A stretch of 64,000 nt of DNA. It comes from Phycisphaerales bacterium (GTDB lineage Bacteria > Planctomycetota > Phycisphaerae > Phycisphaerales > UBA1924). The notes below the pieces were generated by a model. That model worked only from the letters and a program-made list of their open reading frames with translations. It did no database searches and was not told the origin of the DNA. Of this stretch, positions 1-64,000 are shown one piece after another. Within the stretch, counting starts at the first letter, position 1. Each line of letters starts with the position of its first letter. The stretch lies in contig JASBRY010000008.1 of NCBI GenBank assembly GCA_030149165.1, positions 310,001-374,000 on the forward strand, written 5' to 3'. Both the position numbers and the translations under genes were made by a program.

Positions 1-1222
1 ACGCAACGGCGTCATCGTCGATCGAGATGAACTGGGTCGACAAGAAGCACGCCTCCAGTCCCGAATCGACGAACTCATCGAAGAAATCAACACGCACGCG
101 AAGGAAAGCATCGGATACACCTTCGATCTCAACAGCCCCAAGCAGCTCTCCGCGGCCCTCTTCAACAAGGAAGACGACGAACCCGAGGGTCTGGGGATCA
201 AACCCATCAAGAAAACCAAGACCGGCTACTCGACTGATGCAGAGGTCCTCGAAAAACTCGCCGCGGATCCGGAGATCGAAACACCGATCCCGACGCTAAT
301 CCTCGAATACCGTCAGCTCACGAAACTCGTCTCGACCTACCTCAAAGCGCTCGCCGACGAAATCCATCCCGAGACCGGTCGCATCCACGCGAGTTTCCAC
401 CAGACCGTTGCATCGACAGGCCGATTGAGTTCGTCGGACCCCAACCTCCAGAACATCCCGATCCGCTCCGACATCGGACGCGAGATCCGCAAAGCGTTCG
501 TCGCGCCCAAAAACCATCAGCTCATCACGGCGGACTACTCGCAGATCGAACTCCGCATCCTTGCCCACTTATCTGAGGACCCCGCGCTCATCGCCGCGTT
601 TGAAGCGGGTGAGGACATCCACCAAGCCGTCGCGGCGCAAATCAACGACATCCCGCTCGACGAGGTCACCAAAGAACAACGATCCGGCGCCAAAATGGTC
701 AACTTCGGGATCGTCTACGGCGTCACCCCCTGGGGACTGGCGCGACGACTCAAAGTCTCCAACGCGGAAGCAACGCAGATCATCGACGACTACAAAGCGA
801 AGTTCGCCAACATCACCTCATTCCTCGACGAGTGCGTCGCGTTCGCTAAATCCCACGGTTATGTCGAAACGATGATGGGACGACGCCGACCGATCCACGA
901 GATCGACGCGCGCAATCCGCAGCGCCGAGCACTCGCCGAGCGCGTCGCGATTAACTCTGTGGTGCAGGGGTCGGCCGCGGATCTGATCAAGATCGCGATG
1001 ATCGACCTGCATCGGGACATCACGAGCACCAAAAGCGGCTCCGACCTCGACGGCACTAAGATGATCCTCCAGATCCACGACGAACTGGTCTTCGAGGTCC
1101 CCGATGCCTGCGTGGACGCGGTCATGCCTATCGTGACGAAACGGATGGAGAGTGCGATGGACCTAAAGGTTCCGCTCAAGGTCGATGCCCAGGTCTCGAA
1201 AGACTGGTTCGGCGGGAAATAG
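1..1222 (+). CDS. polA: DNA polymerase I, C-terminal part (5' end outside window)
   Basis: This is the polymerase domain of DNA polymerase I, which fills gaps in repair and Okazaki-fragment processing. The frame is open from base 2, before any start codon, so the gene begins upstream of the window; 406 codons are present. The three family-A motifs are visible: TGRLSSSDPNLQNIP near nt 416 followed by motif A (DYSQIELR, about nt 533), motif B (KMVNFGIVYG, about nt 692) and motif C (QIHDELVFEVP, about nt 1070). These carry the metal-binding aspartates and the template-binding helix. Whether the 5'-3' and 3'-5' exonuclease domains are intact cannot be seen. The prmC promoter follows directly after the stop. 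Confidence 0.96.
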   Translation, partial: RNGVIVDRDELGRQEARLQSRIDELIEEINTHAKESIGYTFDLNSPKQLSAALFNKEDDEPEGLGIKPIKKTKTGYSTDAEVLEKLAADPEIETPIPTLILEYRQLTKLVSTYLKALADEIHPETGRIHASFHQTVASTGRLSSSDPNLQNIPIRSDIGREIRKAFVAPKNHQLITADYSQIELRILAHLSEDPALIAAFEAGEDIHQAVAAQINDIPLDEVTKEQRSGAKMVNFGIVYGVTPWGLARRLKVSNAEATQIIDDYKAKFANITSFLDECVAFAKSHGYVETMMGRRRPIHEIDARNPQRRALAERVAINSVVQGSAADLIKIAMIDLHRDITSTKSGSDLDGTKMILQIHDELVFEVPDACVDAVMPIVTKRMESAMDLKVPLKVDAQVSKDWFGGK

Positions 1223-1245
1223 CTTCGGATCTGACTCAGATCGGA

Positions 1246-1257
1246 TACACTAGAGCC
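1246..1257 (+). promoter_or_regulatory. -10 box of a probably leaderless prmC promoter
   Basis: TACACT at 1246-1251 is followed by six bases and then the GTG start of prmC. There is no Shine-Dalgarno in between. If transcription starts about seven bases after the -10 box, the mRNA begins at or next to the start codon. A weak -35 candidate, TTCGGA, lies at 1224-1229. Confidence 0.45.
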
Positions 1258-2187
1258 GTGCCGCCAACGACCAATCAATCTTGGACTTCTCGCGATCTGC
1301 TTGGTTGGATGACCAAAGCGTTCGAATCCAAGGACCTGGACTCACCGCGCCGGATGGCGGAGATGCTGCTGGCGCATGTGCTCGGGACCGAGCGTTTGAA
1401 GCTGTACATGGACCCCGATCGTCCCGCGTCTCCGCTTGAACGCGACCAACTCCGCGACCTCGTGAAACGCGCGATGGAACACGAACCGATCCAGTACCTC
1501 ATCGGCGAGGAATCTTTCTTTGGGATGACATTCAAAGTCGATCGCCGTGTGCTCATCCCGCGACCCTCGACGCAGACGATCGTTGAGGAGGTCCTCCAGC
1601 ACGCGCGGAAGAATCCGAGCGACAACTCGCTGCGAGATTCGGACGCTGGGCGCGGGATCATGATCGCGGATGTGTGCACTGGAAGCGGATGCATCGCCGC
1701 GGTTCTTGCAAAGAACCTCCCAGGATCGCGCGTTGTTGCTTCGGATATCTCAACTGAGGCGCTCGCGTGCGCTAAAGAAAACATCGCGATGCACAAACTG
1801 ACTGATCGTGTTGAGCTGGTCCAAGGGAACCTGCTCGAACCGATCGAGAATCATCCCGTCGCGGGAAACGCGGGATCGCTCCGATACATCGTGAGCAATC
1901 CGCCGTATATCCCTGATGACGAATGGGACGCCGTCGAACCCAATGTCAAAGACCACGAACCCACGATGGCGCTGCGTGCAAACGACGACGGCATGGAGTT
2001 CGTCAAACCACTCATCCAACAAGCACCCAAACTGCTCTGCTCTGGAGGCAAACTGCTGATCGAGCTCGCATCAGCGCGTGCCGCGCTCGCGTTGTCAATG
2101 GCGCAAAAACATGACCAGCTCACCAACGCGCGCATCGCGAAAGATTCCGATGGATTGGATCGGGTGCTCATCGCAAAGCGTCGATAA
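1258..2187 (+). CDS. prmC: Peptide chain release factor N5-glutamine methyltransferase (HemK/PrmC)
   Basis: PrmC methylates the glutamine of the GGQ motif in release factors RF1 and RF2 and so speeds translation termination. The 309-residue length is near the usual 280-300. A SAM-binding glycine-rich segment (VCTGSGCIAAVLA) lies at about residues 137-149 and the catalytic NPPY motif at residues 214-217, within VSNPPYIPDDEW, the typical PrmC context. The N-terminal helical domain precedes these. The GTG start at 1258 is supported by a -10 box six bases upstream; there is no Shine-Dalgarno. In many bacteria prmC lies beside prfA, which is not seen here. Confidence 0.93.
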   Translation: MPPTTNQSWTSRDLLGWMTKAFESKDLDSPRRMAEMLLAHVLGTERLKLYMDPDRPASPLERDQLRDLVKRAMEHEPIQYLIGEESFFGMTFKVDRRVLIPRPSTQTIVEEVLQHARKNPSDNSLRDSDAGRGIMIADVCTGSGCIAAVLAKNLPGSRVVASDISTEALACAKENIAMHKLTDRVELVQGNLLEPIENHPVAGNAGSLRYIVSNPPYIPDDEWDAVEPNVKDHEPTMALRANDDGMEFVKPLIQQAPKLLCSGGKLLIELASARAALALSMAQKHDQLTNARIAKDSDGLDRVLIAKRR

Positions 2188-2301
2188 AAACTGCACGAAT
2201 CCACTGGATTTACCCCCAATGCAGGCTACATTGGGAAAACACCCCCCCACCCCCGGCTGAGTGCGCACCGGATATCCCTGTCTGCTTTGGAGTATCAGTT
2301 C

Positions 2302-3021
2302 ATGAAACCAGCCGTAATCGCTCTCGCCGTATCATTTCCATTTTTCACACTCCAGACTCACCAGAACGCTTTCGCCGCGGAAGTCATCTACTCCGGAGCA
2401 GGGGTCATTGAGGCTGTAGACGACGGCGATGGAAACTTCGAAGTGGATCAAGCATTTACCTTCGAGATCACAATCGACACAGACCTCGTCTCAGCCGACG
2501 GCAATCCCTCGCCAGATGCGGGAATCTTCGCTTTCCCGATGGGATACACCTACCAAATCACAGTCCCTGATGCGGGCTTTGGTCAGGACATCGGTGGCAA
2601 CAACATCTCCACATTCAACGACGCCGGGAGCTCGATGATCGACTCTGTTTCATTCAACGGCAACAGCACTATTATCACTTTGCGCGACGAGGACGGCAGC
2701 GTTTTCGGGACCGATGCACTCCCTACCACTCTCCCTGATCTCAATCAGTTCGAGATCACTACGATCTCCTACTTCCCCGCCGGATCGCTTCAAAACTTCT
2801 CAGGAGTGATTACTTCCATCAGCGTCACGAGCGGCAACGCATGCCCCGCCGACATCGGACCGATCGGCGCACCTGATGGCATGCTCAACTTCCTTGATGT
2901 CAGCGCGTTCCTCTCGCTGTATTCAAACGGCGATCTCGCGGCGGACTTCGCACCCGATGGGATGCTCAACTTCCTCGATGTGAGCGAGTTCCTCGCGCAG
3001 TACAGCAGCGGGTGTCCATGA
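2302..3021 (+). CDS. Secreted protein with C-terminal Phycisphaerae-type dockerin-like repeats
   Basis: This encodes a 239-residue exported protein. The ATG at 2302 is chosen because GGAG lies nine bases upstream and the product then begins with a Lys, a hydrophobic stretch and an AFAA cleavage site near residue 26. The body (about residues 27-180) is beta-rich and rich in Asp, Thr and Phe, with no family I can name. The last 60 residues contain two copies of DGMLNFLDVS with an acidic start, resembling calcium-binding dockerin halves, and end in CP. NCBI family models call this a GC-type dockerin; it is common in Phycisphaerae and is thought to be a cell-surface anchoring or sorting tail. The partner is unknown. 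Confidence 0.8.
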   Translation: MKPAVIALAVSFPFFTLQTHQNAFAAEVIYSGAGVIEAVDDGDGNFEVDQAFTFEITIDTDLVSADGNPSPDAGIFAFPMGYTYQITVPDAGFGQDIGGNNISTFNDAGSSMIDSVSFNGNSTIITLRDEDGSVFGTDALPTTLPDLNQFEITTISYFPAGSLQNFSGVITSISVTSGNACPADIGPIGAPDGMLNFLDVSAFLSLYSNGDLAADFAPDGMLNFLDVSEFLAQYSSGCP

Positions 3022-3048
3022 TTCAACGAATGAACTGCTTGGATTGAA

Positions 3049-4659
3049 TCAACTAAACGCTTCGCGCACCTGCGTCAATAGCAACTCGATCTCGAATGGT
3101 TTGAAGAGCACACTCTTGAGCCCTTCCTGTGAAGCACGCACGATCGAGTGGTGCGGATCGTATCCGAATCCAGTCATCAGGATCACCTGAGTCTCCGGAC
3201 TGCTCCGTCGGACGGCGCTGAAGACCTCGTACCCATTGCGATCCGGCATCTGGATATCCGAGACCACCAGATCGAACGCATCATCACCGCTGGCTTTGAG
3301 TTCACGCAGCACTTCGATCGCTTTGGCGCCATCGCTTACGATCGTGGTTTCGCACCCACGATGACGGAGCACATCGCCGATGATCTTGCGGATCTTGGGA
3401 TTGTCGTCCGCGATCAGCACACGCTTCCCAATAAACAGCGGATCTTGCTCTCGCTGCGTGAGCGCTTCGTCTACTCCCAGAAGATTCTGAGGACCTTCGG
3501 AAACACACTTGACGCGCTCCTTGATCGAGGTCACATCGCTGAGAATCCGATCGATATGACGAGCCGTCTCTGGATCCGCGGTCTTCTGGTGCTCTTTGAG
3601 CCAATCGATTTCATGGACAATGTCTTCCAACGGCTCATTAATCTCACCCTCAAAGCGCCCAGAAACCGTCTGATTGGTCGCTGTACGCTCAGTCACCAGC
3701 AGTTGGAGCATGTGCAGCGCCATCGCGATGTAGCGTCCAAAGATCTCCGCGAACTGACGATCCTGATCATCAAACGCGCCGGGCTGCTGGGACTCGATGT
3801 CCATGATCCCGATCACCTTGTCCGAGACTCGCAGGGGCACCGTCAGACTCGATCGAGCACCAGTCAATCCTGGAAGGAAACGATCATCAGTCAGCGTGTC
3901 GTAACAGATGTAGCTCTCACCCGTCTTTGCGACATGACCAGAAATTCCTGACCCTTCTGCTTCCTGATACAGATCAAGATCCTGGATCTCCTCAGGGAGT
4001 CCCGATTGCATGACGAGTTGGAGCTTGTTGGTTTTCTGATCCGTCAGGAAGATCACAAAGTGATCCGAACGCAACAGCTCGTGCGAGTACTTGATGACTC
4101 GCTTCTCAAGGAGCTGCAGACGCTCGAGCGCGTTCATCTCTTTAATCTGATCCACATCCATACGCACAAGCTCAAAGCCCGCGCGATCGATCGCGTCCAT
4201 CTTCTGCTGTGTGCGCTGTGCAATCGTCACATCTCGCACGATCGCGGCGATGCGACCTGTACGGAGTTCATCATCCTCGACGCGAGCGATGCCTGTGATG
4301 TAGACATCGAACGATCGGATCCCCTCGTCGGAGTTGACCCGATGCTTGGTGACCATCGCGCCGCCTTGCGCTGGATCGTGACTCACTCCAGGGATCGCGT
4401 CTGCGGACTGAACACACAACGCGTTGACGCGCCGCTGCACTGTGTCATCGAGTTGTTCAAAGTATTCATTGGACCAGAGCACATCGCCGTCTGGACTCAC
4501 GATGCAGACACCCTCTCCCAGCGCCTTGAGGACCGCCGCGACGCTGGATTCGTCAGGCTGCACCACGATCTCATAGCGATCGCCGAGCGTTTCTTTGAGT
4601 TGTGCCGTCTCCTCCGGAGAGGCGCCAACAAGGACGAGTTTGGGCTGTGTCTTGACCAT
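3049..4659 (-). CDS. PAS-GAF-receiver signalling protein without kinase domain
   Basis: This is a predicted cytoplasmic signalling protein of 536 residues. An N-terminal region resembling a degenerate receiver (residues 1-50) leads into a PAS-like fold (about 50-150), a GAF domain (about 185-330, with the SGISGHVAKTGE segment), a helical linker like a dimerisation domain (about 340-390) and a C-terminal response-regulator receiver (about 410-536) with LIADDN, the phospho-acceptor Asp in VVSDIQMPD, and the conserved Lys in LFKPF. No HATPase domain and no output domain follow, so it may act as a phospho-sink or scaffold. The ATG at 4659 is preferred over an in-frame TTG eight codons upstream. 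The next gene is divergent. Confidence 0.78.
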   Translation of the reverse strand: MVKTQPKLVLVGASPEETAQLKETLGDRYEIVVQPDESSVAAVLKALGEGVCIVSPDGDVLWSNEYFEQLDDTVQRRVNALCVQSADAIPGVSHDPAQGGAMVTKHRVNSDEGIRSFDVYITGIARVEDDELRTGRIAAIVRDVTIAQRTQQKMDAIDRAGFELVRMDVDQIKEMNALERLQLLEKRVIKYSHELLRSDHFVIFLTDQKTNKLQLVMQSGLPEEIQDLDLYQEAEGSGISGHVAKTGESYICYDTLTDDRFLPGLTGARSSLTVPLRVSDKVIGIMDIESQQPGAFDDQDRQFAEIFGRYIAMALHMLQLLVTERTATNQTVSGRFEGEINEPLEDIVHEIDWLKEHQKTADPETARHIDRILSDVTSIKERVKCVSEGPQNLLGVDEALTQREQDPLFIGKRVLIADDNPKIRKIIGDVLRHRGCETTIVSDGAKAIEVLRELKASGDDAFDLVVSDIQMPDRNGYEVFSAVRRSSPETQVILMTGFGYDPHHSIVRASQEGLKSVLFKPFEIELLLTQVREAFS

Positions 4660-4817
4660 CGAGAAAGAAATCTCTTCGAGCAATCACGGGCGAATGCCCG
4701 ATCGTGAAACACCTGCTCTAAACTGTATTCGCATGCCACACGCATGCGGGTGCAACAACATTCAAGCTTCTTTCACGCTAGTATCGGCATGCCGCCCGAT
4801 GGAGCCAGCAGAACTCT

Positions 4818-5813
4818 ATGATTTTGGTCCGAGAAATCTATAAATCCTTCGGCCCGCTCAGAGCGGTCACCGATGTCTCCTTTGAACTGGGAGAGAACCA
4901 AGTCGTCGGACTGCTCGGACCCAACGGCGCTGGAAAGAGCACCACAATCCGCATGATGACCGGCTTTTTAGCCCCAGATCGCGGATCCATCTCCATCGTC
5001 GGCTACGACATCTCCAAACACCCCGCTCAAGCGAAGTCTCAGATCGGATATCTCCCAGAGCAAGCACCGATCTATCCAGAGATGTCTGTGCGTGGATATC
5101 TCAAGCATCGCGCCAAGCTCTTTGGGGTCGAGACCAAAGAAATCAAATCAGCCGTCGATCGAGCAATGGATCAGTGTCATATCTCCAATGTCGCTCGTCG
5201 GCGCGTTGGACAGCTCTCCAAAGGCTACAAACAACGCGTCGGACTCGCTGGAGCGCTCATCCACGATCCACCCGTACTGATCCTCGATGAACCCACCAAC
5301 GGCTTAGATCCCTCACAAATCCGCGAATCCCGCTCACTTATCCGGGATCTCGCGCAGGACAAAACCATGCTCGTGTGCTCGCACATCCTCCCTGAAATCG
5401 AGCGCGTTTGTGATCGAGTGATGGTCATGAATCACGGCCAAATCCAAGCCGACGGCACCCCCACTGATCTCATCAACGCAGCGCCAGGTCCGACTCGATA
5501 CACCGTCGAGATCCGCACGAACCCAACCGCCGGGATTGCGCATGCTTTGCGCGTCCTCGCCGCCGTGCCGGGAGTGGATTCAACCATCGCGGATCAGATC
5601 CAGCCAAATGACGCGAGCCGAGGATGGTGCCGAGTCATCGTCAACGCGCTCCCCAACGAGGGTGATCTGCGAGAACCGATCGCCGGAGCAGCAGAAGATC
5701 AGGGACTGTTCATCCGCGAACTGTCACAGCAGAAACAAACACTCGAAACCATCTTCATGAGTCTGATCGACCCCGCACCCAACCAACCCTCGATGATCGG
5801 GAGCGGCGTGTGA
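4818..5813 (+). CDS. ABC transporter ATP-binding protein, GldA type
   Basis: This is the 331-residue ATPase partner of the following permease. It has Walker A (GPNGAGKST, about residues 34-42), a signature segment (LSKGYKQRVGLAGAL), Walker B (VLILDEPTNGLDP) and a switch His in LVCSHILPEIER. The C-terminal 100 residues form the accessory domain usual in GldA and CcmA/DrrA-like ATPases of ABC-2 systems. The stop overlaps the GTG start of the next gene (GTGA), so the two are translationally coupled. GldA proteins belong to the gliding-motility ABC complex of Bacteroidota, but planctomycete homologues are not known to glide, so the substrate is open. GGAG lies 14 bases before the ATG, which is rather far. 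Confidence 0.85.
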   Translation: MILVREIYKSFGPLRAVTDVSFELGENQVVGLLGPNGAGKSTTIRMMTGFLAPDRGSISIVGYDISKHPAQAKSQIGYLPEQAPIYPEMSVRGYLKHRAKLFGVETKEIKSAVDRAMDQCHISNVARRRVGQLSKGYKQRVGLAGALIHDPPVLILDEPTNGLDPSQIRESRSLIRDLAQDKTMLVCSHILPEIERVCDRVMVMNHGQIQADGTPTDLINAAPGPTRYTVEIRTNPTAGIAHALRVLAAVPGVDSTIADQIQPNDASRGWCRVIVNALPNEGDLREPIAGAAEDQGLFIRELSQQKQTLETIFMSLIDPAPNQPSMIGSGV

Positions 5814-8641
5814 TCCAGACTCTCATCCAATCTCTCAACGCACAACGCTCACTCGTCACCACCATCGCTGTGCGTGAACTCGTCTCTATGTTCCGCGTCC
5901 CGGCGGGATGGATCATCATCGCACTGTTTGCATTCCTCTCCGCTGTGCTGTTTCTCAATCAAACGCTCATCCCTGGACAGCCTGGCTCGATGCGGTACTT
6001 CTTTATTGCTTCCGCGTGGTTGTTGATCCCGATCGCTCCAGCGATCTCGATGCGTCTGATGTCTGAGGAGTATCGGACTGGGAGCTTTGAGTCGCTCCGC
6101 ACGACTCCCGCCGGAGATTGGGCCGTCGCGCTCGGGAAGTTCATCGGAGCGGTGCTATTCCTGATCCTGATGCTCACGCCGTCGCTGATCTATCCAATCG
6201 TGCTCGCGATTGTGAGCTCACCCGCTCCTGATGCCGGTCCAATCGTTGCGGGATACCTGATGCTCATTCTCGTCGGATCGCTCTATCTGAGCATCGGACT
6301 GCTCGCGTCGTCGCTGACATCGAGCCAAACACTCGCGTTCCTCGGCACCATGATGGCGCTCGTCCTGTTCATTGTCGTCACTTCGGTGCTCGCGCCGCGT
6401 GCTGGATCGACGCTCTCTCCGATCCTTGATCGACTCTCCGTCATCAGCCGTGCCGGAGAGTTTGGCAAAGGGATCATCGACTCTGGAACCATCGCGTTCT
6501 TTATCATCGGATGCCTCTGGATGGTCGCACTGAGCGCCGCCGTGCTTGAGTCAAAGAGACTGGCGCGCAAACGCTCGATCCTCATCGTCATGGCTTCGTG
6601 CTTCGTGCTCACCTCTGGAACAGCCGTGTTCTTTGCTGGATACCTCACAAGCGAGCACAGAGTCCGCGTCGATGTCACCTCGACCAGTGCCCACAAGCTC
6701 TCCCAGCGCGCCAGCAATATGGTTGATGCACTTCCAGGACCAACGCGCATTGTGCTCGCGATCAATCAGAGCGAATCCGACCAACGCGCCCTTGATCTTG
6801 TCTCCGATGTGCTCGAAACCTACGACCGCTCATCGCCGCTCCTGACCAGCCGTGTGATTGACCTCGCGACCGCCGACGGCATCAACCAAACCCAACAACT
6901 GATCAACGAACTCCGCGATCAGGAATCTGGCGCGATCCAATCGAACCAAGAGACCATCGAACAAGCATCCCAATCACTGTCTAACGCGTCCACGCAACTC
7001 CTCCAGAGCGCCAAGGACCTCCAGTCCATCCGCGACGCGATCGACGGCTCAACCACCGCTGGCGCCACCAATAGAGCGTTCTTCGATCAGCGAGCCGCAC
7101 TCGTTCGACTCGGCGCTCAGGACCTGTCCAACGCTTCGAGCTCGCTCGAATCTGATCCTGTCTCTGGGACTGCGATGCTCGATGCTCAACTCGCACAGCT
7201 GGAAGACCTACGCAATCAGCTCAAAAACTTTGCCAACGCTCCTGAGATCACCCCAGCCGCTAAAGCCGGCGCTCGCTCGCTCAACACACGGCTCGACACA
7301 CTCATCGATCAACTCGCCGTGACCTCGGATCGTCTCGCTCGGCTCATCCCGATCGACGCGGATCGCGTTGCGACGGCGCTGGAGACCGGAGAGTCGCTGC
7401 TCATCATCGGACCCCCAGAGACTGGGATCGCCGCGATCGATCTGGAAACGCTTCTTCCACCCACACAGCTCCTGGAGCAAGCCGGGATTTCTCCTGCAGG
7501 GGTCATCGGACCACGAGCGCAAGAACTCATCGCCTCCGCCCTGGCGCAGCTCGTGATCCAGTCGCATCCGATTGTCGTGTTCGTGCATGCAGGAGAGCCT
7601 GGACAACTCCTCGGCACACCTCAACTGCTCACCAAAACAGTCAACCACTTCAAGCAGCGAGGCATCGACACCATTGAATGGGCGCCGCTGCACGAAAGCG
7701 ATCGCCCCTCGCTTGTTGATCTCGATCCGCTCGGACAACGACCAGTCGTGTTTGTCATGTTCGCTTCTGATTCCGCCGCAGGTGGAGGCGAGACGGGTAT
7801 TACCGGCGCCAGGCGAGCGACCTCACTCGCAAACATCGCGCAGCAACTCATCGATCAAGGCGAATCGGTCCTGATCTCCATGAATCCGTCAATCTTCGGA
7901 TCGTTCGGAGACACGGATCCCATGGTCCGTGTGCTCGAACCTTTCGGAATCGTCCCAGATCCAACCAAAGCACTGCTTTCACAGCGCATCGTGTCATCAA
8001 AGCGAACAGCGAATCCAGCGATGGTTGTTGTTCCCACGATCGAGAATGATCAAGAGGTCCATCCCATCGGAGAAGCTGTGCAAGGCCTCTCCACCATGCT
8101 CCCTTGGTCGATCCCGATCAATATCGATCCGCGTGTCGGCGCTCAAGCATCTCCGATCATATCAATCCCAGGAAACGAACAGGTATGGGCCGAGCACGAT
8201 TGGATCACCCTCTGGTCCACGCCCGCACAATCTCGTCAGTATCTTCAAGAGCAACCGATCTTCGAGGAATCCAAAGATGTCCGTCGAAACCAATGGACCA
8301 TCGCGGCGGGCGCTGAACGACTCATCGATTCCGACGCTCAACGCGTCGTCGTTGTGGGCTCAAACTCATGGATCAACGACGCGCTCACATTCGGACAGAG
8401 CCAACTCGTAGATGGACGCATCACCACCGCATTCCCCGGCAACCTCACATTGCTCGAGAGTTCCATCTCATGGCTCGCCGGACTCGATCAACTGATCGCT
8501 CCGGGAATCCAGTCGCGTCCGATCGCGACGATCAAACCGCTCGATTCGTCACAGCTCTCGTTCTACCGCTGGATTCTGCTCGGCGCTGTCCCTGGAGCCG
8601 TGCTCCTGATCGGGATCGGGACGCGCCTCATCTTCGGATAG
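5810..8641 (+). CDS. GldF-type ABC-2 permease fused to GldG-like protein
   Basis: This is one 943-residue reading frame. Residues 1-250 look like an ABC-2 permease with six hydrophobic segments, including the EEYRTGSFESLRTTP motif typical of GldF/NosY-like permeases. A further membrane segment follows at about 255-275. From about residue 280 the protein is a long soluble region like GldG/DUF4350, including an Ala- and Gln-rich coiled-coil stretch near 365-510 and a beta/alpha region (600-880) with ELGE-like putative protein-interaction folds. One last membrane helix lies at about 915-940. In most GldFG systems these are two genes, so this is a fusion. The 3' end overlaps the convergent flippase-like gene by 93 bases. 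Confidence 0.8.
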   Translation: MIQTLIQSLNAQRSLVTTIAVRELVSMFRVPAGWIIIALFAFLSAVLFLNQTLIPGQPGSMRYFFIASAWLLIPIAPAISMRLMSEEYRTGSFESLRTTPAGDWAVALGKFIGAVLFLILMLTPSLIYPIVLAIVSSPAPDAGPIVAGYLMLILVGSLYLSIGLLASSLTSSQTLAFLGTMMALVLFIVVTSVLAPRAGSTLSPILDRLSVISRAGEFGKGIIDSGTIAFFIIGCLWMVALSAAVLESKRLARKRSILIVMASCFVLTSGTAVFFAGYLTSEHRVRVDVTSTSAHKLSQRASNMVDALPGPTRIVLAINQSESDQRALDLVSDVLETYDRSSPLLTSRVIDLATADGINQTQQLINELRDQESGAIQSNQETIEQASQSLSNASTQLLQSAKDLQSIRDAIDGSTTAGATNRAFFDQRAALVRLGAQDLSNASSSLESDPVSGTAMLDAQLAQLEDLRNQLKNFANAPEITPAAKAGARSLNTRLDTLIDQLAVTSDRLARLIPIDADRVATALETGESLLIIGPPETGIAAIDLETLLPPTQLLEQAGISPAGVIGPRAQELIASALAQLVIQSHPIVVFVHAGEPGQLLGTPQLLTKTVNHFKQRGIDTIEWAPLHESDRPSLVDLDPLGQRPVVFVMFASDSAAGGGETGITGARRATSLANIAQQLIDQGESVLISMNPSIFGSFGDTDPMVRVLEPFGIVPDPTKALLSQRIVSSKRTANPAMVVVPTIENDQEVHPIGEAVQGLSTMLPWSIPINIDPRVGAQASPIISIPGNEQVWAEHDWITLWSTPAQSRQYLQEQPIFEESKDVRRNQWTIAAGAERLIDSDAQRVVVVGSNSWINDALTFGQSQLVDGRITTAFPGNLTLLESSISWLAGLDQLIAPGIQSRPIATIKPLDSSQLSFYRWILLGAVPGAVLLIGIGTRLIFG

Positions 8642-9598
8642 TTCTGTCTGCAGCTGCGCCAGATCCCGTTTCCCTTTCCAGTGACGCGCGACCAGAGCCG
8701 TGCATACCAAACCCACAGGAACCACAATCAGCGTTTCCGCGGCTCGATTGATCAGGTCCGCCGCGATCGCGGTGCTCATCGTGTGACCACCCGCTGAAGC
8801 CGTGAGTCCGACCCCCCACTCACGGAATCCGATCCCCGATCCAGTCAACGGCATAAGCGAAGCGAGCTGAGAAACAGCGCTAATGATCGCGATGTCTCCG
8901 ATCCCCACTTCCATCCCGAGGACTTCAAACGCGAGCCAATAGCGTCCCAACCAGACGATCACATCGATCTGACGGAACGCGAGCGCTTTCATCAGCAGTC
9001 GCGTCTTGCGTCCCGGCATCAATGGCACACTCGCAAACATCATCACCACTGGAATCAGCGGGATGACGATCGACCACCGATTCGGGAGTTGGATCATGAC
9101 CAGCGCCGCGAGCAGGATCACGCCGTTCGCGACTCCGGCGAGCACCCCTGACCAGATCGAGGACTCGAGCGAGTCACGCAATCGGATTTTATTGATCGCT
9201 TTGTGATATCCGATCCGCCCAATCAATCCAGGACGCATCGGTAGGTAGTTGAACAACCACGCACTCCCTACGAGCACGAACATCTCGCGCACACCGACCT
9301 TCCCGTGTCGTGACTGAAGCGCCTGCAAGCACATCGAAACCGACCAGTGGTTCCCGAGTGGACCCAGCACGATCAGCACAATCATCCAGACTGGTGCCGA
9401 ACGCAGCGATTCCCACACCCCTTCGAGCCCGTTGGTCCCTTGGTATACAAAGTATGCTGCACCTGTGAGGAGGAGCATGCTGATCGTGAACATCACGACC
9501 GATCTCAAACGAGACTTGGCTTGCCCCTGAGCATCCACATCGGAAACGACGGGATCAATCTTCATATCAGTTTGTTTGGGTGGGTCAGGTATCCCCAT
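8549..9598 (-). CDS. Flippase-like membrane protein (LPG synthase transmembrane-type)
   Basis: This is a 349-residue integral membrane protein with about eight hydrophobic segments starting near residue 33. It resembles the UPF0104/AglD/MprF flippase-domain family, shown by the conserved central part with YLPMRPGLIGRIGYHK and the PLTGSGIGFREW motif near residues 240-255. Such proteins are thought to move lipids or lipid-linked sugars across the membrane; the substrate cannot be inferred. GAGGA lies five bases before the ATG. The C-terminal tail (about 320-349) is acidic, hydrophilic and encoded in the part that overlaps the end of the convergent permease gene, so the tail sequence is constrained by two genes. 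Confidence 0.72.
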   Translation of the reverse strand: MGIPDPPKQTDMKIDPVVSDVDAQGQAKSRLRSVVMFTISMLLLTGAAYFVYQGTNGLEGVWESLRSAPVWMIVLIVLGPLGNHWSVSMCLQALQSRHGKVGVREMFVLVGSAWLFNYLPMRPGLIGRIGYHKAINKIRLRDSLESSIWSGVLAGVANGVILLAALVMIQLPNRWSIVIPLIPVVMMFASVPLMPGRKTRLLMKALAFRQIDVIVWLGRYWLAFEVLGMEVGIGDIAIISAVSQLASLMPLTGSGIGFREWGVGLTASAGGHTMSTAIAADLINRAAETLIVVPVGLVCTALVARHWKGKRDLAQLQTELSEDEARPDPDQEHGSRDSAEQNPAVEREL

Positions 9599-9621
9599 TC
9601 GATTCCTCAGAGAATGACTGA

Positions 9622-12123
9622 TCAGAATCCGTCCGACACGGGATCACTGGAATCGGGAACATAGGTCTTGAACGGCTCATTGACCTCAACATACATCGGT
9701 TCGATCGCTTCGATGCGCGTCTTGATCAGTTCCGCGATGCGTCCCACGCGCGGATCAGGATGCACATCCGCGACATCGAAGATCGGCGAGTTTGCTGAAC
9801 TCACGCGTGTCATCAGAACCATCGCAACCAGTGTTGGATCAATCTCTGGATCCATAAGTGAATCTGAAGTGAGCGTTTGCTGCACGCGCTCATCAAACGA
9901 GGTCATCACTGGAGCCGAAGCGTTGACCGGCAGTTTGCCAAGCATCCAAATCTTCGTTGTGGTATCCACACGCTCATACGCACTCCAGATCGCTTCCACA
10001 ATCGATTCATAGTCAGATCCCTGTAGGTCAGGTCGCAGATCAGGTCTGTACAGCGATGCCGTTGCTCCTGATATGGATCGCCGGAATCGGACTGGATCGT
10101 CCGATCCAATACCCTCAACGAGCGAATCTGCATTGGAGTTTGCCTCTGCGAGCACATTCCGTGTGACAATAGGTGTTTCACTCACGAGTCCGAATGGCGA
10201 GTTCACAATCCCGCCTCGAGGGAGCGGCTTGAATCCTTGGAGTGCACGCCAACGCTGTCGGATCACTGACTGTGGCTGTGAATGAATCAACCAACGCGTT
10301 TGTACAGTGTCCGGATCAACAACGAATGAAATCGTTTCCAGTGGCTTGAGTCTTAACCTTCGTCCGAGATCCAATACCTTCGCGCTCCCCTTTCCTTGGA
10401 ACTGGCTCTGGATTTCACGGAATCCAGGGACAATCAGGAAGTTCGAATCAATCGGGCTTGAGCTTCCGAGCGAAAGCGGGAGCGTTGAGCGATTCGTGAG
10501 TTCGATTCTGAGTCCGGCATGCTCACCATAGCCGAAAGCAGTCTGGGTTGGCTCGATGTTTAGCGCCATGGTGTTCTCAGGATTCGTGATCATCTTCTCA
10601 AACCACTGCGGGATATTGGATGCGAGTTCCTGCATGAGCTCGCCCTCCTCAGTAATCTGACTTTCCCCTCCTGTCAATTCTTCCAGGCGAGTCCGCGCGT
10701 ACGCGCCCGCGGCTTCAAGTGCATAATCGAGCGTCAACTGTGTATAAATCTCGATCGCTTCATCAGTCTGTCCAAGCCGTTCACTCGAGATCGCGATGAT
10801 GAGATCACGAGGCCCGGACCGCGCCAGCGTATCCGTCGCTTGCTTTTTCGCGATTTCATACTCACCACCTGCAAAGCGACTGAACGGCTCGAACGGCTGG
10901 AAGAACGGCTCGAGTTCCGGTGCGTTCTGGATAATCCGCTTCATGTCCGTTTCGATGACTTTCTGCTCAATACCAACGATGGCACGCATCGTCTGATACC
11001 CAACCACTTCCTTGAGGTATTCGGTCAAGATTTGCATGCGGTTTGCACCGCGTTGCTTCATTCTTTCCTGCGCTTCCTCATAGAACGCGTTGAGTCCATT
11101 CCTCAGATCGATTAACACTGAGTCGACTGTTTCTTGATCACCGAGACTGAATGCCGCGAGCAATCGGATCTGATCGATCCCACGGTCGTATCGGATCTCT
11201 TCAGGGCGCTGTAAGTCATCGATTGGTTCACTCGCCGCGAGTCGAGATTCAATGCGTGCTTTGAGTGTGGCTCGTTCATCAGCCAGTGAAGGGTTTAACT
11301 CCTCGATAATCGCATCGGGTCCCTCGTATTGCCAGAGCAATGACAACTGTTGTTCCTGCAGAAGAGGTGGCACCCGACCCACATCGGTCTTGTAAATCCT
11401 GATCGCATTGTTCAGGAATCTCCACGCGGCATCGGTCGCCCCTTCTGCGGCGCACATCCGAGCGATCGAGAGGTGCACATGCGGATCGAGTGGATCCGAG
11501 TTGAGCACTCGGATCTGCAAACGCATACGCGTCGCGGCATCTTTAATCTGATGAGAGTACTGCTGAGCGACCAATGACTGCGCCGCTTTATGCGATGGAT
11601 CAAGCTTCGCCGATTTACGCAGCGCCACGAGGAACTCAGTATCGTTTCCCCGCTCCCGCTCAAGCAATGCGAGATCAAGCATCAATCTCGAACGCACCGC
11701 CGGATCGATCGACTCACCTTCAGGTCCTAGGAAACGCTCATACGCCTTGACCCTACCTTCAGCGGTTTGCTGCCGATTGATGATGGAACTGATCAGTCTG
11801 AGTTGAGCGACCGTATCCCTGGGATCGTTACGGACAATCATCCGTGTCGCGCGAATGACCGCTTCCTGATCGCCCGCGAGCCATGCGGCTTCAACCAGTG
11901 AGCGCGCAAGATCCGTATCGCTCGGATCCAAATCAGTCGCCATCGCAAGCAAGTACATTGCGAGCTCATAATCCTCTGGAGTGACCGGCTCATTGAGCGA
12001 AAGGTCAAGACCGGCAACGGTCTCCACCGCGTCCGAAGCGAGCTGCCCGCTGACCTGCGCGTATGACGGCGACACGACCAACGCGGTAGCGAATATGACC
12101 AGAATACGACTCAGTTGAATCAT
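9622..12123 (-). CDS. Large secreted TPR-repeat protein
   Basis: This encodes an 833-residue protein of unknown function. The ATG at 12123 has GGAGGG five bases upstream and overlaps the stop of the preceding gene (ATGA), so the two are coupled. It starts with a signal peptide (MIQLSRILVIFATALVV, cleavage after SYA near residue 22). Residues 30-530 are alpha-helical with several tetratricopeptide-like units, such as DLDPSDTDLARSLVEAAWLA and KLDPSHKAAQSLVAQ. From about residue 545 onward a beta-rich region begins with GYGEHAGLRIELTNRS, suggestive of an Ig-like fold. It is probably periplasmic. The neighbouring small membrane protein may be its partner. Confidence 0.7.
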   Translation of the reverse strand: MIQLSRILVIFATALVVSPSYAQVSGQLASDAVETVAGLDLSLNEPVTPEDYELAMYLLAMATDLDPSDTDLARSLVEAAWLAGDQEAVIRATRMIVRNDPRDTVAQLRLISSIINRQQTAEGRVKAYERFLGPEGESIDPAVRSRLMLDLALLERERGNDTEFLVALRKSAKLDPSHKAAQSLVAQQYSHQIKDAATRMRLQIRVLNSDPLDPHVHLSIARMCAAEGATDAAWRFLNNAIRIYKTDVGRVPPLLQEQQLSLLWQYEGPDAIIEELNPSLADERATLKARIESRLAASEPIDDLQRPEEIRYDRGIDQIRLLAAFSLGDQETVDSVLIDLRNGLNAFYEEAQERMKQRGANRMQILTEYLKEVVGYQTMRAIVGIEQKVIETDMKRIIQNAPELEPFFQPFEPFSRFAGGEYEIAKKQATDTLARSGPRDLIIAISSERLGQTDEAIEIYTQLTLDYALEAAGAYARTRLEELTGGESQITEEGELMQELASNIPQWFEKMITNPENTMALNIEPTQTAFGYGEHAGLRIELTNRSTLPLSLGSSSPIDSNFLIVPGFREIQSQFQGKGSAKVLDLGRRLRLKPLETISFVVDPDTVQTRWLIHSQPQSVIRQRWRALQGFKPLPRGGIVNSPFGLVSETPIVTRNVLAEANSNADSLVEGIGSDDPVRFRRSISGATASLYRPDLRPDLQGSDYESIVEAIWSAYERVDTTTKIWMLGKLPVNASAPVMTSFDERVQQTLTSDSLMDPEIDPTLVAMVLMTRVSSANSPIFDVADVHPDPRVGRIAELIKTRIEAIEPMYVEVNEPFKTYVPDSSDPVSDGF

Positions 12124-12503
12124 GCCAACCCTCCATCCGTCAAGCGCCCTGCGACGACCAATACCAAACACAAAGCACCCATCCCGATCAGCACCCAGTG
12201 CACTCGCATACTCAGCACACGAGGGGTGCGTGAGAATACTCGCTCAGCAACAAAGTGCAGGAATACCAACTGACCGCCGCAGAGCATCCCGATCCCGATC
12301 AGCATCTGCTCGAGTGTGTTCAGATTCCCGAGAAACCCAGGCAACGAGTCATCCATCAAAATCCACAACCCAATTACCGCGAGCGCTATGGACCAGGCGC
12401 TCGCTCCAAGCAACCGCACCAGAACCGAGACCGCACCACTCATGCCCAAACGATTCGGGGCATGATCAATATCATTGATAGTGTCTTGCGCGAGTCTCGA
12501 CAT
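12120..12503 (-). CDS. Small three-helix membrane protein of unknown function
   Basis: This 127-residue protein has three clear hydrophobic segments at about residues 25-50, 62-82 and 102-120, separated by short polar loops. I recognise no family. It is the first gene of a two-gene unit, and its stop codon overlaps the start of the large TPR protein, which points to a shared role. No strong Shine-Dalgarno is visible before the ATG at 12503. Confidence 0.6.
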   Translation of the reverse strand: MSRLAQDTINDIDHAPNRLGMSGAVSVLVRLLGASAWSIALAVIGLWILMDDSLPGFLGNLNTLEQMLIGIGMLCGGQLVFLHFVAERVFSRTPRVLSMRVHWVLIGMGALCLVLVVAGRLTDGGLA

Positions 12504-12624
12504 ACTCGAGGGTGCTCATTCAGGAAGCTCGTACATTGCGCATCCATCCATAGATACGCCAGTTGAGTGTACCACATCAAGCCGATCGGGGTTCTTCAGA
12601 ATCCACACTCAGCTCGAGATTCAA

Positions 12625-14379
12625 TCAGCCCAATGCCATCGCCATGAGGAACTCTGCATTGGTTTTGTGCTTGCCGAGTCTCGACTTGAGTAGTTCCATT
12701 GCTTCGACGACATTCATGTCCGCGAGGACCTTGCGGAGTCTGTACACCAGCTCCAGTTCTTTCGGATCCATGAGCAGTTCCTCACGGCGAGTGCCGGATG
12801 CCGCGACATCAATCGCGGGATAGATCCGCTTCTCGACCAATCGGCGATCAAGATGCAGCTCGGAGTTACCGGTTCCCTTGAACTCCTCGAAGATGACCTC
12901 GTCCATTTTGGATCCGGTATCTACAAGCGCTGTTCCGATGATGGTCAGCGAACCACCACGCTCAATCGCGCGAGCGGCGCCGAAGAACTTCTTGGGACGC
13001 TGGAGCGCGTTGGAATCCAGACCGCCGGTCATGATCTTGCCGGAGTGCGGGATCTCGTTGTTGTACGCACGCGCCAGACGCGTGATCGAATCAAGGAAGA
13101 TCACGACATCCTCGCCGTACTCGACGAGACGCTTCGCTTTCTCGATGACCATCTCCGCGACCGCAACATGTCGAGACGACTGTTCATCGAAGGTCGATGC
13201 GACCACCTCCACGCCATCAGCAACATTGCGCTTGAAGTCCGTCACTTCTTCGGGACGCTCATCAACAAGCAGCACAAAGATCTTGGTTTCTGGGAAGTTC
13301 GTCGAGATCGACTTGGTCATCTTCTGGAGCAGCACCGTCTTACCAGTCCGAGGCGGAGCAACAATCAACGCACGCTGCCCCTTACCGATCGGCGCGACGA
13401 GATCCACGATCCGAGTCTCGATCGAATCCGGATCAGTCTCCATCAAGAACCGCTCCTCAGGGTGCATCGGCACCATGTCCTCAAAGTTCACCAGATCATG
13501 GATCTTGGATGGATCACGATCGTTGACTGTTTCGACTTTGAGCAGTGCGAAGTACCGTTCCGATTCCTTCGGAGGACGGATCGCGCCACGCACAGTCATC
13601 CCTCGGCGGAGACCAAAGCGACGGATCTGCGATGGGGACACATAAATATCATCCGGACCAGGCAGGTACGAAAGCTCAGGACTCCGTAGGAATCCGAATC
13701 CATCGCTCATGATCTGGAGCGACCCCTCGCCGAACATAATGCCTTGCTTCGCGGCGCGAGTCTTGAGAATTTTGAAGATCAGGTCTTGTTTCGGGATCTG
13801 ATGGAAGTCTTCCAGCCCTTCCTTCTCCGCGACTTCAAAGACCTCGTCGATCTTCATCTTCTGGAGTTCGTTGAGAGTGATCCCCTCTTCGATCATCTTC
13901 CCGCCCGACGCGGCAACGATGCGTTCCAGTTCCTCTGCTTCGCGCTCGAGTTCTTCATCCGATGGAAGAACGCCGTAGTTGAATGAGGATCGCTGACGCT
14001 TGTTCTGACGATTCTGCTGTCCGCCATTGTTACTGGATCCGCTCGATCCACGACGCTTCTTGCGTTTGCGGCGTCGTGAACCGCCGTCTCCTCCACCATC
14101 GCTGGAGCCGCCACCCGAGTTGTTGGATTGCGATCCTCCAGAGTCCGATGATCCCGAGGAAGACGAGTCGGTCTTCGCAGAAGTGTCCTGACTGGTCTTG
14201 GACTCGGTCTTGGATTCTGTCTTTGAGGACGCTTTGGATTCCGAGTCTGCTTTGGGTTCGCTCTTGCTCGCCGCGGCTTTCTTCGTCGTCTTCTTGGTGG
14301 TCTTCTTTTTCGCAGCCTTCTTCTTGGAGGCAGCAGACCCCTTGGCGCTCTTCTCGGCAACTTCTGTCGCTTTACTCAT
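12625..14379 (-). CDS. rho: Transcription termination factor Rho with long disordered N-terminal extension
   Basis: Rho is the hexameric RNA helicase that ends transcription of untranslated RNA. This product has 584 residues, against about 420 in E. coli. The ATG at 14379 is chosen for its AGGGG six bases upstream. Residues 1-140 are low complexity: Lys/Ala-rich, then Ser/Glu/Lys-rich, then Gly/Ser/Asp-rich, then an Arg/Lys block ([13 protein letters not shown]). The Rho N-domain begins at about residue 170, the RNA-binding cold-shock domain contains [15 protein letters not shown], and the ATPase has Walker A ([12 protein letters not shown]) and a Walker B strand ([16 protein letters not shown]). 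The C-terminus is complete. Confidence 0.95.
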
Positions 14380-14554
14380 CGGATACCCCTGTGCGCTCTT
14401 GTTGAATCCCATGAGCACGCGCTCATCATGGATCCGGATGCCAACCACTCTCAGAGTGTCAGCACAGCAAGAACAGAACTCGGTCAGTGAAAGAAAGGAA
14501 GATACGGCGTACCACAAAGCACTCGAAGCAGCCGTATTCAGATATCAACAGGAA

Positions 14555-15691
14555 TCAGCGCTCACCCAAGTTCCGCTCGATCTCATCAAGAATCCGCGAT
14601 ACCTGGGCCGGCAGTTCGATCTTCGGACCGCCGTTGGCTACTACATAATCGGCCCTATCCCGCTTTTGTTCAAGTCCCATCTGGGCTTTTTCTCGTCGAT
14701 CCAGCTCAGATTCGTCCCATCCACGCCCCTCAGACACCCGCTGAACACGCATCCGCTTGGGAGTTTGCAGAAAAACCACGGCATCACACTCGCTGTCCAC
14801 CCCCGCTTCATACAACAACGGCGCATCGACAATCACCGCTCGGATATCCCCATCTTTGCGAGCTTTTTCGATCAGTTCGTGCCGTGCCTTGTGAATCAAT
14901 GGATGCACCAGCCCCTCAAGCTTCTTCCGCGCCTCTGGATCTCTGAACACAATCTGAGCAACTTTCTTGCGATCCACGGCTCCGGATTCATCCAGAATCT
15001 CCTCCCCCCACCACGAAACCAGCTCTTTGACGACTCCGGGAGATTGCAACGCCTTGGCGCCGCTCTTGTCTGAATCCGATACCACACACCCCAAGTCCTC
15101 GAACGCTCTTGCAACTGTGGACTTCCCTGAACCTATCCCACCGACCAATCCGATCACGGGCATTGCTGTGGATTGTCTTCCCCCACTCATCCGACCTCCA
15201 ACGCCTTCCACAGCATCCTGGATCATCGCGCGGATCTGCTCAGGGCGCTCCACACCTCTCCAGACGATCTCCACATTCCCTGTCCCGGCGCTGCTGACCC
15301 CCACGGCTCCGATCCCGAAGATCCGCTCCACAAGCGTCCGCACGACAACGAGATGCTGAACTTTCTCAAGCTTCATCTCCGATCGGACCGTGGACAGTAT
15401 CCCGAAACGACTCACGATGCGTCGATCCGTCAATCGATGCACACGCACGGCACGATCAATCGCCGCGAAAACGAGCCGAATCAGAACCAGCAGCATCACC
15501 CCCCACCCCAAGAACACCAAGCCGTATCCCGGCTGCTGACCATCGAGCCAGATCAACAGTGCCCAAATCAGTACCCCAAATACAATCCATCGCCAAGACT
15601 GCGTCACGATGAACACCGGATGCGGGCGATCGTCGTAGAGCACCCGCTCCTCGCCGCCACCTGATCCAGACTTGCTTGGTCGATCAACCAT
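14555..15691 (-). CDS. coaE: PH-domain membrane protein fused to dephospho-CoA kinase
   Basis: One reading frame of 378 residues joins two modules. Residues 1-160 are a bacterial PH-domain (bPH2/YdbS-like) protein with two membrane segments (about 32-75) and the motif VHRLTDRRIVSRFGIL. Residues 176-378 are dephospho-CoA kinase, the last step of coenzyme A synthesis, with the P-loop GLVGGIGSGKST, the DSD motif and VDAPLLYEAGVD. The ATG at 15691 has a -10 box (TACAAT) exactly six bases upstream and no Shine-Dalgarno, so it is probably leaderless. A second possible start, ATG at 15190, has GGAGG four bases upstream and would yield free CoaE of about 211 residues. Confidence 0.85.
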   Translation of the reverse strand: MVDRPSKSGSGGGEERVLYDDRPHPVFIVTQSWRWIVFGVLIWALLIWLDGQQPGYGLVFLGWGVMLLVLIRLVFAAIDRAVRVHRLTDRRIVSRFGILSTVRSEMKLEKVQHLVVVRTLVERIFGIGAVGVSSAGTGNVEIVWRGVERPEQIRAMIQDAVEGVGGRMSGGRQSTAMPVIGLVGGIGSGKSTVARAFEDLGCVVSDSDKSGAKALQSPGVVKELVSWWGEEILDESGAVDRKKVAQIVFRDPEARKKLEGLVHPLIHKARHELIEKARKDGDIRAVIVDAPLLYEAGVDSECDAVVFLQTPKRMRVQRVSEGRGWDESELDRREKAQMGLEQKRDRADYVVANGGPKIELPAQVSRILDEIERNLGER

Positions 15692-15703
15692 CGACCAATT
15701 GTA
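15692..15703 (-). promoter_or_regulatory. -10 box of a probably leaderless promoter for the PH-CoaE fusion
   Basis: On the minus strand TACAAT (15703-15698) is followed by six bases and then the ATG at 15691. No Shine-Dalgarno is present. The -35 region is not convincing. Confidence 0.45.
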
Positions 15704-15734
15704 CCGCATCCGAACGCTGTGCATACGCTTGGGG

Positions 15735-17135
15735 ATGCTCACGATCGACTATGCCAACATGCTCTCGTCCCGCGTCGGCGCCCACGGGCTCGACGAAGCC
15801 CGAATCGCACCCGGATCCGCGGCCAGCGATGGGATCAAATCCATCACCGCCGACCTCGCCAAAACGCGAGGCACCAACTGGGAACGCTGGTTCAACCTCT
15901 GGAACGAACCGATGCGATCAGAGCATGTCAATGCGATCAAACCGCTCGCCAAAGACGCCCAAAAATACGACAACCTCGTCGTGCTGGGGATTGGTGGGTC
16001 AGCCCTCGGAAACATCGCGCTCCAGTCCGCGCTCAATCCCGCAACCTACAACCTGCAATCCGCGAAAGAACGCAAAGGTCCACGCGTATTCGTCGTGGAC
16101 AATGTTGATCCGGTCTACCTCGACTCGATCATGAGCATCTGCGATCCCAAGAAGACCCTCTTCAATGTCGTCTCCAAATCCGGCGAAACCGCCGAGACCG
16201 CGGCTCAGTTCATGATCATCCGTCAGCGCCTGCAAGACGCGCTCGGGAAGAAATGGGCGAGCCATGTCGTCGCGATCACCGATCCCGAGAAAGGCACGAT
16301 GCGGACCATCTGCGACGAAGCTGGGATCACCACGCTCCCAGTCCCAGAAGGTGTCGGCGGACGCTTCTCATCACTCTCCCCAGTTGGTTTGTTCAGCGCC
16401 GCCGCTGCGGGGATCGACATCGACGCGCTGCTCGACGGCGCGAAAGCGATGGACGAGCGCTGCTCGAATCCTGATCTGCATCAGAACCCCGCCGCGATGC
16501 TTGCGTTGCTGCTGGTTGAAATGGGCACACGCAAAGGCAAACCGAACCATGTGATGATGCCGTACTGCAACGCGCTCTACCTCATGGCGGACTGGTACCG
16601 CCAACTCTGGGCCGAGTCGCTCGGGAAGAAGTTCGACACCAACAACGAGGTCGTCTTCGCGGGATTCACCCCCATCAAAGCACTGGGCGCGACGGACCAG
16701 CACTCACAGGTCCAGCTCTACAGAGAAGGCCCAAACGACAAGGTCTTCATGTTCCTCGAGGTCGAGGAGTTCGACACCGACATCACCATTCCGACCGGGA
16801 TGGGCGTCGACGCGATCAGCTACCTCGAAGGCAAGAACATGTCCGCGCTGCTCAACGCCGAGAAGCGAGCGACGGAGTACGCGCTGATCGATTCGATCCG
16901 TCCGAACCTGACCATCAAGTTCCCGAAGGTCGACGCGCACCATATCGGCGAGTTCATCGCGCTCTGGCAGATCGCGACGGCATACGCCGGACGCATGCTC
17001 AATATCGACGCGTACGACCAACCCGCCGTGGAAACCGGGAAGAAGGCGACCTTCGGACTGATGGGACGCGAGGGGTATGGGGAGTGGTTGACGAAGGTGA
17101 ATGAGGCGTTGGGACAGACGCAACACAATATTTAA
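15735..17135 (+). CDS. pgi: Glucose-6-phosphate isomerase
   Basis: This enzyme interconverts glucose 6-phosphate and fructose 6-phosphate in glycolysis and gluconeogenesis. The 466-residue product carries the family landmarks GIGGSALG (about residues 80-87), the phosphate-binding SKSGETAET (about 140-148), the VGGRFSSLSPVGL segment, and the KALGATDQHSQ motif (about 310-320) with its catalytic His. The length fits the shorter bacterial type (about 450) rather than the 550-residue E. coli type. The ATG at 15735 follows GGGG and the product then begins MLTIDYANML, as in homologues. Its TAA and the TAA of the convergent mnmA share one TTAA. Confidence 0.95.
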   Translation: MLTIDYANMLSSRVGAHGLDEARIAPGSAASDGIKSITADLAKTRGTNWERWFNLWNEPMRSEHVNAIKPLAKDAQKYDNLVVLGIGGSALGNIALQSALNPATYNLQSAKERKGPRVFVVDNVDPVYLDSIMSICDPKKTLFNVVSKSGETAETAAQFMIIRQRLQDALGKKWASHVVAITDPEKGTMRTICDEAGITTLPVPEGVGGRFSSLSPVGLFSAAAAGIDIDALLDGAKAMDERCSNPDLHQNPAAMLALLLVEMGTRKGKPNHVMMPYCNALYLMADWYRQLWAESLGKKFDTNNEVVFAGFTPIKALGATDQHSQVQLYREGPNDKVFMFLEVEEFDTDITIPTGMGVDAISYLEGKNMSALLNAEKRATEYALIDSIRPNLTIKFPKVDAHHIGEFIALWQIATAYAGRMLNIDAYDQPAVETGKKATFGLMGREGYGEWLTKVNEALGQTQHNI

Positions 17136-18319
17136 GCGTCAACAATCCAAGCCCCACCAAGCACCCAGCTCGGATCATCCGCGTCATACATCGCCAGCGC
17201 CTGACCCGGCGTGACCGCACGCTGGGGTTCATCGAACTCCACCTCAACGCCGCCGCTTCTTCCAGACGCGCCGCCCGCGTCCATCTCAACGAAGCGGACC
17301 TTTGCTGGGACGGGGTCCATGTTGTAGCGATGCTGCACGAGCATCCGCTTCCAGTCGCGGATCTCCTGCTCGTCGATCAGCAGGTTCAGCTCGTTGGCAA
17401 CACAGCGCGATGAGCGCAGCGCCGCGTCCGTCCCCACAGTGATCGTGTTGGTCTCTGGATTCTTGTCTACGACATAGATCGGATATCCAAGCGCGACCCC
17501 CACGCCTCGCCGCTGTCCGATCGTGAACTTGTGCTGACCATCATGCTCGCCGACGACCGCGCCCGATTCATCAAGGATCTCCCCCTTGACGCGCAGCTCC
17601 GGACGACGACGCTCGACCAGTCCCGCGTAGTCGTTATCCGGAACGAAACAAATCTCCTGCGAGTCCGGCTTATCGAACACCGGAAGATCATGCTTCTCCG
17701 CGATCGCGCGGACCTCCGCCTTCGTCGCGTACTCACCGATCGGGAGCATCATCTCGCTCAATCTCAGCTTGCTCGCGCCAAAGAGGACATAGCTCTGATC
17801 CTTCGCATCATCCAATCCACGCAACAACCTCGGCTCGTCGCCTGATCGATCAATCCGAGCATAATGACCAGACGCGACATACTGGGCGCCGATCTGCTCC
17901 GCGTATTCGTGGAGCTTGCCGAACTTGAGCCAATCGTTGCAGCGAACGCAGGGGTTCGGGGTTCGGCCATTTGCATACTCATCCACGAAGTAGTCGATGA
18001 TCTTCCCGAAGTCCTTCTTGAAGTTGCAGACATATAAAGGAATGCCCAAAGCCGCCGCGACCATGCGTGCGTCGTGCGCGTCTCCCACGCTGCAGCACCC
18101 CTGATGACCGATCTTGACCTTCGTCGGATCGCACGACACCCCCGCGCTGTCATAAGGCATCAACTCATCAATCGTCTCTCCAGGAGATCCCAGACGCATG
18201 AAGCATCCGACGACCTCGTATCCCTGCTCCACCAGAATCGCCGCGGCTGCGGACGAATCAACCCCACCGGACATCGCGACAAGGACTTTGTTGCCTGGTT
18301 TTGGGTGATTCTCAGCCAT
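17132..18319 (-). CDS. mnmA: tRNA-specific 2-thiouridylase MnmA
   Basis: MnmA adds the 2-thio group to uridine 34 of tRNA-Lys, -Glu and -Gln, using sulfur relayed from IscS. The 395-residue protein has the PP-loop MSGGVDSS at about residues 14-21, the catalytic cysteine pair (PCVRCN near residue 126 and the second Cys in SQEICFV near residue 223) and the C-terminal barrel. There is an insertion near residues 50-75 (DELMPYDSAGVSCDP followed by HQGCCSVGDAHDAR), as found in a subset of bacterial MnmA. The start has a -10 box (TAGAAT) five bases upstream and no Shine-Dalgarno. Confidence 0.94.
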   Translation of the reverse strand: MAENHPKPGNKVLVAMSGGVDSSAAAAILVEQGYEVVGCFMRLGSPGETIDELMPYDSAGVSCDPTKVKIGHQGCCSVGDAHDARMVAAALGIPLYVCNFKKDFGKIIDYFVDEYANGRTPNPCVRCNDWLKFGKLHEYAEQIGAQYVASGHYARIDRSGDEPRLLRGLDDAKDQSYVLFGASKLRLSEMMLPIGEYATKAEVRAIAEKHDLPVFDKPDSQEICFVPDNDYAGLVERRRPELRVKGEILDESGAVVGEHDGQHKFTIGQRRGVGVALGYPIYVVDKNPETNTITVGTDAALRSSRCVANELNLLIDEQEIRDWKRMLVQHRYNMDPVPAKVRFVEMDAGGASGRSGGVEVEFDEPQRAVTPGQALAMYDADDPSWVLGGAWIVDA

Positions 18320-18330
18320 GAATCATTCTA
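18320..18330 (-). promoter_or_regulatory. -10 box of a probably leaderless mnmA promoter
   Basis: On the minus strand TAGAAT (18330-18325) is followed by five bases and the ATG of mnmA. No Shine-Dalgarno lies in between. Confidence 0.45.
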
Positions 18331-18370
18331 TCTCCATGAATCACAAGTGGTTAAGAGCCACCTGGCAAGA

Positions 18371-18868
18371 TTATCCCCGCTTTGGGGGGGTGTAATACGG
18401 ATCATCGTCCGTGTCGTCGTCATCGCGTTTGGGATCATCGATCTGGATGCGGATCTGATCGAGCATCTGATAGAGCCGATTCCGCTCCTCTGGATCGAGT
18501 TGCTCCGCGATCGCGAGCATCCCCTCAATCGTCAGTTGCTTCTTGATGTTGCTCCCATCTGGGAGCCTGCGGAGCGCTGATCCCGGCTTATCCGACAGAA
18601 ACTCTGGGTTTTGGTCGATCATGTCCGCCATCTTCCGCAGCATCTGACTCGCGGTCTGTGCTCCAACGCCGTGTCCGACGCGGACACGCACCGGCGCGAC
18701 GCTCGGCTCGGATTCGGGACGATTGATGATCGTCCCAGTGATCACATGCCCGTCCTGATCCACGCTCGGATCGTCCTCACGATCGATCGCGGACGCGTTG
18801 AGTCCAGAGAAGTACGCCGCGAGGTTGGAGGGGTCGTGTGTGAGTGGATTTTGTACATCTTCAGTCAT
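18371..18868 (-). CDS. Conserved-looking hypothetical acidic protein
   Basis: This encodes a 165-residue soluble protein that I cannot assign. The ATG at 18868 is chosen because TACCAT lies five bases upstream, a leaderless arrangement seen at several genes here; in-frame codons further upstream have no support. The sequence is predicted helical in its second half (ASQMLRKMADMIDQ, then IEGMLAIAEQLDPEERNR) and ends in an acidic tail (DDDDTDDDPYY). No signal peptide or membrane segment is present. It is divergent from the flagellar flgI and may be unrelated to motility. Confidence 0.55.
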   Translation of the reverse strand: MTEDVQNPLTHDPSNLAAYFSGLNASAIDREDDPSVDQDGHVITGTIINRPESEPSVAPVRVRVGHGVGAQTASQMLRKMADMIDQNPEFLSDKPGSALRRLPDGSNIKKQLTIEGMLAIAEQLDPEERNRLYQMLDQIRIQIDDPKRDDDDTDDDPYYTPPKRG

Positions 18869-18923
18869 GGTCAATGGTAGGCAACCCCTCCACATCCCCC
18901 CCTAAAGCCCATTCATTCCCGAC

Positions 18924-18938
18924 TGGCACACCATTCGC
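18924..18938 (+). promoter_or_regulatory. Candidate sigma54 promoter before flgI
   Basis: TGGCAC at 18924-18929 is followed by five bases and TCGC. The GG and GC dinucleotides are separated by exactly ten bases, as in the -24/-12 sigma54 consensus (TGGCAC-N5-TTGC), with one mismatch in the -12 element. It lies 29 bases before the flgI start. Confidence 0.5.
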
Positions 18939-18967
18939 GTATGTCCCATGACGGAAGGAGTCCGAAC

Positions 18968-20050
18968 ATGTGGCGATGGATTGTCACCCTCATTAGTTGC
19001 GCAACACTCTGCGCCACTCCTGCGCTTGCAGGCAAAACACTGCGCGATGTCACCCGAGTCAAAGGACAGGGTGCTTCCATGATCCAAGGGCTCGGCTTGG
19101 TCGTCGGTCTCAACGGGACTGGAGACTCAGGAACCGAACTCGCGATGGCGCGCCCGCTCGCCGCGGCGCTGACCAACATGGGGAATCCGGTCTCGATTGA
19201 AGAACTCGCCAACACCCAATCTGCGGCGTTGGTTCTCGTCACCTGCTCGATCCCTCGCGAAGGCGCGAAAGTCGATGACGAGTACGAGGTCACCATCTCC
19301 GTCATGAACTCCGCACAGTCGCTCGAAGGCGGGATCCTCCTCATGACCCCGCTCACTCCACGGCCGAACGCTCCTGTGTACGCGTTCGCCAATGGTCGGC
19401 TGACTCTCCAAGACGAGGACAACCCAACGGTTGCGATCGTCAACAACGGCGCACAGATCGTCCGAGATATCAACACGATGCCCAACATCGGCGCTTCGTT
19501 TGATCTCATCATCGATTCGCCGTTTGCAGGTTGGGGACCCGCCGCGTCCATGGCGTCAGAAATCGACCAGAACTACAGACTTTCCTCCGATCGACTCGGC
19601 GAACCACTCGCTCGCGTGATCGATCCACGCACGATCCGCGTCACTGTCCCAGCGAATGAACGCTCCAATCCAGGATCGTTCTTCGGACATGTCATGGAGA
19701 CCAACATCTCCGGCGCGCTCCGCAAACTCCCTGCACAGGTCATCTGCGACACACGCGCCGGCATCATCGTGATGACGGGCGATGTCGAGGTCTCCCCCAC
19801 TGTGATCACCCACAAAGACCTGGTCATCACCACGCTCGTCGATCCGCTCGCTCAACCACTACAGAGCGAGTCGGAGTTCGCTGCGCTGCAAACCGATGAC
19901 ACCACGGATTCCACGAGTGCCAAGCTCCAGGATCTAATCCGCGCGTTCGATCAGCTCGATGTCCCGCCTCGCGAGCAGATCCAGATTCTCGAACTCATTC
20001 ATAAAGCAGGCAAACTCAACGCACGCCTCATCATCGACGGCGTCGGATAA
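18968..20050 (+). CDS. flgI: Flagellar P-ring protein FlgI
   Basis: FlgI forms the peptidoglycan-level ring around the flagellar rod, in the periplasm. The 360-residue length matches the family. A signal peptide (MWRWIVTLISCATLCATPALA) is followed by the mature start GKTLRDVTRVKGQG and the very conserved LVVGLNGTGDSG near residue 45. The C-terminus, LIHKAGKLNARLIIDGVG, is also typical. GGAAGGAG lies seven bases before the ATG at 18968. The L-ring gene flgH and the chaperone gene flgA, normally adjacent, are not in the window; flgI instead heads a cluster of rod-binding, chaperone and hook-filament genes. Confidence 0.95.
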   Translation: MWRWIVTLISCATLCATPALAGKTLRDVTRVKGQGASMIQGLGLVVGLNGTGDSGTELAMARPLAAALTNMGNPVSIEELANTQSAALVLVTCSIPREGAKVDDEYEVTISVMNSAQSLEGGILLMTPLTPRPNAPVYAFANGRLTLQDEDNPTVAIVNNGAQIVRDINTMPNIGASFDLIIDSPFAGWGPAASMASEIDQNYRLSSDRLGEPLARVIDPRTIRVTVPANERSNPGSFFGHVMETNISGALRKLPAQVICDTRAGIIVMTGDVEVSPTVITHKDLVITTLVDPLAQPLQSESEFAALQTDDTTDSTSAKLQDLIRAFDQLDVPPREQIQILELIHKAGKLNARLIIDGVG

Positions 20051-20086
20051 ACGAGACGGAAAACCACACACCCCAAGAGGTCCATC

Positions 20087-20605
20087 ATGAGCTCAATCAA
20101 TACTTCCAACTCCATCAGTGTCCAAGCCGCGATCCTCGCCGGGAAGCGCGCAACCGATCCCAACGCGAGCCCACTCCGCTCGGCGCATGACAACGCGATC
20201 CGTTCCAAGAGCGGCGATGAACAAAGCGAAGGTAAAGTCGCAACCAATCCCAAGGATCTGCTCCGCAGAGCCGGATCGAGCGACACCGCGATCTTCAACG
20301 ACCGGATCGCCTCACCCACCCCTCGCGAAGCAAAGGCGCTGGACACCGCTCAGAAACTCGTCTCTACCACGCTCATCAAACCGATCCTCGCGCAAGCTCG
20401 CGAAACACGCGACGCGCCCGCACCTTGGGGACAAACACAAGGCGAGAAACAGTTCGGCTCACTGCTCGACAACCGGATCGCGGATGACATCGCACGAGCA
20501 TCGAACTTTCCGATCGCGCAGCGCATCGCCGAGCAGATCCTCAAGAACTCACCGATTGACAGCCCATCAACCATCCAGCACACCCCTGTGGACCTCTTCG
20601 GATGA
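20087..20605 (+). CDS. Putative flagellar rod-binding protein, FlgJ N-domain-like
   Basis: This is a 172-residue protein directly after flgI, the usual place of flgJ. The second half (about residues 85-165) resembles the rod-binding domain: a helix ending in LIKPILAQARET, then WGQTQGEKQFGSLLDNRIADDIA and a final helix, comparable to the family pattern in which a Leu-Asp pair precedes an Ala-rich helix. There is no glucosaminidase domain, so it would only scaffold rod assembly. AAGAGG precedes the ATG. The stop overlaps the start of the next gene (ATGA). The N-terminal 85 residues are polar and unassigned. Confidence 0.6.
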   Translation: MSSINTSNSISVQAAILAGKRATDPNASPLRSAHDNAIRSKSGDEQSEGKVATNPKDLLRRAGSSDTAIFNDRIASPTPREAKALDTAQKLVSTTLIKPILAQARETRDAPAPWGQTQGEKQFGSLLDNRIADDIARASNFPIAQRIAEQILKNSPIDSPSTIQHTPVDLFG

Positions 20606-21117
20606 TCAGCACACCTCCACATTCCACAGCGAACCACACCGATCTGGATCGACTCGATGCGTTGCTCGTCGATCTGGAGCAAGAGCACCAGAAGCTCCTC
20701 GAACTCGCGGGGCTTCAGCGTGAAGCGATCAGCCGCGCAGATGCGAAAGGGATCGGTGAAATCGTCGAATCCACTGCCGCGACACTCGGACGTATCGCAA
20801 GCATCGAGCAGGAACGACGCAAAGCAATCAAGCAAAGCGACGGCACCATCCCCACTGTTGATCAGATCATTCAAGACGCCGACGAGCATCACGCGCGCAC
20901 GCTCAGCAACCGCTCTCGATCGCTCCGCAAGCTCATGGCGCAGCTCAAGGAAGAGCACGAAGCTGTCCGAGTCGCATCCCTCGCGCTCACCAATCACATG
21001 AATGGTTTGATGGAGCAGGTAAGCGCCAAACTCTCACACTCAGGAACCTACGGGCGGCGCGGTGCCGTCGATCCAGGAAGAAACCAGGTCGTATCCAGCT
21101 TGGACACGATGCGTTAA
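20602..21117 (+). CDS. flgN: FlgN-like flagellar export chaperone
   Basis: This 171-residue protein is predicted to be almost entirely helical (residues 12-140), with repeated Glu/Leu heptads typical of FlgN, the chaperone that escorts FlgK and FlgL to the export gate. Its position immediately before flgK and flgL supports this strongly, since sequence conservation in FlgN is low. It is translationally coupled to the preceding gene through ATGA. The C-terminal 25 residues are polar and probably disordered. Confidence 0.7.
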   Translation: MISTPPHSTANHTDLDRLDALLVDLEQEHQKLLELAGLQREAISRADAKGIGEIVESTAATLGRIASIEQERRKAIKQSDGTIPTVDQIIQDADEHHARTLSNRSRSLRKLMAQLKEEHEAVRVASLALTNHMNGLMEQVSAKLSHSGTYGRRGAVDPGRNQVVSSLDTMR

Positions 21118-21120
21118 CCA

Positions 21121-21142
21121 CTTGCAGAAGGAAAGGAGCAAG
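21121..21142 (+). promoter_or_regulatory. Hairpin enclosing the flgK Shine-Dalgarno
   Basis: CTTGC (21121-21125) can pair with GCAAG (21138-21142), enclosing a 12-base loop with two AAGGA copies, the second of which is the Shine-Dalgarno of flgK. The layout is like a CsrA-repressed leader but the loop is longer than at the flagellin genes. Confidence 0.4.
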
Positions 21143-21144
21143 CC

Positions 21145-22866
21145 ATGAGTCTGACATCTTCACTCCACATCGCTCAGTCCGCGCTCGCGACTTCGCAGAT
21201 CGGTCTGCAAGTGACATCGCAGAACCTCGCGAACGCCGCGACCCCTGGATACACGCGGCAGGTCGCCCTGCTCCAAGCCGTGCGCGGGAGCGTCACCGAT
21301 CCTTTCATCATCGGATCAGGAGTCGCGATCCACGAAGTGCGCCGTCAGATCGACACCGCGCTCCAATCACGCTTATGGAACGCAAACTCAGAGGAATACA
21401 GCAACGCGCAGCAGCTCAACGTCTTCAACCAACTCGAAGCGATCCTCAACGAAGGCACTGAGTACGACCTCTCATCGGAACTCTCATCGTTCTTCAATGT
21501 GTGGTCCGAAGCGACCACGCTGCTCGATTCATCATCAACAGTGATCAATCAAGGCAAGTCGATCGCGAGCTTCATCAAGAACATGCGCGAGGACCTGCTC
21601 GATCAGCGCCAGCAGATTGAGAACCAGATCGACTCCCAAGCAACGCAAGCCGATGCGTTGTTCTCAGAGATCGCAGATATCAACGCGACCATCTCCAACA
21701 GCGAGATCGGTGAAACCCAAGCGAGCGCCCTGCGCGATCGCCGTGATCAGATCGTGACTCAGCTCTCCCAGCTCGTGGAGATCACCACCGTCGAAACCAA
21801 CCAAGGCGGGTACGATGTCTTCATCGGATCCACACCGATCGTGCAAGGCAATCGCTCACGCGGGATCACGATCGATCGTCAGACCCAAGACGGCACGGTC
21901 AATGTCACGATCAACACCGCTGACAACAACGACACACTGACTGTCACTTCAGGATCCATCGGCGGACTGCTCAACTCACGCGACGGCGCCATTGATGAAA
22001 CCATCGAGAAGCTTGATCAGGTCGCATCGAATCTGATCTTTGAGGTCAACAAGATCCACTCGACAGGAATCAACGAGGATTGGCTCACCACCGCGCTGGG
22101 GACACTCCAGATCTCCACCGCCAACCAATCACTCCCGCTCAACGATCCCGCAAACCGCGACCTTGCCGATCTCCCCTACGCGCCAGAGAACGGCGGGTTC
22201 TTTGTCAACATCCGCAACGAAGATACCGGGACCTCTGATCAGATCTGGGTTCCTGTTGATCTCGATGGGATCGATACACTCGGAACAGCATCCGTTGCGG
22301 ACGACACCAGCGCCGAAGACATCCGCGCCGCGATCGACGCGATCCCCGGACTTACGGCGAGCTTTGATCCATCGGGACGCCTGCAGATTGATGCCGCATC
22401 CGGATTCTCGTTCTCATTCTCTGAAGATTCATCCGGCGTACTCGCAACGCTCGGCGTCAATACTTTCTTCCAGGGCACCGACTCAACAGACATCGCCGTG
22501 CGCGATGATGTCACCGTCATGCTCGGACGACTCGCTCCCGACGGCTCATTCAGCGCCAACGAGAACGCGAACCTGCTGGGTCAACTTGGCAAACAAGCAA
22601 TCGATGGGCTCGGAGGACAGAACATCGAGAAGTTCTGGAGCATCCAATCACAGAATGTTGCAGTGCAATCCGCATCCTCACGCACGCAAGCGGACGCGGC
22701 TTTCTTGGTTCGCCAAAGTCTCGACAGCCAACGCGCCGGTGTCTCAGGCGTCAGCATCGACGAGGAATCCATTAACCTATTGACCTTCCAGCGCCAGTAC
22801 CAAGGCGCCGCGCAGGTCATCACCGCCGCTCAGGAGATGTTCGACACACTGCTCACGCTCGTCTGA
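21145..22866 (+). CDS. flgK: Flagellar hook-associated protein 1 (FlgK)
   Basis: FlgK forms the first layer of the hook-filament junction. The 573-residue product has the conserved N-terminus (SLTSSLHIAQSALATSQIGLQVTSQN with ANAATPGYTRQ, residues 2-40) shared by rod, hook and HAP proteins, and the C-terminal SGVSIDEESINLLTFQRQYQGAAQVITAAQEMFDTLL helix. The central domain (about 330-470) is variable. Length is in the usual range of 500-650. The Shine-Dalgarno lies within a possible hairpin. The stop is 24 bases before flgL. Confidence 0.95.
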   Translation: MSLTSSLHIAQSALATSQIGLQVTSQNLANAATPGYTRQVALLQAVRGSVTDPFIIGSGVAIHEVRRQIDTALQSRLWNANSEEYSNAQQLNVFNQLEAILNEGTEYDLSSELSSFFNVWSEATTLLDSSSTVINQGKSIASFIKNMREDLLDQRQQIENQIDSQATQADALFSEIADINATISNSEIGETQASALRDRRDQIVTQLSQLVEITTVETNQGGYDVFIGSTPIVQGNRSRGITIDRQTQDGTVNVTINTADNNDTLTVTSGSIGGLLNSRDGAIDETIEKLDQVASNLIFEVNKIHSTGINEDWLTTALGTLQISTANQSLPLNDPANRDLADLPYAPENGGFFVNIRNEDTGTSDQIWVPVDLDGIDTLGTASVADDTSAEDIRAAIDAIPGLTASFDPSGRLQIDAASGFSFSFSEDSSGVLATLGVNTFFQGTDSTDIAVRDDVTVMLGRLAPDGSFSANENANLLGQLGKQAIDGLGGQNIEKFWSIQSQNVAVQSASSRTQADAAFLVRQSLDSQRAGVSGVSIDEESINLLTFQRQYQGAAQVITAAQEMFDTLLTLV

Positions 22867-22890
22867 TCGTGCGCAATAGGAACCCACGCC

Positions 22891-24939
22891 ATGTCCAGCT
22901 TCCCCACTTCATACTCTCGCGCCCCATCGATGATGTTCACGATGCAGAATCTCAGCAACATCAACGCGACCAACATCTCTATCGGACGACTCACCAATCA
23001 GCTCGCCTCTGGTCTCGATATCCTGCGCCCATCAGATGATCCCGTCCGCAGCGCGACCATCTCCACACTCGACACACGCATCGAGAGCACGAACCAGATC
23101 CTCCAGAATCTCAGTTTCGCGGGATCATCAGTCGGCACACTCGACCAGCTCCTCGCCGATGCCAAATCCCTCGTCGACGAAGCATCATCTATTGCATCAT
23201 CGCAGATCAACTCCGATCCGGAAACACGCGAGAGCCAAGCCGTCATCATTGATTCGCTCATCGACTCGCTCTTCTCCATCGCGAATCAGGAATCACTCAT
23301 CGGATACACCTTTGGCGGATCAGCGCCTGGACGCCAACCCATCATCTACGATCGTGGCGCGTACCGATTTGTGGGTGAGGTCGGTGGAATCACCGCGGCG
23401 CTGGGCGCCGCGTCCAATGTCCCGCTCACGCTCGGCGTCGGAAACGCGATCGGCGAACTCTCCAATCGACTCGAAGGCAGTGTCGATCTTGATCCCGGAC
23501 TGACTCCAGACACGCTTCTCTCGGATCTCAACGGCGCCAACCAAGTGGGTGTCAATACCGGAATCATCGAGTTCAGCTACAACGGCGGACAGGTCGCACA
23601 GGTCGACCTCGCTGGAACGGTCACTGTCGGCGATGTTCTTGATCGACTCAACGCCGCGGTCGTGCAGTACGAAGCGGATCAATCGGTCACCGTGCTCGGA
23701 CCAAGCGCCTTCTCAATCAACGGCGATTCCATCAGCGTAGACATCCCCGCCGGGAATCTTGAGTTCTTTGATCTTCAGGGATCAAGCATCGGATCAGACC
23801 TCGGACTGGTCAACAACACCGCCGTCCCGTTCTCATCGACCAATCCCGATGGACTCAACCTCGATCCCCAGCTCACATGGACCACCCCAGTGTCTGTTTT
23901 CAACGGACTGGGAGGATCACCGCTCGGATCCATCCAACTCACCAACAACGGCGCGACCCACACGATCGACCTGTCTGGTGCTCAAACACTCGCTGACATC
24001 AAGAGCGCCATCGAAGCCGGGAACACAGGTGTGCGTGTACTGATCTCTGAAGATCAACGCTCAATCAACATCGTGACTGAGAGCGCGGGACTCCAATCCC
24101 ATGCGCTCTCCATCGCCGAAGTAGCCGGTGGAGGCGGCACCGCGGAACTCCTCGGGATCCGTACATTCGCCGCTGATACTCCGATCTCTGTATTCAACGA
24201 TGGTGAAGGCATCGATATCGTCACCGGTCGCACCGATCCACTCACAGGACTCGTCGATCCAGCTCTCAACACCGATTTCGAGATCAACCTCGGCGACGGC
24301 TTCACCATCAGCATCGATTTGGGACCCAACGACATCACCACCGTCGGAACGCTTGTCGCGGCGATCAACACCCAAGCGGACGCACAACTCACCGCCGCGG
24401 GTCGGCCAACCACTGATTTCACCGCAAATGTCGGCGCAATCAGCAACGGGATCGAGTTCAACCAAGACCCAGGACTCGCGTCTGATCCGATTTCAATCCG
24501 TCCGGTCAACAACTCAACCGCCGCTCAGCAGCTCGGATTCTTGGACGCAAAGGCGAATGGAAGCAACACACTTTTGCGCTCTGAAGATCGAGCGACGATC
24601 CGTGTCAACAACCTTTTCTCCCATCTTCTGGACCTTTCCGAGGCATTGAAGAACGACGACACCTTTGGCATCGAACTTGCGACAAAGAGACTCGGACTGA
24701 GTCAGGATCATGTGATCCAGGCTCGTTCCACCGTCGGCGGGTACGCACGCCGTCTCGATGACGAGACTCGCCGACAAGAGGACCGCCTCGTGTATGACGA
24801 AGCCGTCCGCTCGCAGCTCAGAGATCTGGACTTCGCGTCCGCATCCTCCGAGTTCGCGCAGCTGCAACTCCAGCTCCAAGCGGGGCTCAGCGTTGCGGCA
24901 CAAACACAGCAGCTCACGCTGCTGGACTTCCTCGGCTAA
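22891..24939 (+). CDS. flgL: Flagellar hook-associated protein 3 (FlgL), enlarged
   Basis: FlgL is the second junction protein, on which the filament cap and flagellin build. Residues 1-145 match the FlgL/flagellin N-domain (LTNQLASGLDILRPSDDPVRSA and the helix through LIDSLFSIANQESLIGYTFGGS). The last 110 residues match the C-domain, ending in a QLQAGLSVAAQTQQLTLLDFLG helix. At 682 residues it is about twice the size of enterobacterial FlgL (317). The extra central region (about 160-560) holds three similar short motifs (TVGDVLDRLN, TLADIKSAIE, TVGTLVAAIN) like the flagellin IN motif. AGGAA lies eight bases before the ATG. Confidence 0.92.
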   Translation: MSSFPTSYSRAPSMMFTMQNLSNINATNISIGRLTNQLASGLDILRPSDDPVRSATISTLDTRIESTNQILQNLSFAGSSVGTLDQLLADAKSLVDEASSIASSQINSDPETRESQAVIIDSLIDSLFSIANQESLIGYTFGGSAPGRQPIIYDRGAYRFVGEVGGITAALGAASNVPLTLGVGNAIGELSNRLEGSVDLDPGLTPDTLLSDLNGANQVGVNTGIIEFSYNGGQVAQVDLAGTVTVGDVLDRLNAAVVQYEADQSVTVLGPSAFSINGDSISVDIPAGNLEFFDLQGSSIGSDLGLVNNTAVPFSSTNPDGLNLDPQLTWTTPVSVFNGLGGSPLGSIQLTNNGATHTIDLSGAQTLADIKSAIEAGNTGVRVLISEDQRSINIVTESAGLQSHALSIAEVAGGGGTAELLGIRTFAADTPISVFNDGEGIDIVTGRTDPLTGLVDPALNTDFEINLGDGFTISIDLGPNDITTVGTLVAAINTQADAQLTAAGRPTTDFTANVGAISNGIEFNQDPGLASDPISIRPVNNSTAAQQLGFLDAKANGSNTLLRSEDRATIRVNNLFSHLLDLSEALKNDDTFGIELATKRLGLSQDHVIQARSTVGGYARRLDDETRRQEDRLVYDEAVRSQLRDLDFASASSEFAQLQLQLQAGLSVAAQTQQLTLLDFLG

Positions 24940-25030
24940 CGCCGTGGATGACACAGACCCGACCCGGTGAAAGCTGGGAACGGAGATTGGATCGAGAACC
25001 CCCCCACAGTCGGTCGTGAGGGGTGCTCAG

Positions 25031-25059
25031 GACAGGATGTCGACCGGTATGGATACCGG
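25031..25059 (+). promoter_or_regulatory. Tandem GGA-loop hairpins in the fliW leader (candidate CsrA sites)
   Basis: GACA-GGA-TGTC (25031-25041) forms a 4-bp stem with GGA in the loop. Two bases later CCGGT-ATGGAT-ACCGG (25044-25059) forms a 5-bp stem with an ANGGAN hexaloop. Both fit the known CsrA/RsmE target form. The second ends 44 bases before the fliW ATG. Confidence 0.55.
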
Positions 25060-25103
25060 CGTCGATCCGACAAGGCAGACCGACAAAATCGGAGCGCACA
25101 ACA

Positions 25104-25553
25104 ATGGAAGTGCGAACGACAAGATTCGGTGTAATCGATATCGCGGAGGACCGCGTGATTACATTCCCAGAGGGTCTCCTCGGTTTCAGTGACAGGACCA
25201 GGTTCTGTCTCCTGCAACCAGGTGACGACGCATGTTTCTTCTGGCTTCAATGTCTGGACGACCCCAACCTCGCATTTGTGGTCACTGATCCGACATTCTT
25301 TGAGCAGGACTATTCCGTCCCCATCCGCCCAGAGCAGATGAGCGAGCTCAAACTCCAGAAACTCGAAGACGCACAGGTCTTTGTCATCGTCAACAAGATC
25401 GATGAACAACTTACCGGCAACTTCCAGGGACCGTTGATCATCAACACCCTCGATAAGGTCGGCGAGCAGATCGTGCTCTCAGACAAACGATGGACAACCC
25501 GTCACCCGCTCATGCGAGTCTCGGAACAATCGACACAAACAGCGTCGGCCTGA
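25104..25553 (+). CDS. fliW: Flagellar assembly factor FliW
   Basis: FliW binds flagellin in the cytoplasm and, when free, binds CsrA allosterically and relieves CsrA repression of flagellin translation. The 149-residue length is typical. Landmarks are the N-terminal strand TTRFGVIDI, ITFPEGLLGF (about residues 19-28), the FFWLQCLDDPNLAFVVTDP segment and GPLIINTLDKVGEQ. The ATG at 25104 has GGAG nine bases upstream. It precedes csrA by 169 bases, the common fliW-csrA order. Its own leader carries two hairpins with GGA loops, which suggests that CsrA also controls fliW. Confidence 0.94.
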   Translation: MEVRTTRFGVIDIAEDRVITFPEGLLGFSDRTRFCLLQPGDDACFFWLQCLDDPNLAFVVTDPTFFEQDYSVPIRPEQMSELKLQKLEDAQVFVIVNKIDEQLTGNFQGPLIINTLDKVGEQIVLSDKRWTTRHPLMRVSEQSTQTASA

Positions 25554-25606
25554 TACCAGACCAACGCTCGGGGCATCCATCACACACAAACACGCACACA
25601 AGGTGC

Positions 25607-25631
25607 GGTGTGATTGGTACGCCAATACACC
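25607..25631 (+). promoter_or_regulatory. Hairpin between fliW and csrA
   Basis: GGTGT-(G)-ATTGG-TACG-CCAAT-ACACC forms a ten-pair stem with one bulged G and a four-base loop. There is no T run after it, so it is not a classical terminator. It could be a processing or stability element in a fliW-csrA transcript. Confidence 0.35.
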
Positions 25632-25722
25632 CTTGGATCATCCGTTCTGATCCCAGGACCATAAGAGACTCTTCCGTCTGGTCAAATAAACCAGCGCGGA
25701 TTCGTGTGCAAGGAGTTGACGC

Positions 25723-26106
25723 ATGCTTGTGCTCTCAAGGCAGCGCGACGAGACAATCATGATCGGGGACGAGATCGAAATCTCAGTCGTCGATATCCGA
25801 GGCGACAAGGTCCGTCTCGGTATCAACGCCCCGACCAGGATCGCGGTTCACCGCAAAGAAGTCTACGACGCGATCAAGAGAGAAAATACCGACGCCGCAA
25901 GGCTCGGATCCACCGACCTCGACACGCTCGCCCAGACCATCAAACCAGGACCAGCGCGACGCGGTCATCGGACAACAGATCTCATGACAACATCCGCAGC
26001 CGTAACGCTGCCAGCAACCAAGGTCAGCCCCCCTGCGGGACTCACCAATACAAAGACCACCGTTTCAAGTTCCGCAAAGGCTTCATCAACCAAGGACACC
26101 GCCTAA
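25723..26106 (+). CDS. csrA: Carbon storage regulator CsrA with C-terminal extension
   Basis: CsrA is a dimeric RNA-binding protein that blocks translation by binding ANGGA motifs in hairpin loops. Residues 1-56 are a full CsrA domain: [20 protein letters not shown], then [22 protein letters not shown], with Leu4 and Arg44 type RNA-contact residues kept. The product has 127 residues against about 61-75 in most bacteria; the extra 60-70 residues are rich in Thr, Ser, Ala and Lys and look disordered. AAGGAG lies seven bases before the ATG. It sits between fliW and two flagellin genes, whose leaders carry matching target hairpins. Confidence 0.94.
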
Positions 26107-26110
26107 CCCC

Positions 26111-26122
26111 CGCTCCTGAGCG
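26111..26122 (+). other. Small hairpin after csrA
   Basis: CGCTC-CT-GAGCG lies five bases after the csrA stop and is followed by TTTCTC. It may be a weak terminator or pause site separating csrA from the first flagellin. The stem is short and the T run is broken. Confidence 0.3.
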
Positions 26123-26145
26123 TTTCTCACTTAGGTAAGCAACAA

Positions 26146-26163
26146 GCAATCACGGAGGATTGC
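26146..26163 (+). promoter_or_regulatory. Shine-Dalgarno-sequestering hairpin of flagellin 1 (candidate CsrA site)
   Basis: GCAATC (26146-26151) pairs perfectly with GATTGC (26158-26163) and leaves the hexaloop ACGGAG, which matches the ANGGAN target of CsrA. The Shine-Dalgarno GGAGG spans the loop and the stem, and the ATG follows two bases after the stem. Confidence 0.65.
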
Positions 26164-26164
26164 C

Positions 26165-27721
26165 ATGACACGGATTAATACGAATGTCCCCAGTATGATC
26201 GCTCGCCAGCGTCTCAACCGATCAGGCGCCGATCTGCAGATCCGCCTCGAACGACTCTCAACAGGACTGAGAATCAATCGAGGCAAAGACGACCCCGCGG
26301 GTCTCATCATCTCAGAACGCATCGATACCGAACTCAAAGGCATCGAGCAAGCGATCTCCAACTCTCAGCGCGCCAGCTCGGTCATCGCGACCACCGAAGG
26401 TTCACTGACTGAAATTAACGACTTGCTCAACTCGATCAAAGCACTCACGGTCGAAGCCGCGAACTCCGGAGCAATCTCCGACGAGGAACGCGACGCGAAT
26501 CAGCTCCAGATCGACTCAGCAATTCAGTCCATCACGCGAATCGCGAACACCGCAACCTTTGGTGGCCAGAAACTGCTCGATGGATCCCTCGGATATGTCA
26601 CCTCTGGTATCGCAGTATCCACAATCACTAAATCCAATATCACCGCCGCGAGCTTTATCGACGCCAACGCGATTAATGTCTCCGTGGATGTCATCGCTTC
26701 GGCGCAGAAGGGGAACATCTATCTCTCAGGTGATAACTCAGCGTTCCCTGGACCACCAGCCGACGGCACGATCGCATCGGCAACCACCATCCAAGTGCGT
26801 GGTCCGAAGGGTGTTCGAGAGCTCGAAATCCTCTCTGGAACAGCGCTGTCCGCAGTCGCCGCGAGCGTCAATGCGTTGACCGGACTCACTGGGGTCACCG
26901 CGAGCTTGGTCTCAGGTGCCAACCAATCTTCAGGTCTCGTGTTCCAGTCCTCGGAATACGGCTCCAAGAACTTCGTGTCTGTGGAACGACTCAACAAGCC
27001 AACCACTGGAGCGGATTCATTCCGGACTTTCAAACTCGAAGGCAACCCCAATGTCCCAACCGATGTTTGGGCCGATGCATCACTCGTTTCCGCAACACGA
27101 GACGAAGGACGCGATGTCTCCGCGCTCATCAACGGCAATGTCGCCAATGGCGATGGACTGACCGTATCGATTGGCTCACCTTCACTCGCACTGAAGCTTG
27201 ATCTCGCAGAGTCGTACGCTGTCGATCCAACACTCGCCGTGACGACATTCGATATCACCGGTGGCGGATCGCTCTACCAACTCGGACCGAGTGTCAACGC
27301 ATTGCAGCAGTCCAATATTGGTATCCAGTCCATTGCATCGGAAGCGATCGGAGGTGTGCTCAAGAACGGCACCGTCAACTTCCTCTCGTCGCTCCAGACT
27401 GGGAAAGCCAACTCGCTCGCGGCCGCGGATGCAAGCCGAGATTATTCAACACTCTCTGATATCGTGGACAGCGCGATCGACGAGATCTCCATCCTGCGTG
27501 GACGCTTGGGTGCGTTCGAGCGCAATGTGCTCGATGCAAACTCACGATCCTTGCAGGGTGCATTCGAGAATCTCACCGCATCGCAGAGTTTGATCCGTGA
27601 TGCTGACTTTGCCGCAGAGTCCTCAGAACTCACGCGTGCACAGATCCTCCAATCCTCTGGTACCACAGTGCTCTCACTCGCGAACCAGCAATCCCAGCAG
27701 GTCCTCCAGCTGCTCGGATAA
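26165..27721 (+). CDS. Flagellin (first copy)
   Basis: This is a filament subunit of 518 residues. Residues 1-150 match the flagellin N-domain (MTRINTNVPSMIARQRL, then RLSTGLRINRGKDDPAGL), which forms the D0/D1 core and binds the export gate and FliW. The last 90 residues match the C-domain, with GRLGAFERNVLDANSRSL and a final LSLANQQSQQVLQLLG helix. The centre contains an IN-type motif (LSAVAASVNALTGLTGVTAS). Identity to the second flagellin is visible at both ends but the centres differ. No promoter is apparent in the 58 bases after csrA, so it may be read from csrA. A strong terminator follows. Confidence 0.95.
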   Translation: MTRINTNVPSMIARQRLNRSGADLQIRLERLSTGLRINRGKDDPAGLIISERIDTELKGIEQAISNSQRASSVIATTEGSLTEINDLLNSIKALTVEAANSGAISDEERDANQLQIDSAIQSITRIANTATFGGQKLLDGSLGYVTSGIAVSTITKSNITAASFIDANAINVSVDVIASAQKGNIYLSGDNSAFPGPPADGTIASATTIQVRGPKGVRELEILSGTALSAVAASVNALTGLTGVTASLVSGANQSSGLVFQSSEYGSKNFVSVERLNKPTTGADSFRTFKLEGNPNVPTDVWADASLVSATRDEGRDVSALINGNVANGDGLTVSIGSPSLALKLDLAESYAVDPTLAVTTFDITGGGSLYQLGPSVNALQQSNIGIQSIASEAIGGVLKNGTVNFLSSLQTGKANSLAAADASRDYSTLSDIVDSAIDEISILRGRLGAFERNVLDANSRSLQGAFENLTASQSLIRDADFAAESSELTRAQILQSSGTTVLSLANQQSQQVLQLLG

Positions 27722-27770
27722 GAGTTCGATCGAAGAAGCGACATCCATATATAAAGACACAACACGACCC

Positions 27771-27797
27771 AACCCCCTCAAACAGAGGGGGTTTTTT
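27771..27797 (+). terminator. Rho-independent terminator after flagellin 1
   Basis: AACCCCCTC and GAGGGGGTT form a nine-pair stem with the loop AAACA, followed at once by a run of T (27792-27797). Confidence 0.93.
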
Positions 27798-27921
27798 CAT
27801 AGGAAAACTACCTACGAATCTGCACTCTGTGTCCGGATAACTACTGAGTGACCAAAAAAATCTATCCGAACTGAGGAGAGCACTGAATCCGTGTCCATTG
27901 TGCGCCGATCCGTGATCCGTC

Positions 27922-28060
27922 ATCCAGGTGTGTACCTGGATTGAAGGTCAGCATTGCGATGCACATCGCAAGCCGCCGAGCCGAGCAACGACGCGAGGCA
28001 AGGCACACGGACGGCTAAGGAAAGTCGCCCGATCAATGGACTCCGGAAGTTTGTCCGGAG
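27922..28060 (+). promoter_or_regulatory. Highly structured 5' leader of flagellin 2
   Basis: The 361-base gap between the flagellin genes holds the first gene's terminator and then at least three further strong hairpins: ATCCAGGT-GTGT-ACCTGGAT (27922-27941), TTGCGATG-CA-CATCGCAA (27954-27971) and CTCCGGA-AGTTTG-TCCGGAG (28041-28060). Between the last two, GCCGCC (27972-27977) can pair with GGACGGC near 28008-28014. The arrangement suggests a long structured leader, perhaps a riboswitch or stability element. I could not match it to a known class. No clear promoter was found at 27798-27921. Confidence 0.55.
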
Positions 28061-28077
28061 ATAACACGGAGGTTGTC
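28060..28077 (+). promoter_or_regulatory. Shine-Dalgarno-sequestering hairpin of flagellin 2 (candidate CsrA site)
   Basis: GATAAC (28060-28065) pairs with GTTGTC (28072-28077), using one G-U pair, and leaves the hexaloop ACGGAG, identical to that of flagellin 1 although the stem bases differ. GGAGG (28068-28072) is the Shine-Dalgarno; the ATG follows at 28083. Confidence 0.62.
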
Positions 28078-28082
28078 AGCCA

Positions 28083-29588
28083 ATGACACGCATCAACACC
28101 AACGTTTCGTCACTGATCGCACAGAATGTGCTCGGTCGCAACAACAAATCACTCGGCGTCGCGCTCGAACGCCTTTCCACTGGTCTCCGGATCAATCGTG
28201 GTAAGGACGATCCAGCGGGTCTGATCGCTTCGGAAACTCTGCGTTCCGAAAAAGCAGGCCTCAACGCAGCAATCGGCAACGCCGAACGCTCAGAGCAAGT
28301 CGTCAACATCGCTGAAGGCGGTCTCCAGGAAGTCTCGAACCTCCTGACCGAACTCCAGGGACTCATCACCACATCCGCAAACGACGCAGGCCTCTCGGTC
28401 GAAGAAAAGGAAGCAAACCAGCTCCAGATCGATTCGATCCTTCAGACCATCGACCGCGTTTCCGGTGCTACTGAGTTCCAGGGAACCAAGCTCCTCAACG
28501 GAAACTATGACTACCAGACCAACTCCGTCGCAGCAGGCGTCACTGACTTCGAAGTCCGTGGTGCGAAGCTCGAAAGCGGAAACACTCTTTCCGTCGACGC
28601 AATCGTCACCCTGTCCGCACAGCAAGCAGGTCTGTACATGTCCTTCGGTGGTGCACTCGATCTGACCGCAGCGTCTGATCAGTTCGTCTTCGAGGTCGCC
28701 GGTGCGAAGGGCTCGCGTGAGTTCCAGTTCAGCTCAGGTGCTTCGATCGCTGACATCACCGCAGCAATCAACACCTTCTCCGATGTCACCGGCGTCACCG
28801 CTTCGGCAGGCGCAACTGGTGTCAAGCTTAAGTCAGAAGAGTTCGGCTCAAACGAGTTCGTCTCGATCACCGTTGTCGATTCGGGCAACATCGCAGCAGG
28901 CGACGGCATCCATGTCCTCTCCTCAACTGATTACGATGTTATCCGCACCGCATCGCCAACCGCGTTCACCGCGGCAACCAACGGCGTCCGTGACGAAGGT
29001 CAGGACATCACCGGTACTATCAACGGCCTCGTCGCTGTTGGTCAGGGCCGTACCCTCTCAGTCAACTCCGACTTCCTCGATGTCGAGTTCACACTCAACA
29101 CCGCGACCTCCCAAGCTCTGGGTTCAGTCGCAGCGTTCGACATCACCGGCGGCGGTGCAGACTTCCAGCTCGCGTCCGATGTCAACATCGCAGGCAAGGT
29201 CTCCCTCGGTATCGGCGACCTCTCCGCTCGTAAGCTCGGTAGCTCCGGCACCGGCTTCCTCGACGACCTCGCTTCAGGCAAGTCCTTCAATGTTGTCGAC
29301 GGCAACAACCTGGACACCGCTCAGAGCATCGTCTCCGAAGCAATCAACCAGGTCTCCTCGACCCGTGGTCGCCTCGGTGCGTTCCAGAAGAATGTTGTCG
29401 GTGCAACCCAGCGTTCGCTCGGTACCGCACTCGAGAACATCACCGCCGCAGAGTCCGTCATCCGTGACGCAGACTTCGCAGCAGAAACCGCGGCTCTGAC
29501 CCGCAACCAGGTCCTTGTTCAGGCATCCACCAACGTCCTGTCGCTGGCAAACCAGTCACCACAGAACGTGCTCGCGCTGCTCGGCTAA
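28083..29588 (+). CDS. Flagellin (second copy, probably the major filament protein)
   Basis: This 501-residue filament subunit has the N-domain MTRINTNVSSLIAQNVLGRN with RLSTGLRINRGKDDPAGL and the C-domain GRLGAFQKNVVGATQRSLGTALENITAAE ending in NVLALLG (shown here only in part). A central IN-type motif (SIADITAAINTFSDVTGV) is present. Codon choice is distinctly biased compared with the neighbours, with many CGT, GGT, AAC, AAG and GCA codons, as expected for a very highly expressed protein; this, the long leader and its own terminator suggest it is the major flagellin (inference). Translation is probably held back by the hairpin over its Shine-Dalgarno until FliW titrates CsrA. Confidence 0.95.
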   Translation: MTRINTNVSSLIAQNVLGRNNKSLGVALERLSTGLRINRGKDDPAGLIASETLRSEKAGLNAAIGNAERSEQVVNIAEGGLQEVSNLLTELQGLITTSANDAGLSVEEKEANQLQIDSILQTIDRVSGATEFQGTKLLNGNYDYQTNSVAAGVTDFEVRGAKLESGNTLSVDAIVTLSAQQAGLYMSFGGALDLTAASDQFVFEVAGAKGSREFQFSSGASIADITAAINTFSDVTGVTASAGATGVKLKSEEFGSNEFVSITVVDSGNIAAGDGIHVLSSTDYDVIRTASPTAFTAATNGVRDEGQDITGTINGLVAVGQGRTLSVNSDFLDVEFTLNTATSQALGSVAAFDITGGGADFQLASDVNIAGKVSLGIGDLSARKLGSSGTGFLDDLASGKSFNVVDGNNLDTAQSIVSEAINQVSSTRGRLGAFQKNVVGATQRSLGTALENITAAESVIRDADFAAETAALTRNQVLVQASTNVLSLANQSPQNVLALLG

Positions 29589-29635
29589 TCCCAAGCAGTC
29601 AACGGCTGATGCCACCCAAGAGCTGACCCTCGACG

Positions 29636-29663
29636 CCCCGGTCCTACCAGACCGGGGTGTTTT
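29636..29663 (+). terminator. Rho-independent terminator after flagellin 2
   Basis: CCCCGGTC and GACCGGGG form a perfect eight-pair stem with the loop CTACCA, followed by TGTTTTC. Confidence 0.85.
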
Positions 29664-29698
29664 CATGCGCCCGCTCCGCATCAACCGATGAAAACGCT

Positions 29699-30667
29699 GT
29701 GACGACCGCACAAAACAGCCGAGTTGAGCAGCTCTCTGAACCCAACCAGATCCTGCGCCGCCGCTTCATCAACTTCATCCGCATCGAATGCGGCTTGCTT
29801 CCCTCATCCATCGAAGCGTACTCCAGAGACCTCGAAACACTCCTGCTGGATCTCCAAGATCGAGGGATCGACGACGCGCACAATACACTCCCAGAGCACC
29901 TCATCGCGCACATCCGCTCGCTCACCAAAGATCGCGGATACGCCGGGACGACAATCTCGCGACACATCGCGACCATCAAAGTCTTATTCCGTTGGCTTTA
30001 CGCAAACGACAAGATCTCGGAGAACCCCGCGGATCACCTCGACCAACCCGCAAAGTGGAAGAAGCTCCCAGGAGTGCTCTCACCAAACCAAATGAAAAAA
30101 CTCCTCGTGGCTCCAACCCCACCAGAAAACCCAACCAACCAACCGCCACTTTACCTCCGCGACCGCGCGATCCTCGAACTCATGTACGCCTCAGGTTTAC
30201 GCGCAAGCGAAGTTGGAAACATCAACCTCGCGGACATCCTCGAACGCGTCGGCGTCGTGCGTGTGCTCGGAAAGGGCGACAAACAGCGCCTCGTCCCGAT
30301 GGGGACTCCCGCGATCAACGCGATGGATCAATACCTCAAAGAGTGCCGGCCGCTGCTGATCACCGCCGAGCGGGCCGCGGACAAAAGAGATCATGGGAAG
30401 CTGTTCCTGTCACGCACCGGAAGACCGATCGAACGCGTGCGCGTTTGGCAGATCGTGAAACACTGGTCCAAACAAGCGGGACTCAAAGACATCCATCCCC
30501 ACATGCTGCGACACTCATTCGCAACGCATCTACTCGCGGGCGGCGCCGATCTCCGCATCGTCCAGGAACTCCTCGGACACGCGGACATCACCACAACACA
30601 AATATACACACATGTCGATCGTTCACAGCTGCACACGACGATCAAGAAGCTGCATCCGAGAGGATGA
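29699..30667 (+). CDS. Tyrosine recombinase XerC/XerD
   Basis: This is a tyrosine recombinase of 322 residues, probably one of the pair that resolves chromosome dimers at dif with FtsK. The N-terminal SAM-like domain (about 20-105) is followed by the catalytic domain with Arg in YASGLRASEVG, Lys in RVLGKGDKQRLVPM, the HMLRHSFATHLL block, His in LLGHADITTTQIYTH, and the nucleophile Tyr there. The GTG at 29699 is chosen because the frame further upstream runs into the flagellin terminator; no Shine-Dalgarno is evident, so the start is uncertain. The sequence suits a housekeeping Xer better than a phage or integron enzyme, and no mobile element is near. Confidence 0.88.
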   Translation: MTTAQNSRVEQLSEPNQILRRRFINFIRIECGLLPSSIEAYSRDLETLLLDLQDRGIDDAHNTLPEHLIAHIRSLTKDRGYAGTTISRHIATIKVLFRWLYANDKISENPADHLDQPAKWKKLPGVLSPNQMKKLLVAPTPPENPTNQPPLYLRDRAILELMYASGLRASEVGNINLADILERVGVVRVLGKGDKQRLVPMGTPAINAMDQYLKECRPLLITAERAADKRDHGKLFLSRTGRPIERVRVWQIVKHWSKQAGLKDIHPHMLRHSFATHLLAGGADLRIVQELLGHADITTTQIYTHVDRSQLHTTIKKLHPRG

Positions 30668-30792
30668 TCCAAGATCATGCTAAAAACGCCTTCGATACGC
30701 ATGAACTTGCGATGCATGCACAGATCGCATAGGGTGGATATCACTTAGAAACATCAGACGACTCGAGGTGCCCCATCGATACCGACGCCATC

Positions 30793-32343
30793 ATGAAAAT
30801 CATTGCCATCGCGATCTACGCGTCCATTCTTCTCGCGATCGGATACTTCGCTTCCAAAAAGATGCACGACATCCGCGATTACTTCGCGTCTGGAAAGAAA
30901 CTCGGATTCTTCAATGTTGCGTTCTCCGCGCGAGCGACCGGTGAATCCGCGTGGCTCCTCATCGGACTCACAGGAATGGGATACGCGCTTGGTGCCAAAG
31001 CCTTCTGGGTCGTTCTCGGAGAAATGCTCGGAGTCGGAGGCGCTTGGCTCCTCATGTCGCGGAGGTTCAAACGACTCACCGATCGCTACGACTCCATCAC
31101 AGTCCCCGACTACCTCGAATCACGCTTCCGTGATTCGGGACATTGGCTCAGACTCATCGCAGGCGGATCGCTCGTCATCTTCGTCCCGATCTACGCCGGC
31201 GCACAGGTGTTTGCGACCGGAGACGCGTTCAACAGTTTCCTGGGATGGGACCACCTCGTCGGCGCCGCCGTCGGATTTGCTGTCGTCCTGCTCTACATCA
31301 CCCAAGGTGGATTCACCGCTGTCGTCTGGTCCGATGTTTTCCAAGGATCTCTGATGTTCCTCGGACTCGTCACGCTCCCGCTCGTGATCCTCGCAGAAGC
31401 CGGAGGGTTGACCAACATCACAGAAACTCTCCGCTCGATCGATCCACACCTGCTCACCGCACACGGCCCTGGTACAGAAGGACCATCCACAGGAGGATGG
31501 ACGACCGGAACCATTTTCTCCATCGTGGGACTCGCCGCGATCGGGATCGGATTCTGGGGATCGCCACAGGTTTTCGTCCGCTACATCTCGATGAAAAACG
31601 AGAAGCAGATCGCTCCAGGTGCCACCACAGCATTGATCTGGACACTCCTCGCGGATTCCGGAGCTGTGCTCGTTGGTGTGTTTGGTCGAGCCGTGTTCAG
31701 TTCAGAACAACTCGGAGGAGATCACGAAGCGATCCTCCCCACCGCCGCGCTCGAGTTGCTCCCCGCATTCTTCTCAGGGATCTTCATCGCGATGGTCCTC
31801 TCCGCGATCATGTCCACCATCGACTCGCTCCTCGTCGTCGCATCCTCAGCTGGTGTGCGAGATTACTGGCAGAAAACCGTTCACCCCAACATGAGCGACG
31901 AGACATTGGTCTCACTCTCGCGCAAAGTAACCGTCGCGCTCTCGCTCGTCGCGTTCGCGATCGGCATCGGCCTGTTGCTGCGCGATCCTGAGAAACCCCT
32001 CTTCTGGATCATCATCTTTGGTTGGTCCGGGATCGCCGCGACCTTCTGTCCGACGATGATCCTCTCGCTGTTCTGGAGCAAGCTGACATCACTGGGCGCC
32101 AAGTGCGCGATGATCGCCGGATTCGTCGGAGTCCCACTCTTCAGCTTCGTAGTCCCCAAAGCACTCAACAACGCCGGTATGGAAGAACTCTCATCCTACC
32201 TTGTGTCGCTCGATGTCCTGCTCCCGAGCTTCGTCATCGGATTCACCGTCGCGGTTGTTGTTTCGTTGTTTGATAAAAAGGGACAAGCGAAACTCGAAGG
32301 TGTCAACGACGATCTCCGATTTGCGAAGACTGGTCAGGACTGA
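30793..32343 (+). CDS. Sodium:solute symporter family protein (PutP-like)
   Basis: This is a 516-residue inner-membrane protein with about 13 hydrophobic segments, matching the SSS family that couples Na+ entry to uptake of a small solute. The N-terminus has YFASGKKLGFFNVAFSARATGESAWLLIGLTG, a region that in PutP lines the Na+ and proline sites (quoted in part), and LSAIMSTIDSLLVVASSA near residue 340 is the matching TM8-9 signature. Proline or a related solute is likely but not certain. The start has only a distant GAGGTG. Its last ten bases overlap the convergent ATP-grasp gene. Confidence 0.86.
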   Translation: MKIIAIAIYASILLAIGYFASKKMHDIRDYFASGKKLGFFNVAFSARATGESAWLLIGLTGMGYALGAKAFWVVLGEMLGVGGAWLLMSRRFKRLTDRYDSITVPDYLESRFRDSGHWLRLIAGGSLVIFVPIYAGAQVFATGDAFNSFLGWDHLVGAAVGFAVVLLYITQGGFTAVVWSDVFQGSLMFLGLVTLPLVILAEAGGLTNITETLRSIDPHLLTAHGPGTEGPSTGGWTTGTIFSIVGLAAIGIGFWGSPQVFVRYISMKNEKQIAPGATTALIWTLLADSGAVLVGVFGRAVFSSEQLGGDHEAILPTAALELLPAFFSGIFIAMVLSAIMSTIDSLLVVASSAGVRDYWQKTVHPNMSDETLVSLSRKVTVALSLVAFAIGIGLLLRDPEKPLFWIIIFGWSGIAATFCPTMILSLFWSKLTSLGAKCAMIAGFVGVPLFSFVVPKALNNAGMEELSSYLVSLDVLLPSFVIGFTVAVVVSLFDKKGQAKLEGVNDDLRFAKTGQD

Positions 32344-33209
32344 GTTGATCCGATGAGCCGCTCCATTCGGCGCTCAACTCCACGCACCATCACACCCACC
32401 GCGTCCTCGCAGTACGGGAAGAACAACGACGGCTCAAGCATCTCAAGCTCCGAGAGCAGCAGCTTTCCATCATTACCCGGCATCACATCCACACGCGCAT
32501 ACAAGTGCTCCTTCCCAGCAGCACTGATCACCTGATCCGCGATCTCACGCATCTCATCAGTAATCGACTCGCGCAGCAACACCTGCTCATCCTGATCGTC
32601 GAACCTTGGCCGTTTCTCAATCGCGTGCGTGAGCCGACCATCAATCACAATCAACGCCGTCTCACCAACCGTCTCGACACTTTCCATGTAAACCTGGATC
32701 ATCATGTCCCGCTGAGCGATCATCTGATCGAAGAACGCTTGTGCTGAATCAGATTCCCCATCGCTGAGCTTGAACGAGCGTGTCCCGAATGATCCCGCGC
32801 CCACTGTTGGTTTGATCACGATCCGATCCCAGCCGCGTTGCTCCGCAAGCTGAGCAACATCCATTGTCCCCCCAGCACGCACGAACTCAGTCGGAACAAT
32901 CTGAACCCCAGCCGACTCAAGATCGCGCAGGTACTCCTTGTGCAGATTCCATTTCATCGTGGACGCGGCGTTTATCAGCACTGTTTCGCGATCCACGCGG
33001 CCAATCCAAGCAGCAAACGCATCCACATCATCGATGTAGTTCCAAGTCGCTCGGACGATCGCTACATCAAATCCCGACCAATCGACGCTCGAGTCATCCC
33101 ACGCCGCGACCAGCGCATCATGTCCCGCTGCTCGCAGTCCCTCCACCAACGGCTGCTCGTCGATATCCGGCTCAGGAAGCTCCACACAACTCACATACGC
33201 AATCCGCAT
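32334..33209 (-). CDS. ATP-grasp domain protein (RimK/glutathione synthetase-like)
   Basis: This is a 291-residue ATP-grasp ligase of unknown substrate. The ATG at 33209 has GGGAGG six bases upstream. An N-terminal pre-ATP-grasp fold (MRIAYVSCVELPEPD, with WDDSSVDWSGFDVAIVRATWNY at about 40-65) is followed by the nucleotide-binding part with VIKPTVGAGSFGTRSF (about residues 133-148) and a metal-binding end (LLLSELEMLEPSLFF, about 255-270). The layout resembles the DcsG-like group of ATP-grasp proteins from natural-product clusters, but no such cluster is present. It could join an amino acid or peptide to a carboxylate. Confidence 0.7.
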   Translation of the reverse strand: MRIAYVSCVELPEPDIDEQPLVEGLRAAGHDALVAAWDDSSVDWSGFDVAIVRATWNYIDDVDAFAAWIGRVDRETVLINAASTMKWNLHKEYLRDLESAGVQIVPTEFVRAGGTMDVAQLAEQRGWDRIVIKPTVGAGSFGTRSFKLSDGESDSAQAFFDQMIAQRDMMIQVYMESVETVGETALIVIDGRLTHAIEKRPRFDDQDEQVLLRESITDEMREIADQVISAAGKEHLYARVDVMPGNDGKLLLSELEMLEPSLFFPYCEDAVGVMVRGVERRMERLIGSTQS

Positions 33210-33296
33210 CCGATACCTCCCAATCAATCAACGATCCCCCGAGTCCAATCGCACGCATCCTACGAATCCAAAACGGACATAACCCACCCTCGCCGC

Positions 33297-33302
33297 TACA
33301 AT
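33297..33302 (+). promoter_or_regulatory. -10 box of the mqnC promoter
   Basis: TACAAT lies 43 bases before the mqnC start, with CGGACA 17 bases upstream of it as a -35 candidate (33274-33279). Unlike several neighbours this gene keeps a leader and a Shine-Dalgarno (GGAGAG). Confidence 0.5.
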
Positions 33303-33345
33303 TGAACACGAAGCGCGCCCAACTGCACGCCGCGGAGAGCCGACC

Positions 33346-34812
<1,467 letters not shown>

Positions 34813-34832
34813 TCTCAACTCTGCTGACGCGG

Positions 34833-34844
34833 TATACTCGCACC
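34833..34844 (+). promoter_or_regulatory. -10 box of a probably leaderless promoter for the DUF389 gene
   Basis: TATACT (34833-34838) is followed by six bases and then the ATG at 34845, with no Shine-Dalgarno between. The -35 element is not clear. Confidence 0.5.
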
Positions 34845-35861
34845 ATGCCTCTCCGCGTGCTCCAGATCATCCTGCCTGCTGATCATCACGATGACCTCTG
34901 CGTCATCCTCGATGATGCACGCTGCGATCAGCGCTGGATCATACCGCTCGACGACGACCTCGCGATGACCTCCGTCGTCCTGCGATCCGAATCCGTCGAA
35001 CCAATCACCGACACACTCCGCGACAAATACGACCACACGCACGGCTTCCGCACCATCCTCCAGGACATCGAAGCAACATATCCAGTGCTCCCAGAACCTG
35101 AGGACGAACCCGAGCCTCAGAAAGAATCCGACACACAGCACAACGGATGGAAAACCCGTTTCGGACGCGTCTCACGCGAAGAACTCCTCGAGGACATCCA
35201 AGACTCCGCAAAGATCACCCCTGTGTATCTCAGTATGGTCTTCCTCGCGACCATCGTCGCGTGCGTAGGACTGCTCAAAGACTCCGCGCCGATCATCATC
35301 GGCGCGATGGTCATCGCTCCGCTGCTGGGACCCAACACGGCGCTCGCATTGGGAACCACGCTCGGCGATCTCAAGATGATCCGCAACGCGATCAAATCCA
35401 ACCTCATCGGACTCGGGATCGCGATCATCGTCTCCATCGTCTACGGCTACTTCGCTGTCCCAGACGACATCACCAATGAGATCACAGCACGCACCACCGT
35501 CGATACCGCCGACATCATCCTCGCGCTCGCGTCCGGAGCCGCGGGAGTCGTCGCGTTCACGACCGGCGCGTCCGCAACACTCGTGGGAGTCATGGTCGCC
35601 GTCGCACTGCTCCCTCCAACCGCTGCGTTTGGTATGCTGCTCGGCGCTGGAGAACCCGCACAAGCCGCAGGAGCCGCTGTCCTCGCGATGACCAACATCG
35701 TGTGCATCAATCTCAGCTCCGCCGCGATTCTGCTCGCACAAGGCGTGCGCCCCACAACCTGGTACGACCAAGGACGCGCCAACAAAGCAACGATCACCGC
35801 GCTCATCACTTGGACGATCGCGCTGGGGATCCTCGCCGTGCTGATCATCTACTTCTGGTAA
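34845..35861 (+). CDS. DUF389 membrane protein (TIGR00341 type)
   Basis: This 338-residue protein has a soluble N-terminal part (about residues 1-110, including an acidic stretch EPEDEPEPQKES) and a membrane part with about six helices from residue 125. The segments IIGAMVIAPLLGPNTALALG and VGVMVAVALLPPTAAFGMLLG, each with a Pro-containing turn, are the hallmarks of the DUF389 family, whose role is unknown. No partner gene is adjacent: mqnC lies upstream and a convergent tonB-like gene downstream, ten bases away. Confidence 0.82.
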   Translation: MPLRVLQIILPADHHDDLCVILDDARCDQRWIIPLDDDLAMTSVVLRSESVEPITDTLRDKYDHTHGFRTILQDIEATYPVLPEPEDEPEPQKESDTQHNGWKTRFGRVSREELLEDIQDSAKITPVYLSMVFLATIVACVGLLKDSAPIIIGAMVIAPLLGPNTALALGTTLGDLKMIRNAIKSNLIGLGIAIIVSIVYGYFAVPDDITNEITARTTVDTADIILALASGAAGVVAFTTGASATLVGVMVAVALLPPTAAFGMLLGAGEPAQAAGAAVLAMTNIVCINLSSAAILLAQGVRPTTWYDQGRANKATITALITWTIALGILAVLIIYFW

Positions 35862-35870
35862 AGCGAATCA

Positions 35871-36959
35871 TCAATCCGATCCATCCGACCGCTCGCGCCG
35901 GAACAGGATCTTGATCGACACCTCGACCAGATCATCCCCCTCGATCTCATCGATCTGCTTGCCCTTCGCTTTCCATTGATAGATCGCGTTGAGCAACGGC
36001 TCATCCACCCCAGTCACCCCCGATGAATACACATAGCGACGATCACGCAGGAACTCCGCCTTCGCGACCTTGCCGTCTTTGTCGAAATAGATCAGCACGA
36101 TCGGATTCTTGGGAACCGCCGACATCCGGATCGTCGAGCTGTACCTCGGACGCACCGTGATGATCTCGAGCCCCTTGCCCGCGATCGGCGCGTTGGGTTT
36201 GTACGGATCGACATCAAGCGCCCGTTTGATCCGCGTCGCGACCACTTCACGCTCCGACAACACGCCAAGCGTTCCTGCTGGTCTTTCTGTATCAGACTGA
36301 GCGACACTTTCTGATGCTTCCGACTGCTGTTGAGCAGATTGCTCGGATGTCGATTCCGCTTCCGCATCAGTTGGTTCATCCATCGGCTGTTCGACCGGCT
36401 CTTCAGCCGTCGTGATCACAACCCCGTCACCCTCATCGACAGGAATCTGTTCAAGCACAGGCTGGATCGCTGGATCCATGATTGGATCAGCAATCTCTGC
36501 GTCGTCCAGTGCACCTTCCTGTTCCTCGATCTGTTCCTGAACCAGTTCTTCCGTTTGCTCAACCGCCTCCATCGGATCTTCGATGTTCTCGATCGGTTGC
36601 TGCTCAAGCACAGGCTGAGTCGGTTCGGTGACCCGCTCCTCTCCAACCGTTGTGGTTTGTGCCGCTTGTTCTGTGTCCGAGATCGCCGCCTCGCCACGGA
36701 CCGCATCACGCTGCTCGATCCCGAGCCAATCAATCGACGCCGACTGCGCTTCGTTGAGACCAAGCCGGAGTTCTTCTTCCTGCTCAAGCTGTTCGATCAT
36801 CTCCTGAGGAGTCATTGATGCGAACGAATCTCCACCACTCCCAGGAAGTCCTGTCCATAACAGCACCATCACGACCAGAGCATGCAACAGCAGACTCAGC
36901 GCCATCGATCCCGAGAGCACCCCTCGCCGATGATCAAGCTCGATCAATCCCACACTCAT
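35871..36959 (-). CDS. TonB-like energy-transducing protein
   Basis: This 362-residue protein has one N-terminal membrane helix (about residues 18-38), a long periplasmic stretch (about 45-235) very rich in Glu, Gln, Pro and Thr, and a folded C-terminal domain (about 255-355) with IKRALDVDPYKPNAPIAGKGLEI and VLIYFDKDGKVAKAEFL (in part), like the TonB/TolA C-domain with its alternating strands. It would carry proton-motive energy to outer-membrane partners. Its start overlaps the exbD stop (TGATG), so the genes are coupled. The spacer is acidic rather than the Pro-Lys type of classical TonB. Confidence 0.72.
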   Translation of the reverse strand: MSVGLIELDHRRGVLSGSMALSLLLHALVVMVLLWTGLPGSGGDSFASMTPQEMIEQLEQEEELRLGLNEAQSASIDWLGIEQRDAVRGEAAISDTEQAAQTTTVGEERVTEPTQPVLEQQPIENIEDPMEAVEQTEELVQEQIEEQEGALDDAEIADPIMDPAIQPVLEQIPVDEGDGVVITTAEEPVEQPMDEPTDAEAESTSEQSAQQQSEASESVAQSDTERPAGTLGVLSEREVVATRIKRALDVDPYKPNAPIAGKGLEIITVRPRYSSTIRMSAVPKNPIVLIYFDKDGKVAKAEFLRDRRYVYSSGVTGVDEPLLNAIYQWKAKGKQIDEIEGDDLVEVSIKILFRRERSDGSD

Positions 36960-37375
36960 CAGTCTTGCCCCCCATCTTCCCTCCCCAGAATCGAGAACGC
37001 GCCGAGTCCAGCGCCAGTCAATCGATCCGCCAGCTCGATCAGTACCCCAGAGCTCGACCCAACATCCACCGCGAGCACGATCGGCGCTTCGGACTGTTGC
37101 TCCCGCGCCGCTTGCACCATTCCCACCACCGATTCCATGTCCGCTTCTTCTCGATTGACCAGAAGCCCACCATTATCCAGCACCGCGATCGTGATGGGTT
37201 CGACTCGCTGAGCAGCCGTCCCCGATGCGAGCTCTGGGAGATCCACATTGAGCACATCGGCGCGCACCATCATGACGATCGAGAACACAAAGAAGGTCAA
37301 CAGCAAAAACACGACATCGATCATCGGCGTCAGCTCAACACGCACCTCATCAACATCACGCCGCAGCCGTCTCAT
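36959..37375 (-). CDS. ExbD/TolR family biopolymer transport protein
   Basis: This is a 138-residue protein of the ExbD/TolR family, which with ExbB forms a proton-driven motor that energises TonB. It has the expected short cytoplasmic N-terminus, a single membrane helix near residues 18-40 starting with LTPMIDVVFLLLTFFVF, including the essential Asp, and a periplasmic domain. The ATG at 37375 shares its A with the stop of the glycosyltransferase gene, so translation is coupled. ExbB, usually adjacent, is missing on both sides and must come from elsewhere. The conserved Asp is present, so the protein is probably active. Confidence 0.85.
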   Translation of the reverse strand: MRRLRRDVDEVRVELTPMIDVVFLLLTFFVFSIVMMVRADVLNVDLPELASGTAAQRVEPITIAVLDNGGLLVNREEADMESVVGMVQAAREQQSEAPIVLAVDVGSSSGVLIELADRLTGAGLGAFSILGREDGGQD

Positions 37376-38610
37376 CACGCGCCCCCACCATCCGCGACTG
37401 GGCGCACATACTCGCGCCCGCCCCACTTCGTTGGTTTCCCAGTCTCCAGATCCCGCGCCGCTTCTCGGAAGATCTTCCCGACCAAGAACGATCCAAACCA
37501 GAACCCAAAGACCTGACCAAGAGGCGCGTGACTCATCCGCAGCATCAATCCCACCGCGATAAACCACGCGAGCACCCCAGCACCGCCCACGATTCCCCCA
37601 CCGATCTGTGTGACCGGATTCCCCAACCAAATCGCGAGCACCATGCACGCAACCGACATGTCAGGAAGCAACGCATTCAGCACAGGCACACGGATCGAGT
37701 ACCGCTTCAATCGCTTCGCTTCCCGATTCGCGGACTCTGTATAGATCCGCTTCCATCCACGCACGAACTCTTCCCAGCTCCCGTACATCCCGCAGCGCAG
37801 GATCCCATCCGCCATCAACAACCCACCGCGTTTATCGCTGTATTTCAGTTCAAGCGCAAACGCGATATCCTCAAGTACCGCCCCCTTCACCGCTTCGTGC
37901 CCACCAATATCCCGATACGCATCCGCTTTGAACAGCATGAACTGTCCGTTCGCAAAAGGCCTTTGCCGTTCTCCGTCCATATTCACCCGCAGCAACGGAT
38001 ACTGCCGCGCCAGTTCAAACGCCGCCGCGGGCTGCACCCACTTCTCAAACCACTGCTCCCCCTCCAGCGTGCTCAGCAGACTCAGCATGTCGAGTCCACG
38101 ATCATTCGCCAGCGCCACCGTCGCACGAACGCAAGCCGGATCAAACCAAGTATCCGCATCGCTGAACAACAGCACATCCGCATCCCGCGCCCCGTTCGAC
38201 CTCGTCACCCCACTATGCGCCGCGTGCACCTTCCCGGCCCAATCATCAGGACACGAATCAATCTCCACGATCTCAAATCGCGGATCACCATCGATCGCTT
38301 CTCGCGCCACCCCAGCCGTGTCGTCTGTGCACCGATCCAACGCGAGCACGATGTTCAGCCGATCGTAATCTTGTGCTTTGAGCGAATGGATCAGCTTCGC
38401 GATGTTCCCCGCCTCGTTATGCGCCGGCACCACCACGCACACCCGCTCCTCCGGAGGTGTCCGCTCCGCGATCGCAATCCCATCGCGAGCCGTGGGAAGC
38501 TCCCGATTCGTCTTGATGATCGCCAATGCCACCGCGCCCCAGTACACCAATGATGCCACCGCGCCCAACAGCAACACAAACATCACCACATCCAAAAGCG
38601 TCGTAGGCAT
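37375..38610 (-). CDS. Family 2 glycosyltransferase, membrane-bound (HpnB-like)
   Basis: This 411-residue enzyme has an N-terminal membrane helix (about 5-30), a GT-A domain (about 55-290) with VVVPAHNEAGNIAKLI, the DxD motif in LLFSDADTWFD, and an ED motif in VLEDIAFALELK, and then three C-terminal membrane segments (about 310-395). The order resembles the hopanoid-associated HpnB group and other inner-membrane polysaccharide or lipid glycosyltransferases. The ATG at 38610 follows GGAAGGA and makes the N-terminal helix begin directly. It is the first gene of an operon with exbD and tonB-like genes, an unusual partnership. Confidence 0.78.
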   Translation of the reverse strand: MPTTLLDVVMFVLLLGAVASLVYWGAVALAIIKTNRELPTARDGIAIAERTPPEERVCVVVPAHNEAGNIAKLIHSLKAQDYDRLNIVLALDRCTDDTAGVAREAIDGDPRFEIVEIDSCPDDWAGKVHAAHSGVTRSNGARDADVLLFSDADTWFDPACVRATVALANDRGLDMLSLLSTLEGEQWFEKWVQPAAAFELARQYPLLRVNMDGERQRPFANGQFMLFKADAYRDIGGHEAVKGAVLEDIAFALELKYSDKRGGLLMADGILRCGMYGSWEEFVRGWKRIYTESANREAKRLKRYSIRVPVLNALLPDMSVACMVLAIWLGNPVTQIGGGIVGGAGVLAWFIAVGLMLRMSHAPLGQVFGFWFGSFLVGKIFREAARDLETGKPTKWGGREYVRPVADGGGA

Positions 38611-38771
38611 GAACGATCGATTCCTTCCACCCAATCCTAGCAGCACCACCCCCGAATCACGGCAAGTATTTGTGATACCAACTGTTTGACTCCAAGATCC
38701 GCAAACCTACCATCTCCGCCTATGGAAACGCAGCAATCCACACAATCCAGCCAAGCGGACGGGCCGATGCG

Positions 38772-39293
38772 ATGCCGTTACCCCTCCTGCTCCAACTCGT
38801 CTCCACGAGCGCGATCGTAACCGGATCCCTCTGCGCCATCCTCGCGTACCTGCGAGGCGCCAAATCCCACAAACAATCACTCAACGCCCAGGTCTTCCTC
38901 AACCTGACGGAGCGTCACGCATCGCTCATCGCGTTCCGCCGACTCGACGCCGACCTCCGCCTCAATGATCATTGGCAAGGCGACCTCGAAACCGCCGTCG
39001 CGATCCGTGAGTACTTCGACCTGCTCGCACACGAGCACGCGCTTGTGGACCTCGGAATCCTCGACCAGCAAGTCTGGAAGATCTGGCAGCCCGACATCAC
39101 GCGCATTGTCAACACCCAGCTCGTCTCCGAGGTCTGGAACAAACGCACGCGCCACCTCCACCGCGCCAGCCCCGACTTCGTCCGCTACATCGACACGCTC
39201 ATGTCACACCAGCGTGGGGTCTTCTGTGATGGACACACCGGGAGCACGATTCAAATCAAGTCGTCAAACAAACAGTACAATATGACAATATGA
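38772..39293 (+). CDS. Hypothetical protein with N-terminal membrane helix
   Basis: This is a 173-residue protein that I do not recognise. A hydrophobic segment at residues 4-25 is followed by a helical soluble part; the middle (EYFDLLAHEHALVDLGILDQQVWKIW) resembles the DUF4760-type proteins that are membrane-anchored and of unknown function. The stop overlaps the start of the next gene (ATGA), so they form a pair. Base composition changes sharply after its 3' end. The start is uncertain because another ATG lies five bases upstream in a different frame and there is no clear Shine-Dalgarno. Confidence 0.5.
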   Translation: MPLPLLLQLVSTSAIVTGSLCAILAYLRGAKSHKQSLNAQVFLNLTERHASLIAFRRLDADLRLNDHWQGDLETAVAIREYFDLLAHEHALVDLGILDQQVWKIWQPDITRIVNTQLVSEVWNKRTRHLHRASPDFVRYIDTLMSHQRGVFCDGHTGSTIQIKSSNKQYNMTI

Positions 39294-39874
39294 ACAAAAC
39301 AGTTAAAACAATACTGATCAGCCTTGCAGTTATCGCAGCAGTACCATTTACATGCTGTGGATTGCCATGGGCTTTTTTTCAAATCACTGCACCGACAACA
39401 TGCCGATACGACTTCAGCACTCCTGAAGGGCACACGATCCCATCTCAAGTGGACTCGATTTATGGCTTGCGTTTCTTCGCTCGAATGGAGGGGCCCAATG
39501 ATTACAACGAGTCATATCATTTAGAACGCGGCCCACGATCTCTCATCATTGTTGGTTTTAGGCCTCACGAACACACAACAATCACGGCAAAGGTGGTAGA
39601 AGCCACTGCTCATTCGAGTCGACTAGGCGAACTCGTCGCGCAGAATAATGAACTCCCCTATGCCCTGAGTTTTACTGAAGAAGCAACTAAAGGTTCGTAC
39701 GGACACTGGAAATCCAATACTCTCATGGACACCGACCCCCATGCTGGCGATGTAATCACTATCAAATTCACCATAGAAATCACACGCGATGGCAAAACTA
39801 CTCAGCATTCATTCATAAACATTTATACTCCGGACTGCAATCGCGATCCGTACCACTGGATGCCATCAGCCTAA
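39290..39874 (+). CDS. Hypothetical membrane-anchored protein, low GC
   Basis: This 194-residue protein has an N-terminal hydrophobic segment (about residues 7-28, with a CC pair near its end) and then a beta-rich extracytoplasmic part. It has no family I recognise. The start overlaps the previous stop (ATGA). Codon use is clearly more AT-rich than in neighbouring genes, with codons such as ACA, AAA, TTT and ATT common, which may mark recent acquisition or weak selection. The soluble part has several His and Tyr residues but no metal motif that I can defend. Confidence 0.55.
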   Translation: MNKTVKTILISLAVIAAVPFTCCGLPWAFFQITAPTTCRYDFSTPEGHTIPSQVDSIYGLRFFARMEGPNDYNESYHLERGPRSLIIVGFRPHEHTTITAKVVEATAHSSRLGELVAQNNELPYALSFTEEATKGSYGHWKSNTLMDTDPHAGDVITIKFTIEITRDGKTTQHSFINIYTPDCNRDPYHWMPSA

Positions 39875-39910
39875 TTCTCACCTACAATCTCAGCAGATCG
39901 GAGCAACCAC

Positions 39911-40366
39911 ATGCTGGTCCAAATGGAACTCTCCAGAATCCTGATCCACGAGCGCAAAGCCGAGCAGCTCATCGAGCTCCGCGAAGCGGATCCCAACCTC
40001 GACGCTCCACGCGCGTTCCCCATCGTGATCGGGATCGTCGAAGCCGCCGCGATCGGTCGTCGTCTCGAAGGCATGGAACTCCCACGCCCCATGACCCACG
40101 ACCTGCTCGCATCGACCATCACCGGACTCGGCGCAACCCTCGAAGCGATCACCATCACCGACCTCGTCGACGGCGCCTTCATCGCCCAACTCTCCATCGC
40201 CCGTCCCGACGGCCACCTCGTCCACATCGACGCGCGCCCCTCCGACGCGATCGCACTCGGAGTCGCCACCAATGTCCCCATTTTCGCGGACGAATCCGTC
40301 ATCGAGCAGGCGTGCGTGATGACACCGCCGGAGGATGAGGGGTTTGATGAATCCGCACGGCACTAG
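39911..40366 (+). CDS. Bifunctional nuclease family protein (DUF151/BFN)
   Basis: This 151-residue protein matches the BFN (DUF151) family, small proteins reported to have RNase and DNase activity in plants and of uncertain role in bacteria. The characteristic parts are PIVIGIVEAAAIGRRLEGMELPRPMTHDL (residues 37-65, quoted in part only as PIVIGIVEAAAIGRRL) and the end DARPSDAIALGVATNVPIF (about 107-125). A TACAAT box lies 27 bases upstream of the ATG and GGAG ten bases upstream. The stop TAG and the stop of the convergent gene share one CTAG. Confidence 0.82.
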   Translation: MLVQMELSRILIHERKAEQLIELREADPNLDAPRAFPIVIGIVEAAAIGRRLEGMELPRPMTHDLLASTITGLGATLEAITITDLVDGAFIAQLSIARPDGHLVHIDARPSDAIALGVATNVPIFADESVIEQACVMTPPEDEGFDESARH

Positions 40367-41154
40367 TCCTTCGATTTGTCCTCCAAAAACTTAACAGCGA
40401 GATGATCAGAACCAAGTTCGTGACCGCACTCTGGACACACTTTCAGTCCTGTACAGTTGTATTTGCAATTGGGGCATCGCAAATCACGCACGCGTGTGTA
40501 TTCGCGGATCCTGACGAAGGCCATCTTCCCGGCTACCCAAAACAGAAAAGTACAAGCTCCAAATAGGATCGCATTGAGAATCACGCCTGGGAAGATTGGC
40601 TCAAACGGATAGAGTACAACATCCCTGAACGCAAGTGATCCATAGACAGGACTGTCGGGAAAACTGTTCAATGACCGTCCAGACACAGAGCGATTGTCGA
40701 TCTGCCAATCTCCTCGCCAAGACCTGAGCGGCCAACCGCCAACCTGCTCAAAGCGGATCACCCCAGCAGCCATCTCCTCCTTAGTTGGAGTTGGTGGTGT
40801 GCGTATCCAATCCGGAAGGACTCCTGGTTCGAGTGGTTCTTCCATTCCGTTTCGATACTGGGATGCCTCAAAATACACTTGAAACACGCGATGCTGCTTA
40901 TTGCGGCGACCAACAATAACCCAAGCATCTCCAGACGCATTTGGTTGACCAACAAAACGCTCGGTCATACTTGGATCTGCATACTGGTCGAAATACGGAA
41001 ATCCGAGCAGTTTGATCCAACCTTGAGTCCGTTGACTTTCGTGAAACTTCACCGACCACCATGTGAAGCCCAATGAAACCGCGAGACCGCACACAAACAG
41101 CAGTATGAGTCTCGCAGTTTGTTTGAGTATTGAAATTTTTATGGCCTTGGGCAT
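40363..41154 (-). CDS. Hypothetical membrane protein with C-terminal zinc-ribbon
   Basis: This is a 263-residue protein with two hydrophobic segments, at about residues 12-35 and 195-215, and an extracytoplasmic region between them. The C-terminus carries CPNCKYNCTGLKVCPECGHEL, two CxxC pairs of a zinc ribbon that would lie in the cytoplasm. I know no name for it. The ATG at 41154 is inside the end of the preceding gene (16-base overlap), so the two are coupled. GC content is lower than average. The zinc ribbon may bind DNA, RNA or protein, and the middle part has no recognisable domain. Confidence 0.55.
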   Translation of the reverse strand: MPKAIKISILKQTARLILLFVCGLAVSLGFTWWSVKFHESQRTQGWIKLLGFPYFDQYADPSMTERFVGQPNASGDAWVIVGRRNKQHRVFQVYFEASQYRNGMEEPLEPGVLPDWIRTPPTPTKEEMAAGVIRFEQVGGWPLRSWRGDWQIDNRSVSGRSLNSFPDSPVYGSLAFRDVVLYPFEPIFPGVILNAILFGACTFLFWVAGKMAFVRIREYTRVRDLRCPNCKYNCTGLKVCPECGHELGSDHLAVKFLEDKSKD

Positions 41155-42173
41155 GGTGGTCCAAAGATGGGTGTCCAAACCAAACTCTTTGTTATTGGGA
41201 ATGGCGCACTACAGGATGGTGGTGTGCAGTTACCGTTTGCATCAGGCGCAGAATTCACATTTAGGGTACCCCTCATAGTCTGAAACTGTGTCCAAGTGAC
41301 AGTTGAATACCCGGTTATACAACTGAAACAATGCTTGGTAACAACTCGAGTACGAATTCTGGTTGCAGTAGTGGAATAACGACATATACCTGAAGCATCT
41401 GGAACAACATTTCCCCATGCTGCACATGCCCATGCTGTCCAAGGCGTTGGAGGCGATGCAAAGGCAATGCTATAATAGCATGGGCACAAGACTCCTTCGG
41501 TTTCCTCTTGCATGACTAACTCAATCGGAATTGTTGGGTCATCCAAATGGGCTTCAACGATATTCGACAGCAAGTTCTGAACACATGCGTCGTCACATCC
41601 ACAGTCCCCCGGCTCAGGATCCCCTGCATCACCACCTCCAAAAGAGCCACCAGATACAGAACCAGTGTTTGTTACCGAACTTGCAGCCTCGAAGCCTGCG
41701 TCTTCTGCCCCTTCCACCAGAGGATCCGCATTTTCAAGCTGTTGGGCAATATCGTATAACGGGTCTTGGACAAAAAAACCTTTTCCGAACGGCATGCGGG
41801 GAGTTACATAATCCAAAACATTGGCTTGGTCGAACCCGATCATCCAAGCACCGTCACGGGGATCAGGCAACCCGATTTCGTCTGCTAAATCTAATAAGGC
41901 GTCTTCTAGTGTCACATCAGATCCGTATGCACTCGCGAACCAATCATTGCTAACTCTTTCGTACAACACAACATCGATATCTGTCACTGATGCTTCATAA
42001 TCATTTCGGGTAGCTATAATGTAAGTAGTACTACCCGAATCAGAAACTGGCGACAATGTCCAGCCATCCGTACTCATAGTGATCGGCACTAATTCGTTGC
42101 CAAAGCTACCTGCAACACAAGATGAAATTGTAATGGATACTGCTGCCGTCAAAAATTTTGATCCCCTAATCAT
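41139..42173 (-). CDS. Secreted cysteine-rich hypothetical protein
   Basis: This 344-residue exported protein begins with a signal peptide (MIRGSKFLTAAVSITISSCVAGSFG). A beta-rich domain (about 30-150) is followed by a Gly/Ser linker with DCGCDDAC (about 190-200) and a C-terminal domain with about ten cysteines, rich in Trp and Thr. The cysteines suggest disulfides and an extracellular site. No family is recognised. AAGGAG lies eight bases before the ATG. Codon use is AT-richer than in surrounding genes. The 156 bases upstream, shared with the divergent truD, are AT-rich and free of coding sequence. Confidence 0.6.
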   Translation of the reverse strand: MIRGSKFLTAAVSITISSCVAGSFGNELVPITMSTDGWTLSPVSDSGSTTYIIATRNDYEASVTDIDVVLYERVSNDWFASAYGSDVTLEDALLDLADEIGLPDPRDGAWMIGFDQANVLDYVTPRMPFGKGFFVQDPLYDIAQQLENADPLVEGAEDAGFEAASSVTNTGSVSGGSFGGGDAGDPEPGDCGCDDACVQNLLSNIVEAHLDDPTIPIELVMQEETEGVLCPCYYSIAFASPPTPWTAWACAAWGNVVPDASGICRYSTTATRIRTRVVTKHCFSCITGYSTVTWTQFQTMRGTLNVNSAPDANGNCTPPSCSAPFPITKSLVWTPIFGPPCPRP

Positions 42174-42315
42174 AACACTGACTCCTTTTTAATAGTTTCG
42201 TAAATGACTCCTATGATTTTTATATCACAATCCCGTCGCAATAACAAATCGCTACTAACTGACTATCGAACTCGACTTGCTGATTTAAAGGGCATTTAAC
42301 GGCACTACCGCCCCC

Positions 42316-42321
42316 TACAAT
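42316..42321 (+). promoter_or_regulatory. -10 box close to the truD start
   Basis: TACAAT is followed by eight bases and the ATG of truD. No Shine-Dalgarno is present, so the mRNA is probably leaderless or nearly so. Confidence 0.42.
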
Positions 42322-42329
42322 CCCCTCCC

Positions 42330-43655
42330 ATGCCCGCCCCCACTTCATCCAACCTCCCCCCCTTCGACGCCGCCGTCGCGGCTCCCGTGTACCTCACGCG
42401 TGATATCCCAGGAATCGGAGGCACGATCAAAAACCGTCCCGACGACTTCCTCGTCACCGAGCTCCCGCTCTACCAACCCGCAGGACACGGCGAGCACATC
42501 TACATGCTCATCGAAAAACGAGGACTCTCCACGCTCCAGCTCCGCGACATCGTCGCGCGACACTTCAAAGTCGGGAAGCGATCCATCGGACACGCCGGAC
42601 TCAAAGACAAGCACGCGATCACGCAGCAAGTCATCTCCGTCCACACGCCTGGAAAGACTCCTGAGGATTTCCCATCGCTGCGTCACGACAAGCTCACCGT
42701 CCAGTGGGTTGATCTGCACACCAACAAACTCAAGCGAGGCCATCTTGCCGGGAATCGTTTCTCAATCCGCGTGCGCGATGTCAACCCCACCGCCGTGCTC
42801 CACGCGAACCGCGCCCTCCAACAACTCGCTAAGCAAGGCGTCCCCAACCGATTCGGACCCCAGCGCTTCGGTACTCTCCAGAACAACCACGAGATCGGAC
42901 GCGCCCTGATCCTCGGCGATCACCAACACGCGATCGACCTCCTCCTCTCCCCACACCCACTGGCGCCCAAATCACAACACGACGCGCGAGAGTTGTACAA
43001 GGCAGGAAACTTTACCGCCGCCCGAGAAGCGCTCCCCAAAGTCTTCAACATCGAACGCCGCGTCCTGTCCCGCCTCGCACAGGACGCCGACCCCCAAACC
43101 GCGATCACAGCGATCGACCAAACCGCCTTCGGCTTCTACATCTCCGCGTTCCAATCCGCGATTTTCAACCAAGTCCTCAACAACCGAGTCGCCGAGGGTA
43201 CGCACCACCAGTTGCTCCCCGGCGATCAAGGATTCGTGCTCAACTCCCGCCGAATGTTCCATGTGGAACAATCGGATCTCGAAAATTCAGAGACCCAAGA
43301 TCGGCTCGCGAGTGGCGAAATCTGTCCCTCAGGCCCGATGTGGGGCACCACGATGCCGAGAGCATCTGGGGAAATTGACGCGATTGAACTCCAAGCCCTT
43401 GCAAACACGGGAGTATCGACGAAAGATTTAGAATCGTGTGAGTCACGCGATCACCCCCAGATGATCGGAGGGGATCGCAGGCCGCTGAGGATTCCGGTCA
43501 TTGATCCGGAAGTCGAAGGCGGCGTCGACGAGCACGGCGCATACATCCGATGCGCGTTCGAGCTCCCACGCGGATCGTTCGCGACGACGGTGATGGACGA
43601 AATCATGAAAGTCACTCCCGGCTCTACGAGTACTGACGACCACGCAGGAGAATGA
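42330..43655 (+). CDS. truD: tRNA pseudouridine(13) synthase TruD
   Basis: TruD makes pseudouridine at position 13 of tRNA-Glu. The 441-residue protein has the family motif GHAGLKDKHAITQQ (about residues 89-102) with the catalytic Asp, an N-terminal FLVTELPLY strand, and NRFGPQRFG (about 172-180). It is longer than the E. coli enzyme (349); part of the excess is a charged segment near residues 320-385. The TRUD insertion domain is visible in the middle. The stop is two bases before the HAD gene, implying a shared transcript. Confidence 0.92.
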   Translation: MPAPTSSNLPPFDAAVAAPVYLTRDIPGIGGTIKNRPDDFLVTELPLYQPAGHGEHIYMLIEKRGLSTLQLRDIVARHFKVGKRSIGHAGLKDKHAITQQVISVHTPGKTPEDFPSLRHDKLTVQWVDLHTNKLKRGHLAGNRFSIRVRDVNPTAVLHANRALQQLAKQGVPNRFGPQRFGTLQNNHEIGRALILGDHQHAIDLLLSPHPLAPKSQHDARELYKAGNFTAAREALPKVFNIERRVLSRLAQDADPQTAITAIDQTAFGFYISAFQSAIFNQVLNNRVAEGTHHQLLPGDQGFVLNSRRMFHVEQSDLENSETQDRLASGEICPSGPMWGTTMPRASGEIDAIELQALANTGVSTKDLESCESRDHPQMIGGDRRPLRIPVIDPEVEGGVDEHGAYIRCAFELPRGSFATTVMDEIMKVTPGSTSTDDHAGE

Positions 43656-43656
43656 A

Positions 43657-44301
43657 ATGAGCGATGACATCCGGCATATCTGTTTCGACTGGGGCGGGGT
43701 CATACTCAAAATCTGTCGTACTTGGGAAGAAGGCTGCGCCAGCGCCGGCATCGAGAAGAAGACGAAGAAAGCCGGGACGGCGTGCTACAAGAAGATGCGC
43801 GCCATCGAGCCGCGTTACCAGACCGGACAGATGAGCGACAAGGCGTTCTTCCGCTCGATCTCCAAAGCGTGTGATGAGGCGTACTCGATCGACGATGTCG
43901 CCGCGGTCCATCATGCGTGGTTGCTCGACGAGTACGAGGGGATGGGCGAGCTGATCGACGAGCTCAACGAGTATGCGGATCTGACGACTGGATTGTTCTC
44001 CAACACGAACTCGCTGCACTGGGATCGGATGGAAGAGGAATCTCCCAGCGCGTTCATCATCGAGCACAAGCACGGCAGTCACTTGTTCGGACTCGCGAAG
44101 CCGGACGAGAAGGCGTTCGCGGCATACGAGCGCCGCGTCAATGCAGCGGGATCGCAGATCCTGTTCTTCGATGATTCCCCTGAGAATGTCGCGGGTGCTC
44201 GCGCCTTCGGCTGGAACGCGGAGCAGGTCGATTTCAAGAAGTGCACGGCGACCCAGGTTCGCGCGCATCTTGAGCGGCTCATGATCCTTGAGCCGGCGTG
44301 A
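43657..44301 (+). CDS. HAD-superfamily hydrolase
   Basis: This is a 214-residue haloacid-dehalogenase-type hydrolase. Motif I is HICFDWGGVI (about residues 7-16): the nucleophile Asp is present, but the second position of the usual DxD is Gly, as in a subset including YihX-like enzymes. Motif II is the LFSNTNS Ser/Thr (about 113-119), and motif IV is FFDDSPENVAGA (about 170-181), with its acidic pair. A helical cap domain covers about residues 20-95. Substrate is probably a small phosphate ester. GGAG lies before the ATG, and the stop overlaps the GTG of the next gene. Confidence 0.82.
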   Translation: MSDDIRHICFDWGGVILKICRTWEEGCASAGIEKKTKKAGTACYKKMRAIEPRYQTGQMSDKAFFRSISKACDEAYSIDDVAAVHHAWLLDEYEGMGELIDELNEYADLTTGLFSNTNSLHWDRMEEESPSAFIIEHKHGSHLFGLAKPDEKAFAAYERRVNAAGSQILFFDDSPENVAGARAFGWNAEQVDFKKCTATQVRAHLERLMILEPA

Positions 44302-44834
44302 ATGTTCCTTCGCTCATTTCAGCTGTAGCGTTAAGTAATACAATCCGTATTCTCTTGTTGATTGGTATGTCTGCGATGATCGGTGCGTGCAGTAGCACAC
44401 CAACCGATTCACGACAACATCATGATGCTGTCGTTGATGATGAGATCTCCCAGCAAGGGAAGCTGCTACTTGAAGACTTTGATCAACGAGTTGCCGACGG
44501 CAGATGGAGAACCGGCGCCCTTTACTACATTGTGTACACCAAGGATGAAGACGGGAAAATCCACTATTATGCCTTGAATGAGTTTCGAACTAGATCCGGA
44601 ATCAGACCACTAGGACCTGGAATTTCACAAGATTACTACGGTCCATTTTCTACGCTCCGAGAGTTTCTTGTTCTTCACGCTCAGCGTGAAACTCTGTTTA
44701 TCGTCCCGGCTTTCGGAAGCTGGCTCGAAGGGGAGCAAATAGATGGCTTGGATGTGCTCGTCCTCGATGAAGACGAATACAACTCGTATAGCGAGATGTC
44801 CGATCAGTTCTGGGATGACTTTCCGGGCTGGTAG
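44298..44834 (+). CDS. Putative lipoprotein of unknown function
   Basis: This gene encodes 178 residues from a GTG that overlaps the HAD stop (GTGA). A hydrophobic stretch (RILLLIGMSAMIGAC, about residues 17-31) ends in a lipobox-like GAC, so the protein is probably acylated at Cys31. The mature part is acidic and rich in Tyr and Asp with no family I know. The long N-terminal region before the hydrophobic stretch is unusual, and a later start is possible. Codon use is more AT-rich than in the HAD gene. Confidence 0.5.
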   Translation: MNVPSLISAVALSNTIRILLLIGMSAMIGACSSTPTDSRQHHDAVVDDEISQQGKLLLEDFDQRVADGRWRTGALYYIVYTKDEDGKIHYYALNEFRTRSGIRPLGPGISQDYYGPFSTLREFLVLHAQRETLFIVPAFGSWLEGEQIDGLDVLVLDEDEYNSYSEMSDQFWDDFPGW

Positions 44835-44872
44835 GCACATGAGGTATAATTGCATTTTTCCAATGGCATTGC

Positions 44873-44905
44873 TTGACATTTATTTGTTGCAACACATAAT
44901 TCAGC
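44873..44905 (+). promoter_or_regulatory. marR promoter with embedded palindromic operator
   Basis: A consensus -35 (TTGACA, 44873-44878) is followed by a 16-base spacer and CATAAT (44895-44900); the ATG follows five bases later without a Shine-Dalgarno. The spacer contains the perfect palindrome TGTTGCAACA (44885-44894), a likely autoregulatory site for the MarR protein. Confidence 0.75.
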
Positions 44906-45409
44906 ATGGCTACGCGGAATGCAAAAACAGATTCTCGCTCTCGGCTCGCGGTTGAGCTTGGGAAGAAGAACGCGTTCACGATGCGTGAGCAGGAGGCGTA
45001 TCTGAATCTGGTGCGGACGATGAGCGTGCTGGGGCGCGACTTTGCGCGGTTGTTTAAGAGCTACGGGGTATCGGAGACGCAGTACAACGCGCTGCGGATT
45101 ATCGCGGGGGCCGGGAAGCAAGGCATACGGATGGAATCGATCGGCGAGCGGATGGTGGCGCATGATCCGGACACGACTCGGCTCGTGAATCGCTTGCTTG
45201 ATGCGGGGTATGTCGTCAAGGAGAAGCTCGAGGACGATCGGAGGTGCTCGGTCGTGCGGATCACTGGCGAGGGGCGGGCGCTGCTCAAGCGGATGCGGGG
45301 CAAGGTGGACCAACTACACAAGGAGCAGCTGGGGCACATGAAGGCGGGTGAGCTGGATCAACTGAACACGCTGCTGGTGATCGCGAGGGACGGGGCGGGT
45401 GCAGAATGA
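44906..45409 (+). CDS. MarR-family transcriptional regulator
   Basis: This is a 167-residue dimeric winged-helix repressor. The winged-helix core runs from about residue 55 to 125: YNALRIIAGAGKQGIRMESIGERM is helices 2-3 and DPDTTRLVNRLLDAGYVVKEKLEDDRRCSVVRIT (in part) is the recognition helix and wing with the conserved DRR. There are two Cys at most (one in the wing), so a thiol switch is possible but unproven. It is probably leaderless and autorepressed through the palindrome in its promoter. The same palindrome lies before the next gene, pirin, so it is likely to control pirin and the NTF2-like gene. Confidence 0.88.
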   Translation: MATRNAKTDSRSRLAVELGKKNAFTMREQEAYLNLVRTMSVLGRDFARLFKSYGVSETQYNALRIIAGAGKQGIRMESIGERMVAHDPDTTRLVNRLLDAGYVVKEKLEDDRRCSVVRITGEGRALLKRMRGKVDQLHKEQLGHMKAGELDQLNTLLVIARDGAGAE

Positions 45410-45432
45410 GCTTGTTTTTATTTGGAATAATA

Positions 45433-45446
45433 TGTGTTGCAACACA
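45433..45446 (+). promoter_or_regulatory. Palindromic MarR operator before pirin
   Basis: TGTGTTGCAACACA is a perfect 14-base palindrome, and its central ten bases equal the palindrome in the marR promoter. It lies 57 bases before the pirin ATG. TTTATA just downstream could be the -10 box. Confidence 0.72.
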
Positions 45447-45502
45447 CTTTATATGAGCGAGACTCCACGGCACACGATGGAGCACAGGAAAGGAGCGACA
45501 TC

Positions 45503-46216
45503 ATGACCAAGACACACGCACAACTCAGGTTCTGGGACGGCGCGACGCGCGGGCGTACGCAGATCGGTTGGCTCGATGGGTACCACTCGTTCTCGTTTGG
45601 CCGGTACATGGATCCGGATCGGATGGGATTCCGTTCACTTCGGGTGATTAACGACGACAAGATTAAGGCGAGCAGAGGGTTTGGGATGCATCCGCATCAT
45701 GAGATGGAGATCCTGACCTGGGTGCTCGATGGGAAAATCAAGCACGAGGACAGCACTGGCCAGCGCGGCGAGATCATTCCCGGCGATCTGCAGCTGATGT
45801 CTGCGGGCAGGGGGATCCGCCACAGCGAGTTCAATGGTCTGGATGATGCGACGACGCATCTGCTGCAGATCTGGATTAAGCCGAGTGTTGCGGGGGTTGA
45901 GCCGGGGTATCAGCAGACTTCGTTTGATGCGGCTGGTCGAGCCGACAAGTGGCAACTGCTCGCGTCCCCTGCTGCTCGTGATGGATCACTGAAGATCCAC
46001 GCGGATGCGGAGGTCTCGGTTGCGGACCTGAGCGCTGGCGGCGCGATCGAAGCGATTGTCCCTGAGGACCGACATGGGTATGTCCATGTGGCGCGCGGGA
46101 AAGTCTTGGTTGATGGCAAAGAACTCACGGGTGGTGATGCGTTCTCGTTTGAAGAGGGCCGCGTTGACATTCAAGGAATCGAGGACAGCGAGTTGCTGTT
46201 CTTTGAACTGGCATAA
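45503..46216 (+). CDS. Pirin family protein
   Basis: This 237-residue cupin-type protein matches the pirin family, iron-binding proteins of which some oxidise flavonols such as quercetin and others act as redox sensors. The ATG at 45503 has AAAGGAG eight bases upstream. The metal-binding motif is MHPHHEMEILTWVLDG (about residues 55-70) with a further His in GKIKHEDS, and the GIRHSEFN segment (about 99-106) lies in the second strand set. It is followed by an NTF2-like gene and preceded by a MarR operator, which fits a stress- or aromatic-compound response. Confidence 0.88.
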   Translation: MTKTHAQLRFWDGATRGRTQIGWLDGYHSFSFGRYMDPDRMGFRSLRVINDDKIKASRGFGMHPHHEMEILTWVLDGKIKHEDSTGQRGEIIPGDLQLMSAGRGIRHSEFNGLDDATTHLLQIWIKPSVAGVEPGYQQTSFDAAGRADKWQLLASPAARDGSLKIHADAEVSVADLSAGGAIEAIVPEDRHGYVHVARGKVLVDGKELTGGDAFSFEEGRVDIQGIEDSELLFFELA

Positions 46217-46247
46217 ACACACACGAACCACACAAGGAGAAAGCACT

Positions 46248-46613
46248 ATGAGCACTGGTACAGAAACACAGGTTCGGATCGAATCACTGCTGGGATACAT
46301 CCGCGAGGGGCGGATCATGGATGCGATGAAGGAGTTTTATGCGGATGATGTGGTGATGGATGAGCCGGCGTATGGGAAGACTGTTGGGCTCGCGGCGAAT
46401 CTTGAACGCGAGCAGCAGTTTGTGAACTCGGTCGCGGAGTTTACGAGCTTTGAGACTCCCAAGGTCATGATCGGCGAGAACAGCTCGGCGTACGAGAACT
46501 CGATGAGCTGGAAGAGCACGGATGGACAGGACATCCAGATCGAGCAGGTCGCGGTTCAGGAATGGCGCGATGGGAAGATTGTGAGCGAGCGTTTCTACTA
46601 CGCGACAAACTAA
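46248..46613 (+). CDS. NTF2-like/SnoaL-fold small protein
   Basis: This encodes 121 residues. The sequence shows the SnoaL pattern: an N-terminal helix pair (ESLLGYIREGRIMDAMKEFYADDVVM), a central NSVAEFTSFETPKVMIG strand region, and a C-terminal strand (VAVQEWRDGKIVSERFYYA). Such proteins bind or isomerise small hydrophobic molecules. AAGGAG precedes the ATG at 46248. It is 31 bases after pirin and likely in the same operon, so it may act on the same substrate. The catalytic residue is not identifiable from sequence alone. Confidence 0.75.
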   Translation: MSTGTETQVRIESLLGYIREGRIMDAMKEFYADDVVMDEPAYGKTVGLAANLEREQQFVNSVAEFTSFETPKVMIGENSSAYENSMSWKSTDGQDIQIEQVAVQEWRDGKIVSERFYYATN

Positions 46614-46629
46614 ATCGGGCTGAGTTGGC

Positions 46630-47646
46630 TTACTGAGAGAGCTCGTCGTAGACGGCATTGATGGCGCGGGATTTGATCTGCTCGAATCCCAGTCCATCCA
46701 TAAAGTCCCAATGCATTTCGGCGACGGTTTCCTTTGGGGTGCCGGCGTCGATTTGTTTTTGGACTTGTTCGACGAGCTGCTCGAGGTAGTTGATCTGGTT
46801 GGTGATGAGGGAGCGGTCGCCGGGTTGGCCGTGTCCTGGGATGATCTGGGTGTGCTTGTCGGTGCGTTTGTAGACGGCTTGGAGTGAGTTGATCCATCCC
46901 AGCGCGGTCGCGCCGTGGGCGGGGAAGAAGAATGGGTGGAGTCCAGCGAAGACGAGGTCTCCGGTATGGATGATGTTGTGGTTCTCGAAGTGGACGATGA
47001 GGTCGTTGTCGGTGTGTCCGGCGCCGAAGTGATGGAGTGACACGGGTGTCGTGGGATGCTCGACTTCTGCTGAGTCTTCGAAGGTGTGCTTCGGAGTCAC
47101 GGCTTGCTTGGTGATCAGGTCGAGCGAGTGTGCGGCTTGATGGGCAAACGCGATCAGCTCTTCAGAGGCGCCGGCATTGGCGAATTTTTCTGGTCCTGAT
47201 TCTGCTTCGGACTTCGCTTGATCGAGCTGGGACTGGATTCGAGGAACGGCGTTGTGTTGTGCGTAGGAGTGTTTGGCGTGCGGGAGGAGGAAGGCGTTGC
47301 CTCCGGTGTGGTCGCCGTGGTGGTGGGTGTTGATGGTGGTGAGGTGTGTGGAGTCGTTGTTGAGGGTTCGTGCGTCTTGGAGGAGAGCGGGGCCGTAGGA
47401 CGCAAACTTGGTGTCGATGAGGATCGCGTGGTCTTTGTGGGTTGCGAGGAGGGTGTTGCCTCCGGTGGAGAGGTCGGCGATGACCTTGAATCCCTTGACT
47501 GGGGTTGGGAGGTCGGACCACGGCAGCAGTGCGCCGGCGGATCGCGAGCGAGATGATGCGAAGACTGGAGCGGTGATCGCGAGCGAGGAGGTCGCGGCGA
47601 TGAGTTTGAGGGCTTCTCGGCGGCTAAGCGGGGATTGAATGGTCAT
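46630..47646 (-). CDS. Exported MBL-fold metallohydrolase (subclass B1-like)
   Basis: This is a 338-residue metallo-beta-lactamase-fold enzyme. It begins with a twin-arginine-like signal (SRREALKLIAATSSLAI, residues 8-24), so it is probably periplasmic after folding with its metals. The zinc motif THHHGDHTGGN lies at about residues 108-118, a second His in HFGAGHTDNDLI (about 210-221) and a third in IIPGHGQPGD (about 270-279). AAAGGA lies eight bases before the ATG at 47646. The fold includes lactamases and lactonases; the substrate is unknown. It converges on the NTF2-like gene with 16 bases between. Confidence 0.82.
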   Translation of the reverse strand: MTIQSPLSRREALKLIAATSSLAITAPVFASSRSRSAGALLPWSDLPTPVKGFKVIADLSTGGNTLLATHKDHAILIDTKFASYGPALLQDARTLNNDSTHLTTINTHHHGDHTGGNAFLLPHAKHSYAQHNAVPRIQSQLDQAKSEAESGPEKFANAGASEELIAFAHQAAHSLDLITKQAVTPKHTFEDSAEVEHPTTPVSLHHFGAGHTDNDLIVHFENHNIIHTGDLVFAGLHPFFFPAHGATALGWINSLQAVYKRTDKHTQIIPGHGQPGDRSLITNQINYLEQLVEQVQKQIDAGTPKETVAEMHWDFMDGLGFEQIKSRAINAVYDELSQ

Positions 47647-47678
47647 CGCGTGGTCCTTTATATGTGGTCTTGCTGTGC

Positions 47679-47684
47679 TAGGAT
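47679..47684 (+). promoter_or_regulatory. Possible -10 box of the efp promoter
   Basis: TAGGAT lies 78 bases before the efp start, in the 116 bases between two divergent genes. A leader of about 70 bases would follow. No clear -35 is visible. Confidence 0.3.
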
Positions 47685-47762
47685 AGGGTCGCTTCGGGAA
47701 TGGTCCCAAGGCGGTTGTAGAACACTGATCGCTGGTCGATCATTCCCGGGAAACTGATATCT

Positions 47763-48329
47763 ATGAAAGCGAATGAAATTCGTCCAGGTGTAGCGCTCAA
47801 TATCGACGGCAAGCTGTATGTTGTGGTCAAAATCGGGCATGTGAAGCCCGGGAAGGGCCCGGCGTACATCCAAGCGAAGATGCGTGCGGTCGACGGCGCG
47901 GGGATGAAGGAGCAGCGGTTCTCGGGATCTGATGTGGTCGATGGCGCGACACTGGATCGCCGTGAGATGGAGTTCCTCTACGGCGACGGAGAGGGCGGCG
48001 GGACCTTCATGGATATGGAAGACTACGACCAGGTCGAACTCTCTCAGGGATTGCTCGACGACGCACTGCTCTACATGTCTCCAAACTCGAGTTGTACCGT
48101 CCTGTTCCACGAGGGGAATCCTGTTGCGATCGAACTGCCTTCAGCGGTCGTGGTCACGGTGACTGAAACTCCTCCTGGTATCAAGGGCGCGACAGCGACG
48201 AACCAGCTCAAGGAAGCTGAGTGCGATACTGGTCTAAAGACGCGCGTGCCTCCCTTTATTTCCAATGGCGAGAAGATCCGTGTATCGACTGAAGACGGGT
48301 CGTACATGGCGCGCGTGAAGGACGAGTAA
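47763..48329 (+). CDS. efp: Elongation factor P
   Basis: EF-P relieves ribosome stalling at poly-proline stretches. The 188-residue length is exact for the family. Residues 1-60 are the KOW-like domain with the tip loop KIGHVKPGKGPAYIQAK; the Lys of PGKG is the site that needs modification in bacteria of the EpmA type. The C-terminal OB domain ends with LKTRVPPFISNGEKIRVSTEDGSYMARV (in part). No modification enzyme is in the window. The ATG follows the divergent promoter region, and aroK starts two bases after the stop. Confidence 0.96.
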   Translation: MKANEIRPGVALNIDGKLYVVVKIGHVKPGKGPAYIQAKMRAVDGAGMKEQRFSGSDVVDGATLDRREMEFLYGDGEGGGTFMDMEDYDQVELSQGLLDDALLYMSPNSSCTVLFHEGNPVAIELPSAVVVTVTETPPGIKGATATNQLKEAECDTGLKTRVPPFISNGEKIRVSTEDGSYMARVKDE

Positions 48330-48331
48330 AG

Positions 48332-48868
48332 ATGAGCACTCTCGAACCCAATCTCGTGTTGATTGGGTTGCGCGGTTCTGGCAAGTCCACCATCGGTGCT
48401 CGACTTGCGGATTCGCTCGGACGCGGGTTTGTCGATCTGGATGATTCGACGGCTCGTGTTTTGGACTGCGCTGGCGCGGGAGAGGCGATCGCGAATCATG
48501 GGATGGATGCGTTCCGCGCTGCGGAGCGGACGGCGCTGGAGCAGGAGTTGAAAACCACCGGACGCGTGATCGCGCTTGGGGGCGGGACCCCCACTGCTGA
48601 GGGGTGTGTGGAACTGCTCAAGTCGAGTGATTGTCGCGTGATCTATCTCAAAGCACAACCAAGCACACTGCGGGCACGCTTGAGCAGCACGGACAACACG
48701 GATCGTCCCTCGCTCACGGGCGGCGATGTGCTCGATGAGATCGGGACGGTGTATGAGCAGCGCGATCCGTTGTATATGGAGATCGCGGAGTCGGTGGTGC
48801 ACACCGATGGGGTGAGCGAGGACTCAACGCTGGTGGCGCTGCTCGCGTTGGTTCGTGCCGGGTTTTGA
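48332..48868 (+). CDS. aroK: Shikimate kinase
   Basis: This enzyme phosphorylates shikimate in the pathway to chorismate. The 178-residue protein has the P-loop LIGLRGSGKSTIGARLA (about residues 9-25), the shikimate-binding Asp in FVDLDD (about 37-42), Arg in FRAAER (about 58-63) and the glycine-rich ALGGGTP (about 82-88). It follows efp by two bases and converges on trpF, eight bases apart, so two aromatic-acid genes meet here without being co-transcribed. Confidence 0.93.
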   Translation: MSTLEPNLVLIGLRGSGKSTIGARLADSLGRGFVDLDDSTARVLDCAGAGEAIANHGMDAFRAAERTALEQELKTTGRVIALGGGTPTAEGCVELLKSSDCRVIYLKAQPSTLRARLSSTDNTDRPSLTGGDVLDEIGTVYEQRDPLYMEIAESVVHTDGVSEDSTLVALLALVRAGF

Positions 48869-48876
48869 TGGGCTCA

Positions 48877-49512
48877 TCAATGATCCGCGGCGTGGACGGC
48901 GGCGCAGAGTTTGGCGATTTTGGCGTGGTCTTTGATTCCCGGCTCGGCTTCGACGCCGGAAGAGATATCCACGGCGTACGGCTTGAGGGTCTTGATGACC
49001 TCGGTGACATTGGACTCGTCCAGACCTCCGGCGATGATGATGCGCTTGGGATAGTTCTCGATGAGTGGTGCAAGCTGGGACCAATCGAACGCTTTGCCTT
49101 CACCACCATCGGATCCATCAATGAGCAGTGCATCGACCTCGGCGACCTTCGACCAACGATCGAGCTGGGACTGGATCGTGACCTGCTCATATTTGAAAGC
49201 TTTGATCACTCCTGGTCCGCATTGTTGGACGAGGGAGACTGGTTCTTTGCCGTGGAGTTGGAAGGAGTGCGCGGGGCAGGTTTGTTCGAGATCACAGAAC
49301 TCGTCGAGGGTGAGGTCGCGGGTGACTCCGATCGCGGAGACCATTGGCGGAAGATTGAACATGATCGCGGCGGCGTCATCGGGATCGATGTAACGAGGGG
49401 TGTCTTTGACGAAGATAAATCCGAGCGCGTCGGCGCCGTTGTCCACGGCGGCTTGCGCGTCGTCGATGTTGGTGATGCCGCAGATTTTGATTCGTGTGCG
49501 ATGGTGAGTCAT
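48877..49512 (-). CDS. trpF: Phosphoribosylanthranilate isomerase
   Basis: TrpF is the TIM-barrel isomerase of tryptophan synthesis. The 211-residue protein starts with the strand RIKICGITNIDDAQAAVDNGADALGFIF (in part; the general-base Cys is in KICGIT) and has the phosphate site GGLDESNVTEVI (about residues 165-176) followed by AVDISSGVEAEPGIKD (about 182-197), including the catalytic Asp. The ATG overlaps the stop of the rhomboid gene (ATGA), so the two are coupled. Other trp genes are elsewhere. Confidence 0.95.
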   Translation of the reverse strand: MTHHRTRIKICGITNIDDAQAAVDNGADALGFIFVKDTPRYIDPDDAAAIMFNLPPMVSAIGVTRDLTLDEFCDLEQTCPAHSFQLHGKEPVSLVQQCGPGVIKAFKYEQVTIQSQLDRWSKVAEVDALLIDGSDGGEGKAFDWSQLAPLIENYPKRIIIAGGLDESNVTEVIKTLKPYAVDISSGVEAEPGIKDHAKIAKLCAAVHAADH

Positions 49513-50666
49513 TGTTGTTTGCTCCGGATGGCATCGAGCTCGGATTGGGCGAGTGCTTTGATGTCTTCGTCTGAGGTATTGGCGATGAGGTTGTTGAGGA
49601 TGTCGAGGGCCGCGTCTGGATTGTTGAGATCGTTGGCGTTGATGCGGGCGCGGAGGATGCAGATGACATCGCGTTCTGTATCGTTGGGATAGTCCTTGAG
49701 AAGTGCTTGGTACGCGTCGAGTGCTTCCTGGCGCTGATTGGTCTGATATAGATGATTGGCGATCTGGTACTGCGCATCGCGGTGCATCGTGGTTGGGTAC
49801 TTGGGGTCATCATTGAAGTACTGGACCATCGCGAGGTAGCGATCCGCGGCGTCCTCGACATTGCCTTGGGTAAGGCGCTCTGAGATCTGTGCACGGCGAG
49901 CGGCGAGTTCTGCGACTAATGGGTCCTGTTTTGATTCGGTCTTGTAGGGTTTCGGGGTGGAGTTGCGTGATGCGGCTTTGAAGGCGCGTTTGCGTTTCTT
50001 TTGCTGCAGGATGGAGAAGAGGTCGTAACTTGGTTCGCGTGCGAGGATCTTGGTCGCGAGGAGGAAGATTGCTGTAGAGATCCCGATCGCGTATCCGCCA
50101 AGGTGGGCGGCGTTCGCGGTGCCGTTGTTGGGTTGGAAGGTTTGGGAGAAGAGGTCGATGACGATCCAGAGCCCGATGAGCCACCACGCGGGAGCCATGA
50201 GAAACTGGATGAGGATGAAGAACCAGAGCACACGGATGCGCGAGTTGGGGAACAGCACAAGGAACGCGCCGGTCACGGCGGCGATCGCTCCCGAAGCGCC
50301 GATCGCGGGATGGTCGGACACGGCGACATGGATGAGTCCCGATCCGATCGCGCCAGCGAGATAGAAAATAGTGAATCCGATGCGTCCGAAGCGGTCCTCG
50401 ACGGGTGGTCCGAAGACGAAGAGTGCGAGCATGTTCCCGGCGATGTGCCAGAAGTTGGCGTGGAGGAATGCGGAGGTGACGGGTCCCCAGAGCGTGAGGT
50501 CGTGGCGCCAGACATGTCCGATGTTCATGATGCGAGCGACGAGCTGGGGATCGGAGGACTGGAGGGTGATCTGGAGGACAAAGATGACCAAATTCAGAGC
50601 GATGATGACGGGGACAACGCGAGTCTTTCGAGCGAGGGGGCGGTTTGTACCCAGAGGGATGAGCAT
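49509..50666 (-). CDS. Rhomboid-family intramembrane serine protease with C-terminal helical repeats
   Basis: This 385-residue protein has six membrane segments (about residues 17-215). The active-site Ser is in GASGAIAAVTG (about 124-134), the catalytic His in ANAAHLGGYAIG (about 190-200), and the HxxxN-type motif HANFWHIAGNMLALFVFG at about 69-86. It is therefore an active-type rhomboid. Residues 260-385 form a soluble helical domain resembling TPR units (DAADRYLAMVQYF and ALDAYQALLKDYPND), probably for substrate or partner binding. A TACCAT box lies five bases before the ATG, suggesting a leaderless mRNA. It is coupled to trpF. Confidence 0.85.
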   Translation of the reverse strand: MLIPLGTNRPLARKTRVVPVIIALNLVIFVLQITLQSSDPQLVARIMNIGHVWRHDLTLWGPVTSAFLHANFWHIAGNMLALFVFGPPVEDRFGRIGFTIFYLAGAIGSGLIHVAVSDHPAIGASGAIAAVTGAFLVLFPNSRIRVLWFFILIQFLMAPAWWLIGLWIVIDLFSQTFQPNNGTANAAHLGGYAIGISTAIFLLATKILAREPSYDLFSILQQKKRKRAFKAASRNSTPKPYKTESKQDPLVAELAARRAQISERLTQGNVEDAADRYLAMVQYFNDDPKYPTTMHRDAQYQIANHLYQTNQRQEALDAYQALLKDYPNDTERDVICILRARINANDLNNPDAALDILNNLIANTSDEDIKALAQSELDAIRSKQQ

Positions 50667-50807
50667 CGGGGATGGTACACGGTTGAGCGGGGCGAGGGAG
50701 TGGTGTGTTGCCTATAGTTGCTACCCGGTATTTGGAGGCGCTTTGAAGGCGTGAGTTTCCAGATCGAGCCGGGATTTTGAGCAGATTTGCAGTTGAAAGG
50801 ATGCTGT

Positions 50808-51950
50808 ATGAGCACCGCGGAAAGCACATTCTCCAAGGGTCTTGAGGGCGTTGTCGCCGCACAGACTGAGATGTCGTTCATCAATGGCACTGAAGGGATT
50901 CTGGAGTATGTCGGGATCGCGATCGGCGATCTCGCATCCAAGAGCTCGTTCGAGGAGACCGTGTTCCTGCTGTGGAACAAGCGGCTCCCGACCTCGTCTG
51001 AGTTGCAGAGCTTCACCGATGAGCTTCGTGAAGATTACACGATGACCGAGGCGCTCAAAGAGCGGATCAAAGCATGCCCGGTTGACGCTGAGCCGATGCA
51101 TGTCATCCGCACGATGATCAGTTCGATGGCGATGGATGATCCTTCCCCCAACGAGAACTCGGTTGAGGTCGCTCGTCATAAAGCGCTGAACATCCTTGCG
51201 ACTGCTCCGGCAATTGTCGCGGCGTTCGATCGTCATCGCCGAGGACTGGACATCATCGATCCGGATCCATCACTAAGCTTCGCCGCGAACTTCCTGTACA
51301 TGCTTAATGGTGAGAAGCCAACCGATGCGATGGTTCGTGCGTTCGATATCTGCATGATCACGCATGCGGATCACGGATTGAATAACTCGACCTTCGCGGC
51401 TCGCGTGGTCATCTCGACCCTTTCGGATATGTACTCCGCGATCACCGCAGCCGTTGGATCACTCCGCGGTCCGCTCCACGGCGGAGCGAACGAGGGCGTG
51501 ATGAAGATGCTCAACCAGATCCCAGATGTGGATTCTGTTGAAGAGCATGTCATGGGCATGATCGCTCGCAAGGAACGCATCATGGGATTCGGACACCGCG
51601 TCTATAAAGCGAAGGACCCTCGTGCTGCGGAACTGATGACGCTCGCGAAGCAACTTGCCGAGGACACGGGCAACATGGACTTGTACAACAAGTCGCACGC
51701 GATCGAGCTCGTCATGGAGCGTGAATACGCGGCGAAGGGGATCTACCCCAATGTTGACTTCTACTCAGCGACCACTTACCACTGCATCGGTCTGAAGCTC
51801 GACCTGTTCACTCCGATGTTCGTGCTCGCACGCATCGCGGGTTGGGCCGGACATATCATCGAGCAGCTCGGCGATAACCGTCTGTATCGTCCGACGACTG
51901 ATTATGTAGGACAGCACGCGGTGCCGTATGTTGCGATCGAAGATCGTTGA
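50808..51950 (+). CDS. gltA: Citrate synthase
   Basis: Citrate synthase condenses acetyl-CoA and oxaloacetate. The 380-residue length fits the shorter, Gram-positive/archaeal-like type. Key residues are His in DHGLNNSTFAAR (about 188-199), His in GFGHRVYKAKDPRA (about 262-275, the GHR motif) and Asp in NVDFYSA (about 313-319). The ATG at 50808 has AAAGGA seven bases upstream. The gene stands alone, with a rho-independent terminator after it. Methylcitrate synthase cannot be excluded, but no propionate genes are near. Confidence 0.94.
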   Translation: MSTAESTFSKGLEGVVAAQTEMSFINGTEGILEYVGIAIGDLASKSSFEETVFLLWNKRLPTSSELQSFTDELREDYTMTEALKERIKACPVDAEPMHVIRTMISSMAMDDPSPNENSVEVARHKALNILATAPAIVAAFDRHRRGLDIIDPDPSLSFAANFLYMLNGEKPTDAMVRAFDICMITHADHGLNNSTFAARVVISTLSDMYSAITAAVGSLRGPLHGGANEGVMKMLNQIPDVDSVEEHVMGMIARKERIMGFGHRVYKAKDPRAAELMTLAKQLAEDTGNMDLYNKSHAIELVMEREYAAKGIYPNVDFYSATTYHCIGLKLDLFTPMFVLARIAGWAGHIIEQLGDNRLYRPTTDYVGQHAVPYVAIEDR

Positions 51951-51972
51951 GATCGGAACTGATTAAGAGTTC

Positions 51973-52001
51973 AAAAGCCGCGGTTCATGCCGCGGTTTTT
52001 T
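51973..52001 (+). terminator. Terminator after citrate synthase, overlapping the end of the K+ channel gene
   Basis: AAAAGCCGCGG and CCGCGGTTTT pair to a stem of about ten with the loop TTCATG, followed by six T. The second half lies within the last codons of the convergent channel gene, whose stop falls in the loop. Confidence 0.85.
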
Positions 52002-53022
52002 GTTGCTCTGGGATGTAGCGTTCGATCTCCGCGAGGTCTTGGCTCTGACCAGCGATGAGCAGGTGGTCTCCGTTCTCAAGGACTCGGCTCGTCCCGGGTC
52101 GCATGTCGTAGTCTCCGCTTTGCTTTCTGGAAGCGATGTACGCGATGCTTGGGAAGTTCTCGATCAGATCCGAGATTGTGAGACCCGCTCTGTTGTTTTC
52201 ATTGGTGATAGGAATTTCTCTGAAATGGAGTTTTTTGTCACATTCGAAGTGACTGCCGTAGAGAACCTCTGCGACGGATGGTCGGAGCATGCTGTCCGCG
52301 ATTCCTTCTCCGCCGTAGCGTGTAGGGCTTATAACCGCGTCCGCTCCGGCGCGGGAGAGTTTGTTGATGGAGTCCTCTTCCTCAGCGCGTGCGGAGATCG
52401 CAATGCCGGGTGCGATCGCACGCGCGGTCAAGCAGATCATCGCGTTGGTTGAGTCGGAGGATGTCGCCGCAGCGACTGCTATTGCTCTGCTGATCCCAGC
52501 GTCGTGGAACGCTTTGTCGTGTGTTGCATCGCCGAGGATGGTGATGATCCCACGATCACGAGCGATTTTAACGAGTGCTTCGTCACTGTCGATCGCGACG
52601 ACAGGTACAGCTTGCTCATCGAGCCGGCTGATGATGTGGAATCCGGTTCGTCCGAGTCCGCAGACGATGCAGTGATTGCTGAGTCGGTTGGCTTTGGTGA
52701 TCATCTTTTTCTCCGTGTCGACGGCTTTGCTCGCGGCGTACTGGACTATCTGAGAGAGTGCGTAGGACACCGATCCGATTCCACCAATCATCAGGAACGC
52801 GGCGAAGCGTTGGCCAGTGATACTCATCTGGTGGTCGTCGTATCCCACAGTGGTCAGGGTGTAGAGTGTGAAGAAGAAGGAGTCCCAGATACCCCACTGC
52901 TCGATCCATGTGAAGCCGAGCGTTCCGATGGTGAGCACGCTGATGCAGAGCATCAAGGCGCGAGCGATCGGAGAATCCAGTCCAAGCTGGAATCGCTTCG
53001 ATTGCTTTGAAGTTCGAGACAT
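51985..53022 (-). CDS. Potassium channel protein with RCK (TrkA-N) domain
   Basis: This 345-residue protein has two membrane helices (about 20-45 and 70-95) with the pore segment TLYTLTTVGYDDHQMS between them, then an RCK/TrkA-N nucleotide-binding domain with HCIVCGLGRTGFHIISRL (about residues 116-133) and a TrkA-C-like domain. The layout is MthK/Kch-like. The selectivity filter is TTVGYDD: the usual Gly after Tyr is Asp, which is uncommon. No Shine-Dalgarno is evident at the ATG. It would be a tetrameric, ligand-gated K+ channel in the inner membrane. Confidence 0.82.
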   Translation of the reverse strand: MSRTSKQSKRFQLGLDSPIARALMLCISVLTIGTLGFTWIEQWGIWDSFFFTLYTLTTVGYDDHQMSITGQRFAAFLMIGGIGSVSYALSQIVQYAASKAVDTEKKMITKANRLSNHCIVCGLGRTGFHIISRLDEQAVPVVAIDSDEALVKIARDRGIITILGDATHDKAFHDAGISRAIAVAAATSSDSTNAMICLTARAIAPGIAISARAEEEDSINKLSRAGADAVISPTRYGGEGIADSMLRPSVAEVLYGSHFECDKKLHFREIPITNENNRAGLTISDLIENFPSIAYIASRKQSGDYDMRPGTSRVLENGDHLLIAGQSQDLAEIERYIPEQQKTAA

Positions 53023-53075
53023 GTGAGGTCTATCGGACCACAGAACTGGGGGCTTTACACCTATATATATCCTGA

Positions 53076-53504
53076 TCAGATATTGAGTTGCGCCAGGATC
53101 GCGTCGAGGAGCAAGCGGGTCCTGGATTCGGAGTCTGGATCGATGTTAATTGTGACTTTGACGCCTCCAGAGGGTTGGGTGGAGGTGTTGATATGGACTC
53201 TGCTGTATGGCGCGTCAGGCTGAGAGAGCGCGAGGAGTTTGCCTCCTTGTGGGGAAGCGGTGGATTTTTTGATCACATGCCCTTGGCGCAGGAGCTCGTT
53301 TTTCGCGGCGATCAGGACGGATTCGGTTCGGACTCCAGGAGGGAGCTCGGCTTCGAGGGTCCCCCAGAGGTAGGACGCGGAGATGGGGGTTTGGCCTTGC
53401 CATGCCGTGGACTTGCGCATCGCAGGGACGGATTCGCATGCAGGGAGAATCAAGAATGAACAAATCCCGATCAGCAGGATCGCTGCTTTGGTGGTGGTGT
53501 GCAT
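53076..53504 (-). CDS. Putative lipoprotein
   Basis: This 142-residue protein has an N-terminal lipoprotein signal with the lipobox LILPAC (Cys near residue 23). The mature part has a beta-alpha-beta look (ASYLWGTLEAELP, ESVLIAAKNELLRQGHVI, then KVTINIDPDSESRTRLLLDAILAQL in part) that resembles DUF3568-like small periplasmic proteins. That similarity is loose. The ATG at 53504 is preferred over the GTG one codon upstream. It is a single gene next to the divergent rpsU. Confidence 0.6.
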   Translation of the reverse strand: MHTTTKAAILLIGICSFLILPACESVPAMRKSTAWQGQTPISASYLWGTLEAELPPGVRTESVLIAAKNELLRQGHVIKKSTASPQGGKLLALSQPDAPYSRVHINTSTQPSGGVKVTINIDPDSESRTRLLLDAILAQLNI

Positions 53505-53576
53505 CACTGAGCAATCGGTTATCTGGACTACGCTTCTGTAAGTTGGGACGAAAATGGGGGGAAGCGGAGGTTGGGG

Positions 53577-53605
53577 TTGACCTGTGGTCGATGCGTGCCT
53601 TTGAT
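53577..53605 (+). promoter_or_regulatory. rpsU promoter
   Basis: TTGACC (53577-53582), a 17-base spacer and TTTGAT (53600-53605) form a good sigma70-type promoter. The predicted leader contains the small hairpin CCGGC-GGTTGT-GCCGG (53612-53627). Confidence 0.65.
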
Positions 53606-53659
53606 AGGGGCCCGGCGGTTGTGCCGGTGTTGTAAGTCCTTGAAGTGAATGGAGCCCTG

Positions 53660-53833
53660 ATGGCGATTCGGATCAAAACGCGTGGGAATGAGAGTGCGGA
53701 GCAGATGATGCGCCGTTTCAAGAAGCTCTGCGAAAAAGAGGGGCTCGTCAAGGATATCAAGCGCAAAGAGTACTACGAGAAGCCTTCGGAGCGTAAGCGT
53801 CGTGCGGCGAAGCGTGGTCCATCGCGGGATTGA
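53660..53833 (+). CDS. rpsU: 30S ribosomal protein S21
   Basis: S21 is a small basic protein of the 30S subunit, near the anti-Shine-Dalgarno region. The product has 57 residues: AIRIKTRGNESAEQMMRRFKK (the typical N-terminus, here given in part as AIRIKTRGNESAEQ), KEGLVKDIKRKEYYEKPSE, and a basic C-terminus. The ATG at 53660 has GGAG five bases upstream. A strong promoter and a terminator bracket the gene, so it is monocistronic. Because S21 binds near the anti-Shine-Dalgarno, its presence fits a translation system that also uses leaderless mRNAs, but this is only inference. Confidence 0.93.
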   Translation: MAIRIKTRGNESAEQMMRRFKKLCEKEGLVKDIKRKEYYEKPSERKRRAAKRGPSRD

Positions 53834-53859
53834 TCGCGATGTGATGAAATGAATGAACG

Positions 53860-53887
53860 ACCGTTCCAGAAATGGAACGGTTTTTTT
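53860..53887 (+). terminator. Rho-independent terminator after rpsU
   Basis: ACCGTTCC and GGAACGGT form a perfect eight-pair stem with the loop AGAAAT, followed by a run of T to 53887. Confidence 0.93.
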
Positions 53888-54083
53888 GTCGAGATTCGAT
53901 CTCGATCGCCGTTTTTTGGATAAATGCTCGGCTTTTTATGTAAGCGGGCACTAGAATCGTGACCCCATTTGAGGGAATCAAAAGTTTGTGAAAACTTCAC
54001 GGTACACACCCTTTTCCTGTCGTTGACATGGGTGACACACAGGACAAGCAGGAATATCACCACCACCCAGAGGCACGCACATC

Positions 54084-56792
54084 ATGAGTATGCAACTCAT
54101 CCCAACAATGGCATCGATCAGCGATCTTCCGCTGCCGTACTGGCTCGCGCCGTTCGGCGGTGTGCTCGCGCTGTTGACTGCTAAAGCATTCCACGGCTCG
54201 GTCATGAAAATGTCCGAAGGTGACGAGAACATGATCCAGATCGCACAAGCGGTCCGTGACGGTGCGATGGCGTACCTGACTCGTCAGTACAAGGTCGTCG
54301 CGGGCGTGTTCGTGGCGTTGATCGTGTTCCTCGGATTGATGTATGTCATGGGACTGCAGAGCCAATGGGCACTGATCGGTGTTCCTGTCGCTGGTATCTT
54401 CTCTGGTCTCTGTGGCTGGTTCGGTATGCGGATGGCGACCAACGCGTCTGCTCGTACGACTTATGCGGCGAAGCAATCGCTCAACGAAGGTCTGAAGGTC
54501 GCGTTCCGTTCCGGTGCGGTCATGGGTCTTGTTGTTGTGGGCTTTGCACTGCTCGATGTCTCCTTCTGGTTCTTCGTCTTCAACGCGACTGGACTCGCTG
54601 GTGACCTCGCAGGTCTGACCACAGTCATGCTCAGCTTCGGTATGGGTGCTTCGACTCAAGCGCTGTTCGCGCGTGTTGGCGGTGGTATCTACACCAAAGC
54701 CGCGGATGTTGGTGCTGACCTTGTTGGTAAGGTTGAAGCTGGTATTCCAGAGGATGACGCTCGTAACCCTGCGACGATCGCGGACAATGTTGGTGACAAT
54801 GTTGGTGATGTTGCTGGTATGGGCGCTGACCTCTACGAGTCGTACTACGGCTCGATCCTCGCGACGATGGCGCTGGGTGTTGCCGCAGCGTTCTCATTTG
54901 GGGCGCTCTCGGACGCTGAGTCCGCTGGTCTTGCGATGAAGCTCGCGGTTGCTCCGATGGCACTCGCAGGCGTCGGTATTCTCTGCTCGATCCTCGGCGT
55001 GTTCGTCGTGAAAGCGGACGAGAACGCGAGCTTCGCGAAGCTGCTCAAGGGTCTGCACATGGGTGTGTATGTCGCTTCGGGTTTGATCGTTGTCGGCGCG
55101 ATCGGATTGCTCTGGTTCCTGCTCGGCAACGACTCGACCATGGCAGGCATTCTTCCTTGGTGGCGCCTCGTGGTCGCGATCGTCATCGGTCTGATCTCGG
55201 GTAATGTCATCGCGTACGCGACTGAGTACTACACAAGCTACGAGCACAAACCAACTCAGCGCATCGCTGAGCAGGCGCTCACTGGTCCTGCGACCGTCAT
55301 CATTGCTGGTATCGCAGAAGGCATGAAGTCCACATGGGCATCACTCCTCGTTGTTGTTATCGCGATCATCGGTGCATTCGCTGCAGCAGGCGGCGGCGAG
55401 AGTTTCCTCCTCGGTCTCTACGGCGTAGGCATCGCGGCGGTCGGGATGCTCTCGACGCTCGGTATCACACTCGCGACTGACGCGTACGGCCCGATCGCGG
55501 ATAACGCGGGCGGCAACGCTGAAATGACTGGTCAGCCTCCGCATGTGCGTGAGCGTACCGACATGCTCGACTCGCTCGGAAACACCACTGCGGCGACTGG
55601 TAAGGGTTTTGCGATCGGTTCGGCGGCACTGACCGCACTGGCGCTGTTCGCGGCGTACATCCAGATCGTTCAGACTCAGATCACCACCCAAGCGGTTGGA
55701 TTCGTCGACAAGGGCTCGTACCAGCTCTCGGCAGAAGACGCGATGGGTAAGGCGATCTACAGCGGTTACGGCAAGTTCGCGGTCATCACGCGTGACGGCG
55801 AAGAGGACTATGTCGATGGCGGCATGCTCATGTCCCTCCACGGCGAAGATCGCGACGATGTCGAGTTCAGCAAGAACGACGAGTTTATGGTCATCGAACA
55901 CACCGAAGCACACTACGAGATCGCTCCGAAGAATGCTGATGGTGGTGTATGGACCGCAACGCTTGCATCTTCCAAGGAAGGTGCCGTGAGCGATGTCCTG
56001 ACTTTCTACGATGTTTCGCTCGCGAATCCGAAGCTGCTCGGTGGTATCTTCATCGGTGTGCTCCTCGCGTTCCTGTTCTGTGCGTTGACCATGAATGCGG
56101 TCGGTCGTGCGGCGTACGCGATGATGGGCGAATGCCGTCGTCAGTTCGGGTTTATTCGTGAGGCGCTGCGTCGCGGTGGAATGAGCGAAGCGGATCTGAA
56201 CAATCCAGACAACTGGCCGATGGATGGTGTTGATCTTGATGGTCACCACTACCCTGACTACGCGAACTGTGTGTCGATCTCGACCACTGGTGCTCAGAAG
56301 GAAATGGTAATCCCATCGGCTCTGGCGATCATCGTCCCGATCCTTGTGGGTCTGACGCTTTCGGTTCCAGGTGTGATGGGTCTGCTCGCGGGTGGCCTGA
56401 CCTCCGGCTTCGCGGTCGCGGTGTTCATGGCCAACGCTGGTGGTGCTTGGGACAACGCGAAGAAGCTTCTCGAGTCCTACGGCAAGACCACAGCTCAAGA
56501 AATGGTCGACGGCAAGGGCAACTCGGACAAGATTCCTGCTGCAGTGCGTGATTCAATCATGGCGCGTGCTCAGGACGCGGTTGCTGCGGGCAACGGCGAC
56601 GAGATCGTCTACGGCAAGGGATCGGAAGATCACAAGGCGACTGTTGTGGGTGATACTGTTGGTGATCCGTTCAAGGACACCTCTGGTCCAGCACTCAACA
56701 TTCTGATCAAACTGATCTCGATCGTTTCGGTCGTGTTCGCGGGACTCATCGTTGCGATTGGCGATGTGCTCGGATCCTTCATCGGAATCTGA
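54084..56792 (+). CDS. hppA: Membrane-bound pyrophosphatase, K+-dependent type (Na+ or H+ pump)
   Basis: This enzyme uses pyrophosphate hydrolysis to pump Na+ or H+. The 902-residue protein has about 16 membrane segments, the substrate motif DVGADLVGKVE (about residues 209-219) with DDARNPATIADNVGDNVGD (about 224-242), and a second acidic set near residues 470-490 (DAYGPIADNAGGNAEM). The marker GNTTAATGKGFAIGSA (about 505-520) has Ala where K+-independent enzymes have Lys, so K+ activation is predicted. An extra domain of about 120 residues lies between two helices (about 545-650). Codon use is highly biased. The Shine-Dalgarno is weak (AGAGG, distant). Confidence 0.94.
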   Translation: MSMQLIPTMASISDLPLPYWLAPFGGVLALLTAKAFHGSVMKMSEGDENMIQIAQAVRDGAMAYLTRQYKVVAGVFVALIVFLGLMYVMGLQSQWALIGVPVAGIFSGLCGWFGMRMATNASARTTYAAKQSLNEGLKVAFRSGAVMGLVVVGFALLDVSFWFFVFNATGLAGDLAGLTTVMLSFGMGASTQALFARVGGGIYTKAADVGADLVGKVEAGIPEDDARNPATIADNVGDNVGDVAGMGADLYESYYGSILATMALGVAAAFSFGALSDAESAGLAMKLAVAPMALAGVGILCSILGVFVVKADENASFAKLLKGLHMGVYVASGLIVVGAIGLLWFLLGNDSTMAGILPWWRLVVAIVIGLISGNVIAYATEYYTSYEHKPTQRIAEQALTGPATVIIAGIAEGMKSTWASLLVVVIAIIGAFAAAGGGESFLLGLYGVGIAAVGMLSTLGITLATDAYGPIADNAGGNAEMTGQPPHVRERTDMLDSLGNTTAATGKGFAIGSAALTALALFAAYIQIVQTQITTQAVGFVDKGSYQLSAEDAMGKAIYSGYGKFAVITRDGEEDYVDGGMLMSLHGEDRDDVEFSKNDEFMVIEHTEAHYEIAPKNADGGVWTATLASSKEGAVSDVLTFYDVSLANPKLLGGIFIGVLLAFLFCALTMNAVGRAAYAMMGECRRQFGFIREALRRGGMSEADLNNPDNWPMDGVDLDGHHYPDYANCVSISTTGAQKEMVIPSALAIIVPILVGLTLSVPGVMGLLAGGLTSGFAVAVFMANAGGAWDNAKKLLESYGKTTAQEMVDGKGNSDKIPAAVRDSIMARAQDAVAAGNGDEIVYGKGSEDHKATVVGDTVGDPFKDTSGPALNILIKLISIVSVVFAGLIVAIGDVLGSFIGI

Positions 56793-56815
56793 TTGGCATT
56801 TGAATCTGTTTCATC

Positions 56816-56845
56816 AACCCCGGCGCACGAGCGTCGGGGTTTTTT
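56816..56845 (+). terminator. Rho-independent terminator after hppA
   Basis: AACCCCGGCGC and GCGTCGGGGTT form an eleven-pair stem (one G-T pair) with the loop ACGA, followed by six T. Confidence 0.92.
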
Positions 56846-56865
56846 GTGCGCCTGTGGAATGTGTA

Positions 56866-57045
56866 GGAATGAAAATGGCCACCCCCAGTTGGGAGGTGGC
56901 CGTAGGATGCTGATTCTCATCAGCAGGTTTTCTGACAGTGGGCTACGCCGGAGCACATCATGTTCTCCGTCGAGCGTGTGCTCAGTGGAGGCGTAGCCCC
57001 TTGGTACAGACTGAATCGTTCACTGAATCACCTCCTTTGAGTACA
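56866..57045 (-). ncRNA. Possible minus-strand structured RNA with two very short reading frames
   Basis: The 540 bases between hppA and the next gene (56793-57332) hold no convincing protein gene. On the minus strand a near-perfect Shine-Dalgarno (AAAGGAGGTGA, about 57038-57028) is followed seven bases after AGGAGG by GTG at 57023 and a 13-codon frame (MNDSVCTKGLRLH). A second 13-codon frame, MMCSGVAHCQKTC, starts at 56962 just after GGAG. GGGCTACGCC (plus 56940-56949) can pair with GGCGTAGCCC (plus 56990-56999), a second stem lies at 56908-56925, and the strong hairpin at 56877-56901 is followed on the minus strand by ATTTTC, like a terminator. A transcript is inferred, not shown. Nothing is assigned in 57046-57332. 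Confidence 0.4.
56870..56901 (-). terminator. Terminator-like hairpin on the minus strand
   Basis: Read on the minus strand, GGCCACC-(T)-CCC-AACT-GGG-GGTGGCC forms a ten-pair stem with one bulge, followed by ATTTTCATT. On the plus strand no T run follows, so the direction is minus. Confidence 0.6.
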
Positions 57046-57332
57046 TGGTTTGCCTCAGCCGTCGCGGATCAGTTAACCGCCGCCGAGTGTTCTTTTCCCC
57101 GCGCCGTCGCTCGGGGCTCATCGCCCAACTCGTCCTGAGCCGGTCGTCGTGGTGCTCTCCGGATTCACTCGTTGCTTTTGGCAGGAGCGGCGCCCGGCGG
57201 GCAATCACGATTGATTCATCATGCATATTTTCGGCGATTGTGCAAATGCGGATGCAATGAAATCCCTCGCTCGGCTCAAAACCGGCTTGTGATGGTCAAA
57301 ATGGGGCACAGGAGAGCGGAAAGGGATGTGGA

Positions 57333-57518
57333 TTAGTCTTCGAACTCGTCGAAGGCGCCTCGTTTGGCTTGGTCGTCGATGTATTCCTGGAAGTCACCCA
57401 TCTTGTAGGAGACGAAGCAGAAGACATGGTGGAGGGTGAGCCATTCGATGTCGGACTTGTCTTCGTCGAGGTCCTTGCGGATGGTGTTGAGTTCGGCGAG
57501 GAGTGTTTCGGCTTTCAT
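57333..57518 (-). CDS. Small hypothetical acidic protein
   Basis: This encodes a 61-residue protein: MKAETLLAELNTIRKDLDED, then SDIEWLTLHHVFCFVSYKMGDFQEYID and an acidic end (FDEFED). GGAG lies eight bases before the ATG at 57518. The gene begins 13 bases after the metal-transporter permease stop and is probably in the same transcript. There is a His pair and one Cys, but a metal role is only a guess. No membrane segment is present. It looks real because the start, the Shine-Dalgarno and the operon position agree. Confidence 0.65.
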   Translation of the reverse strand: MKAETLLAELNTIRKDLDEDKSDIEWLTLHHVFCFVSYKMGDFQEYIDDQAKRGAFDEFED

Positions 57519-57531
57519 ATGGATGCTCCGT

Positions 57532-58398
57532 TCAGGATCGGATCGCGATTGCTTTGATGATGAGTGTAGCGAGGTAGATGATGCTTTGAGCGAGGACGAT
57601 CGCTGGACCGACGGGATAGTGTGCTTGGAATCCGAGGATGAGTCCGAGTCCAGCGCCGGCGAGTGCGATGAGGATCGCATAAGTAAACGCTGGTTTGAGT
57701 TTCGCGGTCAGGTTGAGAGCCGCGGCGCCGGGGAGGACGAGGATCGCGGCGGCGAGTACGACGCCTGCGATTTGCATCGACATCACAATCGCGATCGCGA
57801 GGGTTGCGAGGAAGATGTTGGTGATCCGCTTTGAGCTGAGCCCGTAGGCGTCCATGACAGGTTGATCGAAGGCCCAGAAGATGAGCTTGCGACGGATGAA
57901 CCAGGTAAACGCGAGGATCGCGAGTGATGCGATGATCGCGATGGTCGCTTTGTTCCAGTCTGTGTTGAGGATGTTCCCGAAGAGGATCTCTTCGATGAGG
58001 TGGTGCTCATCTTCGTGTCCGTGCGCGGCGTGGCCGTGGTCGTCGTGTGCGTGACGGGATTCGGAAACCGTAAAGAGGATGAATCCGAGCGCCATGGAGG
58101 CGGAGAGCACGACCCCGATCGCGGTGTCGGTGCGTCCCTTATGCGAACGCGAGAGCGCTGCGATCCAGAGCGCGGCGAGGATCGAGAACGCGACGACGAT
58201 GGTGAGTTGTCCGATCGCTCCGGCGGTGGTCGCGCCGTGGACTCCTAACAGCAGTGCGATCCCGACCCCTCCGAATGCGGCGTGGGAGATCCCTTGTCCG
58301 ATGAACGCGAGGCGTTTGAGGACGACGAAGATGCTCAGGGCACCTCCCATGAGGGAGATCATGAGTGCGGAGATGATGATGGGGGCGAGGTTGTTCAT
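57532..58398 (-). CDS. Metal ABC transporter permease (ZnuB/MntB family)
   Basis: This 288-residue inner-membrane permease has about eight hydrophobic segments and belongs to the family that imports Zn2+ or Mn2+. The N-terminal LSIFVVLKRLAFIGQGISHAAFGGVG (residues about 21-46, in part) and the VVLAAAILVLPGAAALNL segment (about 212-229) are the family marks. A histidine- and acid-rich loop (HAHDDHGHAAHGHEDEHH, about 118-135) suggests zinc binding. The ATG overlaps the stop of the ATPase gene (ATGA). A substrate-binding protein gene is missing from the locus. Confidence 0.87.
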   Translation of the reverse strand: MNNLAPIIISALMISLMGGALSIFVVLKRLAFIGQGISHAAFGGVGIALLLGVHGATTAGAIGQLTIVVAFSILAALWIAALSRSHKGRTDTAIGVVLSASMALGFILFTVSESRHAHDDHGHAAHGHEDEHHLIEEILFGNILNTDWNKATIAIIASLAILAFTWFIRRKLIFWAFDQPVMDAYGLSSKRITNIFLATLAIAIVMSMQIAGVVLAAAILVLPGAAALNLTAKLKPAFTYAILIALAGAGLGLILGFQAHYPVGPAIVLAQSIIYLATLIIKAIAIRS

Positions 58399-59294
58399 TG
58401 GTTGCCCCCACTCTTGTCGCTGTCCTCATGATCGCAGCAGGTATGGGTATGCGATGGGTCGTCGCAATCTTCCGCTCGATGCGCATCGATGTGGATGTCT
58501 CCGAAGACTCCCGCGACATCGTGGGCGAACACCTGCGCAAGCACGGCGGGGGTGAGCCCCTCAGGGGCATCGTGGAAGTGGAGCGTCCGCGAGAGGCACG
58601 CGACGCGATCCGCGACAGCAGCGATCGCGCGCATGTCGTGCGAGACGACGATGACTGTGAGTTCGAGGCGCTCTTGGAGGGTGTTGATGAGTTGTCCGAA
58701 GCGTTGTTGTCCGGCGATATCCACGCCGACCATCGGTTCGTCGAGGACGAGGAGCTTTGGTTCGATCGCGATCGCTCGCGCGATCATGGCGCGTTGGAGT
58801 TGACCACCTGACAGAGCGCCGATGGGGCGGTCCGCGAGGTCCTGGAGATTGACGAGCTCGAGTGAGCGATCGATCGCTTCACGATCTTCGTTGGAGGGTT
58901 TGGTCCAAGGCTTGCGATTGCAGGTGCGCGCGAGCGTGACGACTTGGCGAACACTGATGGGCCAATCCAGATCAGCTTCGATGCGTTGGGGGAGGTATCC
59001 GATGAGTCCCTGGTTGCGTGCTTTGGTTGGGGTGCTGTTGAAAATGCTGATGGACCCTTTGGAGGGTTTGAGCATCCCGAGGATGAGCTTGATGAGCGTG
59101 GACTTCCCTCCGCCGTTGGGTCCGAGGATGCCGAGCTTGGTTCGGGGTTGGATGTTGAGATCGATGTTGTCGAGCGCCTGGACAGGATTGGAATCGATCC
59201 CTGTCGCGGGATAGGTGTACGAGACTCCCTGGATCCGCACGGCTGGTTCAGCGGCGGAGGTGGGATGTGAGGCGACATGGAACGCTGGGGGCAT
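58395..59294 (-). CDS. Metal ABC transporter ATP-binding protein (ZnuC-like)
   Basis: This 299-residue ATPase has Walker A GPNGGGKSTLIKL (about residues 58-70), signature LSGGQLQRAMIARAIA (about 155-170), Walker B LLVLDEPMVGVD and a switch His in VVSHDMRAI. It pairs with the ZnuB-like permease downstream. The C-terminal tail (DPSHTHTCCDHEDSDKSGG) contains His, Cys and Asp that could bind metal. The upstream region contains tRNA-Ala on the other strand. No Fur/Zur-type operator is obvious to me. Confidence 0.87.
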   Translation of the reverse strand: MPPAFHVASHPTSAAEPAVRIQGVSYTYPATGIDSNPVQALDNIDLNIQPRTKLGILGPNGGGKSTLIKLILGMLKPSKGSISIFNSTPTKARNQGLIGYLPQRIEADLDWPISVRQVVTLARTCNRKPWTKPSNEDREAIDRSLELVNLQDLADRPIGALSGGQLQRAMIARAIAIEPKLLVLDEPMVGVDIAGQQRFGQLINTLQERLELTVIVVSHDMRAIAAVADRVACLSRTLHFHDAPEGLTPAVLAQVFAHDVAGVFGDIHIDAHRAEDCDDPSHTHTCCDHEDSDKSGGNQ

Positions 59295-59365
59295 TGCAGA
59301 TTATTGAGATGGGTTCTAAGTGGAGCAAGTGCGGGAGGTCAACAGTTGGACGATGGTCCAGAAAG

Positions 59366-59395
59366 TTGAGCCGTGAATGGGTGGTTGTCTATACT
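59366..59395 (+). promoter_or_regulatory. tRNA-Ala promoter
   Basis: TTGAGC (59366-59371), an 18-base spacer and TATACT (59390-59395) lie 36 bases before the tRNA. Confidence 0.7.
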
Positions 59396-59430
59396 GCCTA
59401 CGCGGCTCAGATTGTGTTGAGCGGCGGATC

Positions 59431-59503
59431 GGGGCGATAGCTCAGCTGGTAGAGCGTTCGGTTCGCAATCGAAAGGTCGGGAGTTCGAATCTCCTTCGCT
59501 CCA
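59431..59503 (+). tRNA. tRNA-Ala, anticodon CGC
   Basis: The 73-base sequence folds into a full cloverleaf. The acceptor stem is GGGGCGA with TCGCTCC and includes the G3-U70 pair that identifies alanine tRNAs. The D arm is GCTC-AGCTGGTA-GAGC, the anticodon arm has the loop TTCGCAA with anticodon CGC at 59464-59466, and the T arm is GGGAG-TTCGAAT-CTCCT. The CCA end is not encoded. It reads GCG codons, which are very common in this window. It is opposite in direction to the genes on both sides. Confidence 0.97.
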
Positions 59504-59505
59504 CT

Positions 59506-59724
59506 TTAATCCTGTTTATCTGTCGTGGTCTTCGCGTTGCCTTTTTCGGTGACGCGTTGTTCGTTTTGAAGGGGTGTGATGTCATCGTCATCGTCGAAGA
59601 CGGCTCGCAGTGCCGGGGTGTCCAGATCGTCGAACTGACCAGATTTGGCGGCGATGATGAACGCCGCGAGACCGAGTCCGGCGAGGACGAGGGCGGCGGG
59701 GATCATGATCAGGATGACAGACAT
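59506..59724 (-). CDS. ccoS: cbb3-type cytochrome oxidase assembly protein CcoS
   Basis: CcoS is a small membrane protein needed for copper and haem insertion into cbb3 oxidase. The product has 72 residues with the typical start MSVILIMIPAALVLAGLGLAAF and a single helix followed by WAVKSGQFDDL-like AAKSGQFDDLDTPA, then an acidic tail (RAVFDDDDD). The usual length is 45-70. Its ATG shares bases with the ccoI stop (TGATG). The gene ends two bases from the tRNA on the opposite strand, with no room for a terminator of its own. Confidence 0.9.
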   Translation of the reverse strand: MSVILIMIPAALVLAGLGLAAFIIAAKSGQFDDLDTPALRAVFDDDDDITPLQNEQRVTEKGNAKTTTDKQD

Positions 59725-62192
59725 CAGCGGTGCTCCGGTTGTGGAGTGGTATTCTTGCCCGCTCGAGTACAGATGGCGACGACGGTGAGCGAACTGATGG
59801 GCATCAGGATCGCGGCGAGGAACGCGGTGATGAATCCAGCGATGGCGAGCGACGCCGTGATCGCGTTGTAGGTCAGCGAGAAGATGAGACACATGCGGAT
59901 CGTGGACATCGTGGAGCGCGAGAGATCTACGAGATTGACGATCGGGGTCACTCCTGCATGGACGAGGTACACATCCGCGGCTTCGAGTGATGCTTCCGCA
60001 CCGCCGTGGACGGCGATCCCGACATCCGCAGAGGCGAGTGCCGCGGCGTCATTGACGCCATCTCCGACCATAACAACTGGGAGGCGCTTGTTTGTGCGAG
60101 CGTCTTTTTGCTCTTGGATTCGGAGTGCTTTGGTTTCGGGAGTGACCGCGCCTTCGTGGTTCTCAATCCCGACTTCGTGCGCAATGGATTCAACGATGCG
60201 GGGGTGATCACCTGAGCACACCGCGAGGTTCCACCCTCGCGATTGGAGCTGATGGATCGCTGGTTTGGTATCGGTGCGGAGTTGGTCCCCCACTCCGATG
60301 AGCGCGGTCTGCTGTGTGGAGTGGTTGTAGACAAGGATCGGCGTGAGTGCTCGATCGAGCAAGCGGACGAGTTTGGGCTGGAGTTCATCTGGGACTTCGG
60401 TTCCAGTGAGCTGTGTGACATAGCTCACCGATCCGGTGGTGATGCGCTCGTTGTTGACGACCCCTTCGATGCCTTGCGCTGTCGTTTGTTTGATGTCACT
60501 CGCGGCTGGGAGATCATCACCAAACGCGCCAGCGATCGCGCGTGCGATCGGGTGGTTAGAGGCGTGCTCGATCGATGCGGCGGCTTTGAGGAGGTCTGGA
60601 TCGCCGTAGGAATCGACGACGGTGTTGGTGCCGTTGGTGAGGGTCCCGGTTTTGTCGAGCAGCATCGATCCGGGTTTGGCGAGTTGTTCAAGAACGACGG
60701 CGGACTTGACGAGCATCCCGGCGCGTGCGGAGCGTCCCAGCGCGACGGACATCGCCATGGGTGTCGCGAGTCCCAAAGCGCAGGGGCAGGTGACGATGAG
60801 CAGCGCGGTGGCATGTTCGATCGCGATGCCGAGCGAGTCGATCGTGGTCCAGATCCCGACGGTGATGACGGCGAGGATAATGACGACGATCACGAAGTAT
60901 CCCGCGATTCGATCAGCTGTGCGGACGACTGGTGCTTTGTGCTCCGAAGCACTCGCGACGAGCTTCATCAGCTTGCCAACTCTCGTGTGCTCCCCCACCG
61001 CTTGGACGCGGACGGTGACTGGTGAGCTGAGGTTCGTCGCTCCGGCGAGGGCTTGGTCGCCGGGATCGGATTGGACTGGGACGGACTCGCCGGTGAGCAG
61101 CGCATTGTCGATGGTTGTGGATCCATCGGTGATGATGCCGTCGGCGGGGAAGGACTCTCCCGCAGCGACGCGGACGGACATTCCCGCTTCGATGGTGTCG
61201 ATGGGGACGCGTTTGGTGTTCCCATCATCATCGATGATGGTCGCGCTGCTTGGGGTCAGCGTGAGCATGAGTTCGACGGAATCGGACGCGGCGCGTTGTT
61301 GACGATGCTGGATCCAGCGTCCGACGAGCAGCAGGAAGACGAGGACGGAGACGGAGTCGAAGTAGATCTCTCCGACGCCTCGGATGGTGTTGAGAGTTCC
61401 CCAGACTCCGGCGGTGAGTAGTGCTAATGCGATCGGGATGTCGAGGTGCGCTGTTCGTGTTCGCAGCGCGGCGAGCGCTCCGGTGAAGAAGATCCGTCCC
61501 GGCCAAGCGAGGACGACGATCCCGAGCGCCATGGAATACCAGCGGAAGGTGGAGCGCCAGAAATCGGAGATTCCAGAGAGGGTCCCGCCGTAGAGCGCGA
61601 TCGCGAGGAGCATGATGTTCCCAGCAAGGGCTCCGGCGACGGCGACGCGGATGAGGAACTTGCGGTCTTCTTTGATGCGGATCGCTCGTGCTTCTTTCCC
61701 ACGCGCTGGATGCGCGGCGTATCCGAGCTTGTCCAGCGACTGCGCGACTTGGGAGAGCTTGATGGTCTCTGGGTTGTAGCGGACGCAGACCGTCCGACGG
61801 CGGATATTGGCGCGTGCGTCGATCACACCATCAGCGACGCGAGGGAGACGCTCGATCAACCACACACACGCGGCGCAGTGCATCCCTTCGAGGAGCAGTT
61901 CGACTTCTGATGTATGGTCGTCGGTCTGCGTGACCCAGGTACTCGTGAACGCGGGGTCATCGAGTTCTTCGTAGCTGCTCCCAGTGCTCGCGGCGGGTTC
62001 GGCGTCCGGATCAACAGCGGAACGGACTCGGTAGTAGTTTTCGAGTCCGGCGCCATGGAGGACTTTGAAAACGGTCTTGCATCCGTTGCAGCAGAACTGG
62101 TGTTCTGCGTCCGGCTCGTAGAGCCCTTCCGGGACGGGGAGGCCGCAGTGGTCGCAGTTGGTATGTTTGATGGTGTCGGATTCTGCGGTCAT
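59724..62192 (-). CDS. ccoI: Copper-translocating P-type ATPase CcoI
   Basis: CcoI supplies copper for the CuB centre of cbb3 oxidase. The 822-residue protein begins with a Cys-rich metal-binding region (CDHCGLP and FCCNGC, about residues 13-40), then an HMA domain with GMHCAACVWLIE (about 103-114), eight membrane segments, the translocation motif CPCALGLATP (about 475-484), the phosphorylation motif DKTGTLTNG (about 518-526), and GDGVNDAAAL (about 735-744). It is coupled to ccoS, and it follows the SafE-like gene by three bases. Confidence 0.93.
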   Translation of the reverse strand: MTAESDTIKHTNCDHCGLPVPEGLYEPDAEHQFCCNGCKTVFKVLHGAGLENYYRVRSAVDPDAEPAASTGSSYEELDDPAFTSTWVTQTDDHTSEVELLLEGMHCAACVWLIERLPRVADGVIDARANIRRRTVCVRYNPETIKLSQVAQSLDKLGYAAHPARGKEARAIRIKEDRKFLIRVAVAGALAGNIMLLAIALYGGTLSGISDFWRSTFRWYSMALGIVVLAWPGRIFFTGALAALRTRTAHLDIPIALALLTAGVWGTLNTIRGVGEIYFDSVSVLVFLLLVGRWIQHRQQRAASDSVELMLTLTPSSATIIDDDGNTKRVPIDTIEAGMSVRVAAGESFPADGIITDGSTTIDNALLTGESVPVQSDPGDQALAGATNLSSPVTVRVQAVGEHTRVGKLMKLVASASEHKAPVVRTADRIAGYFVIVVIILAVITVGIWTTIDSLGIAIEHATALLIVTCPCALGLATPMAMSVALGRSARAGMLVKSAVVLEQLAKPGSMLLDKTGTLTNGTNTVVDSYGDPDLLKAAASIEHASNHPIARAIAGAFGDDLPAASDIKQTTAQGIEGVVNNERITTGSVSYVTQLTGTEVPDELQPKLVRLLDRALTPILVYNHSTQQTALIGVGDQLRTDTKPAIHQLQSRGWNLAVCSGDHPRIVESIAHEVGIENHEGAVTPETKALRIQEQKDARTNKRLPVVMVGDGVNDAAALASADVGIAVHGGAEASLEAADVYLVHAGVTPIVNLVDLSRSTMSTIRMCLIFSLTYNAITASLAIAGFITAFLAAILMPISSLTVVAICTRAGKNTTPQPEHR

Positions 62193-62195
62193 CGA

Positions 62196-63020
62196 TTAAG
62201 GATCATTGGGAGCATCCGCTGAAGATTCTGGTTCTTCTTCCATCGGGAGTCCAGCTTCGCAGAGCGGACAGGTCGCATCAGGATCGGTCGGGACCGCAGC
62301 GGGGTTGTCTGCAATACCCAGCGTTTCGGGAGACATCTCCGGCGCTTGGAGTCGCCCCATCGCCGTGAACGCGCCGACGAGGACAACGGCGCACGCACTG
62401 ATCGCGGGGATTTTCGCGTGGAGTGGTCCGGCGAGCATCTGGATTCCCGCGCCGAGGGTTGCCATGACCGGGAGAGTCCCGAGCCAGAACACAGCCATGG
62501 TGAGTCCACCCCAGATTGGCGATCCTGTTCCCGCGGCGGTGAATGCGAAGGCATACAACCAGCCGCATGGGAGGAGGGTTGTCAGCAGTCCGATGGTGAG
62601 GGCGCGTTTGAACGGGGTCAGGTTGAACGCGAGTCGCTGTCCCTTTTCAACAGCTCGTTGCATGAACTTGGGTGCTCGCGCATGCTTGATTCGTAAGCCT
62701 TTGATGCGAGCGAGCGCGATGAGTCCGAACCCGATCATGAACACGCCTGCGAAGATCGCGGCGGCGCGTTGCACTCCAACGAATGAACCTCCGAAGTCCA
62801 GTGCTTGTCCGATGGATCCCGCGATGACTCCGAGGAGTGTGTAGGTCGCGAGTCGTCCGCCGTGGTATGCGGATTGGAGTTTGAGTTTCTGGGATCTGGA
62901 TTGTTGTCCGTCGGCGCCGAGGGCGAAGAGCATGAGTCCGCCGCACATTCCGGCGCAGTGGAGCGATCCGACGAGTGAGGCGGTGAGGACGGTCGCGATG
63001 AGGACGAAGATCGGATCCAT
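62196..63020 (-). CDS. Sulfite exporter TauE/SafE-type membrane protein of the cco cluster
   Basis: This 274-residue protein has about six membrane segments. The motif SLHCAGMCGGLMLFAL (about residues 18-33), with two Cys, and the second half motif LTTLLPCGWLYAF (about 148-160) mark the UreH/SafE-like family that is regularly found between ccoH and ccoI/S in other bacteria. It probably takes part in copper delivery or cytochrome assembly rather than sulfite export (inference from the neighbours). The C-terminus has a CPLC pair and an acidic tail. Confidence 0.85.
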   Translation of the reverse strand: MDPIFVLIATVLTASLVGSLHCAGMCGGLMLFALGADGQQSRSQKLKLQSAYHGGRLATYTLLGVIAGSIGQALDFGGSFVGVQRAAAIFAGVFMIGFGLIALARIKGLRIKHARAPKFMQRAVEKGQRLAFNLTPFKRALTIGLLTTLLPCGWLYAFAFTAAGTGSPIWGGLTMAVFWLGTLPVMATLGAGIQMLAGPLHAKIPAISACAVVLVGAFTAMGRLQAPEMSPETLGIADNPAAVPTDPDATCPLCEAGLPMEEEPESSADAPNDP

Positions 63021-63023
63021 GTG

Positions 63024-63554
63024 TTATCCCTCGAGCTCAAGCGATTTGATGACGAGGGCTTGTTCACCTGCGTGGCGGATCGAGATTCGGTATTCCCAGA
63101 GTCCGTTGGTGTGCATGCCTTGCAAACGGGATTGGTACTGTCCCGCGCCGCCATGCTGGAGGATGTTGGTGAAGGTGTCGCGTGCGTTGGACTGCGCGAA
63201 ACAGGTGATCTCAACGAGCGAATCTTCGATCGGATTGTTGTCCTGATCAAGGATCATGACGGATACGAGCCGAGATCCGACGGGATCGAGGACTGGAGAT
63301 GTGCTGACGCGGACATCCCATCCGAGACGATCCGCCGTGTTGAGCATTTCTTTTTCGCTGTCCCAATCAAGCGAGCGAGCGTAGTAGTCGGGTTCCACGG
63401 CGTGGGACCCCTTGCGAGCGCCCATCACTCCGGTGGTGATGATGAGGGTCGCGGAGAAGACGAACATGAGCACGATCGCGACGGGCCAATGGAGTCCCTT
63501 TTCAAAGAATGAACGATCGTCTTGTTTGTTGTTGTTGGTCTGGCTGTTATCCAT
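63024..63554 (-). CDS. ccoH: FixH/CcoH family cbb3 oxidase assembly protein
   Basis: CcoH is a membrane-anchored assembly factor of cbb3 oxidase. The product has 176 residues with one membrane helix (about 23-45, WPVAIVLMFVFSATLIITTG) and a periplasmic beta-sandwich of the FixH type starting with EPDYYARSLDWD. The order ccoG-ccoH-safE-like-ccoI-ccoS is the known accessory operon order. It overlaps the end of ccoG by eight bases. Confidence 0.88.
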   Translation of the reverse strand: MDNSQTNNNKQDDRSFFEKGLHWPVAIVLMFVFSATLIITTGVMGARKGSHAVEPDYYARSLDWDSEKEMLNTADRLGWDVRVSTSPVLDPVGSRLVSVMILDQDNNPIEDSLVEITCFAQSNARDTFTNILQHGGAGQYQSRLQGMHTNGLWEYRISIRHAGEQALVIKSLELEG

Positions 63555-64000
63555 CGGAGTTGCTCTCTTCCGGAGTGATTGTAGGTTCGCGGTATTTCGG
63601 GCCTTTCATCTCAAAGACCATGTCTTTGGAGAAGTCTTGGCCGTCGGAGATGGTGATGGTGATCTCGATCTGTCCTGATGTGAACACTTGTGGGTCTGCG
63701 ACGATCGGGAACTTCTGCGAGCCCTCTTTTCCTGGCTCCACGGTGAGGACGCCGTATCCATCTCCGACATGAACACCGGCGGGATCGGTGATCGTGAGTG
63801 TGTACTCGATGGGTTCCTCGGAACGGTTGGTGATGCGTGTGCGGAGCTGATTGGTGATCTCACCTGATGGGAGTGTGTAGAACGGAAGACCCGCTTCGCG
63901 TCCGATCCATACTTCTGAGGTGCCTTTGGTGCTCAGGACATACAAGAATCCTGCAAAGACGAGCAGGAGGATCGCGGGGTACACGATGATGCGTGGACGG
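63547..64000 (-). CDS. ccoG: Cytochrome c oxidase accessory protein CcoG, C-terminal part (5' end outside window)
   Basis: This is the C-terminal part of CcoG/FixG, the membrane iron-sulfur protein that reduces copper for cbb3 assembly. The frame is open to the window edge: upstream of the VYPAILLL helix it reads RPRII, as expected for the RPRxxxY junction before the last CcoG membrane helix. After the helix comes a periplasmic FixG Ig-like domain (EPIEYTLTITDPAGVHV and so on). The ferredoxin part lies beyond the window. The tail overlaps ccoH. Confidence 0.88.
   Translation of the reverse strand, partial: RPRIIVYPAILLLVFAGFLYVLSTKGTSEVWIGREAGLPFYTLPSGEITNQLRTRITNRSEEPIEYTLTITDPAGVHVGDGYGVLTVEPGKEGSQKFPIVADPQVFTSGQIEITITISDGQDFSKDMVFEMKGPKYREPTITPEESNSDG

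Follow-up and report, generated by a model that had tools for sequence, protein, structure and literature searches.

Do the two flagellin genes of this Phycisphaerales bacterium carry, on their Shine-Dalgarno (SD) sequences, binding sites for the CsrA protein encoded directly upstream, and would FliW relieve this control? We analysed a window of 64,000 nucleotides, part of contig C6 of the 2.84-Mb host genome, and compared it with relatives that include metagenome-assembled Phycisphaerales bacteria. The features of the window listed below with coordinates lie on the forward strand.

The fliW-csrA-flagellin locus

The genes in this region were found in the order flgN, flgK, flgL, fliW, csrA, fla1 and fla2, where flgL is a 682-aa ORF located 5' of fliW and is named from its flagellin-domain matches and its position. 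Pfam matches place fliW (25104-25553; E 1.7e-35) and csrA (25723-26106; E 2.3e-23) just upstream of the flagellins, as had been proposed. A homologue of the CsrA antagonist therefore adjoins csrA, which is the arrangement expected of a FliW-CsrA-flagellin switch. FliW also aligns to its counterpart in 5DMB, a solved complex of FliW with CsrA (E 6e-18), and 2AJ7 matches at an almost equal score. CsrA is 127 residues long with a long C-terminal extension. Among solved structures, the CsrA chain of 5DMB matches it best; the alignment spans residues 2-74, a stretch that includes part of the FliW-contacting C-terminal extension. R44, one of the single residues that we take to act in RNA binding, is present, and the protein thus has both its RNA-binding residues and the extension used by FliW. 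Both fla1 (26165-27721) and fla2 (28083-29588) encode flagellins with Pfam Flagellin_N and Flagellin_C domains. In positions 25000-30000, none of the curated Rfam covariance models matched, even with E values of up to 5 allowed.

CsrA-type sites on the Shine-Dalgarno sequences

The two predicted hairpins were found as described. At 26146-26163, GCAATC-ACGGAG-GATTGC forms six Watson-Crick pairs before fla1, and at 28060-28077, GATAAC-ACGGAG-GTTGTC forms five Watson-Crick pairs and one G-U pair before fla2. In both flagellins this places a GGA site of the CsrA type, an ANGGAN hexaloop hairpin (review PMC7652899), across the SD. The ten bases around the loops, UCACGGAGGA (26150-26159) and ACACGGAGGU (28064-28073), both fit the form (A/U)CANGGANG(U/A). 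This ten-nucleotide form is the optimum for RsmE, a CsrA homologue. Among 308 genes that have an SD and encode at least 150 aa, sampled from about 860 kb of the host genome, only fla1 and fla2 were observed to have this form over the SD, and an ANGGAN hexaloop hairpin of at least 4 bp was found on the SD of five (the flagellins and three others). Both flagellin ribosome-binding sites therefore probably carry a CsrA docking site, as judged from their sequence. The core aCACGGAGGt, with four flanking pairs, was also noticed before the ATG of a gene whose product begins like an SMC-type ATPase (L058, G000:C10:899689-899709); this match is possibly due to chance.

The two sites differ in their predicted folds. 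As isolated hairpins they have energies of -5.9 (fla1) and -3.9 kcal/mol (fla2). Folded within 45 to 120 nt of leader, the fla1 hairpin keeps a probability of at least 0.95 and its loop stays open. Within 75 to 150 nt of leader, the probability of the fla2 SD hairpin falls to about 0.01, because GUUGUCA is drawn into an alternative pairing with UGACA across the start codon. The competing hairpin, UGUCA-GCCAA-UGACA (28074-28088), forms part of the minimum-energy fold and is absent from relatives with ATGAGT starts. On the basis of folding and of the conservation described below, we rejected a fla2 SD hairpin equal to that of fla1. The original prediction that the hairpins mask the ribosome sites holds in that both sites overlie the SDs. 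However, GGAG is displayed in an open loop and is not buried, so that the hairpin alone does not fully mask the SD, and the masking would come from CsrA.

Leaders of fla1 and fla2

Only 58 nt separate csrA from fla1, no sigma-28-like promoter was found before fla1, and a terminator-like hairpin with a T run follows the gene (27773-27797). Taken together, these features suggest that fla1 probably belongs to the fliW-csrA transcript. No upstream ANGGAN hexaloop hairpin was found in the 110 nt before fla1, and a covariance model of a two-hairpin leader (R1) found no match in this genome. The GGA in the last csrA codons (CCAAGGACACC) was considered as an upstream fla1 site and rejected, as it has no stem and is lost in relatives.

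In fla2, a second CsrA-type site (BS1) was found at 28008-28031. It has the sequence CGGACGGCU-AAGGAA-AGUCGCCCG, with a perfect ANGGAN hexaloop at 28017-28022 closed by eight pairs and one mismatch, and it is predicted to form with pair probabilities of at least 0.93 and a fully open loop. This leader therefore has a second GGA hairpin 5' of the SD site, and the GGA of BS1 lies 49 nt from the GGA on the SD, where bridging by one CsrA dimer is described for sites 10 to 63 nt apart (review PMC7652899). The original prediction of a single site per gene, unlike hag, is thus correct for fla1 and fails for fla2, where the added hairpin is the better predicted of the two. A sigma-28-like promoter for fla2, TGAA-N16-GCCGATCC (27884-27911), is proposed from its resemblance to the consensus; transcripts from it would have a leader about 165 nt long. 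It is kept in L001-L007, with looser forms in some other relatives.

The low probability of the fla2 SD hairpin would be expected if fla1 were the sole regulated target and the fla2 leader mainly titrated CsrA or were loosely controlled, and there is a precedent in the C. jejuni flaA leader, which titrates CsrA (PMC4894983). We consider this unlikely, as conservation in the fla2 core, CANGGAGG, is 95-100% at every position apart from N and BS1 is maintained, with small stem changes, in the six near species L001-L006. In more distant members of the genus, an apical loop of another kind, GANGGAG, was noted by eye at a position further upstream.

Hairpins with a loop lacking GGA were also observed just 5' of both SD sites, and their sequence varies between species while the pairing is kept. 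Before fla1, the hairpin at 26115-26135 (-6.8 kcal/mol) has counterparts of similar form and different sequence in relatives, and the hairpin at 28041-28060 (loop AGTTTG), which lies between BS1 and the fla2 SD site, shows stem changes on both sides in near relatives. They perhaps serve for spacing or insulation.

Conservation and covariation

Throughout the order Phycisphaerales, the fla1 hairpin was found to be near-invariant. In 19 genomes of the genus, and also in the family, CAATCACGGAGGATTG before fla1 hardly varies, while the bases around it drift. The 16-mer CAATCANGGAGGATTG has 15 matches in 392 planctomycete genomes, and the 14 that were read (all except L031) lie just 5' of a flagellin ATG, one of them (L045) outside the class. 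The reversed pattern gave no match in the same genomes.

Because the fla1 stem is near-invariant within the order, it yields little covariation there by itself. We assembled 46 distinct SD sites from fla1-type leaders and distant FliW-positive planctomycetes, which were picked by the loop motif and not by pairing; a few distant sequences with ANGGAN outside the usual SD register were excluded. The SD helix of these sites scores 0.289 for covariation, and five of its six pairs have changed on both sides. Shuffled sites score 0.129 (0 of 500), and slid partners no more than 0.134. Re-dealing the 3' flanks among the sequences left the verdict unchanged in each of the three groups, fla1, fla2 and distant. 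Of 63 fla2 leaders, 13 have a hexaloop hairpin of at least 4 bp against 4.9 expected; the two closing pairs are supported individually, but the outer pairs are not. Beyond these two closing pairs, the fla2 helix is poorly conserved outside the genus, and only the core of the site is conserved across the order. The claim that the pairing is kept while the bases change, which had been drawn from two paralogues only, is therefore borne out by the leaders of relatives for the fla1 type together with the distant planctomycetes and does not extend to the outer pairs of fla2.

These results bear on whether the sites are simply the strong SDs of highly expressed flagellin genes with incidental pairing. 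GGAGG is a good SD and is overlapped by the 3' half of both stems, and the AAGGAGG of many relatives fits ANGGAN automatically. However, the 5' half CAATC is invariant though dispensable for ribosomes, CACGGAGG is kept despite being a poorer SD than AAGGAGG, the helix covaries, and ANGGAN hairpins also occur upstream, away from the SD; we regard this explanation as improbable. Control by the hairpins without CsrA, through SD sequestration or temperature sensing, would agree with the stable fla1 hairpin but is the least credible, as the SD lies in an open loop and not in a stem, and simple sequestration would not call for a loop fixed as a six-membered ANGGAN.

Flagellin leaders and FliW across the planctomycetes

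FliW was found in 139 of the 392 planctomycete genomes, and csrA adjoins it in most of the loci read. Among 44 leaders from distant FliW-positive genomes, an ANGGAN hexaloop hairpin was observed upstream in 23 (0.47 expected from shuffles) and on the SD in 19 (0.13 expected). In the canonical two-hairpin leaders the loop starts are 21-27 nt apart, with 38 nt in two leaders. Sixteen two-hairpin leaders show changes on both sides in eight of ten pairs and a covariation score of 0.591 against 0.161 for shuffled leaders; since this set was partly chosen for pairing, the counts against shuffled leaders are the less biased evidence.

The covariance model R1, built from the sixteen leaders, found matches in 31 of 352 genomes. 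We counted 28 of these as flagellin leaders, all in FliW-positive genomes and 13 outside the training set, although the flagellin start that follows the leader looks broken in one (G305). The FliW-negative genomes G079 and G205 have weak matches away from their flagellins, and no match was found at a flagellin in the 86 flagellated FliW-negative genomes (22 families). The association with FliW gives Fisher p-values of 2e-8 by genome and 2e-4 by family, or 5e-4 and 0.11 with a stricter flagellin cut-off, and these values are optimistic because the model was trained on FliW-positive genomes by choice and was run on 352 of the 392 genomes. In the last of the 31 genomes, the two-hairpin leader of the CsrA type precedes a gene that does not encode flagellin but lies close to the flagellin locus (L304, G297:C457:18987-19036); this is possibly another late flagellar gene.

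The SD hairpin is absent from the flagellin leaders of the FliW-negative family f32 and of G205, and at least five of these genomes still have csrA just 5' of their flagellin gene. The flagellin-leader motif is also absent from the FliW-positive f73 genomes and G386, so the link between motif and FliW is not strict, and the losses do not coincide exactly. This weakens the case for treating genomes that lost FliW as clean natural knock-outs. Three FliW-negative assemblies showed upstream hairpins in the scan. G104 (two leaders) and G132 are also without csrA, which makes missing contigs likely, and the hairpin of G252 lies about 105 nt upstream and was set aside as a probable chance match.

Two further arrangements of csrA were observed. 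The FliW-negative f32 genomes (G088, G109, G219 and others) have 5 to 17 CsrA-family matches each, with one csrA directly 5' of a flagellin in several. In the distant planctomycete loci L059 and L063, the csrA frame crosses the flagellin SD and extends past the flagellin ATG, which places a CsrA-type site inside csrA itself.

Proposed mechanism

The most likely mechanism, by analogy, is the known Hag-FliW-CsrA switch. We place the probability that both flagellin mRNAs are CsrA targets, antagonised by FliW in a hook-checkpoint switch, at roughly 0.85. The CsrA encoded 58 nt 5' of fla1 would target both mRNAs and occupy the ANGGAN site on each SD, which would block ribosome entry. FliW would remove CsrA, and cytoplasmic flagellin would in turn sequester FliW; export through the finished hook would free FliW, and flagellin synthesis would be off until then. 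As the last gene of the fliW-csrA cluster, fla1 would be controlled through one strong hairpin site on its SD, and fla2, with its own promoter, through the strong BS1 and the weakly structured SD site, whose spacing would suit bridging by one CsrA dimer. All of these steps, from the binding of CsrA and its repression of translation to its removal by FliW and the checkpoint at the hook, are inferred here from sequence. As probable CsrA sites lie on both ribosome-binding sites beside csrA and fliW, flagellin is very likely held back until the hook is ready. Gene content, motif, conservation, covariation and the association with FliW thus argue for the partner switch of the original prediction, without its single site in fla2. 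It is possible, though doubtful, that the two site designs differ for a reason. A single pool of free CsrA would then release the two mRNAs at different thresholds, which would set the order or ratio of the flagellins in the filament, and both designs would have split from an ancestral two-hairpin planctomycete leader.

FliW control of CsrA has been proposed for Planctomycetes from gene presence only (PMC4682653), and no study of planctomycete flagellin leaders was found in the open literature, outside which most subscription journals lie. The RNA half of the switch can now be located: in much of the phylum, flagellin leaders carry a CsrA-type site that is conserved and covaries, and its two-hairpin form has a near-constant loop spacing. 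The flagellar checkpoint thereby becomes testable in planctomycetes, for which no experimental study of it was found, and single-site and two-site leaders side by side in one genome are an informative twist on the known switch.

Comparison with known systems

The B. subtilis hag leader has two CsrA sites, one of them on the SD. The present locus resembles it in the adjacent fliW and csrA, the C-terminal extension of CsrA, the CsrA-type site on the flagellin SD and the upstream site of fla2. It differs in the single site of fla1, in having two flagellin genes with a flagellin directly after csrA, and in belonging to the phylum Planctomycetota, and the evidence here is that of sequence.

E. coli hfq is reported to have one CsrA site, which overlaps the SD and so resembles that of fla1 (Baker 2007, as cited in PMC7652899). 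The target there is not a flagellin, and E. coli is not known to have FliW.

In the 5'UTR of C. jejuni flaA, two ANGGA stem-loops are supported by compensatory changes, and the second of them covers the ribosome site; this layout is proven to bind CsrA (PMC4894983). The exact layout is found in the distant FliW-positive planctomycetes and roughly in fla2, whose two sites are separated by 49 nt and a spacer hairpin within that interval; fla1 is without the first stem-loop, and the fliW of C. jejuni is not beside csrA. The switch itself is therefore known from Bacillus and Campylobacter, and its planctomycete counterpart appears well supported by the leaders described here.
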